NCBI GenBank assembly: GCA_021841585.1
Contig: JAKBUS010000012.1
Location: 1-47,351, forward strand
From: Pseudomonadota bacterium
GTDB taxonomy: Bacteria > Pseudomonadota > Gammaproteobacteria > Acidiferrobacterales > Acidiferrobacteraceae
Reading direction: 5' to 3'
Length of the DNA: 47,351 nt
Below, one piece after another: positions 1 through 47,351 of the stretch. Under the pieces are notes generated by a model that was not told the origin of the DNA, made no database searches, and saw only the letters and a list, made by a program, of their open reading frames with translations. A program made the translations under genes and the position numbers. The stretch's first letter is position 1; the number at the start of each line of letters is the position of its first letter.

Positions 1-158
1 TGTATAGAGCGCGTCAGGTTCAATGGCGAACAGTGCTTGCTGCGGCATCTCGACACCCTCGTTTGTTTGAACACGAGGCCATCATGGCGAGATGGGGTGG
101 GGCGAACACGAGCGCACTTTTGGCCCCAAAAGTGCTCAAAATCTGACAGTCGCGAAAA

Positions 159-949
159 CTAGAAGCGGGATCTGTGGTACCGGTACCGCGCGCGCATGGC
201 GCTTTCGGGTGTGGCGACGAGGTGGCAGAAGGTGGCGAGATAAGCGTCAAAGCTACCTTCAGGATGAGCACGTTCCGCCCGCCAGCCCTCTCGCTTACAA
301 GGGTCGGTTCCCGTCCGGTGTCGAGACGATAGGCTTGCGCGAGATGGCGCAGGGCGATAACCCGTTGCTCGCGCAATAGCCTCCTGGGTGCGCTTCGGGC
401 GGCCAGGAAGCGTTCCGCGAAACGCGCTATAGGTCCGCGCTTGGTGTCGTCCTGAAGCTTTTGCGTGCGCTCGATGATGATGCGCAGGGCGGGCAGGTGG
501 TCGCGGTTTGGCGTCCTCAATGCCGTCCGTAGTTCCCACGGCGTCCACGGGCTTCCTTGTGCCGCGTGAAGGTGTCTCAGCGCCTCCCCGGGCCGTCCGC
601 GCTTCAATGCCGTCTCGGCTTTCTTGGGGCTCGCAATAACGGTCTTGAGTTCGGGCAGAGTGTCGCGCGCTCCTTTTGCTGTCTCGATGGCGTGTTGGCG
701 CGCCGCGTCTACGGTATCCGCCCACCGTCTGACTTCGGGCCCGGCCCCATTCTTCCAGCCGCTCGGCCATCTCAGGCCGGGCTTGCAGCCTCTGTCGATC
801 TCCCGGAAGGCGAGCACCAAAAAATTATCGACGCGGTTCTTGCCGCTGCGGTTGAGCGCCGCCAGCCCCTCGGGGTCCATGGCGGGTAGGTGATCGCGCC
901 AGGCGCACTCCCCCGGTACGCGGTCGGGGAGATCGGCGACGTGGGCCAT
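159..949 (-). pseudogene. Unknown mobile-element protein, probably frameshifted
   Basis: I do not recognise the family. The chosen ATG lies 8 bp after the stop of the higA-like gene, so the two are probably co-transcribed. The protein is Arg/Ala-rich with no membrane segment. The first ~225 residues read smoothly and include TGREPT, followed in that frame by low-complexity Ser/Pro sequence running to a stop at 20-22. In the -1 frame from about position 270, the sequence instead reads EGSFDAYLATFCHLV and stops at 159. A TGREPT segment followed by a G-x-F-x-x-(F/Y) helix is a pattern I recall from alphaproteobacterial hypothetical proteins, so a one-base loss near 255-275 is likely. This is an inference; the unshifted form ending at 20 is the alternative. 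Confidence 0.45.
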
Positions 950-957
950 TGAGTCTA

Positions 958-1230
958 TTATGCGATGCGCCGTACCTTTGGCGGATTCTCGCCAACCCGC
1001 CAAAGGTCGTATTGCGCTTGCTGCACAAGCCAGCTTTCGGCGCTTCCGCCAAACGCCAGAGAGAGGCGCAGGGCCATGGCCGGGGCAATCCCGGTATGCC
1101 CGTTCAACAACTCGAAAAGCGCCTTGCGTGTCACGCCTAGCGCCTCGGCGGCTTCCGTAACAGACAGGCCCAAGGGTTCCAAGCAGAGTTCCCGTATGAC
1201 TTCGCCGGGGTGGGGAGGGTTGTGCATCAT
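958..1230 (-). CDS. higA: HigA-type antitoxin (XRE helix-turn-helix)
   Basis: This 90-residue protein opens with the [15 protein letters not shown] signature of HigA/VapI antitoxins, followed by a Cro/C1 helix-turn-helix ([21 protein letters not shown], roughly residues 21-41) and the family's ending around [13 protein letters not shown]. It should bind its own operator and neutralise a HigB RNase. Two ATG codons are adjacent; the first (1230) has AAGGAG six bases upstream. It follows the toxin gene by 11 bp, the usual higBA order. The frame is intact although the toxin is broken, so the antitoxin may survive alone as a repressor. Confidence 0.88.
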
Positions 1231-1241
1231 GACAATCTCCT

Positions 1242-1520
1242 TCAATGATAATCGACGTAATCCACGTCGTGGGCTTCCGCCCCTTCGAACCGAAAGATCA
1301 GTCGCCAGTTGCCCGACACGTTGACGGCCCAATAACCGCGCCACTTGCCCCTGAATGCGCGCAGGTGCGCCCCCGGAAGGTCTATATCCTCGGGCTTGCT
1401 CGCAGCGTCCAGGCGGGCGAGAAGCACACGCAGCCGCTTGACATGGTTGGCGACTATCCCGGCTTTGCTGCCCGTCTCGTAGAACTGTTTGAGGCCCTTG
1501 TGCCGGAAGCTCTAAATCAT
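1242..1520 (-). pseudogene. higB: HigB-type toxin with a nonsense codon at position 3
   Basis: Read from the ATG at 1520, the gene gives M-I[23 protein letters not shown] and continues in frame to VDYVDYH at 1242. The family normally begins MI(K)SFRHKGL, so the TAG at 1512-1514 replaces what is usually a Lys codon. HigB is a RelE-fold, ribosome-dependent mRNA interferase. No ATG, GTG or TTG lies in frame between the TAG and the GTG at 1427; starting there would remove about a third of the fold, including the N-terminal helices. The rest ([20 protein letters not shown], residues ~57-76) is well preserved, which suggests recent inactivation or a sequencing error. Confidence 0.82.
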
Positions 1521-1540
1521 GCCGTCACCTCATGGGTTAC

Positions 1541-1569
1541 TGTATAAGACGCACAGGGAGGCGCGCCAA
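1541..1569 (-). promoter_or_regulatory. Predicted sigma-70 promoter of higBA
   Basis: On the minus strand there is a -35 TTGGCG (1564-1569), a 17-bp spacer and a -10 TATACA (1541-1546). The -10 is 20 bp upstream of the higB ATG, so the leader is very short. HigA-type antitoxins usually repress such promoters, but I see no strong palindrome over it. Confidence 0.6.
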
Positions 1570-1583
1570 GCCCCTTTGTGGGG

Positions 1584-2784
1584 TTACAAGGCCCGGTCCA
1601 GGCTTACTATATCGGCGCTTGGCCTTACCCCGGCCGCCTTCAAAACATAATCCTCGATCTTCTCCATGGGCGCCCGTAGCCGTTCGGTGGTGATGACGAG
1701 ATAGCCGCCCGTCACGTCCCCTTGAATCTTGTGGTTCATGAGTCGCTTCAAGGCGTAGGCCGGTATGTCTAGGGATTCCGTGATGGTGGCGAAGGTCCGC
1801 CGCAGGTCATGGGCCATAAACTTGACGCCGCTGGTTCGGGCAATATTTTCCAGGCTATAACGCAGGTTGCCGATCTGCCCGTGCGTACTCGTAAATACCG
1901 TATCCCCCAGGCGTTCGCGGGTGCTCAATAGCTGAGCCAGATACGAACCCATCGGCAAGGTGTGGCTTGAGTGATTCTTGGTGTTGTGGACAGTGAGCGT
2001 CCGGGCTGTAAAGTCCACGTCTGCCCAAGCCAGCCCCGCGCTTCCTCCTTGCGTAGGCCGGTCAGTAGCAGGGTTATGAAGTAGTCCCGGTACGCGGTAT
2101 TGCGAAGCGACCACGCCGCCTTCCACCATGCCGCGATCTGGTGCGACTGTATGACCAAGCGCCTACGCTCGATGCGGTACCAGGCCTGCGCATGACTCAA
2201 GGCATGGGCGGCGTTGTCGGTCAGGCCAGGGCGGCCCTCGGTGTCGGTGTAGCGGCCTTTGGCAAAGGCCAGGAATGGAGTGCCCGTAAATACCAACCCC
2301 ATTTGTTCGCGCTCGCTGGTGTCGCCTTACCGATGCGCTTGTGTCGGGCCAGGATCATGTCGGGCGTGAGAGCGTTTACGGGTTTCTTGAGCCAGTCGGG
2401 CAAGTAGCGTCCGAGTACCCCGGCCATATCCTTCCAGGCTCTGTCCGTGATCGCATTCCGGGCCTCCCCGTAGTCAGCTAAGACTTCGGCCAGCGTCTTT
2501 GTGGCGAGCACGGCCCGCCGCTTATCCGCTACCGGGTCGCCACCGCTAGCAATAAGCCCCGCCTTCGCCATGGCATCCTTGCGGGCTTGCTCGGTGGTGA
2601 TCTCGCCATAGCGCCCCAGGGTGATCCGGTGGTCTTTGCCATGAATACGCTTTTGCAGGATGAACGACTTAACCCCGGCAGACGCGACGCGAAGGCCAAA
2701 GCCCTTCAATTCATCATCCCAATGCAAGGCGTAGCCCTTGGCCGGTCGGGATACGCTATCGACGGCCCGCTTGGTAATCCTCAT
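1584..2784 (-). pseudogene. int: Tyrosine-recombinase integrase (P4-like), two frameshifts
   Basis: Three consecutive reading frames make up one phage-type integrase of about 400 residues. The first (2784 to ~2275) has the DUF4102-like N-terminus, with LRVASAGVKSFILQ and ITLGRYGEITTEQAR. The second (~2275 to ~2032) carries FLAFAKGRYTD and TGLRKEEARG, containing the first catalytic Arg. The third (~2032 to 1584) carries the catalytic Lys region (NTKNHSSH), HDLRRTF (His-x-x-Arg), LMNHK and the GGY tyrosine. Both junctions are explained by a single missing base. All catalytic residues survive at the DNA level, so this decayed recently. It is transcribed away from the tRNA fragment at 2945-2992. 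Integrases of this type often target tRNA genes. Confidence 0.88.
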
Positions 2785-2797
2785 GCCCTCGCCTCCG

Positions 2798-2857
2798 TGT
2801 AAGGCCGTGTAAGCACTATGTAAGACTGCAAGTTAAAATCAACGCAAACGATGTAAG
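2798..2857. repeat. Four helically phased TGTAAG repeats upstream of int
   Basis: TGTAAG occurs at 2798, 2808, 2819 and 2852, all in the same orientation; spacings are 10, 11 and 33 bp, i.e. one, one and three helical turns. They lie between the integrase start (2784) and the tRNA-Phe fragment, where arm-type integrase sites or excisionase/operator repeats normally occur. The function is inferred from position and spacing only. Confidence 0.5.
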
Positions 2858-2944
2858 ATGAATTATGAACATATTCTGTAGCGATTTAAGACGAGTTAAA
2901 ACAAAGAATGCTTGAAGTAAGAAGAACCGTAGCCCTATCAATTA

Positions 2945-2992
2945 GGACCAAACATCCTCGTGTCGGTGGTTCGATTCCGCCCCTGGGCGCCA
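2945..2992 (+). tRNA. 3' half of a tRNA-Phe gene (attachment-site scar)
   Basis: The sequence runs from an anticodon-stem remnant (AGGA...TCCT) through CGTGTCGG, a T-arm (GGTGG, loop TTCGATT, CCGCC), the 3' acceptor strand CCTGGGC, discriminator G and CCA. From the 3' anticodon stem onward it matches the tRNA-Phe(GAA) sequence typical of gammaproteobacteria as I remember it. No GCCCAGG 5' acceptor strand, D-arm or normal anticodon precedes it, so it cannot be a working tRNA. Next to an integrase gene, the simplest reading is the duplicated att core left by integration into tRNA-Phe. Confidence 0.78.
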
Positions 2993-3021
2993 CTAAAAAA
3001 ACGACTTGCAGCGTCCCCCCG

Positions 3022-3074
3022 TGTCACCTGAACCATAAAGCTTCAGTTACCGAAGACTTATGGTTCAGGTGACA
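3022..3074. repeat. Perfect 17-bp inverted repeat around a 19-base centre
   Basis: TGTCACCTGAACCATAA (3022-3038) is exactly reverse-complemented at 3058-3074. The centre carries a further CTTC/GAAG pair (3041-3044 with 3052-3055). Possible explanations are two facing insertion-sequence ends, a miniature element, or a terminator-like hairpin for the reverse-strand remnant, whose TAA lies inside the right arm. I cannot assign the repeat to a named IS family. Confidence 0.85.
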
Positions 3075-3334
3075 TTTCATTGCGGGCATCGGCCAGTCGC
3101 TCCATGCCGGAAGTCAGCAGGCCCTTGATCTCTCCACGGGTACCTAGCTTGACCGCCAGCTTGCCGATACGGGTGAGATTCGCAAGTTCTTTGGATTTCT
3201 CAGCCAAGGTCTTCCCCCGCACCGATAAGGAACAGTTTGGGTTGGACCCCCACCTTCACCACGAAGGCATTGCCGCTGGTGCGCTTCCTGCGCCAGTCGG
3301 CCTGCAAAATGGCATGCTGGACAAGAGCGCTCAA
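3058..3334 (-). pseudogene. Remnant of an unrecognised protein, frameshifted
   Basis: Two overlapping reverse frames look like one protein. The first (3334-3200) reads QHAILQADWRRKRTSGNAF, then KVGVQPKLFLIGAGEDLG and a stop. The second (3222-3058) continues AEKSKELANLTRIGKLAVK and ends NEMSPEP inside the palindrome arm. Joining them at GAGEDL/AEKSKEL gives a continuous, charged, helical C-terminus. No start codon with a ribosome binding site is visible and a stop lies just upstream, so the 5' end is missing. It may belong to a plasmid or transposon gene, but I do not recognise it. Confidence 0.35.
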
Positions 3335-3524
3335 TCTTCAGGCGACGTACGGTCGTGTACAATCAGGCACGCGCCCAGAACCAGAAACGATGGAGCCGTG
3401 ATATACGCAACGGGTCATTGCCAAACGAAGCGCGGCTCAATCGGTCGGCAGTAGAACCGATACTCCCGCAATCCGAGGCCGCGCGAAGAATCCGGGCGAC
3501 AACAAGCTTGACAGCCACCGTTGT

Positions 3525-4220
3525 ACGTCTCAGAGAACGTGGCCCGCATGGGGTCGAGTTCGTGGTTTCCGACGATCATGCGGGGCTCAAGAAGGCGATT
3601 ACCGAGGTGCTGACCGATGCCGCCTGGTCCTTTAATCGTTGTGCGTATCGTGCCATCGTTCTTTCACCTCGCCCCCAGATTATCGATTAATGGAGGCGGC
3701 AACTACTGTGACACAGGGGGCAACGTTGTTACGTCCACTTTCTGCGCAATGCGCTCGATTATCTGCCGCGCAAGGCCGATGACGACTGCCTGCAGGAACG
3801 GCGCCGGCTGTATGACCGGCGGGATCTCACCGAAGCCCCGCGCGATCCGTGGCCTGGCTCACCCGCTGGCAGACGAAGTACCCCGAGCTCACCAATTGGG
3901 TAGAAGCCCACATCGGCAAGACGCTGACCTTCTACCGCCTGCCCCGGGCGCACCACAAGCACCTGAAGAGCGCCAACATGCTAAAGCGGCTAAACGAGGC
4001 GATCAAACGCCGCACACGGGTGGTGCGGATCTTCCCGAACACCGAGTCCTGCCTGCGCCTGGTCCGGGCGCTGTGCGTCGAGACCCATGAAAGGTGGCTT
4101 GAGGACAACCGCACCCTCAACATGGATCTCTTGAAAGAACAGCGCCGCAAACGGCCTGATGAAATCCTTCCTCATGCCAAAAGGAAATTTGCACAACTTG
4201 ACGGACACAACCGACGCAAA
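3525..4220 (+). pseudogene. IS256-family (mutator-type) transposase remnant
   Basis: Fragments in three frames match IS256-type transposases: RLRERGPHGVEFVVSDDHAG (first frame, with the conserved Asp-containing strand), RCYVHFLRNALDYLPRKADD (after 3721), and from 3849 WLTRWQTKYPELTNWVE, TLTFYRLP, HHKHLKSANMLKRLNE, RRTRVVRIFPNTESCLRLV and LNMDLLKEQ. The N-terminal ~160 residues are absent. A ~93-bp stretch (3628-3720) interrupts the motif usually read as W-Q-R-C, and a frameshift near 3845 separates the last two parts. No terminal inverted repeats were identified. The element cannot make a functional transposase. Confidence 0.88.
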
Positions 4221-4389
4221 GACTGCCGCGAGGGGGTGTTGGCGCTCGTAGGGCTCGCCCGGCGATACCCGTGGGGGCGCCTTTCAGACGAGCGGGCGGG
4301 TCGACCCGTTGAAGGGCAGGTGCCATACGGTGTAGCGTACGGCTCGCCCGCGGCCGCATGCCCTGGGCCACCTTTTTGATCGAGGCCCG

Positions 4390-5121
4390 ATGCTCGAACT
4401 GGTCGCCCACCGTGGCTATGCCCGGCGCTTTCCTGAAAACACCCTTGCGGCCCTCGAGGGCGCGGTCGCGGCGGGCGCCCGTTATGTCGAGATCGACGTC
4501 CAGTTGACCGCCGACGCCGTGCCGATCCTGTTCCATGATCGTGACTGTAGGCGCCTGTGTGGCATGCCCGGCGCCATCGGTGACTATGGTCTGGCGCAGG
4601 TGGCGGCCTTCGGTCTGTCGTGGCCCGAGGGCACTGGCGCGGGGCGAGCGCCGGTACCCTTGGCGCGCGTCGCCGACCTCGCCGCGTTTCTCGCCGCCCA
4701 CCCGGCGGTCACGGCCTTTGTCGAGATCAAGCGCGAGGCTGTCCAGCGCTTCGGCGCAATGCCCGTGGCGCAGGCGGTGCACGCGCTCCTAAAGCCGGTG
4801 CTCGCCCAGACCGTGCCCATCTCGTTTTCCCGAAAGGCGCTCGTGGCCGCCCGTACGTTGTGGCCGGCGATCGGTCTCGTCACCACGCGCTACCGGGACT
4901 TTCGCGCGCGCGGCACGGCGTCGCTCGCCCCCGAGTATCACTTCTGTGATGCGCGCGGCCTGCCGCAGCGGGGGCCGCTCGGCCATCAGGGCACGACCCT
5001 CGTGGTCTACGAGATCGACGATGCCGCGCAGGCCCGCGCCCTGGAGGCGCGCGGGGTGCGCTTCGTCGAGACCTTCGCCTTCGCGGAGCTCACCTCGGCC
5101 TTGAAGGTGACCGGCGCGTGA
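4390..5121 (+). CDS. ugpQ: Glycerophosphodiester phosphodiesterase (GDPD)
   Basis: The 243-residue protein has the bacterial GDPD layout: VAHRGYARRFPENTLAAL at residues 5-22 (catalytic His and the ENT metal site), VEIDVQLTADAVPILFHD near residues 36-53 (metal-binding Glu/Asp and second His), FVEIK near residue 114 and a final GVRFVETF. No signal peptide is present, so it is probably cytosolic, cleaving glycerophosphodiesters to sn-glycerol-3-phosphate plus an alcohol. Its TGA overlaps the start of the next gene in a GTGA, so translation is coupled to the dehydrogenase that would use its product. It follows the transposon debris directly, and its promoter must lie in that debris. Confidence 0.9.
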   Translation: MLELVAHRGYARRFPENTLAALEGAVAAGARYVEIDVQLTADAVPILFHDRDCRRLCGMPGAIGDYGLAQVAAFGLSWPEGTGAGRAPVPLARVADLAAFLAAHPAVTAFVEIKREAVQRFGAMPVAQAVHALLKPVLAQTVPISFSRKALVAARTLWPAIGLVTTRYRDFRARGTASLAPEYHFCDARGLPQRGPLGHQGTTLVVYEIDDAAQARALEARGVRFVETFAFAELTSALKVTGA

Positions 5122-6281
5122 ACAGCCGTTATGAGGTCGTGATCGTCGGCGGCGGCATACATGGGGTGGGTGTTGCGCAGGCGGCGGCCGTGCGCGGTTA
5201 CCGCACCCTACTCCTGGAGCAGCAGGTGCTGGCGGCCGGGACCTCGAGCCGCTCCTCCAAGCTTATCCATGGGGGGTTGCGCTATCTCGAGTCCGGCAAC
5301 ATCCGGCTCGTGCGCGAATCGCTGCGCGAACGCGAGATCCTGCTCGGCATCGCCCCCGGGCTCGTCGAGCGCAAGGCCTTCCATATCCCTGTCTACCGCT
5401 CCTCGCGGCGCGGCGCGCCACATATCCACACGGGTCTTTTGCTCTATCGCCTGCTCGCGCGCGGTGCCGCCGGGGAGTTCGCGCGCATCCCGTCTCGCGA
5501 CTGGGATTCCCTGGACGGGCTTGAGACCGCCGGCCTCAAGGCGGTGTTTCGTTATACGGACGCGCAGACCGACGATGTCGCCCTCACCCATGCCGTGGCG
5601 CGCTCGGCCGAGGCCTTCGGGGCCGAAATCCTTACCGGGGCGCGTTTCGTGGGTGCCGAGCGCGCGGGCGCCGGCTATGAGTTTCGCTATGTCCGTGACG
5701 GTGTCGTGAGCGTGTGTCACACCGACGTGCTCGTGAATGCCGCCGGTCCATGGGCGGCGCAGGCCTTGAGCCGTATCCTGCCTGGACCCCCGCGTTTGCC
5801 ACATGACCTGGTCGCCGGCACCCACATCATCACCGATGGCTCCCTGACTCAGGGTTGCTACTACATCGAGGCGCCTTCCGACCGGCGCGCGGTGTTCGTG
5901 CTGCCCTGGCGGGGGCGGATAATGACGGGCACGACCGAGCGGCTCTATATCGGCGATCCCGCGCTCATCGCGCCGACCCCCGGCGAGATCGCCTACCTGC
6001 GGGAGGCGCTGACGGCGTATTTTCCGGGGTTGTCCGCGGAGGTCGTGGACAGTTTTGCGGGCCTGCGGGTGTTGCCCAAGACGGAAAGCGGTCTTAGCGC
6101 GCGTTCGCGCGAGACGGTGTTGCTCGCCGATGCCCCAGTGCCGCGCCTCATCAGCATCTTCGGCGGCAAGCTCACCGCTTATCGCCATACCGCGGAGCGC
6201 GTCATGGAGCGCTTCAAGACGGTCCTGCCGGAGCGTGTCACGCAGGCCGATACCAGCCGCCTCGTATTACCCGTCGACTGA
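5118..6281 (+). CDS. glpD: FAD-dependent glycerol-3-phosphate dehydrogenase, short form
   Basis: The N-terminus has the FAD-binding VVIVGGGIHGVGVAQAA (residues 7-23), followed by TSSRSSKLIHGGLRYLE (residues 42-58), a GlpD hallmark; GTTER and SIFGGKLTAYR near the C-terminus complete the fold. The enzyme oxidises glycerol-3-phosphate to dihydroxyacetone phosphate and passes electrons to quinone at the inner membrane. At 387 residues it is about 110 shorter than E. coli GlpD: the C-terminal helical domain is missing and the gene ends soon after the FAD domain. The GTG start overlaps the preceding stop. The 3' end overlaps that of the convergent kinase gene by 15 bp. Confidence 0.9.
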   Translation: MNSRYEVVIVGGGIHGVGVAQAAAVRGYRTLLLEQQVLAAGTSSRSSKLIHGGLRYLESGNIRLVRESLREREILLGIAPGLVERKAFHIPVYRSSRRGAPHIHTGLLLYRLLARGAAGEFARIPSRDWDSLDGLETAGLKAVFRYTDAQTDDVALTHAVARSAEAFGAEILTGARFVGAERAGAGYEFRYVRDGVVSVCHTDVLVNAAGPWAAQALSRILPGPPRLPHDLVAGTHIITDGSLTQGCYYIEAPSDRRAVFVLPWRGRIMTGTTERLYIGDPALIAPTPGEIAYLREALTAYFPGLSAEVVDSFAGLRVLPKTESGLSARSRETVLLADAPVPRLISIFGGKLTAYRHTAERVMERFKTVLPERVTQADTSRLVLPVD

Positions 6282-7697
6282 GGCCGGCATGAGCATGCGC
6301 CAGCGCTCGTGCCGCTCCCGCAGAGGCGCGTTTGCGGTCGCGTGGAATACGTCCCCCCCTCCTGTGGGCCAATCGCCCGGGCAGCCGGCGGCCAAAAACG
6401 CCAAGCCACGGGCGGTGGCCTCATGTTCGGCGGGACGGCGGACGAGGATGCCGCTCGTGTCGGCGAGCGCCTGGCACAGCCCGTCGGACGTCGCCAGACC
6501 ACCCGTAACCACCAGCGCCGCACAAGGGCCGGCCGCGGCGCACAGCGCCTCGATATTCTCCTGGATCAGGAACACTACGCTCTCGATGATCGCCGCCGCC
6601 TTCGCCGCCCTCGTTCCGTCACCCTCGAAGCGCACCGGCCCATCCGGCCGCCAATACGGAGAACCCAGCCCGCCCACCGCGTTCAGAAACAGCGGACGCG
6701 GGTCGCGATCCGCCAGGAGGCGGTCGCAGTCGCCGGCCAGCTCCGGGTAGGCGAGCGCCTCGCTGCCCCAGGTCAGCGCCGCGCCGGCGCCGTTGACGGT
6801 GCCCTCAAGGACATCCAGGTCCCGGCCCCCGCCGCGCGTCGCCGCGCTCCACAAAAGCCGTCCTGGGTCGGCGGGCCACCGCTGGAGGGGGCGCTGAAGG
6901 AACGCCCCCGTGCCGATATTGATGTAGATGGTGTCGGTTCGCGGCGCCCCCCCGCAATAGAGTGCGGCCGCCTGATCGCCGGTGAGGACGGTGAGCGGCA
7001 CGAAGGCCCCACCCGCAGGCACCGCCCCGAAGGAGTGACAGGTCGGCACGCACGCCGGCAAGGTCTCCCACGGGATCCCGAAGATGTCCAGAAGTTCGGA
7101 GTCCCAATCCTGCCGCTCACGCCCCCACAGCAGCGTGCGCGCGGCATTCGCCGGATCCACGATCAGGGCCCGCGGCGTCAGGGTGCGAAACGCCAGAAAA
7201 CTGGCCAAGGGACCCATGGCCAGATGCCCAGCCTTCTGCGCCGCCTTGACCGCCGGCAGGTGGTCCAGGCACCAGCGCATCTTGGGCGCGCCGTAGTGAG
7301 GGGATAGCCGTAGCCCGGTTCGTTTCGCGATAAGCGGTGCGCGGTCCTCGTAGGCGCGCATGAGCGCGGCCGCGCGCCGGTCCTGCCAGCTCAAGACCGG
7401 CGACAGCGCCGCCCCGGTGCGCGTATCCCAGCACACCGTGCTCGAGCGTTGCGTGGCGAGCCCCGCGGCGGCGATGCGCATGCGTGCCTCCGTCCCCACG
7501 GCCCCCAACACCTGCGCTATGGCCGTTCGCAGGGATTCCGCGAGCTCCTCGGCATCCTGTTCCACGGCCGTAGCGTCCGGGCACGACTGCCCGACCGCGA
7601 CGCGACCGCGCGCCACGGCGGTCCCCGACGGATCGAACAGCACCGCGCGCGTCGATTGCCCTCCCTGGTCCAGGGCGAGGTACAGCGGTTCCGGCAT
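6267..7697 (-). CDS. FGGY-family kinase, glycerol-kinase-like
   Basis: A 476-residue ASKHA sugar kinase. It has LALDQGGQSTRAVLFD at residues 7-22 (phosphate 1), WDTRTGAALSPVLSWQDRR, TGDQAAALYCGG around residue 241, a GTGAF motif, and TGGLATSD near the C-terminus. Compared with E. coli GlpK, Arg84, Tyr135 and Asp241 are kept at the polyol-binding positions, but the usual Glu after the Arg is Ser85 (TQRSST instead of NQRE). Glycerol is therefore a plausible but unproven substrate. ATG 7697 has AAGGG upstream; longer versions lack a good site. The HIT gene lies 28 bp upstream in the same direction. Context (GDPD, GlpD) supports glycerol or glycerol-like polyol use. Confidence 0.85.
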   Translation of the reverse strand: MPEPLYLALDQGGQSTRAVLFDPSGTAVARGRVAVGQSCPDATAVEQDAEELAESLRTAIAQVLGAVGTEARMRIAAAGLATQRSSTVCWDTRTGAALSPVLSWQDRRAAALMRAYEDRAPLIAKRTGLRLSPHYGAPKMRWCLDHLPAVKAAQKAGHLAMGPLASFLAFRTLTPRALIVDPANAARTLLWGRERQDWDSELLDIFGIPWETLPACVPTCHSFGAVPAGGAFVPLTVLTGDQAAALYCGGAPRTDTIYINIGTGAFLQRPLQRWPADPGRLLWSAATRGGGRDLDVLEGTVNGAGAALTWGSEALAYPELAGDCDRLLADRDPRPLFLNAVGGLGSPYWRPDGPVRFEGDGTRAAKAAAIIESVVFLIQENIEALCAAAGPCAALVVTGGLATSDGLCQALADTSGILVRRPAEHEATARGLAFLAAGCPGDWPTGGGDVFHATANAPLRERHERWRMLMPASVDG

Positions 7698-7725
7698 GAG
7701 GCCCTTCCCTTGAAACCCTGGGAAA

Positions 7726-8157
7726 TTATAGGCGGGATTTCCGGGGTTGCCCGAGGGCCTCGCAAAGCGCCGCGCGCAACAGCTCATCGCTCAGGGGGTG
7801 TTCCGCCCCCGGGCGGCGCGCTGCGGCCCATATGGCGTCTGGAAAGTAGGCGTCTTCCTGGTAGCGTGGGATGATGTGCCAGTGCAGGTGGGGCACGAAG
7901 TTCCCAAGCGAGGCCAGGTTCATTTTCGTCGGGCGCGCATGCCGTTTCATGGTCGCCTCGACCGCGAACACGGTGTCCATGAATGCCCGCCGTTCAGCCA
8001 GGCCAAGGTCGCTCATCTCGTGGACGTGGGCCCGCCACACCACCCGGCAGATCGTCCCGACCCCCGCGATTTGTGCCGATATCACAACCAACTCATCATT
8101 CGCCCACAACCCGTCTTTGTCGTTGAGGTCACAGAGCGGACAACGGGCATCGATCAT
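7726..8157 (-). CDS. HIT-family nucleotide hydrolase/transferase
   Basis: A 143-residue protein with the catalytic histidine triad HLHWH at residues 90-94 (second His nucleophilic in the family) followed by IIPRYQ, and CPLC near the N-terminus, which may help bind zinc. HIT proteins hydrolyse or transfer nucleotide phosphoramidates and dinucleoside polyphosphates; the substrate here is not predictable. It starts a two-gene unit with the FGGY kinase and is divergent from the nucleotidase gene at 8241, with about 80 bp between them for both promoters. Confidence 0.9.
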   Translation of the reverse strand: MIDARCPLCDLNDKDGLWANDELVVISAQIAGVGTICRVVWRAHVHEMSDLGLAERRAFMDTVFAVEATMKRHARPTKMNLASLGNFVPHLHWHIIPRYQEDAYFPDAIWAAARRPGAEHPLSDELLRAALCEALGQPRKSRL

Positions 8158-8240
8158 GGGCCCGAGGCTAGCATGGCAAGTAACCGCCGGGTAGCCCCGC
8201 CCGCCCCGCCCTCCTATAGTGAAGACAATTGGGGGGCGCC

Positions 8241-8897
8241 ATGATCGACTGGAGTTTGGTAGAGACCACGCTTTTGGACATGGATGGCACCTTGCTCGAC
8301 CTGCACTTCGATAATCACTTCTGGCAGGAGCATGTGCCCTTGCGCTATGCCGAGCAAAATGGTCTCGCGCTCGATGAAGCCAAGAGCCGGTTATATCAGC
8401 GGTTCCGGCGTGCCGAGGGGACCCTGAACTGGTATAGCGTCGACTACTGGAGCGACGAGCTCGCGCTCGACATCGCGCAGCTCAAGGAAGAGGTCGCCCA
8501 TCGCATCGCCCTGCGCCCGTTCGTCGAGGAATTCCTGGATGCCATGCGCGCCGCCGGCAAGCGCCTAGTGCTTGTCACCAATGCCCACGGCAAGACCGTG
8601 ACCCTCAAGTTTCAACGCACCCGCATCGATCGCTACATGGACGCGGTGTTCTGCGCGCACGATCTGGGTCTTGCCAAGGAGCACCCGCCCTTTTGGGGTG
8701 CGTTGCGGGCCCTTGAGCCCTTCGAGCCGGCGCGCACCCTGCTCATAGATGACAGCCTGCCTGTGTTGCGCTGCGCGCGCGACTACGGTATTGCCCATCT
8801 GCTCGCGATCCGCAAGCCCGATCTGCGCGGGCCGGACAAGGATTGCGGCGAATTCATGGCGATCGAGTCGTTTCGCAACCTGCTGCCGGTAGGCTAG
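8241..8897 (+). CDS. yrfG: HAD-family GMP/IMP nucleotidase, YrfG-like
   Basis: A 218-residue HAD hydrolase. The nucleophile motif TLLDMDGTLLDLHFDN (residues 10-25), NWYSVDYWS in the cap, LVTNAH (motif II), a motif III Lys in LAKEHPPFWGA and LLIDDS (motif IV) all match E. coli YrfG, a cytosolic purine 5'-nucleotidase of almost the same length. ATG 8241 is preferred over the TTG at 8229 because it matches the family start and has a G-rich site just upstream. A TATAGT (8215-8220) sits 20 bp upstream as a possible -10. The outer-membrane gene begins one base after its stop, which links a nucleotide enzyme to an efflux operon. Confidence 0.9.
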   Translation: MIDWSLVETTLLDMDGTLLDLHFDNHFWQEHVPLRYAEQNGLALDEAKSRLYQRFRRAEGTLNWYSVDYWSDELALDIAQLKEEVAHRIALRPFVEEFLDAMRAAGKRLVLVTNAHGKTVTLKFQRTRIDRYMDAVFCAHDLGLAKEHPPFWGALRALEPFEPARTLLIDDSLPVLRCARDYGIAHLLAIRKPDLRGPDKDCGEFMAIESFRNLLPVG

Positions 8898-8898
8898 G

Positions 8899-10251
8899 GT
8901 GCGCAAGGCCACGCTCGCGCTCATCTTGTCGGCCCTGTCCGGCTGCGCCGTCTACCACGCCAAGCCGCTGCGCGCCCCGGCGCTCGCGGCCTTGAATGGT
9001 CCCCCGCACCGCGCGCTGGTTGCCGCCGCGCGCGCCCTTAAGGTGCAAGGCCTTTCGCGGCTTGCGCTCGATTTCCGCAAGCCGCTCACCGGTAAGGAGC
9101 TGGGGGTGATCGCGGTGATCGCCAACCCCGCCCTGCGCGCCCTACGCGCGCGCGAGCGCATCGCCCGCGCCCAGGTGTTCGCGGCCGGCTTGCTGCCCGA
9201 CCCCGTCATCCAGTTCAGCGCCCTGAAGCCCTACGGGGTCGGCGCCGCCGGGCACACCATGGCGTTGTCCGACGGTTTCCTGTGGGACCTGTCGCGGCTC
9301 GTCACCCGCTCCACCGATATTCGCATGGCACAAGAGCGGGCGTCGGCGGTCCGCTATCAGGTGGCGTGGCGCGAATGGGTGGCAGCCAACGAGACACGGC
9401 TGGCGGCCCGCCAGGTTTATTGGCTGAAGGCCGAGTGGATGATCGCGCACAAGGCCCTGACGCTCTGGAGGGGGCATGCGTCGATGTTGCGCGACGATCT
9501 ACGCCGTCACTTGATCGCCCGCCGCCGCTGGCTGTTTTTCGAGGCCGCGCAAGACGCGATGCGCATGAAGGCCGCGGCCCTGCATCGCGCCTTGCGTGCG
9601 GCGCGCGTCGCCCTCGTGGGCCAGCTAGGTCTTTCGCCGGCGATGCCGCTCGCCATTGCCCGGCCGCATCGGCTGCGCCCGGTATCGGGCGCGCCCGACG
9701 CGCTCTTCCATCATGCCGTATCGCGCCGCCTCGACCTCGTGGCCCTGGTCGCGGCCTACCATAGCGCCAATGCCGCGCTTTTGCGCGCCGTGCTCGACCA
9801 GTATCCGCGCTTGAGCCTCGGGGCGGCGGGCGCGCGCAACAGTTCGGGCGTGACCGAGGCCGGTCTCCAGCTGAGCCTCGTGCTGCCGCTTTTCAACGCC
9901 GATCGTGGCGCCGTGGCCATCGCCCGAGCGCGCCGCGCCGCGCTCTTCAAGGGCTATGTCGCGCGCCTGGCGGCGGCCCGCTCCCAGATCTACCGCCTCG
10001 CCGGGGCCCAGGCGAGCCTCGACCGCGAACTTACACGCCTCAAGGGCCGCCGCCAGGTGCTGGCGCATACCGCGCGCGCCGCGCAGGCGGCCTACCGGGC
10101 GCACGCCCTGGGGCTCGTGTCCTACCTTACCTTAATGCAGGAACTGACCACCGTGGAGCTGAAAATGACCGCCTTACGCCTGTCTCGCGCGGCGACCACG
10201 CTCGCGCTCATAACCGCCACCGCCAGGCCGTGGTCGGGGGAAGCGGCGTGA
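8899..10251 (+). CDS. TolC-like outer-membrane efflux lipoprotein
   Basis: Starting at GTG, the 450-residue product opens with a lipoprotein signal (ILSALSGC, acylated Cys at residue 16) and continues as an Ala/Arg/Leu-rich, largely helical protein with two related halves, as in outer-membrane factor (OEP) families: helical repeats around residues 90-250 and 270-430, with a beta-strand-like LGAAGARNSSGVTEAGLQ in the second half. It should form the trimeric exit duct for the pump encoded downstream. Its TGA overlaps the next gene's GTG. Substrate is not deducible; CusC/NodT-type lipoproteins are the nearest analogues. Confidence 0.82.
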   Translation: MRKATLALILSALSGCAVYHAKPLRAPALAALNGPPHRALVAAARALKVQGLSRLALDFRKPLTGKELGVIAVIANPALRALRARERIARAQVFAAGLLPDPVIQFSALKPYGVGAAGHTMALSDGFLWDLSRLVTRSTDIRMAQERASAVRYQVAWREWVAANETRLAARQVYWLKAEWMIAHKALTLWRGHASMLRDDLRRHLIARRRWLFFEAAQDAMRMKAAALHRALRAARVALVGQLGLSPAMPLAIARPHRLRPVSGAPDALFHHAVSRRLDLVALVAAYHSANAALLRAVLDQYPRLSLGAAGARNSSGVTEAGLQLSLVLPLFNADRGAVAIARARRAALFKGYVARLAAARSQIYRLAGAQASLDRELTRLKGRRQVLAHTARAAQAAYRAHALGLVSYLTLMQELTTVELKMTALRLSRAATTLALITATARPWSGEAA

Positions 10252-11219
10252 GGTCCACGCTTTGGGGCCTGCTGTTCGTCCCGTGCCTCGCCTTCGGCGC
10301 CGCCCCGCTCGCCGTCCATGTGGCGCGCGCCGCGCGCGCCACTTATCGTCCCGCCATCCCGGTCTTTGCGCGCGTGCGCGGGCCCGAGCACACAATGGTC
10401 CAGGCACCCTATGATGCGATCATGGGCCCCCTGCCCGTGGCCCCTGGCAGTACGGTGGCATCCGGCGCCATCGTCGCGCGCCTGTTGCCCATGAGCCTCG
10501 CCGCCACCGTACGCGCCTTGCAGGCCCAGGCGCGGGCCGCGCACATCGCCTACGAGCAGGCCCAAGTGCTGGCCCGCCAAGGGCTGGTCACGCCCGCCCA
10601 TGCGCGCAGCCTCCAGGCGCGCTGGCGGACCGATGCCGCCGCCTGGCAGGCGGCCGGTGCGCGCTTGGCGCGAGGCACGGTGCGGGCCCCGTTCGCCGGG
10701 ACTGTGCGCTATAAGGCAGCGCCCGGCGCATGGCTTACGCGCGGCGCGGATGTGGTCACCATCGGCGGCGCGGGCGGTGTTTACGAGAGTTGCGCACTCA
10801 CCGCGCGCGAGGCCGACCGGCTCTACGTCGGGGCGCGCGCCGTGGTTGTCGCCCATGGTTCCATGCGGCCGGCCGGGCGGGTCTATGCCCTGGCGGCGCG
10901 CGCCGACCGTCTGGGGTTCGTGCGCGCTTATGTGCGCGGCCTGCGTCAGCCGCTGCGTCCCGGACAAATCCTGCGGCTTACACTCTTTGGGCACCGGCAG
11001 GGCGCGATCGCCGTGCCACGATCGGCGCTCATGGTGCGCCATGGGCGCGCGCGCCTATATGTCTTGAAGAGCGGACGGGCGCAAGCGGTGCCGGTCAAGG
11101 TCCTGCGCATCGATGCCCACCGGGTGTTCGTCGCCGGGGCCGTGGGTCGTGGCGCGCCGGTCATCATTTCCGGCGTCGCGCGCCTGCGCGCCGGGGTGGC
11201 GGTGCGGGTCGTTCAGTGA
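10248..11219 (+). CDS. Periplasmic adaptor of an RND efflux pump (MFP family)
   Basis: The 323-residue product has a signal sequence (LWGLLFVPCLAFGAAP), a first half-lipoyl strand (VQAPYDAIMGPLPVAPGSTV), a short helical hairpin (ATVRALQAQARAAHIAYEQ to ~residue 140), a second half-lipoyl strand (TVRAPFAGTVRYKAAPGAWL) and a beta-barrel/membrane-proximal region. It should bridge outer-membrane duct and inner-membrane pump. The hairpin is short and no metal-binding His/Met/Cys cluster stands out. The GTG start lies in a GTGA overlap with the upstream gene, and the 3' end overlaps the pump gene in the same way. Confidence 0.85.
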   Translation: MRSTLWGLLFVPCLAFGAAPLAVHVARAARATYRPAIPVFARVRGPEHTMVQAPYDAIMGPLPVAPGSTVASGAIVARLLPMSLAATVRALQAQARAAHIAYEQAQVLARQGLVTPAHARSLQARWRTDAAAWQAAGARLARGTVRAPFAGTVRYKAAPGAWLTRGADVVTIGGAGGVYESCALTAREADRLYVGARAVVVAHGSMRPAGRVYALAARADRLGFVRAYVRGLRQPLRPGQILRLTLFGHRQGAIAVPRSALMVRHGRARLYVLKSGRAQAVPVKVLRIDAHRVFVAGAVGRGAPVIISGVARLRAGVAVRVVQ

Positions 11220-14200
11220 GGGCCTACCTCGAGGCCTTGTGGGCCAATCGTCATACCACTGCCCTGGTCGCGGTGCTCGTGCTCGCGGCCGGCGTGGTGG
11301 CCTTCAACGCCCTGCCGCGCAGCGTGTTCCCAAGCGTCAACTTCCCGCGCGTCTCGGTGCTGGTAAGCGACGGCTATCTTCCGGTGCACGCCATGCTCGT
11401 GCGCATCACCGAGCCCCTGGAGCAGGCCGCGAAAGGTGTGCCGAACGTGACGCTGGTGCGCTCGACCACGAGCAACGGCCTCTGCAAGATTCATGTGTTC
11501 TTCAATGGTGCCATCACCCCGAACAACGCCTATCTGCTGCTCGAGGCGCGCCTCGGGCAGGTGGCCTTGCCGCCGGCGGCGCACATGAGCGTGCGGCTCA
11601 TGATGCCAAGCATCTACCCGTTTGCCGAGTACGCCCTGGTCTCGCAAAAGACGACCAGCAGCGCGATGATGCCGACCTACGCCTTTACCATAAAGCCGCG
11701 GCTGCTGGACGTCCCGGGCGTCTATACCGTGGCCTCGATCGGTCGCGGCTGGCCCGAGGTGCACGTCGACCTGTCGCTGCGGCGCCTCATCACCCACCAT
11801 ATCGGGCTCTCGCGCATCGTGGCCCTCCTGCGTGCCCACCAGGGGCCGTATTTTGGGGGGGTCATGGCCGGCTTTCACGACAGCTTCTTGCTGACCGCAG
11901 CCGGCCGCCCCGCGACAGTCGCCGCGCTCCGCCGGCTGCCGGTGCCCCTGGGGGGCGTGCGCGGCGCCACCCTGCCGTTGTCGGCGCTCGCGCATGTCGC
12001 CGTAGGCCCCCCGCCCCGCATCCGCGGCTCGGCCGTCGCCCACCATGCCCACAGCCTCCTGATCGAGGTCGCCGCGCAGGCGAGCGCCAACGTCGAGCAG
12101 GTTGCCCACGGTGTGGCCCGCGCCATTGCCTCCTTGCGCCGGGGCCTGCCGCGCGGTGTGCGTCTGGTGCGCGACTACGACCTCTCGCGGCTCATCAAGG
12201 CAAGCCTGCATGACGTATGGATGGCGCTCATCCTGGGCACCATCATCACCTTCGCGGTGCTGCTCGCCTTCCTGCGGCGCTTTGACACCGCGCTCGCGAC
12301 CGTGGTGGTTGTGCCCCTGTCGCTCGCCGGGACTTTCGTGGCGCTGCATATCCTGCACCTCGGCCTCAATATCATGACCTTGGGCGGCATCACCGCCGCC
12401 ATCGGCGCGCTCGTCGACCACGCCATCGTCGTGATCGAGCAGGCGACCCACGCCCATGCCCCGGGGACCATCGCCGAGCGCCGTTCGCGGGCCTTGCGCG
12501 CCGCCGGCGAGGTCTTGCCGATGATGACCTTCGCGACCCTGACCTCGGCCTTGGTGTTCGTGCCGCTCATATTGCTGAGCGGCACCATCGGTATCTTGTT
12601 TCGGCAGATGGCGGTAGCGCTTGTCACCGCGCTGGTCGTGTCCCAGGCGGTGGCGCTGTCGGTGACCCCGCTGCTCGCCACCTACCTCGCCGGGCGCGAA
12701 CGATTGGCCCCCAAGGCGTGGCGCCCGGCGCGCCGCGCGCGCGTAGCCTATGCCCGGGCCCTGCGCCGCGGCCTGCGCACGCCAATCCTCGGTGTCGTGG
12801 CGAGCCTCGCGATCCTAGCGGGGGCCTATGGGATCTTCCGGGTCCTGCCCACGGCCTTCCTGCCGGCGTGGAACGAGGGCGTGATTGCGGTGCCGTTTCG
12901 CACGGCCGTGGGAAGCTCGGCATCCCAGACGTTGGCGGTGGGGCGCGGCCTGGTGGCCATTGCCGCCCATGACCCCGAGGTGGCGACCGCCTCGGTGGTG
13001 GTCGGCCAGAGCCTCGGTAACCCGCGCGCGACGCCCAACAAGGGCGACATCGTCATGACCCTGAAGCCGCAGGCCTCGGCTGTTGCCACCATGCGCACCC
13101 TGGGCGCGCAGTTTCGCGCCGCATATCCCAGCCTGTCGATGCTAAAGCTCCATCAGCTCCTGGTGACGCAACTCGGCAACCTGTCGGGCGCCCACGACCC
13201 GCTCGACGTCGAGGTCTTCGGGCATAGCGCCTCGGCGCTCGCGGTCTACGCCCGGCGCCTCGAGGCGCGGCTCGCCGCGAGCCACCGCTTTGCCAACGTG
13301 AGCTTTGCCACCTCCTCGGCGGGCCCCACGATCACCATGACCCCGCGCACGCGCGCGCTGCAGGAGGGCCTCACGCCACCCCTCCTCGGCACCCAGCTGC
13401 TGGCCGGGTATTGGGGGGTGCCGGCGGGCTACCTCCTGCGCGGTGCCCAGATCCTGCCGATCGCGGTGTCGACAAGCCCGGCCGGCGGCATCACCGGCGG
13501 CCTTTCGCCGCGCCTGTTCGTGCATGCGCCGCACGGTCCGTATGCCCCGCTCGCGGCCTTTGCCCGCGAACGCACGCAACGCTCGGTGCCGGTCATCACC
13601 CACCAGAATCTGGTGCCATTCGCGGATATCGAGGTCCGTCCGCACCGCTCCATGGGGCTAAACCAGGCGGCCGCGACGGCGCGCCAGCTGATCGCCAAGA
13701 CCCCGCTCCCGCCCGGCATCACCGCGCGCATCGGCGGTTACTACAAGGAGCAGGCCAAGAGCTTCGCGCAGATGGAACTCACCTTGGTCTTTGCGTTGCT
13801 CGTGTTGCTCGTGCTGGTCGGCTATCAGCTGCGCGCACAGCGCGCCGCGCTCGCGGTGCTGGTGGCGACCTCGTTGAGCGCCTTAGGCTCGCTTGCCGCC
13901 CTGTGGCTGCGCGGCATCCCCCTGGACAGCACCTCGTTCCTCGGCCTGCTGCTGGTGTTCGCGATCGTCGTCAATAACGGTATTTTGATCTTCGGTCAGG
14001 CGCGCCACTATAAAAGTCCCCCGGGCCGCATCGAGGTCGAACTCGCCGCCCGCCGGCGGTTGCGTCCGATCCTCATGACCATGGCCGCCGACGTCCTGGG
14101 GTTCCTGCCGCTGGCGGTGGGGGTGGGCCATGGTACCGATCTCCTGAAGCCGCTCGCCACCGCGGTCATGGGCGGCCTGGTCCTGGCGCTGGCCGCCTCG

Positions 14201-14254
14201 CTTTTCATCGGCCCGATGCTTTATATGGCGTTTTCGCGTCCACCCAGGCCGTGA
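11216..14254 (+). CDS. RND efflux permease with an altered proton-relay site
   Basis: A 1012-residue inner-membrane pump. TM1 is at about residues 11-31; a large periplasmic loop follows with PSVNFPRVSVLV; TM2-6 span ~330-470; a second repeat starts at TM7 (~515-535), with a second loop and TM8-12 (~850-1005). By eye, AcrB Asp407-Asp408 correspond to Asp401-His402 (GALVDHAIVV) and AcrB Lys940 to Asn920 (VVNNGILIF), so the proton path differs from AcrB. It is not a clear CzcA/CusA type either (those have VDAAVV). It is coupled by GTGA to the adaptor. The 3' end overlaps the convergent gene by 50 bp. Confidence 0.9.
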   Translation: MRAYLEALWANRHTTALVAVLVLAAGVVAFNALPRSVFPSVNFPRVSVLVSDGYLPVHAMLVRITEPLEQAAKGVPNVTLVRSTTSNGLCKIHVFFNGAITPNNAYLLLEARLGQVALPPAAHMSVRLMMPSIYPFAEYALVSQKTTSSAMMPTYAFTIKPRLLDVPGVYTVASIGRGWPEVHVDLSLRRLITHHIGLSRIVALLRAHQGPYFGGVMAGFHDSFLLTAAGRPATVAALRRLPVPLGGVRGATLPLSALAHVAVGPPPRIRGSAVAHHAHSLLIEVAAQASANVEQVAHGVARAIASLRRGLPRGVRLVRDYDLSRLIKASLHDVWMALILGTIITFAVLLAFLRRFDTALATVVVVPLSLAGTFVALHILHLGLNIMTLGGITAAIGALVDHAIVVIEQATHAHAPGTIAERRSRALRAAGEVLPMMTFATLTSALVFVPLILLSGTIGILFRQMAVALVTALVVSQAVALSVTPLLATYLAGRERLAPKAWRPARRARVAYARALRRGLRTPILGVVASLAILAGAYGIFRVLPTAFLPAWNEGVIAVPFRTAVGSSASQTLAVGRGLVAIAAHDPEVATASVVVGQSLGNPRATPNKGDIVMTLKPQASAVATMRTLGAQFRAAYPSLSMLKLHQLLVTQLGNLSGAHDPLDVEVFGHSASALAVYARRLEARLAASHRFANVSFATSSAGPTITMTPRTRALQEGLTPPLLGTQLLAGYWGVPAGYLLRGAQILPIAVSTSPAGGITGGLSPRLFVHAPHGPYAPLAAFARERTQRSVPVITHQNLVPFADIEVRPHRSMGLNQAAATARQLIAKTPLPPGITARIGGYYKEQAKSFAQMELTLVFALLVLLVLVGYQLRAQRAALAVLVATSLSALGSLAALWLRGIPLDSTSFLGLLLVFAIVVNNGILIFGQARHYKSPPGRIEVELAARRRLRPILMTMAADVLGFLPLAVGVGHGTDLLKPLATAVMGGLVLALAASLFIGPMLYMAFSRPPRP

Positions 14255-14837
14255 GGCGCGAGGCGGTCTTGCGCATCTCGTCATGCAACTTGCGCCGGAT
14301 CATCCACGGCCCTATGAGTGGCGGAATATAGAACGAGGGCGTAAACGTCGCCTCAAAGCGCGCCTTGGTGCCGCCCGCCACCGCCTGCAGGCGCCACTGC
14401 GAATAGCCCGAGCGGAAGCTCGACAGCTGCGGGATGATGACGCCGCGCACCCGCAGGTGTCGCCGCGCGGTCATGGCCTCGGTCTGAGTGACCGGGAAGC
14501 AGATGAACAGCACGCAGCTCCTGATATGCATGCGCAGCAAGGTCAGTCCGTCGCGCCGAATCACGGTGGCGCGCTTGACCGCCGGGTTCAGCCGCCTGAT
14601 ATCGGCATAATCGGTGATGACGTGCCACACCCGCCGCACTGGGGCGCGCAGCATCATGTCGAGACTCATGTGAAAGTGGTCGCCGCGCGCCGACACCGCG
14701 ATCTTCATGGGACGGACGGCCCATGCGGGCATGGACACGGCGGCCCCGAGCGCGGCGCCGATAAGGAGGCGCCTAAGCCTTGCGAGCCCAGGTCTTGAAG
14801 CGTTTATGGCAATACGCGAGAAGCGCGTCGTAGTCAC
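14205..14837 (-). CDS. SRPBCC/START-like secreted protein
   Basis: The core (MKIAVSARGDHFHMSL, VWHVITDYADIRRLNPAVKR, SGYSQWRLQAVAGGTKARFE, PPLIGPWMIRRKLHDEM) is the polyketide-cyclase/START fold seen in periplasmic proteins related to eukaryotic coenzyme Q-binding proteins. A signal-peptide-like segment (LLIGAALGAAVSMPAWA) precedes it, but the nearest start that would include it is GTG 14837, 65 bp inside ykgJ; GTG 14738 or ATG 14708 would lose it. The start is therefore uncertain. The ligand is unknown. The gene follows ykgJ on the reverse strand and overlaps the end of the RND gene by 50 bp. Confidence 0.7.
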   Translation of the reverse strand: MTTTRFSRIAINASRPGLARLRRLLIGAALGAAVSMPAWAVRPMKIAVSARGDHFHMSLDMMLRAPVRRVWHVITDYADIRRLNPAVKRATVIRRDGLTLLRMHIRSCVLFICFPVTQTEAMTARRHLRVRGVIIPQLSSFRSGYSQWRLQAVAGGTKARFEATFTPSFYIPPLIGPWMIRRKLHDEMRKTASRLTAWVDAKTPYKASGR

Positions 14838-15168
14838 GGAAGTGGACGCGGAAGTGGCGCTCGGCCGGTTCATCAAGTTCGCAGAAGTCGTTGGAATAGT
14901 CGCGGCATATCGGCGGACGCGCGGTGTAAATGCCGCATGCCCCGCTTGCCTCGAGGTGCGCGCACGGCGCCTGCACGAGCAGAAACCACCCGTCCTCATC
15001 CTGATAGACCTCGATGCCTTCGTGGCTGACCTGCCATAGGAGGTGCTCAAAGTCACAGCGCGCGCGAGGGGTGGGGATCTTCTGCGTGATATACCGGCAG
15101 CAGATCGACGGGCAGCTCGCGCACTTGCCCCGATCATCCACGATCCGCACCGGAAATGCGGCCCTCAT
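14773..15168 (-). CDS. YkgJ-family Cys-rich metal-binding protein
   Basis: A 131-residue protein with CASCPSICCRY (residues ~17-27), CDFEHLLWQVSHEG and APCAHLEASGACGIYTARP, then CRDYSNDFC. These Cys clusters define the YkgJ (CxxCxxxCC) family, thought to bind Zn or Fe-S; the biochemical role is unknown. ATG 15168 is chosen because upstream residues in the frame are unlike the family and a GGTGG lies just before it. It is transcribed ahead of the SRPBCC gene and lies about 100 bp downstream of thiC on the same strand. Confidence 0.85.
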   Translation of the reverse strand: MRAAFPVRIVDDRGKCASCPSICCRYITQKIPTPRARCDFEHLLWQVSHEGIEVYQDEDGWFLLVQAPCAHLEASGACGIYTARPPICRDYSNDFCELDEPAERHFRVHFRDYDALLAYCHKRFKTWARKA

Positions 15169-15269
15169 GACCACCGTCGGCCGCCGTATGGCCGAGCGGC
15201 CGTTTGCGCGGGCGGCCCCGCCACGACCTTTCGGCCAGCCGTCCCGCTGGCACCGATATGCGCTGACAT

Positions 15270-17278
<2,009 letters not shown>

Positions 17279-17944
17279 ATGTCCCAAACATCTTTCGATG
17301 TCGCGCGGTCGGCTATGGTGACACAGCAGATCCGCACCTGCGAGGTGCTGGATGAGCGCCTGCTCGAGCGCTTGCGCACGGTACCGCGCGAGGACTTCGT
17401 GCCCGCGGGCCAGCGCGCCGCGGCGTTTGCCGATACCCCCATACCCATAGGCCGTGGCCAGGTCATGTTCGCGCCGATGCTCGATGCGCGCCTAGTGAAT
17501 GCCCTGGCGCTCACGGGCGATGAGCGCGTGCTCGAAATCGGCACCGGGACCGGTTATCTGACGGCGGTCATGGCTGGGCTCGCGCGGCTCATCTATAGCG
17601 TCGAGATCGTCCCCGAATTCAAGCTGCGCGCCGCCGCATTACTGGCCGCGCAGGGGGTTGCCAATGCCCTGCTCGAGGTCGGTGACGGGGCCCGTGGCTG
17701 GCCACGCCACGCACCCTACGATGCGATCCTCGTGAGCGGCGCGCTGCCCCTGGGCCCGGACGCGCGCCTTCGGGAGTCGCTGGCGGTAGGCGGCCGTCTG
17801 GTGGTGATCGTGGGCGAGTCCCCGGCCATGGAGGCCCGCCTCATCGTCCGCGACGGTCCCGATCGTTTCAGCGAGCGTTCCTTGTTTGAGACCGATGTGC
17901 CGGTCCTGACGAACGCGCCCCAGCGAGAGTCGTTCTATTTCTAG
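17279..17944 (+). CDS. PCMT-family SAM methyltransferase
   Basis: A 221-residue class I methyltransferase. SFDVARSAMVTQQIRTCEVLD and VPREDFVP at the N-terminus and RVLEIGTGTGYLTAVMAGLA (SAM loop, residues ~81-100) place it in the protein-L-isoaspartate O-methyltransferase family. The usual catalytic TxSQPYMVA segment reads GRGQVMFAPMLDARLVNAL, so true isoaspartyl repair activity is doubtful. Genes of this subtype commonly sit next to rhodanese, thiC and waaA in gammaproteobacteria, as here. The rhodanese gene follows after 12 bp. Confidence 0.85.
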   Translation: MSQTSFDVARSAMVTQQIRTCEVLDERLLERLRTVPREDFVPAGQRAAAFADTPIPIGRGQVMFAPMLDARLVNALALTGDERVLEIGTGTGYLTAVMAGLARLIYSVEIVPEFKLRAAALLAAQGVANALLEVGDGARGWPRHAPYDAILVSGALPLGPDARLRESLAVGGRLVVIVGESPAMEARLIVRDGPDRFSERSLFETDVPVLTNAPQRESFYF

Positions 17945-17956
17945 GGTTCGGACGCC

Positions 17957-18274
17957 ATGCGCGAGATCTCCGTTCAAGACCTTAATGCCCGCCTGAAGGC
18001 GGGCGAGACACTGGTGCTCCTGGACGTGCGCGAGCCGTGGGAGCGGAACCTGTGCGCCCTGCCAAATTCCCTGCATGCCCCCATGCAGCAGGTGCCGACG
18101 GTCATCAACACGCTCAATGCCGCAGATGAGGTGATCGTCTATTGCCATACGGGGGTGCGCAGCTTTCATGTCGGCAAGTTCCTCGAGCACAACGGCTTCA
18201 AGAACGTCGCGAATCTCCGCGGCGGCATAGAGGCCTGGGCGCGCGAGGTCGACAACACCATGGCGCGCTACTAG
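17957..18274 (+). CDS. Single-domain rhodanese
   Basis: A 105-residue rhodanese-fold protein with LLDVREPWER (CH2A-like, residues 21-30) and the active-site loop VYCHTGVRS (nucleophile Cys63), ending LRGGIEAWAREVDNTMARY. Such proteins carry persulfide sulfur between donors and acceptors in the cytosol. The sulfur acceptor is not evident. It lies in a compact unit between the PCMT-like gene and the isochorismatase-like gene. Confidence 0.93.
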   Translation: MREISVQDLNARLKAGETLVLLDVREPWERNLCALPNSLHAPMQQVPTVINTLNAADEVIVYCHTGVRSFHVGKFLEHNGFKNVANLRGGIEAWAREVDNTMARY

Positions 18275-18277
18275 CCG

Positions 18278-18850
18278 GTGTTGATCGAGGCGCGCCGTAG
18301 CCGGCTTGTCCTGGTCGATCTTCAGACCCGGCTGTACGCGGCGATGACGCCGTCCTCGCCCAACTTTCTGGCGCGTATCCTGCTGCTGGCGCGCGCCGCC
18401 GCCGCACTCAATGTCCCGGCCTTGGCGACACGCCAGTATCCGCGGGGCCTGGGACCGCTGCTCCCGGGGCTCGCCCAAGCCTTGGCGGATTCCGTGCCGA
18501 TATTCGACAAGATGACCTTCTCGTGTTGCGCCGATAGCGCCCTCGGCGAGGCCTTGGGCGGCGACCGCGATCAGGTGCTGCTCGCCGGTATCGAGACCCA
18601 TGTCTGCGTGCTTCAGACCGCCCTGGACCTTAAAGAGCGTGGACGCGAGGTCTATGTGATCGCCGATGCCTGCGCGAGTCGCGCACCCGAGGATCATCGC
18701 CAGGCGCTCGAGCGCATGGGCCGCGAGGGCGTGCGGTTGGCCTCGGTGGAATCAACAGTCTTCGAATGGTTGCGTGACGCCCGGCATCCGCACTTTCGGG
18801 AGCTCGCCTGCGCGATCAGGGACTTGCCGAAGATGGGGCCGGATTCGTAA
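18278..18850 (+). CDS. Isochorismatase-fold cysteine hydrolase, YcaC-like
   Basis: A 190-residue hydrolase with the catalytic triad of the family: Asp14 (LVLVDLQTRL), Lys78 (FDKMTFSC) and Cys110 (GIETHVCVLQTALDL). The substrate is unknown; relatives act on amides or isochorismate-like compounds. It starts at GTG three bases after the rhodanese stop. Its last 35 bp overlap the convergent waaA. Confidence 0.88.
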   Translation: MLIEARRSRLVLVDLQTRLYAAMTPSSPNFLARILLLARAAAALNVPALATRQYPRGLGPLLPGLAQALADSVPIFDKMTFSCCADSALGEALGGDRDQVLLAGIETHVCVLQTALDLKERGREVYVIADACASRAPEDHRQALERMGREGVRLASVESTVFEWLRDARHPHFRELACAIRDLPKMGPDS

Positions 18851-20096
18851 GGAAGGGCGTGAGGAGCGCGCGTGTGCGCCCCAGGGCTCCCTGGTGGGCG
18901 CGCACCAGGGATTCACCGGCGAGGCTTGCCGCCTGCCGCACCCGTGCGTCGCCAAGATAGATCCGGGCGGCCGCGATCAGACCGTCCTCATCGGCGACCC
19001 GCACCCCGGCGCCGGCTTGCAGCGTAAGTTGCGCGATCTCATCGAAGTTGAACATGTGCGGGCCGAAGACCACCGGCACCCCCAAGGCCAGGGCCTCGAG
19101 CGGGTTGTGCCCCCCGGTGTCGACCAGCGAGCCGCCGATGAAGGCGCAGTCGCTGGCCGCGAAAAACAGCATGAGTTCCCCCATGGTGTCTCCCAACAAC
19201 ACCTCCGTCGCCTCGCTTACCGCAAGGCCGGCGCTGCGTGTCACCACCGCCATGCCCTCCGCCCGCGCAAGCCGGCCCACCGATTCAAAGCGTTCCGGAT
19301 GGCGCGGGACCAGCACTAGCAAAAGGCGCGGGAAGCCCTCCCTCAAAACCCTGTGGGCGCTAAGGATGGTCTCCTCCTCGCCCTGGTGAGTACTGGCGGC
19401 GACCCATACCGGCCGGTCGCCCCAGGCGAGCCTCAGGGCCTGGGCCGCCTCGCGCAGGCCAGCCGTCGGCGACAGCTCGAACTTCATGTTGCCGGTCACG
19501 TGCAGGCGGGCGGCGGGGGCGCCCAAGGTGCGCAGGCGCGCGGCATCGGCCGCCGACTGGGTGGCGATCACGGCGGGTATGGCAAGGGTCCGGGCGATCA
19601 GCCGCGGGATGCGCCTGTAGCGCCCGCGGGAGCGCTCGGACAAGCGCGCATTCGCGAGAAACACCGGGATGTGGCGCCGTTCAAGGGCGGCAAACAGATG
19701 CGGCCAGATCTCGGTCTCGAGGATTATGGCCACGCGCGGCCGGACCCTGTCGAGAAAGCGTGTCACCGCCCGCGGTAGATCAAAGGGCGCGAAGCGGTGG
19801 ATCACGCTGTCGCCAAACAGCATGGTCACTTGCGCCGCCCCGGTCAGGGTCGTCGTGGTGATGAGGAGCGGCGTGTCCGGGTGTTCATCGAGGAGCGCGC
19901 GAATCAGCGGCGCGGCGGCGCGCGTCTCGCCCACCGATACCGCATGCACCCATATCGGTGCCCCGGCGATCGGCTCCCCATACCCCAGGCGTTCCACCCA
20001 GCGCGGCGCATACTCCGCGTCGTGACGCGAACGCCACCAGAGCCGCAGGAGCGCAAGTGGCAGCAAGAGGCGCGCAATGAGCGTGTACCCCCTCAT
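18816..20096 (-). CDS. waaA: Kdo transferase WaaA
   Basis: A 426-residue inner-membrane GT30 enzyme adding Kdo to lipid A precursor. An N-terminal membrane anchor (LIARLLLPLALLRLWW) is followed by HAVSVGETRAAAPLIRAL (catalytic-base Glu57), ETEIWPHLFAAL, FLANARLSERS, TGNMKFE, LVPRHPERF, GDTMGELMLFFAASD and GGSLVDTGGHNPLEAL, closely matching E. coli KdtA. ATG 20096 overlaps the waaC stop as ATGA. It is the last gene of the GT2-waaC-waaA unit. Confidence 0.97.
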   Translation of the reverse strand: MRGYTLIARLLLPLALLRLWWRSRHDAEYAPRWVERLGYGEPIAGAPIWVHAVSVGETRAAAPLIRALLDEHPDTPLLITTTTLTGAAQVTMLFGDSVIHRFAPFDLPRAVTRFLDRVRPRVAIILETEIWPHLFAALERRHIPVFLANARLSERSRGRYRRIPRLIARTLAIPAVIATQSAADAARLRTLGAPAARLHVTGNMKFELSPTAGLREAAQALRLAWGDRPVWVAASTHQGEEETILSAHRVLREGFPRLLLVLVPRHPERFESVGRLARAEGMAVVTRSAGLAVSEATEVLLGDTMGELMLFFAASDCAFIGGSLVDTGGHNPLEALALGVPVVFGPHMFNFDEIAQLTLQAGAGVRVADEDGLIAAARIYLGDARVRQAASLAGESLVRAHQGALGRTRALLTPFLTNPAPSSASP

Positions 20097-21052
20097 GCCG
20101 CCTCCCCCAGCCCCAGGCGGGCGAGCGCCGCCAGCACCTCGTCTGCCGTCGGACAGGATCGGAAGCCCCCGAGGTCGAGCGCGTCGCGCGCCAGCACCCC
20201 CGTCTGGGCCGGGTCGCTGTCCCGAAAAATCCCGACCGTCGGCCGCCCCAGGGCCGCGGCGAGGTGCAGGAGGCCGGTATCCACGCCTACCGTCATCCGT
20301 GCCCCCGCGATCACGCAGGCAAGTTCCCGTATGCCGGTGCGTGGCAGCGCCCGGGCCCCGTCCCCGATCGCCGTGGCGATCGCCGTGGCGGCCGCCTGCT
20401 CCCGGGCGTTTCCCGATGGCAGCAGGATGCCAAAGCCGCGCTCGCGAAGCGCCTTGCCGAGCGCCACCCAGTGCCCGGGGGGCCAGAGTTTCGAAGCCCG
20501 GCTGGTGGCATGGAAGGCCACGCACACGGGCTTGCCGGTGTCGCCCGCCGACGTCATGGTCAACCCGTAATCCGGCCTAGACGCAGGCAGCGGGTACCCC
20601 AGCGCACCGGCCCCCAGCATGCGATTACGCCACACCGCATGCCGATCCCAGTCCATGGCAAGGCCGCAGGTATAGAACGCCGCCGCCAGGGGCTCACGCG
20701 CTGATCGCCGGTCCGGGCCGTAGAGCGGCCCGCGGGCGAGTCGCGCGACCAGCGCGCTTTTAACCAGGCCCTGGGTGTCGAGGATCAGGTCATAGCGTGT
20801 TTGCGCAAGCCGCGCGCGCAATTCCCCCACCCCCCGCCACGTCTCCCGCTCCCAGGGTGCGCGCAGCCAGCGCCGGATGTCCGCCGGTATCACCGAATGG
20901 ATCGCCGGGTGCATCGCCGGAATATCGGCAAAGGCCGGTTCCACAAGCCAGTCGATGACGATGCCAGGCCGCATGCTGGCCATATCGGTGACCATCGGGA
21001 GGTTATGAACGACATCGCCGAGCGACGAAGTCTTGACGAGAAGGATATGCAT
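20093..21052 (-). CDS. waaC: Lipopolysaccharide heptosyltransferase I
   Basis: A 319-residue GT9 enzyme starting MHILLVKTSSLGDVVHNLP, the usual WaaC opening. DTQGLVKSALVARLA, a Kdo-binding-type basic region (AFHATSRASKLWP), AGARMTVGVDTGLLHLAAAL (nucleotide-sugar site) and a normal length identify it as the enzyme adding the first heptose to Kdo. It is in one unit with waaA (ATGA overlap) and the GT2 41 bp upstream. Confidence 0.95.
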   Translation of the reverse strand: MHILLVKTSSLGDVVHNLPMVTDMASMRPGIVIDWLVEPAFADIPAMHPAIHSVIPADIRRWLRAPWERETWRGVGELRARLAQTRYDLILDTQGLVKSALVARLARGPLYGPDRRSAREPLAAAFYTCGLAMDWDRHAVWRNRMLGAGALGYPLPASRPDYGLTMTSAGDTGKPVCVAFHATSRASKLWPPGHWVALGKALRERGFGILLPSGNAREQAAATAIATAIGDGARALPRTGIRELACVIAGARMTVGVDTGLLHLAAALGRPTVGIFRDSDPAQTGVLARDALDLGGFRSCPTADEVLAALARLGLGEAA

Positions 21053-21093
21053 CAGTTTACGTTACCGCTTGGCACCAAGGGCCAGCCAGGCCG

Positions 21094-21867
21094 TTATTTG
21101 CGCGACAATAGGTCGGCTCGATCTCGATGTTTACTGAGGAGCCACAGCTTCACGTACTTATAGTAGGTGGTCTCGGCATTGGATATGGCAAGCATCAGGC
21201 CTTCGGCGCCGTCCAGCAACCCCCTTCTGACGAAGTAGGTGCGCACGAACGACCACAGGCCATGCGCCAGGGCTTGCGCTACACCCCCTCGCTGGCCACC
21301 TTGGGCCGCCATGGCCGCGCCCGCCGATGAATAGCTGTCGACCTTGCGAAGTACCTCCTCCAGATCCCGATAGGTCTCGTGACATAGCGGCTCGCGAAGT
21401 GTTTCGACGGGACCTGACACCACAAGCCGTTCGTGAACGAGATCGTCGCTAAAGCGTGCGCGACCACGGCGAAAAAGGCGCGTCACATAATCCGGATACC
21501 AGCCCCCGTGATGTATGAAGCGCCCGCAATAACTGGACAGGCGCGGCATGCGAAAGGCGTCCGCCCGCGGTTCCGACGACAGCACCGTTCGAATCTCGGC
21601 CTGGGCCTCTTGCGGCAAGTATTCGTCGGCGTCGAGCGACAACACCCACGTGCCCGTGGCGTGATCGAGTGCGCGGTTCTTTTGAGGACCGAAGCCCGGC
21701 CAATCCGTCTCCACGACCCGCGCCCCCGATTGCCGACAAAGGGCCACGGTGCGGTCGGTGCTCCCCGAGTCCAGGACGATGATCTCGTCGGCCCACGCCA
21801 CGGAGGCAAGGCACCGCTCGATCATGTCCTCCTCGTTATGTGTGATGACGATGACGCTCAAAGACAC
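21094..21867 (-). CDS. GT2 glycosyltransferase, WaaE/KdtX-like LPS core enzyme
   Basis: A 257-residue GT-A protein with LSVIVITHNEEDMIERCL (residues 2-19), VLDSGSTDRTV (sugar-nucleotide Asp), LSLDADEYLP (DxD-like metal site, residues ~76-85) and the family's C-terminal RKVDSYSSAGAAMAAQGG and TYFVRRGLLDGAEG. The family adds beta-1,4-glucose to the first heptose of the inner core. The start is GTG. Its AAAGG site lies in an 18-bp palindrome, described separately. It heads the unit with waaC and waaA. Confidence 0.88.
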   Translation of the reverse strand: MSLSVIVITHNEEDMIERCLASVAWADEIIVLDSGSTDRTVALCRQSGARVVETDWPGFGPQKNRALDHATGTWVLSLDADEYLPQEAQAEIRTVLSSEPRADAFRMPRLSSYCGRFIHHGGWYPDYVTRLFRRGRARFSDDLVHERLVVSGPVETLREPLCHETYRDLEEVLRKVDSYSSAGAAMAAQGGQRGGVAQALAHGLWSFVRTYFVRRGLLDGAEGLMLAISNAETTYYKYVKLWLLSKHRDRADLLSRK

Positions 21868-21870
21868 GGC

Positions 21871-21888
21871 AATACCTTTGAAGGTATT
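21871..21888. promoter_or_regulatory. Palindrome covering the GT2 ribosome binding site
   Basis: AATACCTT-TG-AAGGTATT is a perfect palindrome with 8-bp arms, 3 bp upstream of the GTG start of the GT2 gene. On the transcript the arm contains the AAAGG ribosome binding site, so a hairpin could hide it; as DNA it could be an operator. Both roles are inferences. Confidence 0.5.
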
Positions 21889-22039
21889 CGGAAAGACTGC
21901 CCCCGGTTGAATCTCGACGCGCTCATTATCGGCCTATGTTCCATGACCGCTTCCGGCCTCGCCAATCACGAACGCCGACAGGCCAGTTAAGCCATACGAT
22001 GACCCGCAAAGCCCACAGTAACCCTTTTACTACAGTAAT

Positions 22040-22054
22040 CCCGCGCAGCGCGGG
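22040..22054. terminator. GC-rich hairpin, possible weak terminator
   Basis: CCCGCGC-A-GCGCGGG is a perfect 7-bp inverted repeat followed on the forward strand by GCTTTC. The T-run is too short for a strong intrinsic terminator, and no gene ends nearby. Confidence 0.3.
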
Positions 22055-22663
22055 GCTTTCATGGCCGCCAAAGCCCTTGGCTGGACCGTCCCAAGCCGCC
22101 ATCAGACTTGCCGTATTGCGGTGTTTCGCCGCACGCACCGAACCGCCCGCGCTTTAGCCTCTCAGGCCGGGTCGGTAGCCCAGCGCCACGGTAGCACGCC
22201 GTATTGAGTCGCCATGTCTCGCCGCTTCCGGCGGGCCCGCTTGGACTTCCCTATTTCCCGCGGCCCGACGAGCGGGCTTTCGACATGCTGTGCGGTCCTA
22301 ACGCTGCCTGACCCGTTTGTTTTCCACCCGCGGGGCCCAATATTTGCGCCTGCGCCAAGCGTTCATTACTCATGCACCGAAGCTTCCCATCATATCCCAA
22401 ATCTAGCTCCAAGCACGCGCCGACCACCATAAAGAGCCGCTATAGGCGCTTGTTCAGGAATCCATCCTGGCATCTCCCAAAACCCATCCGCTTCTGTTGC
22501 CGCCCTTATAAAAAGGGGCACTGGTCTCATATTTCAAGCGGCCACCCGACACGTTCCGGCCCTTGCCCACCGCGCGCGCAAGTTTGCGCGCGGCCACAGG
22601 TCGACGCTACACTTGCAACCCATATCAAAGCCGTCCTCAAGCGGCGGATCCGAAGGAGTGGTG

Positions 22664-24043
22664 GTGGAGAATCGTAGTAGCTGGGCCGCATTAACCTTGT
22701 TTGCAGTCCTTTTTTTCATCTGGCCCATTGCGCACACAATCGCCCTTAGGAACGTCCTCCTCTTTATCCTAGTCCTGTGGTTGGGAGTTCAGTGGAATCG
22801 GGAACGCGGCCGCCAGATCCTCTTTGCCTGGCACCCCGTGGCATGGGGTCTCGCCCTTTTTACGGCATGGCTATTTGTCGAGCTCCTATTCACACCGTTT
22901 TGGCGCGAAGCCTTGGGCGCGATTCAAGGTCAGTGGCTAAGCGCCTTGCTCTCGGGTTTTCTGGGTGTGGCAATCCTCGCGTGGCGAGGCGATCTATCAC
23001 CGCGAGCGGTCCTCTTGGTGTTTTTCGGAACCCTCGTTATAGAGGCCGTGGCCGTCGATGCCCAAGGCTTCCTGTGGATGATACATCACGGACAGCTCCC
23101 GCATGGCCTCGTGGGTCGGCGATGGAAGGGGTTAACGGCCGGTCCCGATAAAAGCAACTACTTAACCAATATGGGCCTCGACCTCCTCGTAGCCGAATTG
23201 AGTCTGCGCTTGGAGGGCGACCGCTTCCTTCCGATGAATCGCGCCGCGATGGGGATCATTTTTGCGCTGCTGCTTCTGAGTTCCTATTTCGAGGCCATGC
23301 GCAACGGTCTCATAGACCTCGTCATTCTGGCCGCGTTTCTCGTGGTGCGCTTCGCGTATCGCCATCGTGCTCAGTTCACGATGCGCCGCCGTCTAATCGT
23401 GGCCGGCATAGTGCTCGTCACCTTTGTTTTGATTGGCCTTGACCTTGCTTTTGATCACCGCTGGGACAGTCTCTACGCCACGATCCCCGTCGCATGGAAT
23501 ACGGCCGCGCACCGACAAGCTTGGCTAAATCCGGGCCGAACCCCTCTGCCCTTATTGCCGAACGGTCAAGCGGTTTCCCAGTCCAACTATTTACGCATCG
23601 CCTGGATCAAGGAAGGCTTCAAGTCATTATTCGATTTTCCATTGGGTCTTGGTTATGGTAGGAGCGCCTTCGGAAAGGCTATTTTGTTGAGGTTTGGTCC
23701 TGGAGCAGGCACCGCCACGTCCACCAATAATGGCTTTCTGAATCTGGCCTTAGGCGCCGGCTTCCCCGGGCTTATATTTTGGTATATATGGTATTTTTTG
23801 GCCCTTAAGGGCGCTGCGAATGGAGTCGATAGACCAAACGCTTATTGGTCTCGCGCTCTGCTCCTGATCTTACTGGATACCGGGGCACGAACGCTCGTAG
23901 ACGCAAACATGCAAGACTACATGCTCGAGCAGTTCCTGTTTCTTTGCACGTTCCTCGCTGCGAGCGCGACAATTCTCGAAAAGCCGGCCGATAAAACGCG
24001 CGAGACCCCTTATAAGACAGGTGCGGCAGCGCGCCCGCAATAA
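22664..24043 (+). CDS. O-antigen ligase/polymerase-like membrane protein
   Basis: A ~459-residue polytopic protein with about eleven hydrophobic segments. The Wzy_C-type periplasmic loop includes NYLRIAWIKEGFKSLFDFPL, GLGYGRSAFG and TSTNNGFLNLALGAGFPGL, and the region GLTAGPDKSNYLTNMGLDLL precedes it. Ligases of this family (WaaL) move O-antigen from undecaprenyl carrier to lipid A core in the periplasm; polymerases (Wzy) look similar, so the exact role is open. GTG 22664 is preferred: AAGGAG lies five bases upstream, whereas the longer TTG form (22613) has none. Codons rich in T and A (TTA, ATA) suggest lower GC than its neighbours. Confidence 0.82.
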   Translation: MENRSSWAALTLFAVLFFIWPIAHTIALRNVLLFILVLWLGVQWNRERGRQILFAWHPVAWGLALFTAWLFVELLFTPFWREALGAIQGQWLSALLSGFLGVAILAWRGDLSPRAVLLVFFGTLVIEAVAVDAQGFLWMIHHGQLPHGLVGRRWKGLTAGPDKSNYLTNMGLDLLVAELSLRLEGDRFLPMNRAAMGIIFALLLLSSYFEAMRNGLIDLVILAAFLVVRFAYRHRAQFTMRRRLIVAGIVLVTFVLIGLDLAFDHRWDSLYATIPVAWNTAAHRQAWLNPGRTPLPLLPNGQAVSQSNYLRIAWIKEGFKSLFDFPLGLGYGRSAFGKAILLRFGPGAGTATSTNNGFLNLALGAGFPGLIFWYIWYFLALKGAANGVDRPNAYWSRALLLILLDTGARTLVDANMQDYMLEQFLFLCTFLAASATILEKPADKTRETPYKTGAAARPQ

Positions 24044-24056
24044 GCGCCCAGGCCAT

Positions 24057-25220
24057 ATGCAAACGCCGGCTCGCCCTCGGGTTCTGGTATACATACCTCA
24101 CGGGGCTGTTCCAGACCGCCGTGGCTTTTCCCCGTCTATCGTCGCCTGCGAATTTGCAAAGAGGATGCGTTTGTGCACAACGCGCTTCGTGGCGGCTGCT
24201 GAGGGAGATCCCCCGGGACTTGCCAATTGGGCAGGGTTCGAGGTTGAGCGCTTACCGCCACGGCGGCTTTATGCGCGCCTGCGCAAGCTTGGCATAAAGC
24301 CTACGGGGATGACGCTGGCGCCTGGTTTTTTGAAGAGCTGCAAAAGAACGCCGCCCGACCTAATACATGCTCACCAGCTAGAATTCGCCGTGCGCGAAAT
24401 GATGCGTCGCTTCGGGCGCCGGCTTCCTGTCCTTGTTCATGCGCACGTAGTTAGTCAAAAAGCGTGCGCTTCGCGCGGTATAGCAGACCGTTACCTAGCG
24501 GTCTCCGATTATGTCGGCGTGAGCTTGGCAAAAATGGGTTATCCCGCCGATCGCATCATGACGATCCGTAATGGTGTCGACACTCAGACCTTCATGCCCG
24601 CGACGCCATCAGAGGCGGCATTGGCAAAGGCGCGTCTTGGGGTCGATCCGGATACCCCGGTCCTTGCTTTTGTGGGCCGCAAGCATGATGTGAAGGGGTA
24701 CCCAACATTCCTTGCCGTGGCCGAGCGTCTCCTCAAGAACCCCGCCCCCCTTCTCGTTCTGGCTATAGGCGCTGATCCCGAGCGGCCCACTGGGGAGAGC
24801 GGGTTTCTTGCGTCGCGGGAGCGTGAAAGGCGGCTTGCGGATAGTGGGCGCTTTCGGTCTATGCCGGCCATGCCGCAGTCCGATCTGGCGAAACTCTATC
24901 GGGCGATCGACGTGACAGTGTCACCATCCCTCGCAGAACCGCAAGGGATGGTGATGATCGAATCCATGGCGGCCGGTTGTATCACTATCAGTGCGCGCGT
25001 GGGGGGCATCCCGGAGACCATAACGGATGGTGTCACCGGCCTGCTGCTCGATGATCCGCGCGACACGGATGCGCTCTACGAAACGACCGCCCATGTATTG
25101 GCGTATCTCCCAGAATATGCACCCTTGCGGTCGGCCGCCCGCGCCCATGCGGTAGTGAACCTCGACTGGTCAGTAAGCGCGGCACGGCTCGAGGCGCTCT
25201 ACAACTCTATTCTCGCGTGA
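24057..25220 (+). CDS. GT4 glycosyltransferase
   Basis: A 387-residue GT-B enzyme: VLVYIPHGAVPDRRG N-terminal strand, PDLIHAHQLEFAVREMMRRF, DRIMTIRNGVDTQTF at mid-protein, VLAFVGRKHDVKGYPTFL opening the donor domain, and the donor-site motif SLAEPQGMVMIESMAAGC (with the E-x7-E glutamates). It probably adds a hexose to outer core or O-antigen; the donor is unknown. It starts 14 bp after the ligase-like gene, sharing its direction and lower GC. The 3' end meets a convergent GT9 gene 4 bp away. Confidence 0.88.
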   Translation: MQTPARPRVLVYIPHGAVPDRRGFSPSIVACEFAKRMRLCTTRFVAAAEGDPPGLANWAGFEVERLPPRRLYARLRKLGIKPTGMTLAPGFLKSCKRTPPDLIHAHQLEFAVREMMRRFGRRLPVLVHAHVVSQKACASRGIADRYLAVSDYVGVSLAKMGYPADRIMTIRNGVDTQTFMPATPSEAALAKARLGVDPDTPVLAFVGRKHDVKGYPTFLAVAERLLKNPAPLLVLAIGADPERPTGESGFLASRERERRLADSGRFRSMPAMPQSDLAKLYRAIDVTVSPSLAEPQGMVMIESMAAGCITISARVGGIPETITDGVTGLLLDDPRDTDALYETTAHVLAYLPEYAPLRSAARAHAVVNLDWSVSAARLEALYNSILA

Positions 25221-25224
25221 CGCC

Positions 25225-26265
25225 TCAAGAGTCGGGCTGAACGGAAGAAGTAAAAAGTGCCCCCGCGGCTTCCAGAACACGCTCCACTGTAAGGTCGCTG
25301 ACATTCCGGCTTTCAGGTTGCAGGATGATGTGGCGGCACTGCCATGGGTGCCAGCGCGTGGCATCGCTGTTTCCAAAGAAGCAGACCAGGGGCTTTTGCA
25401 GGGCAGCGGCGACGTGCATCGCGCCGCCGTCGCTCATTATAGCCCCTCGGCATGCATCGAGGGCCGCGATCAAGGTGCCGAGGTCGCGCGTCGGAAGCGG
25501 CAGCAACGAACTGCTCCCCACCGTCTGCGTGATGCGCTGCGCGAGCGCATCGTCGCCCGGATGCGTTGGGTCATTTGCCTCGCCCGGAGACCACAAAAGT
25601 AAGATCTTATGTCCTTGGTTCGTAAGCGTGCGAATGAGCGCTTCGTAGCCTTCGGCGTGCCACCGGTTGGTTGGATGGCGGGCGCTTATGTGCACGGCAA
25701 GGGGCGCTATGGGACCAAAAGCGGTCCGCACCTGGAGTTGTACGGGGGTGGAGTAGACAGGTTCCGTGGTGACGCGAGTGGCGGGAGGGCTGCCTGTCAC
25801 GCCCAGCGGTTCGAGCAGCCGGAACAAGTCCTCGACCTCGTGGCGCGGCTCCTGGGCGCGTTGCAGGACGATATCAATCCCGTCGCGCTTCCCGTCATCC
25901 GATGCGAACCCTACGATTCGCGCGCCGGGCAGCCAGCGCGCAAACTCGAGTCCCCGCGCATAGTAGCTTGCCGCCGCCAGCACCACGTAATCGAAATGAG
26001 CCGCACGCAAATCCCTCACCAATCGTATCCGTGCCCAGTACGCGCCGGGCCTTTGCCTTGGCGGAAGATGTTTGGCCTTTGCGTAGACGTAGACGCGATC
26101 GAGGTCTGGGTTGCCGGCAACGATCGGGGCGCAATAGGTGTTTGCGAGCAACGCGATATGGGCTTTGGGGTAGCGCCTCCGTAGCGCCGCAAACAGCGGG
26201 GTCGTGCATACCAGGTCGCCAATGTTGTCTCGGCGAATAAACAAAATGCGCTTCGGCTCGATCAC
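25225..26265 (-). CDS. GT9 heptosyltransferase-like protein (tandem copy B)
   Basis: A 346-residue GT9 protein with RILFIRRDNIGDLVCTTPLF at the start, a basic acceptor loop (HISARHPTNRWH), LLLWSPGEANDPTHPGDDAL and MSDGGAMHVAAALQKPLVCFFG near the C-terminus. The usual DTG of the nucleotide-sugar site is DGG. It shares these phrases with the next upstream gene, so the two look like tandem duplicates. The GTG start overlaps the upstream stop (GTGA). It is likely an outer-core transferase; the sugar is unknown. Confidence 0.88.
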   Translation of the reverse strand: MIEPKRILFIRRDNIGDLVCTTPLFAALRRRYPKAHIALLANTYCAPIVAGNPDLDRVYVYAKAKHLPPRQRPGAYWARIRLVRDLRAAHFDYVVLAAASYYARGLEFARWLPGARIVGFASDDGKRDGIDIVLQRAQEPRHEVEDLFRLLEPLGVTGSPPATRVTTEPVYSTPVQLQVRTAFGPIAPLAVHISARHPTNRWHAEGYEALIRTLTNQGHKILLLWSPGEANDPTHPGDDALAQRITQTVGSSSLLPLPTRDLGTLIAALDACRGAIMSDGGAMHVAAALQKPLVCFFGNSDATRWHPWQCRHIILQPESRNVSDLTVERVLEAAGALFTSSVQPDS

Positions 26266-27266
26266 GCCGCTCCCTCGTGCCCGATTGCGGCCAAGACGGC
26301 ATCGACCGGAATATGGTCGACGCGTGCCGCCTGCAAAACCGTATGATCCGCCCCCCAGGGACGCCATTGAATAACCTTGTGATTGCAATACAGGCCGATG
26401 ACCGGAGTTCCCACGGCGGCGGCAATATGGACATGGCCCCCATCGGACCCCACGAGCGCACGCACGGCGGCAAGGCCGGCTGCAAGCGCCAAGAGGTCGG
26501 ACGTAGGGTGGCCCAGCACCGGTAGGTCTCGGCACTGGTCGAGCAACTCCTGGGCGCGCGCGTCGTCGCCCGGGTGTTCGGGTCGAGATGCCTCTCCCGG
26601 TGACCAGAAGAGCACGAAGCGGTGTCCGTGCTCGGCACCTTTGCGGATCAGGGCCGCGAAGTTCTCGAGCGGCCACCGGTTCTCGTCTTCACGAGCGCTG
26701 ATGTGAAGGCCGATCGCCTGTCCATAGCCACGGCTCGCCAAAGACTCACGGGCGCCCGCGATCATCTCTCGCGCCAATGTCAGGCGCGGCGCGGGCGGTG
26801 GGCCGGGGATGTCCAGCGCGTAAAGTAGCTCGTAGACCCTTTCGACCTCATGGAGTGGCCGGCCGGCGTATTGATCCACGATCTGTTCGGTGATGCCGGC
26901 TAGGCGGGTCAGGTTGCGCATCTCGGAGCGCGGGTGACTACCGGCATGCAGGACCACCCGGTAGCGCTCCCGCCGCAGGCCCGCGACAAGCTTAAATCGG
27001 TCTCGTACGAGCGCCAGCGTTCCCGCGCCCGGTCTATGCTTGGATTTGACGTAGACATGGACGCGGTCGAGATAGGGGTTGCCGTCCAGCAGCGGCGCAT
27101 TGTAAGAATTGACGAGCGCACCGATATGGGCCCCTGGGTAGCGATGGCGGATCCCCTCGAAGACGGGCAAGGTGCATATGAGGTCGCCGATATTGTCGCG
27201 ACGGACGACGAGAATACGCGGCGTTTCGCGTGCTGGCTGAGAGAGGGGGTCCGATGGCACGGGCAT
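26262..27266 (-). CDS. GT9 heptosyltransferase-like protein (tandem copy A)
   Basis: About 334 residues from ATG 27266 (a TTG at 27296 would add ten). It begins ILVVRRDNIGDLICTLPVFEGI, with HISAREDENRWPLENF, RFVLFWSPGEASRPEHPGDD and GSDGGHVHIAAAVGTPVIGLY, and ends in a helical tail. Several of these phrases match the downstream GT9 gene almost word for word, including DGG in place of DTG. It is divergent from the asparagine-synthase gene, with ~160 bp for promoters. Acceptor and sugar are not predictable. Confidence 0.87.
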   Translation of the reverse strand: MPVPSDPLSQPARETPRILVVRRDNIGDLICTLPVFEGIRHRYPGAHIGALVNSYNAPLLDGNPYLDRVHVYVKSKHRPGAGTLALVRDRFKLVAGLRRERYRVVLHAGSHPRSEMRNLTRLAGITEQIVDQYAGRPLHEVERVYELLYALDIPGPPPAPRLTLAREMIAGARESLASRGYGQAIGLHISAREDENRWPLENFAALIRKGAEHGHRFVLFWSPGEASRPEHPGDDARAQELLDQCRDLPVLGHPTSDLLALAAGLAAVRALVGSDGGHVHIAAAVGTPVIGLYCNHKVIQWRPWGADHTVLQAARVDHIPVDAVLAAIGHEGAA

Positions 27267-27424
27267 GCCGGTAAGTGTATCGGAATTGCGGCGCAAAAGG
27301 TTCTTTCCAAACGCCCACCATGTTGCTATCCCGCAGGGAGTTGGTGCCTCGCTTGGAAACGGCCGTCGCTCATCCCTTCCCCGCGCCTTCCCTTGGTATG
27401 ATGCCCCACCATCTGGGAGGACTC

Positions 27425-29242
27425 ATGTGCGGGATCGGAGGGTTTGTCGGTAAGCGGGTCGTCGACCCCAAGCAATGGCAGGCGATGCTCGCGGCCCTGA
27501 GGGTCCGCGGCCCCGATGCCCAAAAGGCGGTGTTGTGGGATGGCTCTTTCCGCGAGACGGACGGCGTCGGCGCGGCCTGCCTTTTGCACGCCCGTCTCAG
27601 CATCCGTGACCCGCGCCCCGAGGCCGATCAGCCTATGGCCAACGCCCAAAGGGATATCTGGGTGTGCTTCAACGGCGAGGTCTACGGCTATGAGGCCGAG
27701 TGGGAGGAATTGCGCCGTCAAGGCTACGCCTTTCACACGACGAGCGACACTGAGTTCATCCTCCATGCTTATGAGGCCTGGGGGGATGCCTTCGTCGAGC
27801 GGCTGCGCGGTATGTTCGCGATCGTCATCCTCGATCTGCGTCGCAAGCGGCTTTTTGCTGCCCGGGACCGGCTGGGCCTAAAGCCACTGCTTTACTATGC
27901 CGACGGCGAGAACCTGGCGTTCGCCTCCACCCTGCGCGCCCTGCTGCCCTATCTCGGAGATCGGGCGCGTATCGCCCCCGAGGCCATAGACGCTTATCTC
28001 GCCCACCGCTACGTCCCGGCCCCCCTAACCCTGGCGCAGGGCGTGCGGCGGCTAGCCAACGGCAGCTGTCTTAGCTGGGAGTTCGGGCGGGGGTTGCCCC
28101 CGGAATTGCGTGTGTACTGGCGCCCGGCGCCCGTGGCCGCGGATTTCCAGGAGACCCTCGATGGCGCGGTGGCGTTGCGCACGGCCTCCGATCGCCCGGT
28201 GGGAATCTTTCTGAGCGGCGGCATCGATTCAGCGGTCGTGGCCTCAAGCCTCGTGCGCCAGGGCTACACGAATATCACCGCCTTTACCGCCACCTTCCCG
28301 GGCACCGCCTATGATGAGGGGCCGCAGGCCGCGCGCATGGCCAAGGCCCTGGGTCTTGCCCACAGGGCGGTACCCGTCGAGCCACGCCTCACCGATGATT
28401 TCGATCGCATCGTTGCCGATCTCGACGAGCCCTTCGCCGACCCCAGCGCCCTACCGCTCTGGTATCTGGCGCGCGCCGCCACCGAGGAGGTCAAGGTGGT
28501 GCTGGGCGGCGATGGTGGTGACGAGCTGTTCGCCGGCTACAAGCGCTATCGCCAGCACCTGCGCAGCCGCTGGCGTGGGTCCCTCACCATCCCGCTCGCC
28601 TATGACGGTTTGCCGTGGGAGAAGCCGGCGCGCTGGCGCGAGGAGCTGGGATTGACCTGGCAGGAGGCCTATGTGCTGCGGTTCTCGGGGCTTTCGCCTG
28701 CCGTGCGTCGCTATCTGCAGCCCGACCTGCCGGGGATGCCCCTCATCCACTGGCGGCACTTCCCCTCGCCACACAAGGGCTTGGCGGCCCTGCTCGACAT
28801 CGATTTCGCCAATTACCTGCCGGAGTACATCCTGCGCAAGGGCGATCTCTGTACCATGGCCCACGGGCTCGAATTGCGCGCCCCGCTCCTCGATCACCGG
28901 CTCGTGGAGCTCGTGACCGGCCTGCCCGCAAATCGGCGCTTCACGCGTCCCGCGAAGTCGCTCCTCATCGGGACCTGCCAGGTCTGCCAGGACGAGGGCC
29001 TGTTGACCGCCAAGAAGCGCGGCTTCTCGCCCCCCTTGAATCGCTGGTTGCGCGAAGACCTCTCCCCGCGGCTCCCGGATCTCGGAGTGCGTCTGGCTGA
29101 GGCCACCCATGGCCAGCTCCGGGCGCAACGCGTGGATACCCTGGTGGCGGCCTACTCACGCGGCTTCGACAAGCTCGCGGAGCCTGTCTACCAGCTGCTG
29201 GTGCTGGACGTCGCCCTGCGATCCCTCGGCTTCGGGGTTTGA
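27425..29242 (+). CDS. Asparagine synthase-like glutamine amidotransferase
   Basis: A 605-residue AsnB-family enzyme. Cys2 of MCGIGGFVG is the class II glutaminase nucleophile; RGPDAQ, HARLSIRDPRPEADQPM, CFNGEVYGYEAEWEEL and the synthetase PP-loop FLSGGIDSAVVASSL (Ser264 onward), then LGGDGGDELFAGYKRY, follow in order. It could make asparagine, but within an LPS locus homologues amidate uronic-acid sugars (WbtH- or WbpS-like), a role I infer only from location. ATG 27425 has GGAGG eight bases upstream. It ends 7 bp before a convergent GT9 gene. Confidence 0.9.
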   Translation: MCGIGGFVGKRVVDPKQWQAMLAALRVRGPDAQKAVLWDGSFRETDGVGAACLLHARLSIRDPRPEADQPMANAQRDIWVCFNGEVYGYEAEWEELRRQGYAFHTTSDTEFILHAYEAWGDAFVERLRGMFAIVILDLRRKRLFAARDRLGLKPLLYYADGENLAFASTLRALLPYLGDRARIAPEAIDAYLAHRYVPAPLTLAQGVRRLANGSCLSWEFGRGLPPELRVYWRPAPVAADFQETLDGAVALRTASDRPVGIFLSGGIDSAVVASSLVRQGYTNITAFTATFPGTAYDEGPQAARMAKALGLAHRAVPVEPRLTDDFDRIVADLDEPFADPSALPLWYLARAATEEVKVVLGGDGGDELFAGYKRYRQHLRSRWRGSLTIPLAYDGLPWEKPARWREELGLTWQEAYVLRFSGLSPAVRRYLQPDLPGMPLIHWRHFPSPHKGLAALLDIDFANYLPEYILRKGDLCTMAHGLELRAPLLDHRLVELVTGLPANRRFTRPAKSLLIGTCQVCQDEGLLTAKKRGFSPPLNRWLREDLSPRLPDLGVRLAEATHGQLRAQRVDTLVAAYSRGFDKLAEPVYQLLVLDVALRSLGFGV

Positions 29243-29249
29243 GGGTCGC

Positions 29250-30368
29250 TCAGGGCTGCCCTTCGGCCAGAACGGCGGAGATGGCGCCAAGGACATCCCT
29301 GCCCGAAATCCCGGTGCTGCAGCGGGCCGTGTAGGCGCAATCCTCGGGGCTACGCACGCATGTCTGAATCCACGGGCGACTCCTTTCGAAGAGCACCGTC
29401 TCGTCGCGGCAAGGCATATCAGCGCGAGTCACTGCTCGGTAAGGGGTGGTCGCGTAGAATTCCGTAGGGCCATAGAGGGCCGCCTGTCCGGGCCCGAAGA
29501 GCACGACTGAAGGCGTCCTCGTGACACGCGCCAGATGCGCGACGCCGGTATCCAAGGAGATAAGCAGCCGGGCCGCGGCCAGGAGGTGCCACATGTCGCG
29601 CAAGCCCAGCTGTCCGGCGACGTTCTGAAATCGCCCCTCGGGGTCGACCGCATGGGCAAGACCCTCCTGCCCTGGGCCCGCGCTCAAGATGATATGGAGC
29701 CCTTGTCGGGCGAGCGCCGCGGCTACCTCGCGCCAGCTTGCCGCGGGCCAATATTTAAGCGGCGAACCGGCGCCAAGATGCAAGACCGCGTACGGGATGT
29801 CCGGCGGTGTGAATCTCCCGGGCCCGGGAGGCGGCCAGTCCTTGGGGTCGAAGCGTTCGCCTTCCGCTCGGTCGTTTCCGGCGAGCGCCGCCATCATGTC
29901 AGGCAGGGTCGTGAGCCGGTCGGGTGGGGATATGGCCTCGTCCAGTGATGCGCGATAATACCAGGCGCCACCAGCGTAGCCGCGAACCCAGCGGGCATCG
30001 GCGGCACGCGCAAGCCAACCATGACGGCTTTCGGCGGGCACGACGGCGAGATCAAAAGGCCCGAGGGCGCGCAGGCGGGTCAGGCTGTGACGATCGCGGG
30101 GATCGAAGGGGACGGTTTCGAGACCGTACGGGCGCCCCTCGTACAGCGGGGCAAAGGCCGGCGGGCAGGTCATGACGAGGCGTGCGTCCGGGTAATGGTG
30201 CCTGAGCCGCGCCAATAGCGGGGTCAGCATCAGGGTGTCGCCGAGCAGCAGATTGTGCGCGACCAGGATGCGGTGGACCTCCTCCGCGGGCGGCCTGCGC
30301 CCGCCGCGGGTCAGCGCGTGCCAGGCGATGCGCGCGCGCAAAGGAAGACGGCTTGCGCGCCTAGCCAT
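29250..30368 (-). CDS. GT9 glycosyltransferase family protein
   Basis: A 372-residue GT9 protein. After a basic N-terminus (MARRASRLPLRARIAWHALT) comes HRILVAHNLLLGDTLMLTPL, then AVLHLGAGSPLKYWPAASW (donor-side motif), HLLAAARLLISLDTGVAHLA and SVVLFGPGQAALYGP. The C-terminus has Cys pairs (CVRSPEDCAYTARC), as in heptosyltransferases that bind a late-core acceptor. Its start overlaps the upstream GT4 gene by 8 bp. The specific sugar is unknown. Confidence 0.87.
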   Translation of the reverse strand: MARRASRLPLRARIAWHALTRGGRRPPAEEVHRILVAHNLLLGDTLMLTPLLARLRHHYPDARLVMTCPPAFAPLYEGRPYGLETVPFDPRDRHSLTRLRALGPFDLAVVPAESRHGWLARAADARWVRGYAGGAWYYRASLDEAISPPDRLTTLPDMMAALAGNDRAEGERFDPKDWPPPGPGRFTPPDIPYAVLHLGAGSPLKYWPAASWREVAAALARQGLHIILSAGPGQEGLAHAVDPEGRFQNVAGQLGLRDMWHLLAAARLLISLDTGVAHLARVTRTPSVVLFGPGQAALYGPTEFYATTPYRAVTRADMPCRDETVLFERSRPWIQTCVRSPEDCAYTARCSTGISGRDVLGAISAVLAEGQP

Positions 30369-31500
30369 GTCCGCCCCGCGCGCGCAGGAGGTCCTCGTAA
30401 AAGGCCACGAAACGCTCACCCATGAGGCGCAGGTCGTAGGGCTCGATAGCGGCGCGTGCCGCCTGGCCCATCTCCGCGCGCTGTATGGGATCGAGTAGTG
30501 ACGCGCAGGCCCGTGCAATGCCATCGGTGTCGAGGGCGTCACACACAAACCCCGTTTTGCCCTCGACAAGAAGTTCGGAGGTCCCGGCCGAGCGGCTCGT
30601 GACGACCGGCAGACCGCAGGCCATAGCCTCGAGCACGACGTTGGGTGAGGGATCGTAGAGGGCCGGCAGGATGAAGGCGTCGGCGGCCCCATAAAACGGC
30701 CGAGGATCTGTCTGGCGCCCGCTAAACCAAAGGCGGTTCCCTATCCCGAGCGCCTGCCCCAACTGCCGGTAGCGTGCCTCGTGCCGGTCCTGCCCCACCA
30801 CCAGCAGGCCCGCGGAGGCTGGCAATAAGGCTATGGCCTTCATCGCCTCGGCAAGCCCCTTGCGGTAGAAGCCCGATCCCACGAACACGAAGATCGTGTC
30901 CCCAAAGGGGATGCCATGGCGCTGCCGCACTTGGTCGCGCTCGGCCTTCACGTCCGGATGAAAGTGTTGGATGTCGACTCCATTGTAGAGAACCACAAGC
31001 TTATCGGCCGTTTGCGGAAAAGCGGTGGCGATCTCGTCGCGCACCATGCGCGATCCGCATATGACCGCGCGCAGACGCGGATGTGTGAGTGCCTTGGTCT
31101 CGGCGGCTAGCGCGTAGAGATGGTAGGGGTTGAGGCGCAGGCGGACACGCCCCCAAGGGCTCGTCGTCCGCCGGCGCTGGGCAAGCCAGCTGCGGTGCAG
31201 GCCATCGCCGGCTCGAAAGATGTCGGCGCAGGCCATGCGCTCGTGACTCTGCACGAGGTCTGCCTTGAGCGCGCGCAACCTGCGGCAGGCACATAGGGCA
31301 AAGCCGAGGTCCCGCCAGATGGAACCGAGATAGCGGGGGTTGCAGCGCTCGATGCGCATGTCGTCCGCACCCTGCGGCCAATCACGCGTCACAAGCATGA
31401 TCTCCACGCCCTGTGCCGACAGGGCGTGGGCGGCCCGTGCCACAAAGCGCTCGGCGCCGCCGTCGGGGCGGTAGCGCTGGCGGATCAGGACGACGCGCAT
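30361..31500 (-). CDS. GT4 glycosyltransferase, WaaG-like
   Basis: A 379-residue GT-B enzyme opening VVLIRQRYRPDGGAERFVA, with VQSHERMACADIFRAGDG, VICGSRMVRDEI, LVVLYNGVDIQHFHPD, VFVGSGFYRKGLAEAMKA and the donor motif LPALYDPSPNVVLEAMACGL. WaaG enzymes add glucose to heptose II; the GDG and HERM motifs resemble RfaG. ATG 31500 is chosen over an upstream start that adds nine glycines encoded by the neighbouring GT9 gene's 3' end. It overlaps that gene by 16 bp. Confidence 0.88.
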   Translation of the reverse strand: MRVVLIRQRYRPDGGAERFVARAAHALSAQGVEIMLVTRDWPQGADDMRIERCNPRYLGSIWRDLGFALCACRRLRALKADLVQSHERMACADIFRAGDGLHRSWLAQRRRTTSPWGRVRLRLNPYHLYALAAETKALTHPRLRAVICGSRMVRDEIATAFPQTADKLVVLYNGVDIQHFHPDVKAERDQVRQRHGIPFGDTIFVFVGSGFYRKGLAEAMKAIALLPASAGLLVVGQDRHEARYRQLGQALGIGNRLWFSGRQTDPRPFYGAADAFILPALYDPSPNVVLEAMACGLPVVTSRSAGTSELLVEGKTGFVCDALDTDGIARACASLLDPIQRAEMGQAARAAIEPYDLRLMGERFVAFYEDLLRARGGHG

Positions 31501-32600
31501 GCGCGTGTCTTTGTGTCCTCGAGGAGATCCGTTATAGCCTGCACCACCTCCCCCACCCCCACCGCCCCCAGACACTCGCTCACCTGCCCATCACCGCAGC
31601 CGGCGAAGCCACAGGGCCGACAACTATAAGACGAAGCGGTCAGGACGCGCGCCGGCACCCGCCAGGGCGCCCATTCTTGGTCCCCGCTCGGCCCGAAGAT
31701 CGCGACCACCGGTGTGCCCATGGCCGAGGCCATGTGCATAGGCGCCGAATCCACGCCTATGAAAAGCTGTGCCCTCTGCAAAAGGGCCGCAAGCTCCTTG
31801 AGGGTAAGCGTCCCGCTCCAGTCGACAAGCGCATCCGAGGACGGAAGCGGCGCGAGGATCTCGGCTATCATCTCGCGCTCCGCGTCATCGGGTCCCGACG
31901 TCACGACCAGGGCATGTCCCGCGGCCAGGAGTTGGCGCATGAGTGCGGTCGTGGATGCGGCGGGCCAGGCCTTGAAAAGCCAGCGCGACGTCGGGTGGAT
32001 GACGAGAAACGGCCGCGCGGCAAGCCCAGCCCGCGCAAGGCGGCCATCCACGCCGCTCCAGGCCTCGGGTCCCGCCGCGAGGCGCACGACCTTCTCCTCG
32101 GGCGGGATCATAAGCCCCAGTCGGCGCAGGGCGTCGAGGTGGGTTTCGACGGTGTGTCGCTGGCGGGCGGGGACATCATAGAGATGCGTGAAGCTCCTGC
32201 GCCACCAGCGCCCGCGCCGTCCGGGGTAGCGGCGCGCGACCGCATAACGCGGCTTCAGGATCCGGGTGAGCAGGGCCCCGCGCGGGTGCTCGGTGAGGTG
32301 CACAATGAGATCATAGCGGCGGTCCTTCAAGGCCTTGAGCAAGCGCCGCTCGGTGGCGATCTTGCGGACGAGCGGCAGGTCGCGCGTTCGCCGGTCGATC
32401 GTGTGGATGGTGGCGATGTCGGGATTGAGGCGCAGCATATCGAGGCTGTCTTCGTAGATCAGGGCATCCACCTCGATCCCAGGGATCAGGGCGCGCAGGA
32501 CGCGGAATACCGGCGTGGCCAGCAACACATCGCCATGGTGGCGGAGCTTTATAACGAGGACGCGGCGTACGACGGCGGGATCGATGGCATCGGCGAGCAT
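31485..32600 (-). CDS. waaQ: GT9 heptosyltransferase, WaaQ-like (heptosyltransferase III)
   Basis: A 371-residue GT9 enzyme with RVLVIKLRHHGDVLLATPVF, the standard WaaQ/HepIII opening. HLTEHPRGALLTRILKPRYA, HPTSRWLFKAWP, LFIGVDSAPMHMASAMGTPV and a Cys-rich end (YSCRPCGFAGCGDG) follow. WaaQ adds heptose III to heptose II of the inner core. ATG 32600 gives the family-like length; ATG 32660 is possible. It heads the reverse operon WaaQ-WaaG-GT9. Confidence 0.88.
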   Translation of the reverse strand: MLADAIDPAVVRRVLVIKLRHHGDVLLATPVFRVLRALIPGIEVDALIYEDSLDMLRLNPDIATIHTIDRRTRDLPLVRKIATERRLLKALKDRRYDLIVHLTEHPRGALLTRILKPRYAVARRYPGRRGRWWRRSFTHLYDVPARQRHTVETHLDALRRLGLMIPPEEKVVRLAAGPEAWSGVDGRLARAGLAARPFLVIHPTSRWLFKAWPAASTTALMRQLLAAGHALVVTSGPDDAEREMIAEILAPLPSSDALVDWSGTLTLKELAALLQRAQLFIGVDSAPMHMASAMGTPVVAIFGPSGDQEWAPWRVPARVLTASSYSCRPCGFAGCGDGQVSECLGAVGVGEVVQAITDLLEDTKTRACASS

Positions 32601-33350
32601 CGCGCCACAATAACGAAGCCCCGTCGGCTTGTCCACGAACAGCGCCAGGACCTCGGCCATCGGGGGAACCTGAGGGCTCGAGCGATCGGGGGCGCGCGCG
32701 GGAAAGACCCGCCAAGGGTGGCGCGAGACCGGGCCAGCGCGCTGCACGGCGATTGAGCTGGCACCTTGGACGTCAGCGGCTATCCGGTCGAGCTCCCCCT
32801 CCCAGCCTTCCGAGTTTACGGGATTTCTGGGATTCCCGGCCCCAAATATTTCTGAGGCCCTTCACATAAGTCGCGTGCCGGCCCCGTCATGCGGGGCGTT
32901 CTTGCGGCGGCCGCTCTCTTGTGGCCAGCTGGTGTCCCTGGAAATCCCCGAGGCCCCCTTCGTGCCGCGTGGTCGGCACCTTCCAAAGTATTCGAGTTTG
33001 CGAACCAAACAAGCAGGTCTGCGCACCTTGACAAGCCCCGCATGATTTCTCGCCTTCGTGCCACCCTGTCGGCGTTCACTTGCGCGGTACCTTGGTTGGC
33101 ATGCAAACGCTTTGCCTCAAGGCCCAGCGCGCCGCTCACGTCCCATGTATGTCTTGTGGGCGTCTGTTGGCGCATCTAGGCCGTGGGTGGCGGTGATCTG
33201 CGAGACGCGAGGCTTGCGGGCTATCGAGAGGGGATCACGACATTCATCCGAATGATTCGCGATGATCGATGTGGCCTCTGATCCCTCACAAGTGGGATGT
33301 TCTACAACGCCAACTAGGTTGCAATAGACCTTTATCGCGAGGAGATATCC
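32601..33350. other. Non-coding stretch upstream of the ChaB-like gene
   Basis: About 750 bp with no credible gene. It contains a hairpin GCCCCG-tcatg-CGGGGC (32881-32897) and must hold promoters for the reverse LPS unit and the forward ChaB-like gene. Short frames here have poor codon use. No known RNA gene was recognised. Confidence 0.45.
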
Positions 33351-33866
33351 ATGCCGAGCAAAAAGCCATCGACGGAACCCGAAAAGAAGTCGGCCTCGAG
33401 AACCACAGCAAGGTCAAAGTCCGTAGCCAGCAAGTCCGCTTTGCGATCCGCGGCTGCGGGGCGCCGGCGCATTCGCGCCAAAAGCGCCAAGGGCAAGACG
33501 GTGAAGACCGCGAAGGCGGGCCGGTCTGAAAGTCCTTCCGTGCGCACGAGCACCCCTTCGACCATCGCTCGCTCCGATCGTCATGCCCAGAGCCTGTGGC
33601 GCAAGGCCCTCGCCAGTGCGGAAAAAACCTATGGTGACGGCGCGCGGGCCCACAGGGTCGCTTATGCCGCGCTGAAGCACGAGTACGAGAAGAGCGGCAA
33701 CCGCTGGGCGCGCAAGGCAGTGGCTGGGCCATCGGACGCGCAGGCCGCGCGCGGCCCCACTACTCGCCCCCGTTCGACGGACAAGTCCGCGCGCACGGGC
33801 CGGAGACATGTGATCCGCAAGCCCGGCTCACCCGCGGAGCTACACGCCAAATCGTCCGGGCGCTAG
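33351..33866 (+). CDS. Basic H1-like N-terminus fused to a ChaB-type domain
   Basis: A 171-residue, very basic protein. Residues 1-75 are Lys/Arg/Ser/Ala-rich with no globular pattern, like histone H1-like nucleoid proteins. Residues ~78-125 (HAQSLWRKALASAEKTYGDG, AHRVAYAALKHEYEKSG, WARK) match the ChaB domain, whose E. coli member is called a cation-transport regulator though its function is not established. A basic Thr/Arg tail follows. GCGAGGAG lies seven bases before the ATG. A DNA-associated stress protein is plausible but inferred. It sits alone between two LPS units. Confidence 0.78.
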   Translation: MPSKKPSTEPEKKSASRTTARSKSVASKSALRSAAAGRRRIRAKSAKGKTVKTAKAGRSESPSVRTSTPSTIARSDRHAQSLWRKALASAEKTYGDGARAHRVAYAALKHEYEKSGNRWARKAVAGPSDAQAARGPTTRPRSTDKSARTGRRHVIRKPGSPAELHAKSSGR

Positions 33867-34065
33867 CCCCGGCCTTTTCATGGCCGCCGCCGGCCATGGG
33901 CGTGGTGAGTGGAGAGAGGCCCCATATCAGCTAAGTGAGGTAAGCCATTTGAGCACGGCGCCCGCATCCCGGTGACGCAAGCGCCGGTGCCATGTGGCCC
34001 TGTGCGCGCCGGCCCCAGGGCGGGCGCCATGCCCCCACAGGCTATGCGTGGTTGCGACTCGGACC

Positions 34066-35085
34066 TTAGGATAAGCGAATGACTTGCTCGAGGGCCTCCT
34101 CCACCCTTTCCGGGGCGAGATCCTCCAGGCAACGCAGGTGGCCCTGCGGACAGGTGCGGGCGAAGCACGGACTGCAGGGCAGGCCCAGGGTGACGGTCAG
34201 GGCGCGATCGTCGAGCGGCGGGGTGTGGTTAGGGTCCGAGGACCCAAAGACCGCTACAAGCGGCTTATGGAGGCTCGCCGCGATATGCATGAGGCCTGAG
34301 TCGTTGCTCGCCACGGCGGTGGCCAGCGACATGAGGTCCACGGCCTCGAGCAAGGTCGTATGTCCGGCGAGGTTGATGCACGCGCCTTGCGAAAGATCGT
34401 GTATCGACTGCGCGATCCCGCGGTCATGCGGGCCGCCGAGCAGCAGGACTTGCCAGCCTCGCTTGGTGTAGCTGCGCGCAAGGTGTGCGAAGTGGCGGGC
34501 CGGCCAGCGCTTCGCGGGACCATATTCGGCGCCCGGACAGAGCGCCAGGAGGGGGGTGTCCGTATCGATCCCGAACCGCTCGGCGCACTGCCGTCCGGCT
34601 TCGCGATCGGCGACCAGGCGTGGCGGTTGGGGCGTGGGCAACGGCTCGCCGGGTTCGAGCCCCAGGAGCAGGAAGCGATCGACGGTCTTCAGCCTGCTGC
34701 CCGCGGGCTCGCGGCGAATGTCGTTAATAAGTCCGTAGCGGGCCTCGCCGAGATAGGCCGTGCGCCGCCCCGCCCCGCTTGCCCACGCCGGCAGCGCCGA
34801 CTTGTAGGATCGTGGCAGGATGTAGGCCTGTGCGTAGTCGCGTTCCCGCAGGCGGCGACCGAGCCGCAATCGTTCGCGCAGGGCAAGCCGGCCGTGCGGG
34901 ACGGCAAGCACGATGGCGTCGGCGATCTCCGGCATACGGGCGGCAAGCGGCAGCGTCGCCGGGGGGGCTATGAGGTCTAGAACGCGGTCCGGGTGGCGCG
35001 CCTTCAGGAGCTGAAACAGGCTGTGGGCCATAACCATGTCGCCCACCCACGCCGGTCCCACGATCAGCGCGCGCGCGGCGCTCAT
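34066..35085 (-). CDS. waaF: ADP-heptose:LPS heptosyltransferase II
   Basis: A 339-residue GT9 enzyme: ALIVGPAWVGDMVMAHSLFQ, YAQAYILPRSYKSALPAWAS, YLGEARYGLINDIRR, LCPGAEYGPAKRWPARHFA, SNDSGLMHIAASLHKPLVAVFG and the Cys-rich PCSPCFARTCPQGHLRCL near the end all match WaaF. It adds heptose II to heptose I. ATG 35085 overlaps the zinc-finger gene's stop as ATGA. It is the last gene of ilvE-zinc-finger-waaF. Confidence 0.96.
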   Translation of the reverse strand: MSAARALIVGPAWVGDMVMAHSLFQLLKARHPDRVLDLIAPPATLPLAARMPEIADAIVLAVPHGRLALRERLRLGRRLRERDYAQAYILPRSYKSALPAWASGAGRRTAYLGEARYGLINDIRREPAGSRLKTVDRFLLLGLEPGEPLPTPQPPRLVADREAGRQCAERFGIDTDTPLLALCPGAEYGPAKRWPARHFAHLARSYTKRGWQVLLLGGPHDRGIAQSIHDLSQGACINLAGHTTLLEAVDLMSLATAVASNDSGLMHIAASLHKPLVAVFGSSDPNHTPPLDDRALTVTLGLPCSPCFARTCPQGHLRCLEDLAPERVEEALEQVIRLS

Positions 35086-35303
35086 TGCCCGTCCGGGAGT
35101 TCCTTCATGTCCGTGAGGACGTAGACCGTTCCGCAATAAGGGCAGCGCTCCTCGCCGCTCACATCGATCGGCAGAAACACGCGCGGATGCGAGTTCCAGA
35201 GACTCATGGCAGGTGTCGGGCAGTGCAACGGGAGGTCCGCATGGGTCACCTCGACGCGCATGGTGCGCGCCGTCGGTGCCGGGTTCGCCCGCTCCTTGTC
35301 CAC
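35082..35303 (-). CDS. Small CHCC zinc-finger protein
   Basis: A 73-residue protein from a GTG start with likely zinc ligands Cys28, His39, Cys54 and Cys57 (HCPTPAMSLWNSHPRVFLP, CPYCGTVYVL), the zf-CHCC pattern related to the mitochondrial complex I subunit NDUFS6. Its function in bacteria is unknown. It starts one base after ilvE and overlaps waaF by 4 bp; the same neighbours are common in other gammaproteobacteria. Confidence 0.85.
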   Translation of the reverse strand: MDKERANPAPTARTMRVEVTHADLPLHCPTPAMSLWNSHPRVFLPIDVSGEERCPYCGTVYVLTDMKELPDGQ

Positions 35304-35304
35304 G

Positions 35305-36261
35305 TCAGGCCTTCTGTGAGCGGGGCGCGTCCGTCGCCTCGCTCACCGGGGTCACCCATTCGGGATGTGTCTTGCGCCGCCCGTGGACCTGCTCGAAATA
35401 GAGGGTCTGGAGCTTCTCGGTGATGGGTCCACGCCGCCCTTTGCCGATCGCGCGGAAGTCGAGCTCGCGGATCGGCGTGATCTCGGCCGCGGTCCCGGAG
35501 AAGAACGCCTCGTCGGCGATGTAGACCTCGTCACGGGTGATGCGCTTCTCGCGCACCGGCACCCCGATCTCGCCTGCAAGCTCCATGATGGTCTCGCGCG
35601 TGATACCCTCGAGCGCGGCGGTCAGGTCCGGCGTCAGCAGGACGCCGTTGCGCACGATAAAGATGTTCTCGCCGCTTCCCTCGGCCACATAGCCCTCGGT
35701 GTCGAGCAGCAGAGCCTCGTCGCAGCCGCATTGCTGGGCCTCGCGCAGGGCGAGCATGGAATTTATGTAGCTGCCGTTGGTCTTGGCCTTGCACAGGGTG
35801 ACGTTCACATGATGACGGTTGAATGAGGAGGTCTTGATGCGTATGCCGCGCTCCAGGGCCTCGTCGCCGAGGTAGGCGCCCCACGCCCAGGCGGCCACGA
35901 TCAGATGGACCTTGAGCTTGTCGGCCCTAAGCCCCATGCCCTCCGAACCGTAGAACGCCATGGGCCGGATGTACGCCGATTCGAGGCCGTTTTCGCGCAC
36001 CGACGCCAGGATCGCCTGGCGCACGGTCTCCTTGTCATAAGGGATGTCCATGCCCATGATGTGTGCCGAGCGGAACAGACGATCGACGTGGGCATCGAGC
36101 CTAAATACCGCCGCTCCCGTGCTCGTCGGGTAGGCACGCACACCCTCGAACACGCCCATGCCGTAATGCAAGGTATGGGTTAGCACATGGGTGTTGGCGT
36201 CTCGCCAGGGCACAAGCCTGCCGTCATACCAGATCACCCCGTCACGATCCGCCATGGACAT
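35305..36261 (-). CDS. ilvE: Branched-chain amino-acid aminotransferase
   Basis: A 318-residue class IV PLP aminotransferase. Lys160 (LCKAKTNGSYINS) is the PLP-binding residue by comparison with E. coli IlvE; HYGMGVFEGVRAY, AEGSGENIFIVRNG and FFSGTAAEITPIRELD are the other family motifs. It interconverts branched-chain 2-oxo acids and amino acids using glutamate. GAGGAGG lies nine bases before ATG 36261. It heads the zinc-finger/waaF unit and is divergent from the O-methyltransferase gene, with ~150 bp between. Confidence 0.95.
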   Translation of the reverse strand: MSMADRDGVIWYDGRLVPWRDANTHVLTHTLHYGMGVFEGVRAYPTSTGAAVFRLDAHVDRLFRSAHIMGMDIPYDKETVRQAILASVRENGLESAYIRPMAFYGSEGMGLRADKLKVHLIVAAWAWGAYLGDEALERGIRIKTSSFNRHHVNVTLCKAKTNGSYINSMLALREAQQCGCDEALLLDTEGYVAEGSGENIFIVRNGVLLTPDLTAALEGITRETIMELAGEIGVPVREKRITRDEVYIADEAFFSGTAAEITPIRELDFRAIGKGRRGPITEKLQTLYFEQVHGRRKTHPEWVTPVSEATDAPRSQKA

Positions 36262-36411
36262 ACCGTAAACCTCCTCGCCAAAGTTATTGCCTATTCGCGG
36301 CCTGGCTTTGCCGCCTAGACCGGCTCATACTGAACTGAAAGAAAGGGCTTCGCAACGGGGGCGAGAGGTCTCTCCACCCTGCCTTGCAAACGCGCTAGAT
36401 TGGTGGCCGCT

Positions 36412-37062
36412 ATGGAAAGGCTCATCGACAAAACGCTCGAGGACTATGCCCGCGCCCACATCACGGCCCTGCCGGAGGCGCTCGCCGAGATCGAGCACTA
36501 TACCCACACCCACCGCCCGGATGCGGCGATGTTGAGTGGGCCGGTCGAGGCCGCGCTTCTGCGGCTGCTCGTCATGCTCTGTCCGGCGCGCCGGGTCCTG
36601 GAAATCGGCCTTTTCACCGGCTATTCGGCGCTGGCCATGGCGAGCGCCCTGCCGGCCGATGGCGAGGTGCTCTCCTGCGAGAAGGATCCCGAGGCCATCG
36701 CCATCGCCCAACAATTCTTCGATCGTACCCCATGCGGCCGCAAGATCCGTATCCGCGCGGGCCTCGCGCTCGACACCCTCGAGGCCTTGCGCGGGCAGGT
36801 CTTCGATCTCATTTTTCTCGACGCCGACAAGGAAAGCTACCCGGTCTACTATGATCGCGCCCTGCCCTTGCTGCGGCCAGGTGGGCTGTTCGTCGCCGAC
36901 AATACCCTGTGGTCGGGCCGGGTGCTTGCGCCCAGTACCCCCGCCGATCTCGGCGTCGCCGCCTTCAACCGCAAGGTCCGGAACGACCCCGGCATGGACG
37001 CCGTGCTCCTTACGATACGCGACGGGGTGACCGTCGCGCGCAAGAAGACCGCCTGCGCCTAA
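36412..37062 (+). CDS. Class I SAM-dependent O-methyltransferase
   Basis: A 216-residue enzyme of the caffeoyl-CoA/catechol O-methyltransferase fold (methyltransf_3): [18 protein letters not shown] (SAM loop), [33 protein letters not shown] (metal-binding Asp) and [11 protein letters not shown] (second metal site) are all present. The acceptor is unknown; a phenolic hydroxyl is typical. ATG 36412 has GGTGG upstream. Its 3' end overlaps rho by 4 bp, tail to tail. Confidence 0.9.
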
Positions 37063-38321
37063 CGCCGCATGGAATCGAAGAATTCGGCGTTGTTCTTGGT
37101 GGCCTTGAGCTTGTCGAGCAGGAACTCAGACCCCTCGAGGTCGTCCATCGGGTGCAGGAGCTTGCGAAGGATCCAGAGCTTCTGGAGCTCGCCCGGATCA
37201 ATGAGCAGCTCCTCGCGCCGCGTCCCGGAGCGATTGATGTTGATCGCCGGGTAGACGCGCTTCTCGGCTAGACGCCGGTCGAGATGGATCTCCATGTTGC
37301 CCGTGCCCTTGAACTCCTCGTAGATGACGTCGTCCATTTTGGAACCGGTCTCGACAAGCGTGGTGGCAAGGATCGTCAGGCTGCCGCCCTCCTCGATGTT
37401 GCGCGCCGCCCCGAAAAAGCGCTTGGGGCGCTGCAGGGCGTTGGCGTCGACACCGCCCGTCAGCACCTTACCGGAGGCCGGCACGACGGTGTTATAGGCG
37501 CGCGCCAGGCGCGTGATCGAGTCGAGCAGGATGACCACGTCGCGCTTGTGTTCCACGAGGCGCTTGGCCTTTTCGATGACCATCTCCGCGACCTGGACAT
37601 GGCGGGTCGCCGGCTCGTCGAAGGTCGAGGAGATCACCTCCCCGCGCACCGACCGGGTCATTTCCGTCACCTCTTCCGGGCGCTCATCGATCAAAAGCAC
37701 GATCAGCACGCATTCCGGATGATTGGCGGTGATCGAATGCGCGATCTGCTGGAGCATCACGGTCTTGCCGCTCTTCGGGGACGAGACGATGAGCCCGCGC
37801 TGACCCTTGCCGATCGGCGATATGAGATCGATGACGCGCGAGGTAAGGTTTTCGGTCGATGAGTTCGCCTGTTCAAGCTTGAGGCGGTTCAGCGGGTGGA
37901 GCGGTGTCAGGTTTTCGAAGAGGACCTTGTTGCGCGCCTCCTCGGGCGGCTGGAAATTGATATTCTCGACCTTGAGGAGCGCGAAATAGCGCTCAGACTC
38001 CTTGGGCGGCCGGATGTTGCCCGTCACCGTATCGCCGGTCCGCAGATTGAAGCGGCGGATCTGGCTCGGGCTCACATAGATGTCATCGGGGCCGGCGAGA
38101 TAGGAGCTATCCGAGGAGCGCAGGAAGCCAAAGCCGTCCTGGAGGATCTCGACGACCCCCTCGCCCACGATATCCTCGCCCTTCTTGGCCTGGGCCTTCA
38201 GGATCGCGAATATGAGGTCTTGTTTGCGCAGGCGACTGCCACCCTCGAGATCGAGAGCCACCGCCATTTCCACCAACTCGGTGGCGGGTTTACGTTTCAG
38301 TTCGGAAAGGTGCATTGTCAT
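37059..38321 (-). CDS. rho: Transcription termination factor Rho
   Basis: A full-length 420-residue Rho: N-terminal helix bundle, RNA-binding region ([31 protein letters not shown]), Walker A SPKSGKT (residues 181-187), [16 protein letters not shown] with the Walker B Asp, and Q/R-loop sequence around [20 protein letters not shown]. It is a homohexameric RNA helicase that releases transcripts. Both ATG 38321 and ATG 38315 (closest to E. coli) are possible starts. It follows trxA on the same strand; a strong hairpin separates them. Confidence 0.98.
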
Positions 38322-38436
38322 CTTTTTGAGAAACCGTCAGGCGTGAAAGTGGCGGATGAATCCGCGACCTGATCAGAAAAGGGGTTGAAATAAAGGGAAA
38401 GCAGGGGAACCGCGCTTCCTGGCCCGGAACCTTAGC

Positions 38437-38477
38437 ACCTCGGCCGCCCGCCGTCCAGTACCGCGCGCGGCCGAGGT
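38437..38477 (-). terminator. Strong hairpin between trxA and rho
   Basis: ACCTCGGCCGC (38437-38447) and GCGGCCGAGGT (38467-38477) form a perfect 11-bp inverted repeat with a 19-base loop, 8 bp past the trxA stop. No T-run follows on the reverse strand, so this is either a weak or processing-type 3' end for trxA or part of the rho leader. Confidence 0.5.
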
Positions 38478-38484
38478 ATTCACG

Positions 38485-38811
38485 CTACAGATTGTCGTCC
38501 AAGAAGGCCGACAGTTGTGATTTGGACATGGCCCCCACCTTGGTGGCCTCCACCCCGCCGTTCTTGAAAAGCATCAGCGTCGGGATGCCGCGAATGCCGT
38601 ATTTTGGAGGGGTTGCGGGATTTTCGTCGATGTTGAGCTTGGCGACCGTGAGCCTGTCCTTGTAATCGCGAGCGACTTCCTCCAGAACCGGCGCGATCAT
38701 CTTGCACGGTCCGCACCATTCGGCCCAATAATCCACTAACACCGGGCCGGGCGCATTCAACACGGTCTCTTGAAAGGTGTCGTCCGTTACATAAATGATG
38801 CCTTGGCTCAT
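38485..38811 (-). CDS. trxA: Thioredoxin 1
   Basis: A 108-residue thioredoxin with the redox site [10 protein letters not shown] (Cys33, Cys36), the cis-Pro loop [11 protein letters not shown] and a normal C-terminal helix. It reduces protein disulfides in the cytosol. ATG 38811 fits the family length; the longer frame is upstream sequence. It is divergent from rhlB, and the order rhlB-trxA-rho is conserved in gammaproteobacteria. Confidence 0.97.
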
Positions 38812-38959
38812 GGTCTGGGTCTCGGTTGGTCGAATGGTTTTTGGGATCTCGGTTGAGAGGAATACGTCGCAGTAGGGGTATTGTGGACGGAACGGACGGG
38901 GCTTGGCAAGACCGCCCGTGGTTTCCCCGGCCCCCACCATTTGCTATGCTAGGTCGCTA

Positions 38960-40393
38960 ATGACAGATACTCACCTCACCCAACAAGCGTTTTCCGGCCT
39001 CGGGTTGCCGGAACCACTCCTCGCCGGAGTCATAAGCGCTGGTTTCACCCATTGTACGCCCATCCAGGCCGCCACCTTGCCCAAGGCGCTCGCCGGCCAT
39101 GATGTGGCAGGACAGGCCCAGACCGGGACGGGTAAGACCGCGGCCTTCCTTCTCGCGGTATTCAATCGTCTCCTGACGGTGCGACCGCCCGCCGATCGGC
39201 GGCCGAACCAGCCGCGCGCCTTGATCCTCGCGCCCACGCGCGAGCTTGCCATCCAGATCCACAAGGATGCCATGGTGCTGGGTCAAGGGTGCGCCCAGAG
39301 CGTCCAGCTTGCCTATGGCGGGACCGGGTACGAGAGCCAGCGCAAGGCCATCGAAGAGGGCGTCGATATCCTCATCGGCACGCCGGGGCGTCTCATAGAC
39401 TATTTCAAGCAACACGTCTTCGATCTGCAAGCACTTGAGGTGATGGTCCTGGACGAGGCCGACCGCATGTTCGATCTCGGCTTTATCAAGGACATCCGCT
39501 ACCTGTTGCACCGCATGCCCCCGGTCGACAAGCGCCTGAGCCTGTTGTTCTCGGCGACGCTGTCCTATCGCGTCATGGAGCTCGCCTACGAGCACATGAA
39601 TAATCCGGAACTCGTGCGTATCGAGGCGGAAAAGATGACCGCCGAGCGCGTGCGCGAGCGGCTCTATCATGTGGGGCAGGAGGAAAAGCTTCCGGTATTG
39701 GTCGGGCTTTTGCGTAGCGAGCAGGTGTCGCGGGCGCTCGTGTTCACGAACACCAAGCATGCCGCCGAGCGCGTGCAGGGGTGGCTTTCTGCCAATGAGT
39801 TCGGGGCGGCGGTGCTGTCTGGGGATGTCCCGCAGCAAAGGCGCCAGAGCCTGCTCGCGGAATTCCAGGGCGGGCAGTTCCCGGTCCTGGTGGCCACCGA
39901 TGTGGCGGCGCGCGGTCTGCACATACCGGATGTAAGCCACGTCTTCAATTATGACCTCCCGCAGGACGCCGAGGATTACGTGCACCGCATAGGGCGCACC
40001 GCGCGCGCCGGGGCCGCCGGCGAGGCGGTGAGTCTGGCGTGCGACGAGTACGCCTTTTCGCTCATGGATATCGAGGCCTATATCGGCCACAAGATCCCGG
40101 TGGAGCGTGTTACGGACGACCTGATCGTTCCCCTGAAACGCCCGGCGTACAAGCCTCCGCGCGAGCGCGTCGGCCATCATCCGCGACCGCGTGGCGCGTC
40201 CGCCCCGCGCGCTCGTGGCCCCCGCCATTTATCCGGGCGGCCACGGGAGGAGGCGCGAGGTCCGCGCCCGCCCGCGCCCACGCAAGCGGCGCCCCCGGCG
40301 CCTAAGCCGGCGCCTCGGCCCGCCGCCGCCCGTCCCGCAGAGCCGGTGTTGCCGCGCGGCCGCAAGGCCCCCGAGAAGCCGGTCCTCGGTTAG
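38960..40393 (+). CDS. rhlB: DEAD-box RNA helicase RhlB-like
   Basis: A 477-residue helicase. It has the Q motif (TPIQAATL), Walker A AQTGTGKT (residues 53-60), [49 protein letters not shown] and [10 protein letters not shown] in order. RhlB is the RNA degradosome helicase; position next to trxA/rho supports the name. The last ~75 residues are a Pro/Arg/Ala-rich, probably disordered tail that may bind RNA or a partner. Fifteen bases separate it from mtnD, so it may begin the methionine-salvage transcript. Confidence 0.94.
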
Positions 40394-40408
40394 CGACAAG
40401 GAACCCCC

Positions 40409-40948
40409 ATGGCAGAGCTTCGCTTGCAGGATGGATCGCGGGTCACAAAGCCCGAGCGTATTGCCGCGCATCTGGCGCCGCTCGGCGTGACGTTGCGCCA
40501 CTGGCCGTTGCCTGCTGGCGCGCGCGCCGACGAGCTGTTGAGCGCGCAGCTACTCACCGACCCGGAAAAGGATGAACTTCTGGGCCTGGTCGAGCACCGC
40601 TTCGAGGCCTTGCGGGCCGAATCGGGCTACCAGGCCCGTGACCTCATCGTTTTGCACGAGGAACTGGCGGGCTTGGGCTTGGCGCTCGCCAAGTTCTCTG
40701 CCGTCCATTACCACGACGACGACGAGGTCCGTTATGTCCTGGCCGGCGCGGGATATTTCGGGTTCATCACGCAAAGCGGCGCGCAGATGCTCCTGAAGGT
40801 GGAGGCCGGGGATTACATCAACGTCCCGGCCCGCGCCGAGCATTGGTTCGTGATGGGTGATGCCCCGCGCATCAAGGCGGTGCGCTACTTCACCGACAAG
40901 GCGGGCTGGGTGCCGGTCTATACGCATACGCCCGTCACGCTGGCGTGA
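40409..40948 (+). CDS. mtnD: Acireductone dioxygenase
   Basis: A 179-residue cupin with the metal ligands His100, His102, Glu106 (VHYHDDDEVRYVL) and His145 (AEHWFVMGD), matching the Klebsiella His/His/Glu/His set. With Fe2+ it converts the acireductone to the 2-oxo acid precursor of methionine plus formate; with Ni2+ it makes an off-pathway product and CO. It is the first of three chained genes: its stop overlaps the RuBisCO-like gene as GTGA. Confidence 0.96.
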   Translation: MAELRLQDGSRVTKPERIAAHLAPLGVTLRHWPLPAGARADELLSAQLLTDPEKDELLGLVEHRFEALRAESGYQARDLIVLHEELAGLGLALAKFSAVHYHDDDEVRYVLAGAGYFGFITQSGAQMLLKVEAGDYINVPARAEHWFVMGDAPRIKAVRYFTDKAGWVPVYTHTPVTLA

Positions 40949-42072
40949 CCCCCCCCGCTTCGCCCGATTCCCAGGTCATAGCGACCTATCGTTTCCCCCC
41001 CGGGATCGATGCCGCGCGCCAGGCCGAGATCATCGCCATAGGCCAGACCCTGGGCAGCGCCGACGCGCGCTTCGACGGTCGTGAACAGGCCCTCGCCGCC
41101 TGTCGCGGCGAGGTGCTCGAGGTGCGCGCCACGGGCGACGGGGCGCTGGCCCTTGTGACGTTTCCCACCGCGAACACCGAACGCGATATCGGCACGCTGC
41201 TGACCATGGTATTCGGCAAGTACAGCCTAGCCGGCCCCGCGCGACTCGTGGACCTGCGCCTGCCCGCGGATTTCGGGACCCGCCCGCGCTTTGGCATTGC
41301 GGGCCTGCGCGCGCGACTGGGCGTCATTGACCGCCCACTGCTCATGGCGATCTTCAAACCCGCCTTGGGCTTGACCGCGGCCGATCACGCGACCCTCCTG
41401 CGCTCGGTCGCCGATACGGAACTCGATCTCATCAAGGATGACGAGATCCTCGGCAACCTCGCGCGCGCGCCGACCCTGGAACGCTTCCGCGCCTGTCGTC
41501 CGGTGATCGAGGCGATCCGCGATCGCCGCGGACGCGACTTCCTGTATGCGGTCAATGTTACCGGACGCGCCGACACCCTGCTTGCCAGCGCCCGCGCGCT
41601 TATTGCCGAGGGCGCCAACGCCTTGTTGCTGAATGTCCTGGTCTATGGCTATCCGATGCTTGAGGCCCTGGCCGCCGACCCCGCGATCGGCGTGCCCATC
41701 ATCGCTCATCCGGCGCTCGCCGGTGCCCTGGCGCTGGCCCCCGATCACGGTATTGATTACGGCCTGGTCTTGGGGCGTCTCATGCGCCGCGCCGGGGCCG
41801 ATATCGTGCTCCATCCGGCGCGTTTCGGGTCGCTGCCGTTTCTGGCCGCGGACGAGGCGCGGGTGATCGCAGCACTCACGGATCGCGACGGCGCCTGGCC
41901 CGCGGTGTTTCCTGGCCCGTCGGCTGGCATCAAGCCCGCGATCGTGCCGGCGCTTCTCGCCGACTATGGGCCCGATCTCGTCATCAATGCCGGATCCGCG
42001 ATCTTTGACGCCGCCGGCGGACCCAAGGCCGCGGTCGAGTCGTTTCGCGCGGCCATGGAGACGGGCGCGTGA
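40945..42072 (+). CDS. mtnW: RuBisCO-like protein, probable MtnW (diketo-MTP-1-P enolase)
   Basis: A 375-residue form IV RuBisCO-like protein. Its catalytic domain has IFKPALGLT (Lys138), LIKDDEIL (Lys164 for carbamylation, Asp166 and Glu167 for Mg) and IIAHPALAG (His255). The phosphate-binding segments differ: PGPSAGIKPAIVPAL (Ser326) replaces the usual SAGIHPG, and NAGSAIF (Gly350-Ser351) replaces GGG. It is shorter than typical MtnW (~400). Between mtnD and mtnB, with GTGA overlaps on both sides, the enolase step of methionine salvage is the best inference. The N-terminal domain is intact. True carboxylase activity is unlikely. Confidence 0.87.
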   Translation: MTPPASPDSQVIATYRFPPGIDAARQAEIIAIGQTLGSADARFDGREQALAACRGEVLEVRATGDGALALVTFPTANTERDIGTLLTMVFGKYSLAGPARLVDLRLPADFGTRPRFGIAGLRARLGVIDRPLLMAIFKPALGLTAADHATLLRSVADTELDLIKDDEILGNLARAPTLERFRACRPVIEAIRDRRGRDFLYAVNVTGRADTLLASARALIAEGANALLLNVLVYGYPMLEALAADPAIGVPIIAHPALAGALALAPDHGIDYGLVLGRLMRRAGADIVLHPARFGSLPFLAADEARVIAALTDRDGAWPAVFPGPSAGIKPAIVPALLADYGPDLVINAGSAIFDAAGGPKAAVESFRAAMETGA

Positions 42073-42674
42073 GCGAGAGCGCCGATCCGAGACCCCGGCT
42101 CGCCGCCATAGGGCGGCTATTCTATGAACGTGGCTGGATGTGGGCGACAGCCGGCAACCTGAGCGCGCGTGCAGACGACCAGTCGTTCTGGATCACGGCA
42201 AGCGGTCTATCCAAGGGCGAGCTCGTGATCGATGATTTTCTGCGCATCGCGATCAGCAGCGGTGAGGTACTCGAGGGCGGTGCGGGCCGCAAGCCCTCCG
42301 CCGAGACCGCCATCCACCGCGCGATCTACGAGACCCAGCCGGCCACTCAAGCATGCCTGCATGGGCACTCCGTCGAGGCCGTGCTCGCAAGCCGCGGGCG
42401 TGACCCCGTGGTCCTTCCGCACGTGGAGATGATCAAGGCCCTGGGGGTATGGAGCGACAGGACGCCCATCGCCCTGCCGGTGTTTGCCAATCACTCGGAT
42501 GTGGCGCTTATAGGGCAGGCCGTAAAGAACTTTCTAAGCGGCCACCCGCGCCCGGTGCCGGCGCTCATCGTGCGCGACCATGGTGTCACCGCCTGGGGTC
42601 AAACGCTCTCAGAGGCGCTTCGGCACTTCGAGGCCGTGGAGTTCCTTCTCGCCCTGCTCGCGCGCGGATTCTAG
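42069..42674 (+). CDS. mtnB: Methylthioribulose-1-phosphate dehydratase
   Basis: A 201-residue class II aldolase-fold zinc enzyme. Zinc ligands are His98 and His100 (CLHGHSVEAVLAS) and His171 (IVRDHGVTAWG); SAETAIHRAIYE carries the conserved acidic residue Glu79. It dehydrates 5-methylthioribulose-1-phosphate to the diketo phosphate that the RuBisCO-like enzyme would take. It is third in the unit and starts in a GTGA overlap. No phosphatase gene (mtnX/mtnC) follows. Confidence 0.94.
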   Translation: MSESADPRPRLAAIGRLFYERGWMWATAGNLSARADDQSFWITASGLSKGELVIDDFLRIAISSGEVLEGGAGRKPSAETAIHRAIYETQPATQACLHGHSVEAVLASRGRDPVVLPHVEMIKALGVWSDRTPIALPVFANHSDVALIGQAVKNFLSGHPRPVPALIVRDHGVTAWGQTLSEALRHFEAVEFLLALLARGF

Positions 42675-42943
42675 GGCAGGCCGGCCGTCCCACGGGTCTT
42701 TAAGGCGCGTGTGGGCCCAGGCTCGGCATTTTTCCCGGTGTTTTCAGGATTCGCGGCGGGCCCGCCGGCGCTTTGCCCCGGCCGTGCCGAGGGCACCGTG
42801 TGCCGGTGAAAGGATTCTTTTACGGAATCGTCATATTCCCCCCATACACTTCTGCTTGTCGTGGTCGTAGGGGCCTAGACCAAATCCCATAATAAAGGCC
42901 CCTTCGCGTTTCTTTTAAACGTCATCGCCAAGGGTCTCGAGAC

Positions 42944-43726
42944 ATGTGTCTCCTGCCGCTATTCGTGCACACCGCGGTTTGCCAGCTGAAGCTGGCGATA
43001 TCCGCGATCCAGAAAAAATTCCGTAACGGCCCCAGGCCGCCGGCGGTGCTGCTTTGCGTCGCGAACCCACTCGCCTTGTCTTGCGTGCACGCCATCACCA
43101 ACGCGGGTTGGACATGCCATCGCGTGCCCCGGCTACGCTACGTCGACCGTGCCGCGCGCGCGCTCGACGCAGCCGTCGTGGTCACGGATCGCATCGCCTC
43201 GGTGGCCGCCAGAGTCCGGAACGAAACGTCCGATCTCCTGCCCTTCGTGCTTCTGGGTCCGCCCCGGCGGCAGGCCGATGCGCTTGCGGCCGGGGCCACG
43301 CTCTTTGTCCCCGTGCCGCTCGATGGGCCGGTGCTGATCCAGGGCCTAGCCCGGATCATCAACAGTCCCGCCCCGCAAGGGCCGCGGATCGTTGCTGACG
43401 CCAATGGCCTGTGGCTCGATCCGCTGACCACGCAGGTCCGCGTGCGCGATACGCCACTTGCCCTGTCGCCGCGCCATTTCAGTGTGCTGCTCGAACTCGT
43501 CCGTAGCCCCGGCCGGCTGCTTACCACCGAGCGATTGTGCTCCGGCATCGGCAATATCCGCCCCATGACACCCGCCGCGCTCGCCGTCTGTGTCTCGCGC
43601 CTGCGCAAGCTTTTGCGCGATGCCGGTGCCCCGGACTGTATCGAGACCGTCCACTGTCTCGGTTATCGCTACATCCTATTGGAGCTGCCGCTGGCGCCGG
43701 CGGCCGCCATGGCGCGTCACGGATAG
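42944..43726 (+). CDS. OmpR-type winged-helix regulator with degenerate receiver
   Basis: A 260-residue protein. Residues ~35-140 resemble a receiver domain in strand order (VLLCVANPLALSC, AAVVVTDRIASVA, FVLLGPPRRQADAL, GATLFVPVPL), but the acidic pair is missing, the expected phospho-Asp strand ends in Thr-Asp rather than the standard pattern, and the conserved Lys near the end is replaced. Residues ~160-245 form a trans_reg_C winged helix (LSPRHFSVLLELVRSPGR, VCVSRLRKLLRD, IETVHCLGYRYIL). A phosphorylation-independent DNA-binding regulator is inferred. No sensor kinase is nearby; it precedes the TonB receptor by 37 bp. Confidence 0.75.
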   Translation: MCLLPLFVHTAVCQLKLAISAIQKKFRNGPRPPAVLLCVANPLALSCVHAITNAGWTCHRVPRLRYVDRAARALDAAVVVTDRIASVAARVRNETSDLLPFVLLGPPRRQADALAAGATLFVPVPLDGPVLIQGLARIINSPAPQGPRIVADANGLWLDPLTTQVRVRDTPLALSPRHFSVLLELVRSPGRLLTTERLCSGIGNIRPMTPAALAVCVSRLRKLLRDAGAPDCIETVHCLGYRYILLELPLAPAAAMARHG

Positions 43727-43763
43727 ATTCACTTACTTGCCTTTAACCTCAGGAGGAGTACTC

Positions 43764-46220
43764 ATGTTGGCACGTTACCCCCGATTACGCGCGACCCGCG
43801 CTACCTGCCCCCCGTTGCGGTTGCTCGCGGCCTCGCTATTGTGCGCCACCGCCACCGCCCGTGCCGCAACCGTCGGTGGTGGCAGTGCCACCGCCGCCAC
43901 GGGTTCGTCCTACGTCAATGTCGGTCACGTGTCCGCAAACTCGCAGGCCCTCAATACCCTCGAGGGGACGCCCACCAAGAAGCAGGTCTTCAAGTCGACC
44001 CAATCGGTCAAGGTCATCGGCAAGAGGCAGATGAGCCTTGCTGGACCGGCCAATGGTGGCGCCCAGGCCCTGTCGGTCGCCCCCGGCGTCAATGTCGAAA
44101 CGGAGGGCGTGAGCGGCGCCCCGCGCTCGAGCATCGGCATCAACGGCATGAAGACCGGTTGGGGCAACATCGCCGGTAACGCCAATGACGGTACGGTCAT
44201 GGTGACTTTCGACGGTGTCCCCATGATCGATCCCGCCTATGGGGTCTGGCAGGCCTCCGAGGTCCCGCAGCTTTCATTGGTCAGCGCGATGTCCGTGACC
44301 TACGGTCCGGGCTATGCGGTCAACCGCTGGTACAACAACATCGGCGGGGCCGTCAATTTCGCGCCGCTCGAACCGGCGAAACGGGCCAGCGCCACCCTCG
44401 GGACGTTCGCCGGCAGTTTCAGCACCTATGGCGGATTCTTCAATGTTCAGACGGGCAAGATGGGTGATGGTTGGTCGGGGGTCGTCGCCGGTGGCGTGAC
44501 GCGTGCCGACGGCAACTATCTGCATGGCTACGGATTCAACAATCCCTCGAAAAATCACGCCTACTACGCCAAGTTTCGTAAGACCTTCCATGGCGGGCAC
44601 GTGAGTTTCGGCGCCTATGACGCGCGCGCCGAATCCTACCGGCCGCTGCCGATCCCCGTGTCCCCCAACGCCAACGTCACGGTCAACGGCGTCAACCCCA
44701 ATACCGGCGCGGTCAATCCCGGACCCCTCTATAGCCAGCAGACCACCGGGTTCTACACCACCCTGCCCTATTCCGAGTACTGGAAGCAGAGCGTGGTCAG
44801 CACCGAGCTCCTGTATTCGCGCTTCGTCGACCGCATCGCAAGCCACGTCACGATGCACAACCTGATGTGGTACCGCTATGGGCACCGCCAGCACCTGCAC
44901 TACGACAACTACGGCAACAACAACAACGTCCTGAATCAGTATTACTACACGACCAGCGACACATTCGGCGACAAGCTCTACTTCAACATCCGCGCGCCGT
45001 ATAACGACGTGTCCGTGGGCGGCTATTACCTGAACAGCAAGTACGCCTCGCTGCTTGAGTTCTATAATGCCTCGCTGCCCGCCCAGTATGCGTACGGGCC
45101 GAATGCCGGCAGCAATGCCACGGTCAATGGCCAGCCCGTCAACTACAGCCTGTCGCTCCCGAGTCACTATCACGACTCTTACCTGTACATGACCGACCTC
45201 GCGGCCTTCATCCAGGATGACATCCAGCCGCTGCAGTCGTTGCGCATAACGCCCGGCATCCGCGTCGTGAGCTTCCAGACCAATTTCGTCAACAACGCCT
45301 CATCCATGTTCCCGATCAACGTCGCAGACCAGATCGGCACGAACGGCGACGGCACCGGCGGCAACAACGCCCCGAACTCGTCAACGACCTTCAGCGAGCT
45401 CGAGCCGTCCATAGGGGTGAACTGGCAGGCCACGAAGACCTTGGCGCTATACGCCAACTACTCCACCGCCTACAAGGCCCCGGCGGGAGCCACGGGCACC
45501 TATGCCCATCTGCTGGCAAGCTCCCTTGCCCCGCAAAAATCCACGCAGTATCAGGTGGGCTTGAAGGGCTATATCCGACATGATGGGCTGCTGAACAACG
45601 CCGCCTTCGGTGCCAATTACTACGACCTGAACGACACTAACGAGATCATACCGATCCCGGTGGTAAGTCACCTCTACAGCCTATTCGCATCGGGATCGTC
45701 GCGTTTCAACGGCGTCAACATCTACGCCGAAGACAACCCGATCTACACGCTCCATGTGTTCGCCAACCTGAGCTTCGAGCGCGCCACCTACTCTCAGTAC
45801 ACGACGCCAAGCGGCGGTTCCTACAACGGCCTGCCGGTCTCCAACGTGCCGGCGCAGACCGCCAACGTCGGGATGTTCTACGAGATGTACAATCACGGCG
45901 TCGTGTATACGCCAAGTATCTGGTGGCAATACACGGGTCCCCAGGACATCTACAACAACAACATCAACGCGCCCACCCGGCAGAAGCTGCCGGCGTTCGG
46001 TATATGGAACGCGTCATTGAAGGTGGCCGTGGGGCGCAGCGATCTCGGTGCCCATGTGCATCGCGTGGACGTCGATTTCGGGGTCTACAATCTCTTGAAC
46101 AAGCAGTACAACGCCTACGAGTACGTCAGCAGTGGCGGCTACTATGGCGTGGCAGGCCAGCTCCTTGGGGAGCCGGGTGCCCCGCGCTCGTTCGAGGTCT
46201 CGCTCAGCACCAAGTTCTAA
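43764..46220 (+). CDS. TonB-dependent outer-membrane receptor
   Basis: An 818-residue precursor. The signal peptide ends near ATARA. A plug domain has SVKVIGKRQ, INGMKTGWGN, VTFDGVPMIDPA and VTYGPGYA, then a 22-strand-type barrel rich in Tyr, Asn and Gly (for example RQHLHYDNYGNNNN, LYANYSTAYKAPAGATG), ending VSLSTKF with the C-terminal Phe used in barrel assembly. It should import a metal chelate or cobalamin-like ligand with TonB; no ligand clue is visible. AGGAGGAG precedes ATG 43764. The winged-helix gene just upstream is the likely local regulator. Confidence 0.92.
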   Translation: MLARYPRLRATRATCPPLRLLAASLLCATATARAATVGGGSATAATGSSYVNVGHVSANSQALNTLEGTPTKKQVFKSTQSVKVIGKRQMSLAGPANGGAQALSVAPGVNVETEGVSGAPRSSIGINGMKTGWGNIAGNANDGTVMVTFDGVPMIDPAYGVWQASEVPQLSLVSAMSVTYGPGYAVNRWYNNIGGAVNFAPLEPAKRASATLGTFAGSFSTYGGFFNVQTGKMGDGWSGVVAGGVTRADGNYLHGYGFNNPSKNHAYYAKFRKTFHGGHVSFGAYDARAESYRPLPIPVSPNANVTVNGVNPNTGAVNPGPLYSQQTTGFYTTLPYSEYWKQSVVSTELLYSRFVDRIASHVTMHNLMWYRYGHRQHLHYDNYGNNNNVLNQYYYTTSDTFGDKLYFNIRAPYNDVSVGGYYLNSKYASLLEFYNASLPAQYAYGPNAGSNATVNGQPVNYSLSLPSHYHDSYLYMTDLAAFIQDDIQPLQSLRITPGIRVVSFQTNFVNNASSMFPINVADQIGTNGDGTGGNNAPNSSTTFSELEPSIGVNWQATKTLALYANYSTAYKAPAGATGTYAHLLASSLAPQKSTQYQVGLKGYIRHDGLLNNAAFGANYYDLNDTNEIIPIPVVSHLYSLFASGSSRFNGVNIYAEDNPIYTLHVFANLSFERATYSQYTTPSGGSYNGLPVSNVPAQTANVGMFYEMYNHGVVYTPSIWWQYTGPQDIYNNNINAPTRQKLPAFGIWNASLKVAVGRSDLGAHVHRVDVDFGVYNLLNKQYNAYEYVSSGGYYGVAGQLLGEPGAPRSFEVSLSTKF

Positions 46221-46301
46221 GCAGGGCCCACCCCCCGGGTCTCGTCCCTGGTCGGGGTCGGGGCCCGGAGCGGGGTTATAGGTTAAGGGGATGGCGTCCG
46301 G

Positions 46302-46333
46302 GGCGGGCCCGTGGTCTCACTATCGGGCCCGCC
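46302..46333. terminator. Strong hairpin after the TonB receptor gene
   Basis: GGCGGGCCCG and CGGGCCCGCC form a perfect 10-bp inverted repeat with a 12-base loop (46302-46311 and 46324-46333), 80 bp after the receptor stop and 32 bp before the end of the reverse HEPN gene. No T-run is present on either side, so it may be an RNA 3'-end protector or two-way terminator. Confidence 0.4.
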
Positions 46334-46365
46334 GGGCCTGTCATGCCCGGGCCTCATGTTATGCC

Positions 46366-46791
46366 CTATGATGTTGGCACCCCGAGCTCACCACCCCATT
46401 GCTGGAGCAGCGCAAGGGTCCCTTCGGCCACGGCGATCGCCTCTTGCGCGTCTTTGGCGTCATAGGCCTCGGCGATGTCGGTGCCCTCCGGCAGCGCATC
46501 GGGATAGCGCGTGGCGATGTAGAGCTTGTCGAGTCGCGCCGCCAATACGAGCCGCGGGTGCCTCTCCGGGTCTTCGGGGAGTTCTCGCAAGAGTTGGGCG
46601 ATCGAGTGGGTCTTGGGGAGCCTGCCGGTGGCCACCAAGAGGCCCTTGAAGGCCTTCTCGGCGGCTTGCTGGGCATGGAAACACGCCGGCGCGTAGCGCT
46701 TGAGCCCGAGGAGCGCGCGGGCGGTATCAAGATCACCACGCGCCGTGTTGAACCAGCGCATAGCCTGCGCGAGATCAGCGTCCACGCTCAT
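46366..46791 (-). CDS. HEPN-domain protein (toxin of MNT-HEPN pair)
   Basis: A 141-residue helical protein: AMRWFNTARGDLDTARALL, YAPACFHAQQAAEKAFKGLL, PKTHSIAQLL and ATRYPDALPEGT are the conserved blocks of HEPN proteins paired with minimal nucleotidyltransferases. Family toxins are RNases or nucleotide-binding helices; the R-x4-6-H motif is not obvious here. ATG 46791 lies inside the 3' end of the nucleotidyltransferase gene, a 17-bp overlap. Confidence 0.85.
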   Translation of the reverse strand: MSVDADLAQAMRWFNTARGDLDTARALLGLKRYAPACFHAQQAAEKAFKGLLVATGRLPKTHSIAQLLRELPEDPERHPRLVLAARLDKLYIATRYPDALPEGTDIAEAYDAKDAQEAIAVAEGTLALLQQWGGELGVPTS

Positions 46792-47197
46792 AAAGCAGCT
46801 CCCGCTCTCCCCAGAGGGTCCGGAAAAACGGCCCGCCTGCCCGGTGCTTCGCGGCGAGCTCCGCGGTGGTCCAGGGGATGACGTCACAGCCAAACGCCAA
46901 GGGCGCGTCGGCGACCACGTCGTAGGCCGCCGCCACGCGCTCCTTGAACGGCAAGCCGGCGGCGTTCTCCCCGACTTCCACGAGCACGTCGAGGTCGGAA
47001 TCCTTCGATGGCACGCCTCGCGCCACCGACCCGAACAGCCAGATCCGCCGGGCGTCCAGACGTCGCACGAGCGGAGGGACGAGCACGCGCAACGCCATTT
47101 CGCGCATGGACGCGGCCCGCTTTTGGGCCTCTGCGCGGATGTCGGCGGCCGGGTGACGCCCTTCCGGTGCCGATCGTTTGCCGGTCGTCATGTCCAT
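46775..47197 (-). CDS. Minimal nucleotidyltransferase (antitoxin of MNT-HEPN pair)
   Basis: A 140-residue protein with IWLFGSVARGVPSKDSDLDV (GS motif and DxD metal pair; a later Asp in GCDVIPW may be the third carboxylate). MNT antitoxins of this group can AMP-modify the HEPN partner. ATG 47197 has GAGGCGAGG just upstream; ATG ~47107 is an alternative. It is first in the operon, driven by the promoter/palindrome at 47212-47252. Confidence 0.88.
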   Translation of the reverse strand: MDMTTGKRSAPEGRHPAADIRAEAQKRAASMREMALRVLVPPLVRRLDARRIWLFGSVARGVPSKDSDLDVLVEVGENAAGLPFKERVAAAYDVVADAPLAFGCDVIPWTTAELAAKHRAGGPFFRTLWGERELLYERGR

Positions 47198-47211
47198 GGC
47201 CTCGCCTCTCA

Positions 47212-47252
47212 GCGTATGCCGCAGCATACGCGCGCAATGATGCCCGTGACAA
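47212..47252 (-). promoter_or_regulatory. Promoter and overlapping palindrome of the MNT-HEPN pair
   Basis: On the reverse strand there is a -35 TTGTCA (47247-47252), an 18-bp spacer and a -10 TATGCT (47223-47228). GCGTATGC-CGCA-GCATACGC (47212-47231), a palindrome with perfect 8-bp arms, covers the -10 and lies 14 bp before the ATG. This arrangement suits autorepression by the toxin-antitoxin complex. Confidence 0.6.
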
Positions 47253-47351
47253 TGACGAGGGGCGGTCTTTCCGCTCCTCGTCGTGCCCGAATCCTAGGGC
47301 GCCGGCAAGGCCCCGGCGTTCTCGCGCGCCACGGGCCACCCGGTGAGCGTG

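Follow-up and report, generated by a model that had tools for sequence, protein, structure and literature searches.

A RuBisCO-like protein between mtnD and mtnB appears to serve methionine salvage in an Acidiferrobacter-like bacterium lacking detectable mtnC and mtnX

A gene for a RuBisCO-like protein (RLP) lies between mtnD and mtnB, two genes of methionine salvage, in an Acidiferrobacter-like bacterium. Which reaction does the RLP catalyse? Which enzyme then removes the phosphate from the product? In known pathways the HAD-family enzyme MtnC performs both enolisation and dephosphorylation; MtnW yields the enol phosphate only, which MtnX then dephosphorylates (PMC6302742). We consider these questions using the window, by which we mean the whole 47,351-nucleotide stretch of DNA analysed (contig C8), and the genome to which it belongs (G000, 2.57 Mb, 99.7% complete). 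Among the relatives of the RLP that share 78-91% identity with it are some from MAGs named Acidiferrobacter or Acidiferrobacteraceae. The features of the locus are as follows.

35305-40393, strand not assigned: upstream neighbours, namely an ilvE-like aminotransferase, an O-methyltransferase, rho, thioredoxin and a DEAD-box helicase (tblastn synteny)
40409-40948, plus strand: mtnD, acireductone dioxygenase, 179 aa (PF03079, 71.6 bits)
40945-40948, plus strand: GTGA overlap of the mtnD stop and the RLP start, read from the sequence and kept among genus relatives
40945-42072, plus strand: RLP, predicted MtnW-type enolase, 375 aa (profile, PDB and fold-model matches)
41212-41235, plus strand: FGKYSLAG, Lys at the general-base position (K98 of GkMtnW), by alignment
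41425-41448, plus strand: DLIKDDEI, positions of the carbamylated Lys and the Asp/Glu Mg ligands, by alignment
41917-41940, plus strand: PSAGIKPA (PSAGIHPG in Bacillus MtnW), by alignment
41986-42009, plus strand: NAGSAIFD (NAGGGIHG in Bacillus MtnW), at the phosphate-binding loop position, by alignment
42069-42072, plus strand: GTGA overlap of the RLP stop and the mtnB start, read from the sequence
42069-42674, plus strand: mtnB, methylthioribulose-1-phosphate dehydratase, 201 aa (TIGR03328, 182.5 bits, cut-off 137)

The order mtnD, RLP, mtnB and both GTGA overlaps had been set out in a first-pass annotation of this DNA, and the coordinates given there prove exact. The metal motif HxHx4E...H is visible in the MtnD sequence, orthologues of which share 70-92% identity within the genus, and MtnB also matches PF00596. 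Most relatives have an ATGA or GTGA overlap at the joint between RLP and mtnB; a few show a short gap there. Values of dN/dS are 0.11-0.13 for the RLP, 0.16 for mtnD and 0.21-0.27 for mtnB, making the RLP the most constrained of the three. Downstream, the window carries an OmpR-type winged-helix regulator at 42944-43726 (PF00486, 49 bits; a weak VpsR-domain match and no clear receiver-domain match), followed by a TonB-dependent-receptor-like frame at 43590-46220. Adjacent HEPN-domain-like and MNT-type nucleotidyltransferase-like frames on the minus strand at 46366-47227 are likely to represent a toxin-antitoxin pair.

The RLP is a member of the RuBisCO large-chain family (PF00016, 86.6 bits) and its best NCBIfam matches are MtnW models, NF007095 with 315.7 bits and TIGR03332 with 267.2 bits. 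These scores fall below the curated equivalog cut-offs of 409 and 513.6 bits, respectively, so the protein is classed as working like MtnW and not as that equivalog. The best PDB sequence matches are 2ZVI, 4NAS and 2OEK, the MtnW structures of Bacillus, Alicyclobacillus and Geobacillus, which also served as references for alignment of the active site. The FGK, IFK, KDDE, AHPA and PSAG motifs are all retained, with K92 (of FGK) and K164, D166 and E167 (of KDDE) invariant across 33 aligned sequences. In keeping with established knowledge of the family, we take the FGK lysine to be the base, KDDE the metal site and the GGG loop the phosphate-binding element. The first-pass annotation had described a catalytic lysine and Mg ligands that are kept, together with changes of NAGGGIHG to NAGSAIFD and of SAGIHP to SAGIKP, and the alignment confirms each of these.

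An AlphaFold model of the RLP, based on a 33-row alignment, has a pLDDT of 90.9 and a pTM of 0.91. The best structural match is 2OEM, the Geobacillus enolase (MtnW) with a substrate analogue (Z 45.8, 366 residues aligned, rmsd 2.3). The top matches are all MtnW structures, tied at Z 44.8-45.8, compared to 39.6 for 3QFW, an RLP of R. palustris. The latter, which is not the closest match, carries FGN and KDDH, as do most other gammaproteobacterial RLPs (27-37% identity), and neither motif occurs in the host RLP. The combination of FGK, KDDE and a predicted fold matching MtnW suggests that the RLP belongs with the enolase type.

The MtnW (YkrW) of Bacillus and Geobacillus is the closest of the structures by sequence and fold, and has in common with the RLP the predicted fold, the base lysine, the carbamate lysine, the Mg ligands and the mtnB/mtnD context. 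The differences are NAGSAIFD, SAGIKP, a shorter C-terminus and a genome without mtnX. Identity is approximately 38% and phylogeny, a check suggested with the first-pass annotation, places the RLP in a well-supported clade apart from these enzymes. Within that clade are cyanobacterial RLPs (Arthrospira, Oscillatoria, Microcoleaceae and Pleurocapsales; 53-58% identity), which likewise display FGKYS(L/M)AG, MAIFKP and a replaced second glycine of GGG, with SAGIKP in two of them. The cyanobacteria differ in having the loop NAGT(G/A)IMD and in possessing mtnX, linked or unlinked, in all four genomes tested. A Nitrospirae operon, mtnD-RLP-mtnX-mtnB, has the same order and its RLP falls in the same large clade, but identity is 45-47% and mtnX is inserted between RLP and mtnB.

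A point against an enolase is NAGSAIFD, an unusual loop for the phosphate-binding position. The first-pass annotation wrote of a divergent active site; that the altered motifs on their own signal a different reaction is not supported. In the wider clade, which comprises cyanobacteria, Nitrospirae, Myxococcales and other Gammaproteobacteria, the place of the second glycine is mostly taken by Thr, Ala or Ser, and a NAGTGIMD loop is present in cyanobacteria and Nitrospirae. The lysine of PSAGIKPA also occurs in L016 and L017, both with mtnX. The mtnX gene adjoins the RLP gene in these two loci, in the L018-L034 Nitrospirae set and in L185 and L188, and is found elsewhere in the genome in Arthrospira and Pleurocapsales. 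Retention of mtnX by relatives, whether linked or not, ties the RLP clade to the MtnW reaction and, since such relatives share the changes at the second glycine or the lysine, these changes are compatible with that reaction in its ordinary form. The lysine-for-histidine substitution and the Ser-Ala loop were thus discarded as proof of new chemistry, and the divergence of the active site seems mostly a trait of the clade.

The exact NAGSAIFD loop is restricted, in our sample, to Acidiferrobacter, G344 (a genome from another family) and G069, none of which has mtnX. An association of the loop with absence of mtnX is suggestive at best. It is weakened by G043 and L014, a Myxococcales MAG, which are without a clear mtnX yet display NAGGGIMD and NAGTGIMD, respectively. 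The tree sets Acidiferrobacter apart from G344 and G069, but this split is weakly supported and the AU test does not reject one clade of the NAGSAIFD lineages (p-AU 0.163). Several independent origins of the loop were set aside on this result, and the association rests on at most two events. Common inheritance is favoured by the rho-thioredoxin-helicase locus that G344 shares.

The genome search proposed with the first-pass annotation recovered mtnP and mtnA from the host; mtnC and mtnX were not detected. The annotation had named an mtnC elsewhere in the genome as evidence against an RLP enolase. No match to mtnC (TIGR01691) was obtained in the host genome, nor was the gene found in any of 17 family genomes other than G017, from the sister genus. 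The absence of mtnX, noted earlier for the operon, extends to the whole host genome and the genus, with no mtnX found in any of 18 family genomes (TIGR03333). Profiles of MtnX with 13 and 15 rows gave best E values of 0.01 and 0.09 in the host genome, inside a sensor-kinase frame, and a hidden mtnX was dismissed on this basis. Absence from one MAG may reflect an assembly gap, but the mtnX and mtnC pattern recurs in near-complete genomes; those with RLP and without mtnX are G000, G001 (a single contig), G013, G007, G344 and G069. The host genome also encodes two true RuBisCO large chains, with mtnP located approximately 6 kb from one of the genes, outside the window (contig C75:33676-41251).

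How the operon is inherited is informative. All 12 RLP-bearing genomes of the genus also have mtnB, in one case cut by the contig end, and G008 is without both genes. In G009 (L205:3778-4900) the RLP gene has been lost and only a decayed piece of mtnD follows the helicase gene, beside which mtnB remains open. This looks to be a methionine-salvage pathway in decay. The upstream synteny extends through the genus and to G017, where mtnD-mtnC-mtnB occupies the orthologous ilvE-OMT-rho-trx-helicase locus (L204:7640-9455) and no enolase-type RLP was found. Here Acidiferrobacter and G017 share 57% identity in MtnD and 48% in MtnB. The MtnC of G017, a HAD protein unrelated to the RuBisCO-fold RLP, holds the same position between mtnD and mtnB. 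In G344 the arrangement is rho-trx-helicase-mtnD-RLP-mtnB; searches of about 2.2 of 2.4 Mb revealed mtnA and an MtnP-like gene, and neither mtnC nor mtnX. The slot shared with mtnC is our strongest evidence that the RLP would replace MtnC for the enolase step. In G069 (L189:6126-7895) RLP and MtnB sequences occupy one open frame of 589 aa downstream of mtnD, an apparent fusion, with no mtnX match.

We consider it probable that the RLP is a diketo-MTP-1-phosphate enolase and that the phosphatase step falls to an unlinked enzyme other than MtnX, probably a promiscuous HAD. The operon would then encode the late part of aerobic methionine salvage. MTA would be cleaved by MtnP and the product isomerised by MtnA, with MtnB carrying out the dehydration to diketo-MTP-1-phosphate. 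The RLP would enolise this compound by MtnW-type chemistry, employing a lysine as general base, a carbamylated lysine and Mg. Following dephosphorylation, probably by a HAD of the phosphoglycolate-phosphatase kind, MtnD would oxidise the intermediate. The RLP thus placed in the slot of the bifunctional MtnC would be expected to supply the enolase half only. The first-pass annotation had predicted a methionine-salvage enolase, and the residues, the predicted fold, the operon and the mtnC slot support that assignment.

With respect to the phosphatase, we infer that a promiscuous enzyme is the most economical answer, since B. subtilis lacking mtnX continues slow growth on MTA and alkaline phosphatase can dephosphorylate the salvage intermediate (Nakano et al., PMC3698126). 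The multifunctional MtnBD of Tetrahymena is likewise without phosphatase activity (Nakano et al., PMC3698126). The HADs examined in the host are of the phosphoglycolate phosphatase, GMP/IMP nucleotidase and histidinol-phosphatase families, and none tracks the RLP uniquely across the host and family genomes. G008 and G009, which have no RLP, also lack the YrfG-like HAD found at 8229-8897 in the window. That HAD, however, scores 211.2 bits as a GMP/IMP nucleotidase equivalog, above the cut-off of 189, and G014, G016 and G017 carry it although they have no RLP, so it was rejected as the missing enzyme. Nearly every family genome, with or without RLP, carries the HADs located near mtnA (contig C66), one of which scores as a phosphoglycolate phosphatase, and the HAD on contig C122 is a histidinol-phosphatase; these were also rejected.

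Could a dedicated phosphatase, not homologous to MtnX and encoded elsewhere, have been recruited in the lineages without mtnX? The recurrence of that absence in six near-complete genomes that have RLP would fit, as would the ease with which unlinked mtnX is detected in Arthrospira and Pleurocapsales. We regard this as rather unlikely given that no dedicated phosphatase for the step was found in the host genome, no candidate gene tracks the RLP, and the HADs that are present are housekeeping types. It is very unlikely that the RLP is itself bifunctional, enolising and releasing phosphate so as to replace MtnC fully, with NAGSAIFD as part of the change. The RLP does stand alone in the slot of a bifunctional enzyme, two families have the same locus without mtnX and mtnC, and NAGSAIFD is confined in our sample to lineages without mtnX. 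The loops of G043 and L014, the one or two origins of NAGSAIFD and the sufficiency of generic phosphatases in B. subtilis (PMC3698126) all argue against it. That in the three NAGSAIFD lineages the RLP has assumed the whole role of MtnC, enolising the substrate and also removing the phosphate, is similarly improbable. If true, the RuBisCO superfamily would gain an activity of a new kind; we know of no phosphatase activity in that superfamily.

A different reaction altogether is also to be weighed. Rhodospirillum-type RLP isomerises MTRu-1-P, and the protein described here likewise occurs in a methionine-salvage context. Other RLP-based MTA pathways are described for R. rubrum and R. palustris (PMC4958253, PMC5893883), which lends the idea some substance. 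Nevertheless, mtnB and mtnD flank the RLP gene, the slot is that of mtnC, FGK and KDDE replace the FGN and KDDH of the R. palustris protein, and phmmer gives 105.6 bits to 3QFW against 239.2 to 2ZVI. Such a reaction is already disfavoured and we judge it extremely unlikely. The enolase acting with an unlinked phosphatase is the reading that we carry forward.

Enolase RLPs are known, and a Microcystis genome paper names the cyanobacterial rbcLIV the enolase mtnW (PMC2442094). The RLPs of Leptospirillum and A. ferrooxidans appear in bioleaching papers without a role as methionine-salvage enolase. Within the literature searched, we found no paper linking Acidiferrobacter with methionine salvage, and the variant with an RLP in the MtnC slot and no MtnX seems to be undescribed.

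The locus presents a natural exchange, with a HAD-family MtnC in one genus and an RLP in its sister, amid the same neighbouring genes. As MtnC performs two steps and an MtnW-type RLP one, the exchange exposes the missing phosphatase. It also provides a setting without mtnX for asking if any RLP goes beyond enolisation. The usual MtnW models, applied at their curated cut-offs, overlook this large RLP clade, one member of which this acid-loving bacterium appears to use in recycling methionine.
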